A DNA stretch of 5,311 nucleotides from Prevotella sp. Lineage in GTDB: Bacteria; Bacteroidota; Bacteroidia; Bacteroidales; Bacteroidaceae. The notes below the pieces were generated by a model that saw only the letters and a program-made list of their open reading frames with translations, ran no database searches and had not been told where the DNA came from. The translations under genes were made by a program, and so were the position numbers. This document shows positions 1 through 5,311 of the stretch, in pieces. Within the stretch, counting starts at the first letter, position 1. The number at the start of each line of letters is the position of its first letter. The stretch is from positions 1-5,311 of the forward strand of contig JAJPYV010000422.1 in the NCBI GenBank assembly GCA_021204735.1, read 5' to 3'.

Positions 1-33
1 GCTATACATTCCGTGTCTTTGGGGCCAGATCAT
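1..33 (-). CDS. start of an unidentified gene, cut by the window edge
   Basis: An ATG at 33-31 opens a frame of eleven codons (MIWPQRHGMYS) that is still open at the window edge. It is preceded by a strong purine-rich Shine-Dalgarno site, AAGGAG at 40-45, with about six bases to the ATG. That is unusually good for this genome type and is the main reason to believe the gene is real. Too little protein is visible to name it. Its place downstream of the replication initiator and the small 98-residue ORF suggests another replication, mobilization or phage-structure gene of the same element; this is inference from position only. Confidence 0.45.
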   Translation of the reverse strand, partial: MIWPQRHGMYS

Positions 34-135
34 TCTTCTCTCCTTCTCCCCGGCCGGCGTGCCATCTATAGATCTCTCTATAGATAGGTACACGTGAGAT
101 CGGCCAAAGTGGCAATTTGGAGTGAAAAAAAAGTT
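34..135. other. intergenic region with repeats and small inverted repeats
   Basis: No gene is seen here. The stretch holds a GC-rich palindrome CCGGCCGG (50-57), two copies of TCTATAGAT whose starts are exactly 12 bases apart (65-73 and 77-85; TCTATAGA is itself palindromic), and an inverted repeat CCAAA/TTTGG (104-108 and 116-120, 7-base loop). A second inverted repeat, GTGAAA/TTTCAC (122-127 and 134-139), overlaps the stop codon of the upstream small ORF and has a run of A (T on the coding strand) in its loop. The set could be a weak terminator followed by operator-like sites for the gene beginning at 33. No convincing TAnnTTTG promoter was found. Confidence 0.4.
65..85. repeat. pair of 12-bp-spaced TCTATAGAT repeats
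   Basis: TCTATAGAT occurs at 65-73 and again at 77-85, giving a 12-base period. The core TCTATAGA reads the same on both strands, and the first copy extends to a 10-base palindrome (64-73). Two palindromic half-sites about one helical turn apart fit binding sites for a dimeric protein. They lie 31 bases or more upstream of the start codon at 33, where a promoter or operator would be expected. The function is inferred. Confidence 0.4.
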
Positions 136-432
136 TCACAGGACTTCAAGCACGTCGTAGTCCTCGTCGTAGGTGAGCCTGAATCTGGCGTTCCAAGGGT
201 CGGACAGGTCGGGGCCGGTGTGCGCCAAGAAAAGCCTGCGCGGCACCGCCGGACCATCAGCAGCATGTCGGACACGCTTGAACAGCGCTTTCAATACAGA
301 AAACGGTACTGTCCCGGATCGGCGTAAATCACCGTACATACGATGCCCGGAACAGCAAAGAAGAGGCGCATCGCACTTCGACACGTCCCTTCTTTCAACA
401 GTCGCGGCACGGCCGCCGAGAGCATCAGTCAC
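136..432 (-). CDS. small hypothetical protein downstream of the replication initiator
   Basis: This frame encodes 98 residues from a GTG start at 432-430 that overlaps the TGA stop of the replication initiator (GTGA overlap), which suggests translational coupling. An in-frame ATG (residue 32, 339-337) would give a 67-residue protein. The first half is basic, with VERR, LRR and KRVRH segments. The last 14 residues are acidic and end in a YDEDYD cluster. Codons in the second half look like coding use (GAC, CTG, TTC, AAC), supporting a real gene over the competing plus-strand frame at 173-493. I do not recognise the family. In filamentous phages the slot after gene II/X often holds a small ssDNA-binding protein, but no such motif is visible here, so that role is only a position-based guess. 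Confidence 0.5.
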   Translation of the reverse strand: MTDALGGRAATVERRDVSKCDAPLLCCSGHRMYGDLRRSGTVPFSVLKALFKRVRHAADGPAVPRRLFLAHTGPDLSDPWNARFRLTYDEDYDVLEVL

Positions 433-1391
433 TCAATCAATTTCGACATCTGTATATGATAAAGCGCGTCAATTTTCTTATCAAGCTCATTGATGAACTC
501 ATCGCCGCCAGTCAGAGCTCCGCCCTGAGCTATTGTTTTGTGCACGTATTGTTTCAACTTATACGACTGCTGCGGAGTCAACAGACCGGCCTTCTGCTCG
601 TTCTTGATAATGTCTATCAAGGGCGCCTCTCCTCCATTAAGTTGTACAAGAGCCAAAATGCCTGCGGTGTTAAGGTCTGACACGCACTTGAAATTTATAC
701 CTTCAAGCGTTATTATAGGCGATTTCTGTATATTATGATACATATCACGCCAAATGTCAAGCAGTCGGCGATAGAACGGTGTCTCATAAAGCATAGAAGC
801 ATATACGCCTCCCGGAACCTTCAACAGCTTCGACAAGCCGCTCTTATACTTAATCTCATACCGGATGATGTTTTTGCCTTCAGCGTCTTTAGGGATAGCA
901 ACGCCATTGTGCTTACATTCATCAACCTTGTCATAGAAGGACAAGGCCATCTTCCTGCTGTTAAGTTCATACCGGATACTATTCGGCTGCTGGAGCCTAT
1001 TATATCGCGACAACTGTCCCAAGCCGTTGTAGTATTCGGAAGGCAGATGAGTAACTGAAAACGACGCTCCGAATTCAAGACTCCAGACATGACTAAACCG
1101 CATCGGAACTCCAAGTTGACGTGAAAGCCATTCAATGGCCTTTTCCACCCCCTTGATGTATAGAAAGTGGAAATTATCCTTATACAGATATTTGGATAAT
1201 GATCCCATCACCATCAAAAATTTGGGTGTCGATTTTATAAACATGTTGCCCAAGTGAGCGGTCCACATGATAGGTCGGCCTTCTTTCGGAAAGTACCTGA
1301 CATTTTCAAGTTCGTGCTGGCGCTCAGGAAGGTATTCAAATGCCCCTTGTGCCAGCCCTTTGTCATACACTAATGTAACGCGATCTATCAT
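429..1391 (-). CDS. phage/plasmid replication initiator, gene II/X (Phage_CRI) type
   Basis: This gene encodes about 320 residues from ATG at 1391-1389, beginning MIDRVTLVYD as this family usually does. Family-like blocks, numbered from that start, are GSLSKYL (63-69), LEFGASFSV (105-113), FYDK (152-155) and the strand IIRYEIKYKS (175-184). This matches the pattern of filamentous-phage gene II and related plasmid initiators, which nick one strand at the double-strand origin to start rolling-circle replication. I could not assign the catalytic tyrosine with certainty. A TTG at 1445 would add 18 residues (proline-rich, MGPGPLPPRF), but that stretch lies within a hairpin and the GGAGG in front of the TTG is too close, so the ATG is preferred. 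The gene overlaps the next ORF by GTGA. No TAnnTTTG promoter is seen in the 156 bases upstream, so transcription may come from the upstream operon. An initiator gene implies that the element replicates as a circle after excision. Confidence 0.8.
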   Translation of the reverse strand: MIDRVTLVYDKGLAQGAFEYLPERQHELENVRYFPKEGRPIMWTAHLGNMFIKSTPKFLMVMGSLSKYLYKDNFHFLYIKGVEKAIEWLSRQLGVPMRFSHVWSLEFGASFSVTHLPSEYYNGLGQLSRYNRLQQPNSIRYELNSRKMALSFYDKVDECKHNGVAIPKDAEGKNIIRYEIKYKSGLSKLLKVPGGVYASMLYETPFYRRLLDIWRDMYHNIQKSPIITLEGINFKCVSDLNTAGILALVQLNGGEAPLIDIIKNEQKAGLLTPQQSYKLKQYVHKTIAQGGALTGGDEFINELDKKIDALYHIQMSKLIE

Positions 1392-1422
1392 AATGTCGGT
1401 CTTTTCGAATTTTTCAAAACGT

Positions 1423-1505
1423 GGAGGAAGGGGCCCCGGACCCAATCCTCCGTTTTTATATTCCCGTTACCGGGAATAAATTCATGGTCTCTATATAATA
1501 GGGAC
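1423..1505. other. cluster of three hairpins before rep; candidate double-strand origin
   Basis: Three inverted repeats lie side by side. First, GGAGGA (1423-1428) pairs with TCCTCC (1446-1451), with GGG/CCC nested inside and the palindrome GGGGCCCC at 1430-1437. Second, a perfect 8-bp stem TATTCCCG/CGGGAATA (1459-1466 and 1471-1478) has a four-base TTAC loop. Third, an imperfect hairpin at 1487-1505 has stem GTC-t-CTAT / ATAG-g-GAC and an ATA loop. Neither strand shows a T-run straight after the perfect stem, so it is a poor terminator. Rolling-circle origins usually form such hairpins near the initiator gene, and gene II-type proteins cut inside a hairpin. The origin role is inferred; the hairpins are seen directly. 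Alternatives are operator sites for rep or an RNA leader structure. Confidence 0.5.
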
Positions 1506-1547
1506 TTAGCCTTTTTAGGGCCCCGCTGTAGGGCAATCTTTGTATGA
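1506..1547. other. short spacer after the 168-residue gene
   Basis: This spacer separates the stop codon of the 168-residue gene from the hairpin cluster. On the minus strand a weak GCCC/GGGC stem could form just after that gene, followed by an A-rich stretch. It lacks the T-run of a standard terminator. Readthrough from the helix-turn-helix operon into rep is therefore possible. Confidence 0.3.
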
Positions 1548-2054
1548 TTACTTCTTCTCATGACGGCAGCCCTCCATGCGTAATACACGTGGCTTGACTT
1601 CCCTCACTTTGCACACCGTTTCGTTCAGGTCTTGCCCGTGTTTTCCGGCAATAATTTCTGATACAATTTTCTTCGCCACAGATTTCTTATTCATAGCCAC
1701 GAAAATAACCATTATCTTTCGATCCAAAGAGAAATGGAAAATCAAGGCATCCTCCGTTCCCGCCATATCTCCATAGGCATAGTCAGGACACGTTACGTCG
1801 TAGTTGAATATCCCCGTAATGTAACCATTATGGACGAGCTGCATGACAGCGCCATTATCCCGATATACCGGGCCATTCTCATGCGCATCATACAGATAGC
1901 AATAGAAGATGCCGTCTCTGGACTTGCGGGCCATCCTTTCAAACGGTCCATAATTACCAGTTGACTTAACGGTGTTATATCTCCTTGACTTGATATGCCT
2001 TGAATCATCAAGATGAAGTACATAACAGGCATCGAATATATTTCGGTGAGTCAT
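1548..2054 (-). CDS. hypothetical protein, second gene of the HTH operon
   Basis: This gene encodes 168 residues with no family I recognise. Its ATG (2054-2052) overlaps the TGA of the upstream helix-turn-helix gene as ATGA. A textbook Shine-Dalgarno AGGAGG (2061-2066) stands six bases before the ATG, inside the last codons of that gene, so the two are surely co-transcribed and probably translationally coupled. The N-terminal two-thirds alternate hydrophobic and polar residues with many tyrosines (for example IFYCYLYD, 49-56, and LIFHFSLD, 104-111), suggesting beta strands. Residues 112-135 contain a hydrophobic strand (IMVIFVAM) and a KK-rich segment. The tail (149-168) is strongly basic and ends RHEKK. 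No signal peptide or transmembrane helix is evident. It occupies the place of small excision or replication accessory genes in NBU-type elements; an accessory role is inference. Confidence 0.75.
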   Translation of the reverse strand: MTHRNIFDACYVLHLDDSRHIKSRRYNTVKSTGNYGPFERMARKSRDGIFYCYLYDAHENGPVYRDNGAVMQLVHNGYITGIFNYDVTCPDYAYGDMAGTEDALIFHFSLDRKIMVIFVAMNKKSVAKKIVSEIIAGKHGQDLNETVCKVREVKPRVLRMEGCRHEKK

Positions 2055-2329
2055 AATACACCTCCTTTTCTGCAGATGTCCATAGCCCTTGCGTCAAGCT
2101 CGGCCGCAGTGGCCACCCTGTTCCGGTGCAGCCAGCCGTCAAGTTCGACAGCATCAAAGTAGATCAGCTTGCCATTCGGCTTATAGTACGGAATCTTCCG
2201 TGTCGACGTCAGCTTATAGAGATAGTTTTTCGATACCCCTATGTAGTTGGCGACCTCATCAAAGGTGAGGACTTTTTTTGAGCCACCCGTTTCTAATTCG
2301 GGTGCGTTCAATGATGTGTAATTTTTCAT
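2051..2329 (-). CDS. excisionase-type helix-turn-helix DNA-binding protein
   Basis: This gene encodes 92 residues. After a disordered start of about 18 residues, residues 20-42 (VLTFDEVANYIGVSKNYLYKL) form the winged-helix motif of the MerR/excisionase HTH_17 type. A wing follows around KIPYYKPNGKLIYF (45-58), then the helix VELDGWLHRNRV (61-72). This is the usual form of small excisionase or regulatory proteins in Bacteroides integrative elements, where such factors bend att DNA and turn the integrase towards excision, or control excision genes. It is the first gene of a two-gene operon; its end contains the Shine-Dalgarno site for the next gene. The leader in front of it holds a large palindrome and, further up, phased CACTAAT repeats, plausible binding sites for this protein itself. 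Whether it acts as excisionase, as regulator or as both cannot be told from sequence alone. Confidence 0.85.
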   Translation of the reverse strand: MKNYTSLNAPELETGGSKKVLTFDEVANYIGVSKNYLYKLTSTRKIPYYKPNGKLIYFDAVELDGWLHRNRVATAAELDARAMDICRKGGVL

Positions 2330-2360
2330 AACTCTGAAAAATTAAAAATTTAACTTAGGG

Positions 2361-2375
2361 GGTCGCGAGGTCGCG
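2361..2375. repeat. tandem GGTCGCG repeat
   Basis: GGTCGCG occurs twice, separated by a single A (2361-2367 and 2369-2375), in an otherwise AT-rich leader of the helix-turn-helix gene. It may contribute to RNA structure in the leader or to protein binding; nothing more can be said. Confidence 0.35.
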
Positions 2376-2397
2376 TCCGACACCGTTCACCCCGACT

Positions 2398-2420
2398 GTT
2401 GTTAACCGCGGTTTAACAAC
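2398..2420. promoter_or_regulatory. 23-base palindrome, probable operator
   Basis: Arms GTTGTTA (2398-2404) and TAACAAC (2414-2420) are perfect inverted copies. They flank ACCGCGGT (2405-2412), an 8-base palindrome, with only one extra T (2413) breaking full symmetry. It lies just downstream of a possible -7 box and about 69 bases before the helix-turn-helix start codon, a typical place for a repressor operator. As RNA it would also form a strong hairpin in the leader. Confidence 0.5.
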
Positions 2421-2424
2421 GGCG

Positions 2425-2432
2425 CAAAGGAA
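2425..2432 (-). promoter_or_regulatory. possible weak promoter -7 box for the HTH operon
   Basis: On the minus strand this reads TTCCTTTG, one base off the Bacteroidetes TAnnTTTG -7 consensus. About 21 bases upstream there is no TTTG; that place is taken by the edge of the CACTAAT repeat array. A promoter with a poor -33 box beside phased repeats would fit control by a bound activator. This is a tentative call. Confidence 0.3.
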
Positions 2433-2456
2433 ATTAAAAAATAAGGGGATATTACT

Positions 2457-2489
2457 CACTAATGGGCCACTAATGGCCCACTAATAAAG
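2457..2489. repeat. three phased 11-bp CACTAAT repeats (iteron-like)
   Basis: CACTAAT begins at 2457, 2468 and 2479, exactly 11 bases apart, in units CACTAATGGGC, CACTAATGGCC and CACTAATAAAG. A degenerate CTAATG follows at 2490. The first two units together also contain the inverted repeat GGGCC/GGCCC (2464-2468 and 2475-2479). Repeats spaced by one helical turn put bound proteins on the same face of DNA, as for excisionase sites, replication iterons or activator sites. Confidence 0.6.
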
Positions 2490-2533
2490 CTAATGTGCTG
2501 TTAATAAGAAGGTTGGCTCTACGACAGTAAACA

Positions 2534-2568
2534 ATACTACTGACAGATTACGAATCCGCCAGTAGTAT
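2534..2568. terminator. symmetric 35-base stem-loop after the 382-residue gene
   Basis: The outer arms ATACTACTG (2534-2542) and CAGTAGTAT (2560-2568) pair perfectly over 9 bases. Inside them is a symmetric 3x3 mismatch, then a 4-bp stem GATT/AATC (2547-2550 and 2554-2557) around a 3-base loop. It lies 21 bases past the stop codon of the 382-residue gene, so a transcription terminator is the simplest reading. The stem is not GC-rich, and on the minus strand only TGTTT follows, which is a weak tail. A protein-binding or single-strand replication role is also possible. Confidence 0.45.
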
Positions 2569-2589
2569 AAATCACTGATATTTAATATT

Positions 2590-3738
2590 TTAATCGGCTA
2601 ATATATTAAGGTTCGGAAATATCTCCAAAATTAAATTATAGTGTTTCGGATCTTTCTCTTTCTTGATACAATCATTCAAGGAGCCCCTTAAATTTAGGGG
2701 TTTCCCCTTGACACCAAATATCTTTTCAAATGGTATCCAGCTGATGTATTTATACTCATCACGGTCTCTCACTTTTATTGTACCATTCAATTCTAACGCT
2801 CGGCTAACTCCAAAAGCAAAACAAGCCAAAAGGACTTTTGTTTCAAGCCAATGGTATTTCTTATCCATCAATCCTATTTTAATGGCTTTATCAAAATATT
2901 GTCTGGCTTGCTTCCTAACTTTTTTAGGAAACACTTCCAGTGGATCTTTAGTCTTGCGTTTGGTTGTTGGAGCCGCTGCGGTTTGTTCGTCATCATACGG
3001 AACCGCCATTTCAGGGATCACTGCAGTTTGCTTGTCCACTGCGTTATCTGGCAGTTGCGGAGGAGCCACACTTTGGAGCACCGGCTGTGTCACTATGGTT
3101 TGTCCATACGATAAGGGGCCCGTAGTGTCTTGAAGAACATAGCCATTCTTAGGCACGCACTCTTTCACCCATTGTACTTGTTGAGGATCAAGGCTCGGTA
3201 TTGTTTCTATGAATTCAAGAAAATATGATAAGGTTAAATCTTTATCTAAATCCGGCAAGCAGCCCATAAACTGATGCCTGTCATGTACCGGCCTCAAATT
3301 TTTAACCCAGATGAGCAACAGTTCCATATTCGGGAAAGTTTTATTCAGATTCTCATATTCATTAATGTAATGCCGCTGCTTGTCCGTTAGCTGCAACTTG
3401 AATGCTTTACAGATTCCTCTGAAATTTTCCATTTCTGCATCGTTGCAGACAAGATGAGTGATAGCGTCTAAAATCTTTATATCATCATAACTGCACGCCG
3501 AATCCAAGTGAAAGGCACAAATTGCTTGAGTGACAAACAGCCCCATTTCTTGCCCATGCGTTTTATAAATACACTCTCTTAACCATACTTGCTGAGTCGG
3601 ATCAAGGTCAATATAATCTGCGACCTGCCACAAGAACCGGCTATTAGTGACTCTAAGCCACTCATCAAGATAGTTTGCAAAAGCAAGGGAGGAATCGTGT
3701 TCTCCTTCGATCTTCTCTAAAAGTTCTTTCTCGTTCAT
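2590..3738 (-). CDS. hypothetical protein with internal repeat, next to the integrase
   Basis: This gene encodes 382 residues; the family is not recognised. The N-terminal part (about 1-198) appears alpha-helical. It holds a repeated motif, LDPTQQVWLREC (45-56) and LDPQQVQWVKEC (183-194), which share L, D, P, Q, W, E and C in register. A weaker relative may lie at LQLTDKQRHYINEY (115-128). A low-complexity linker rich in P, Q, T and A follows (about 200-260), then a basic KRKTKD patch (260-265). The last domain (about 266-382) contains LLACFAFGVSRALEL (303-317) and a lysine-rich end. There is no signal peptide or membrane segment, so it is probably cytosolic, perhaps DNA-associated. It has its own promoter and stands between integrase and excisionase-type genes, where NBU-like elements carry genes affecting excision. 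That link is positional inference. Confidence 0.8.
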   Translation of the reverse strand: MNEKELLEKIEGEHDSSLAFANYLDEWLRVTNSRFLWQVADYIDLDPTQQVWLRECIYKTHGQEMGLFVTQAICAFHLDSACSYDDIKILDAITHLVCNDAEMENFRGICKAFKLQLTDKQRHYINEYENLNKTFPNMELLLIWVKNLRPVHDRHQFMGCLPDLDKDLTLSYFLEFIETIPSLDPQQVQWVKECVPKNGYVLQDTTGPLSYGQTIVTQPVLQSVAPPQLPDNAVDKQTAVIPEMAVPYDDEQTAAAPTTKRKTKDPLEVFPKKVRKQARQYFDKAIKIGLMDKKYHWLETKVLLACFAFGVSRALELNGTIKVRDRDEYKYISWIPFEKIFGVKGKPLNLRGSLNDCIKKEKDPKHYNLILEIFPNLNILAD

Positions 3739-3766
3739 GACTGTGCGGTTTTATTCGGGTAAATCA

Positions 3767-3788
3767 GACAGACTCTCAAACGTCTGTC
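3767..3788 (-). promoter_or_regulatory. hairpin in the leader of the 382-residue gene
   Basis: A perfect 7-bp inverted repeat, GACAGAC (3767-3773) and GTCTGTC (3782-3788), flanks an 8-base loop. It lies between the predicted promoter and the start codon, 28 bases before the ATG. It could act as an RNA leader structure or as an operator. The bases after it on the minus strand are not T-rich, so it is not a convincing terminator. Confidence 0.4.
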
Positions 3789-3807
3789 CGGCTACTAATT
3801 ACGCGGA

Positions 3808-3841
3808 CAAAATTAATAAAGATTCCCGCTGTAGGCACAAA
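3808..3841 (-). promoter_or_regulatory. Bacteroidetes-type promoter for the 382-residue gene
   Basis: On the minus strand the -33 box TTTG (3838-3841) and the -7 box TAATTTTG (3808-3815) are separated by 22 bases, matching the TTTG / TAnnTTTG pattern of the Bacteroidetes housekeeping sigma factor. Transcription would begin near 3800, leaving a leader of about 60 bases with a hairpin. The -33 box lies about 20 bases past the integrase stop, so the two genes can be expressed separately. Confidence 0.6.
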
Positions 3842-3860
3842 AAAGACGAGAATACGCAGT

Positions 3861-5072
3861 TTATGAGAGAGTGAAAGACGGTAAACTGTCTATTGCATTG
3901 CGTTTCAGGCTGTCTATTGCGTGCAAATACTTTTCAGTCATAGCAATGGAAGAATGCCCCAGAAGTGAAGAAACGGTCTTAATGTCGGCTCCGTTTGAAA
4001 GCACATTTACCGCAAATGAGTGTCTTGCGCAATGCCATGAGATATTCTTGTCTATGCCGGCTCTTTTTACCCACTTTTTCAACGATTTACATGATGCCTC
4101 GTAAGTGGGCAGAACGAAAATTTTGTCGTATGGCTCGCCCTTTTCGCCTATCAATGACAAGAGATTGTCATTGAGCGGGATTTGTACGCTTGCGCTCGCG
4201 CTGTGTCCGTCCGTCTTTATCTGTGTGAAGGATAATAGCCTATTTGAAAAGTCCACATTTGCAAAGGTCAACTCCCTGACGTCACACCAGCGTAGACCCG
4301 TGTACAATGAAAACAGAAACGCCCGCCTAATATTAGGGTTCCCTTGGAACGGGGTATTTACCAGCATTTTAATTTCATCAAGCGACAGAATGGCCTTTCT
4401 TATTACGTTCTTGTCTACTTTAATGCTAATGCCCTCGCACGGGTTTTTCATAAAGACATCGTGTTCAGTCGCGTATTTCACGACCTTTTTAAACCGGGCA
4501 TAAATAGTGTGGGCTCCCTCGCCGCTACTGTGTTTTTGCAGATAATCCACAAAGGACAAGACAAAATCCTTGTCTATTTGCGCGGGCCGGATTCCCTTTG
4601 CGTAGATACTGTATTTTGGAGAGTCATTTAGAAAGTCCACAAATCGTTTGTAAGCGACTTTTAGATTTCGTGTGTCCGCCTTTGTGTAATTGTCAATGTA
4701 TTCACGGAAATACTGCATGAACTCCGTGTCTTTCTTCTTGGGGATCCGATGCCCGGTTTCTCGCAGGTTGTATTCTTGTTCTCCCTCGTAGCGCAATTTC
4801 TTGGCTATTTCCGCCGTCTCTTTGTTATGCTCCCTTTCCTCCGGGGTCCGTGGATTGTCGTAAAGAAAAAGTTTCAGCGTTTTCTTCTGCCTAATCGGTT
4901 TCAAGGTCTTTTCGCCCGTTTTCGGGTTTTTCTTCGTTTCATGTCCTAAATAGTACATCAGGTAAAGACTGATTCGCCCGTCTGAAAGGGGCTGCGCGTA
5001 AATTTTGGGATTGTCGGTTTTGTTTCCGCCTATAAGACGGGTAATATAAGGTGAAACTAATGTATTTGCCAT
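3861..5072 (-). CDS. int: tyrosine recombinase (site-specific integrase)
   Basis: This gene encodes 403 residues and is complete. The N-terminal part (about 1-105) is a lysine-rich arm-binding-type region, followed by a SAM-like core-binding domain (about 115-215) and a catalytic domain (about 225-395). The full catalytic set is visible: R261 in TGLRWCD, K286 in QIKTDGH, H347 and R350 in HCARH, H373 in LLGHSS and nucleophile Y382 in EKYLH. Such enzymes cut and join DNA through a 3'-phosphotyrosine link. Its start codon is 187 bases from the tRNA-Leu gene, the standard arrangement for an element inserted at a tRNA 3' end; NBU1 of Bacteroides is a known example that uses a tRNA-Leu site. The ATG follows a good promoter closely, and no strong Shine-Dalgarno site is present, which is normal for Bacteroidetes. 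Three repeats overlapping its promoter suggest autoregulation. Confidence 0.95.
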   Translation of the reverse strand: MANTLVSPYITRLIGGNKTDNPKIYAQPLSDGRISLYLMYYLGHETKKNPKTGEKTLKPIRQKKTLKLFLYDNPRTPEEREHNKETAEIAKKLRYEGEQEYNLRETGHRIPKKKDTEFMQYFREYIDNYTKADTRNLKVAYKRFVDFLNDSPKYSIYAKGIRPAQIDKDFVLSFVDYLQKHSSGEGAHTIYARFKKVVKYATEHDVFMKNPCEGISIKVDKNVIRKAILSLDEIKMLVNTPFQGNPNIRRAFLFSLYTGLRWCDVRELTFANVDFSNRLLSFTQIKTDGHSASASVQIPLNDNLLSLIGEKGEPYDKIFVLPTYEASCKSLKKWVKRAGIDKNISWHCARHSFAVNVLSNGADIKTVSSLLGHSSIAMTEKYLHAIDSLKRNAIDSLPSFTLS

Positions 5073-5100
5073 GGCTCGTTACTTTTATTGGTTCTGCCGG

Positions 5101-5133
5101 CAAAGGTAACATTAATTTTAATTTTAGGGCAAA
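5101..5133 (-). promoter_or_regulatory. integrase promoter, Bacteroidetes type
   Basis: On the minus strand the -33 box TTTG (5130-5133) and the perfect -7 box TACCTTTG (5101-5108) are 21 bases apart. Transcription would begin roughly 20 bases before the integrase ATG, giving a very short leader. The -33 box falls inside the TAGGGCAAA repeat array, so a protein bound there would block RNA polymerase. Confidence 0.75.
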
Positions 5134-5163
5134 TTTAGGGCAAACTCCAACAAAAATAGGGCA
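5125..5163. repeat. three TAGGGCA direct repeats, candidate integrase arm sites
   Basis: TAGGGCA occurs at 5125-5131, 5136-5142 and 5157-5163. The starts are 11 and 21 bases apart, that is about one and two helical turns. The first two copies extend to TTAGGGCAAA. Placement between the integrase gene and the tRNA attachment side is typical of arm-type binding sites for the integrase N-terminal domain, or of excisionase sites. The overlap with the -33 box points to autoregulation. Confidence 0.6.
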
Positions 5164-5183
5164 GATAAGCACAAATAAAAGAA

Positions 5184-5213
5184 GAAAACCAACGCTGTAA
5201 AGCATTGGTTTTC
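5184..5213 (-). terminator. terminator hairpin between tRNA-Leu and integrase
   Basis: GAAAACCAA (5184-5192) pairs perfectly with TTGGTTTTC (5205-5213). After one mismatch, an inner GC/GC pair closes a TGTAAA loop. On the minus strand the stem is followed by a T-rich run (TTCTTTTATTTG), and the plus strand also has T-rich sequence after it, so it may work both ways. It should end the tRNA transcript and keep it from reading into the integrase gene. Confidence 0.65.
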
Positions 5214-5239
5214 ATTGTTTTTGGCTGCCTTTGTCTGAC

Positions 5240-5255
5240 TTGGTTTTCCTACCAA
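5240..5255. repeat. small inverted repeat beside the tRNA 3' end
   Basis: TTGGT (5240-5244) and ACCAA (5251-5255) flank a 6-base spacer, only three bases beyond the tRNA 3' end. Short inverted arms around a 6-8 base spacer are the usual shape of a tyrosine-recombinase core site, so this is a possible part of the attachment core. The first nine bases, TTGGTTTTC, also repeat the arm at 5205-5213. Confidence 0.35.
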
Positions 5256-5258
5256 AAG

Positions 5259-5311
5259 TGCCCCGGACGGGGTTCGAACCCGTACGGGCATTCCTGCCCA
5301 AGGGATTTTAA
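5259..5311 (-). tRNA. tRNA-Leu(UAA), 3' half, cut by the window edge
   Basis: The minus strand reads from the anticodon loop to the 3' end. U33 is at 5311 and the anticodon UAA at 5310-5308, followed by the 3' anticodon stem TCCCT. Next comes a long class II variable arm with GGGC/GCCC stem (5286-5289 and 5296-5299). The T arm ACGGG-TTCGAAC-CCCGT lies at 5267-5283. The acceptor strand CCGGGGC is at 5260-5266 and the discriminator A at 5259. No CCA is encoded. The long variable arm, the UAA anticodon and the AAAATCCCT sequence, like that of E. coli tRNA-Leu(UAA), support the identity. The 3' end faces the integrase, marking it as the probable integration target. Confidence 0.93.

Follow-up and report, generated by a model that had tools for sequence, protein, structure and literature searches.

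A small Bacteroidales integrative element with a filamentous-phage-type initiator, predicted to replicate as a rolling circle

The association of an integrase beside a tRNA gene with a replication initiator of filamentous-phage type raises the question of what kind of element carries both and how it moves. We analysed a window of 5311 bp that is its contig in full; the element in it is therefore truncated at the rep end, and perhaps also at the tRNA end, and the host assignment of the window is uncertain. The genes named in the initial annotation were all present and colinear on the minus strand, in the order 3' part of tRNA-Leu(UAA), int, ORF382, xis-type HTH gene, ORF168, and rep, and the features of the window are as follows.

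5258..5311, minus strand: tRNA-Leu(UAA), a 54-nt 3' part running from the anticodon loop to the acceptor end; presumed att side adjoining int; cut by the contig end.
5184..5213, minus strand: hairpin of 13 pairs resembling a terminator, located between tRNA and int; judged by pattern only.
5120..5141, strand not given: pair of 11-nt direct repeats (AATTTTAGGGC/AAATTTAGGGC) on the upstream side of int, putative integrase arm sites.
3861..5072, minus strand: int, tyrosine recombinase, 403 aa (PF00589, 1.5e-21; PF13102, 7.1e-15).
2590..3738, minus strand: ORF382, part of which is common to ORFs at the same place in other elements.
2051..2329, minus strand: xis-type HTH protein, 92 aa (HTH_17, 9.7e-12; TIGR01764, 3.7e-12; phrog_66).
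1548..2054, minus strand: ORF168, conserved gene upstream of rep, recurring at rep loci.
1459..1505, minus strand: candidate origin, found by eye, located some 70 nt before the rep start codon (ATG).
429..1391, minus strand: rep, Phage_CRI (filamentous-phage-type) initiator, 320 aa (PF05144, above cut-off).
1..428, strand not given: contig end with no assigned feature, GC about 54-55%.

The contig end yielded no relatives: its 98-aa frame matched nothing in 149 other genomes of the genus, two overlapping frames searched separately found no relative, and at the DNA level there were only matches of 28-38 nt in 3 of 150 genus genomes, two of which were inspected and judged to be chance.

At the opposite end, the tRNA-Leu reported beside int held as to identity, since the 54-nt part aligned with genus sequences in which ARAGORN called tRNA-Leu(taa) at every one of the 29 best-matching loci that were read; it did not hold as a complete tRNA, and ARAGORN called none within the window. 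No second att copy was visible in the window, which ends with the contig on the rep side, and the window's own bin (81% complete) contained no further copy of the tRNA-Leu 3' end. Direct repeats of at least 12 bp bounded 22 of the 32 loci with int, and 19 of these 22 lay at tRNA or tmRNA genes. By the criterion that we chose, an exact repeat had to overlap a tRNA or tmRNA (19 loci) or flank the module (L021, L026, and L120), and the 12-15-bp repeats of L018, L024, L051, L116, L127, L129, and L133 were excluded. The L050 repeat, of 12 bp, is weak by itself. Two additional cases were L171 (19 bp, tRNA-Leu taa) and L174 (27 bp, tmRNA). The window tRNA lies on the int side, on the same strand as int, whereas all 17 bounded relatives with a tRNA have it at the opposite end. 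The 11-nt repeats upstream of int are candidate arm sites because several relatives carry, at a like place, repeats of 20-27 nt that are found at both of their ends.

The initial annotation had described the initiator as gene II/X-type, and the search of Rep against Phage_CRI (PF05144) bore this out, giving 24.2 bits against a cut-off of 21.7; among four scanned relatives, two scored 64 and 62 bits and two 26 and 36. Seven residues (Y120, Y153, K155, E158, N174, R177, and E179) were invariant in 17 aligned Rep sequences, and the structure model had a pLDDT of 86.3 and a pTM of 0.80. A search of three reps against 50,697 phage records returned no match, and neither did sequence searches of Rep and ORF168 against the PDB; the ORF168 structure model, made from the L013 member, reached a pLDDT of 81.2. 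As a lone query, the window Rep recovered no locus in the genome-contig or viral-contig sets, whereas a five-row Rep alignment did recover loci in both. ORF382 had no Pfam family above cut-off and no match among 1855 candidates in the protein database; it matched L015, L011, and L063. NBU are mobilizable elements of Bacteroides, compared here through L011, an element that we call NBU-like. The suggested parallel with NBU stood in one point, namely that residues 268-351 of ORF382 matched the ORF at the same place in L011. The integrase family also serves other elements, as 14 of 17 int-related loci had no rep in the fetched stretch.

The module int-ORF-xis-ORF168-rep was common to 40 rep loci, the window counted: int was found at 32, xis at 32, and ORF168 at 31 (directly before rep at 30), together with a DUF5681-like ORF at 19 and an ORF382-like gene at 12. 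The 22 bounded elements measured 5.1-10.8 kb, with a median of about 6.3 kb (6.2 kb if L022, whose bounds were set by hand, is added). Left out of the counts were L011, which has no rep; L019 and L023, the same records as L009 and L010; the int-related loci that lack rep (14 among L050-L066); weaker Rep matches from the genus and order searches, L134 excepted; and the strong match L110, at a contig start. The near copies L021/L022 and L025/L026 were counted as separate rows. Hosts were Bacteroidales and some flavobacteria. At E<=0.001 the Rep profile matched 19 of 398 genomes of the genus and 22 of 393 of the order, both counts including the window's genome; 14 of the 19 and 12 of the 22 matched at E<1e-50. 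The distribution is thus patchy across genera and families, with a conserved module. The integrative rolling-circle element of Bacteroidales proposed at the outset gains support from the Phage_CRI Rep, the recurring gene order, the tRNA-end direct repeats of relatives, and this patchiness. Literature searches, mostly of papers outside bioRxiv and subscription journals, listed no published description of the family.

The candidate origin of the window consists of an AT-rich palindrome (GTCCCTATTATATAGAGAC), a spacer, and a hairpin with an 8-bp stem (TATTCCCG/CGGGAATA), and its layout resembles a site that recurs in the family. An HMM built from 16 site copies downstream of rep was compared with the rep strand. 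At E<=0.01 it matched upstream of rep at 14 loci, downstream at 17, and on both sides at 11, where the two copies share one direction, with no rep-strand match elsewhere in 637 kb; no match was obtained at 20 of the 40 loci, the window included. Among loci outside the HMM, L173 and L174 matched and L171 and L172 did not. For structural analysis, 29 of the 31 site hits were aligned (the upstream hits of L120 and L122 were omitted, and L025 was dropped as a near copy of L026). A letter-shuffle test does support a hairpin at the site: stems of at least 5 occurred in 21 of 29 sites, whereas 300 shuffles gave 3.55 such sites on average and 9 at most. The pair count over the site alignment did not support it, with 36.9% of cells paired, no better than controls; with the structure line slid by two columns, 65% were paired, so the line as given was out of register. 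In the pT181-type double-strand origin, a nic hairpin is followed just downstream by an inverted-repeat bind site (as described in an excerpt of PMC9371924), and the bipartite family site flanking rep resembles this arrangement.

No packaging gene was seen in the part of the element present in the window. Among the 22 bounded relatives, a terminase small subunit (TerS) was assigned once by profile, in L026 (phrog_309, 4e-27; 36.8% to a protein encoded by the Streptococcus satellite phage Javan259), and once by inference, in L050. The putative terminase gene product of L050, a 139-aa protein, matched phrog_2412 (5.9e-15), a PHROG without function, and aligned with the N-terminal part of the TerL-like ORF found in MT840062.1 (33.8% over 93%, E 3e-4). 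L026 also encodes a tape measure protein (phrog_25241, 1.1e-11; 44.7% to a Bacteroides phage BS-TP3 protein that carries no name). The terminase small subunit family phrog_57 was matched by 2 of 105 cargo proteins (best 5.1e-4), and none of ten cargo proteins inspected was one of these matches. Defence cargo was present in L017 and L020 (Tmn and SIR2/ThsA-like). The DUF5681-like ORF was considered as a TerS, which was not supported: the best PHROG terminase match of five members was only 0.015 (L013), its neighbours in phages were lysogeny genes or unknown, and it was integrase-adjacent in 2 of 3 phages. The DUF5681-like ORF also had no PDB match below 0.1. Its L013 version shared 49.5% identity with a Bacteroides phage BF1-TP2 gene.

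We favour, at a probability of about 0.5, the reading that the window contains most of a small Bacteroidales integrative element, for which excision and rolling-circle replication are predicted and which would likely spread as a satellite in the particles of tailed phages. Signs of a satellite among the relatives are the TerS and tape measure of L026, the L050 protein, the phage-related DUF5681-like ORF of L013, and the defence cargo of L017 and L020. Int and the HTH protein would excise the element from tRNA-Leu; Rep would bind the inverted repeat adjoining the AT-rich palindrome and nick the palindrome, and the nick would drive rolling-circle copying; a tailed helper phage would package the copies, aided in some members by their own TerS. 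Phage-inducible chromosomal islands (PICI), which have int, xis, specific att sites, and a primase-rep module in about 15 kb, with terS in some (as described in passages of PMC6092414), share with this family an integrase, an excisionase, and a replication gene, with defence cargo in some members; for terS, the family has the profile match of L026 and the putative gene of L050; att sites complete the likeness in relatives, whereas the window has the genes without a visible att pair. Unlike PICI, the element uses a Phage_CRI initiator, measures about 6 kb, and occurs in Bacteroidales and flavobacteria.

Transfer by conjugation is a possible, if doubtful, alternative, in which the element is an integrative mobilizable one, Rep doubles as the relaxase, the rep-flanking site is oriT, and transfer uses the type IV secretion system of a resident conjugative element. 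Its size and int/xis/tRNA layout are compatible with this, and MobT relaxases are related to Rep_trans initiators, with a Rep-Trans relaxase in streptococcal IMEs (in the sections consulted of PMC9371924 and PMC7563843). The origin layout, a nick hairpin and then an inverted-repeat bind site, is likewise shared with these systems, but the window Rep is a Phage_CRI protein that did not match Rep_trans (PF02486) up to E 1, one relative (L010) reaching 0.045, and the 11 relatives with two direct site copies around rep differ from them as well. The NBU-like L011 shares the order tyrosine integrase, ORF, excisionase-type HTH and the related ORF382 part; after the HTH gene, however, ORF168 and Rep stand where L011 has an ATPase, a DUF6371 protein, and a long ORF. 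The TerS and tape-measure genes of relatives also argue against mobilization, as does the cargo: 105 cargo proteins matched 40 Pfam families, and the 25 of these that were listed include none for transfer. No relaxase was found among those 25 families or in the window proteins, which come from an incomplete element whose Rep might itself act as one.

That most bounded members have no recognised transfer or packaging gene would also suit a self-contained integrative plasmid-like replicon that is inherited vertically or taken up naturally and moves in no other way, the TerS and defence genes being transient cargo; we hold this improbable, as a conserved module scattered so patchily across genera and families would require frequent transfer. 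Less probable still is an integrated inovirus, intact or decayed, the other proposal of the initial annotation. Inoviridae initiators include M13 gene II and CTXphi RstA, and the Phage_CRI type is the point of likeness; in L027, from a Parabacteroides distasonis strain, rep is moreover followed by several small ORFs, a few of which resemble membrane proteins by eye. This reading was not supported, because Zot was absent from all 20 element-bearing genomes, the window's bin included (the control was positive in 5 of the 14 named genomes), and bounded relatives retain little sequence behind rep (about 0.9 kb and two ORFs in L013). Random decay is unlikely, since bounded relatives are alike behind rep. 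Neither a coat nor a Zot family was among the 25 of 40 cargo Pfam families listed, and two profile searches, each with 25 families listed, showed no major coat protein; short coat proteins are easily missed in such searches. The element further differs from Inoviridae in its tyrosine integrase at tRNA genes and, at 11 loci, in the origin-like sites that bracket rep.

More tentatively, the satellite reading could be extended to a new class of tailed-phage satellites in Bacteroidales and flavobacteria, with a filamentous-phage initiator, two directly repeated origins bracketing rep, and, in some members, their own TerS and tape measure taking over helper packaging and tail. If so, origin-to-origin copying could release rep-less circles or rep-only minicircles. 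A compact rolling-circle family, satellite or mobilizable, would join filamentous-phage-type replication to integrative elements and would offer a minimal replicon for Bacteroidales. The origin-like site flanking rep offers a definite prediction, and the question of how small Bacteroidales islands move would become testable.

The recombinase, HTH and initiator genes were initially annotated as colinear on the minus strand, and all five genes of the window indeed lie there:

3861-5072, minus: int, tyrosine recombinase
2590-3738, minus: ORF382
2051-2329, minus: excisionase-type HTH protein (xis)
1548-2054, minus: ORF168
429-1391, minus: rep, Phage_CRI-type initiator
5258-5311, minus: tRNA-Leu(UAA), 3' part, upstream of int and on its strand

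The tRNA-Leu gene reported beside int was recovered as this 3' part, and ARAGORN called no whole tRNA in the window. All 5311 bp of the window make up one complete draft-genome contig, which ends in the anticodon loop on the tRNA side and 428 bp past rep on the opposite side. No relative was found for two overlapping minus-strand frames directly behind rep (136-432 and 291-425).

The filamentous-phage type assigned to rep was borne out by the Phage_CRI profile ('Replication-associated protein G2P N-terminal'), which scored the window Rep at 24.2 bits, above the Pfam cut-off of 21.7; among four relatives, two scored 64 and 62 bits and two scored 26 and 36. Residues Y120, Y153, K155, E158, N174, R177, and E179 were invariant in all 17 aligned Reps and D154 was nearly so, with Y153 being the candidate nicking tyrosine. 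AlphaFold2 models were obtained for the window Rep (pLDDT 86.3, pTM 0.80) and for ORF168 of the related locus L013 (pLDDT 81.2, pTM 0.80), and a sequence search of the PDB showed no relative of Rep or ORF168.

The protein database contained two other relatives of the window Rep, with identities of 86% and 38%. The Rep alignment as query retrieved 12 genome loci and three IMG/VR loci, later alignments added four further IMG/VR loci, and a Parabacteroides record in the plasmid collection was matched by the window Rep itself. A 19-row Rep profile (E ≤ 0.001) matched 19 genomes of the genus (398 searched) and 22 of the order (393 searched), including 14 and 12, respectively, at E < 1e-50, all counts taking in the window's own genome. 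By name, the records belonged to Bacteroidales, to other Bacteroidia, and, for L017 and L020, to two flavobacteria. Among the 40 rep loci mapped, including the window, int and xis were each present at 32, ORF168 at 31 (directly before rep at 30), a DUF5681-like ORF at 19, and an ORF382-like gene at 12; several of the eight loci lacking int had a contig end near rep. Part of ORF382 was common to the DUF6043 ORF of L011, an NBU-like element (6293-13981) encoding an integrase, an ATPase, the DUF6043 ORF, an HTH protein, an AAA_25 ATPase, a DUF6371 protein, and a 474-aa ORF.

By our own reading of which repeat bounds a module, 22 of the 32 loci with int were bounded by a direct repeat of 12-35 bp, giving elements of 5.1-10.8 kb. 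For 19 of these 22, the repeat overlapped a gene for a tRNA (Leu, Glu, Met, Arg, Phe) or tmRNA, or lay right beside one. L013 and L026 are examples from the 22, and IMG/VR added two further cases, L171 and L174:

L013: 5.7 kb, seven genes; 14-bp repeat; tRNA-Leu(CAA)
L026: 8.1 kb; 28-bp repeat where a flanking ORF ends
L171 (IMG/VR): 19-bp repeat; tRNA-Leu(UAA)
L174 (IMG/VR): 27-bp repeat; tmRNA

Several elements have, close to each end, repeated blocks of 20-27 bp that resemble integrase arm sites. In the 17 bounded relatives that have a tRNA, it lay at the end opposite int, with its 3' end toward the element; the window showed the opposite placement, on the int side and the strand of int, for which a nearly palindromic acceptor core and a second element at this site are possible reasons. 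A search of 150 genus genomes for tRNA-Leu(UAA) matched 125 other genomes, and in the best-matching 29 loci that we read, no integrase of this kind lay less than about 1.5 kb away, so that the site often lacks it. The window tRNA piece was 76-86% identical to genus copies and 91% identical to a copy from a genome of another family; the contig may therefore be misbinned and come from a host other than its bin.

In the block that recurs next to rep in relatives, an AT-rich palindrome, seen at its clearest as CTTATAATAAG, is followed after some ten bases by an inverted repeat around GTTACC/GGTAAC. Both strands of the 40 loci, 637 kb in all, were scanned with an HMM built from 16 downstream copies. 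On the rep strand, at E ≤ 0.01, it matched at 14 rep starts, no upstream copy having been used in training, and behind 17 rep ends, 16 of which were in the training set; elsewhere on that strand there were no matches at this threshold and two at E ≤ 1. The site lay on both sides of rep at 11 loci and on at least one side at 20 of the 40, and the three opposite-strand matches at E ≤ 0.01 all fell on the same palindromes. Of the later rep loci, L173 matched on both sides and L174 upstream, while L171 and L172 gave no match. A stem of at least 5 occurred in the second half of 21 of 29 aligned sites, versus a shuffle mean of 3.55, with ten different left arms; a formal pair count, in which the register was off, did not support the hairpin. 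The window gave no significant HMM match and has a look-alike with an 8-bp stem at 1459-1505. The order of palindrome and inverted repeat resembles pT181-type origins, in which the nic site lies within a hairpin and the bind site is an inverted repeat immediately downstream (PMC9371924). The site could instead be regulatory, for example an operator in front of rep and of the gene that follows.

The cargo survey covered 105 of the 130 ORFs listed for the bounded elements and for L022, a locus delimited by hand; relaxase, coat, and Zot proteins were absent among the matches listed (25 of 40 Pfam families). L026 encodes a terminase small subunit (phrog_309, 4e-27) with 36.8% identity to a Streptococcus satellite phage Javan259 protein, and a tape-measure protein that matched tail families down to 1.1e-11 and showed 44.7% identity to an unnamed Bacteroides phage BS-TP3 protein. 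A 139-aa protein of the related locus L050 (phrog_2412, without function) aligned over 93%, with 33.8% identity, to the N-terminal part of an ORF in the unannotated phage scaffold MT840062.1; we read the remainder of that ORF as a terminase large subunit and the ORF behind it as portal-like. The DUF5681-like ORF of L013 had 49.5% identity to a Bacteroides phage BF1-TP2 gene located in the same stretch as that phage's tyrosine recombinase. The flavobacterial members (L017 3092-6742; L020 2903-8095) encode Tmn (YobI ATPase; L017, 8.2e-77), a SIR2/ThsA-like protein (L020, 3.4e-31), and DUF4365/DUF4238 proteins, all possibly defence cargo. One cargo protein was an ISL3-type transposase (PF01610, 1.4e-51), at a guess the 330-aa ORF of the related locus L117 (7212-8204). 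Just past the element end in the related locus L021 (9829-16670) lies a CRISPR-Cas9-like locus encoding a large RuvC_III and HNH_4 protein together with one protein each of the RhuM and Cas1 families; L022 12635-19792 carries homologous ORFs.

The element was not classed as the integrated inovirus-like phage of the initial annotation, Zot being found in none of 20 element-bearing genomes, nor as an NBU-type element, no relaxase having been seen among the window's proteins or the cargo families listed. It was not classed as a PICI either, on replication module and size, both of which differ from the PICI features in PMC6092414. Marine Charybdis elements are similar in size, but PMC12324425 shows an archaeal host for them and reports no known replication gene in their sequences. 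The literature searched yielded no description of such an element family.

The chief alternative is that the element is mobilizable, with Rep acting as relaxase; PMC7563843 reports such a role in streptococcal Rep-Trans IMEs. The terminase, tape-measure, phage-like, and defence genes of the relatives are marks of phage satellites, short of proof. We infer that the element functions like a satellite whose replicon is that of a filamentous phage.
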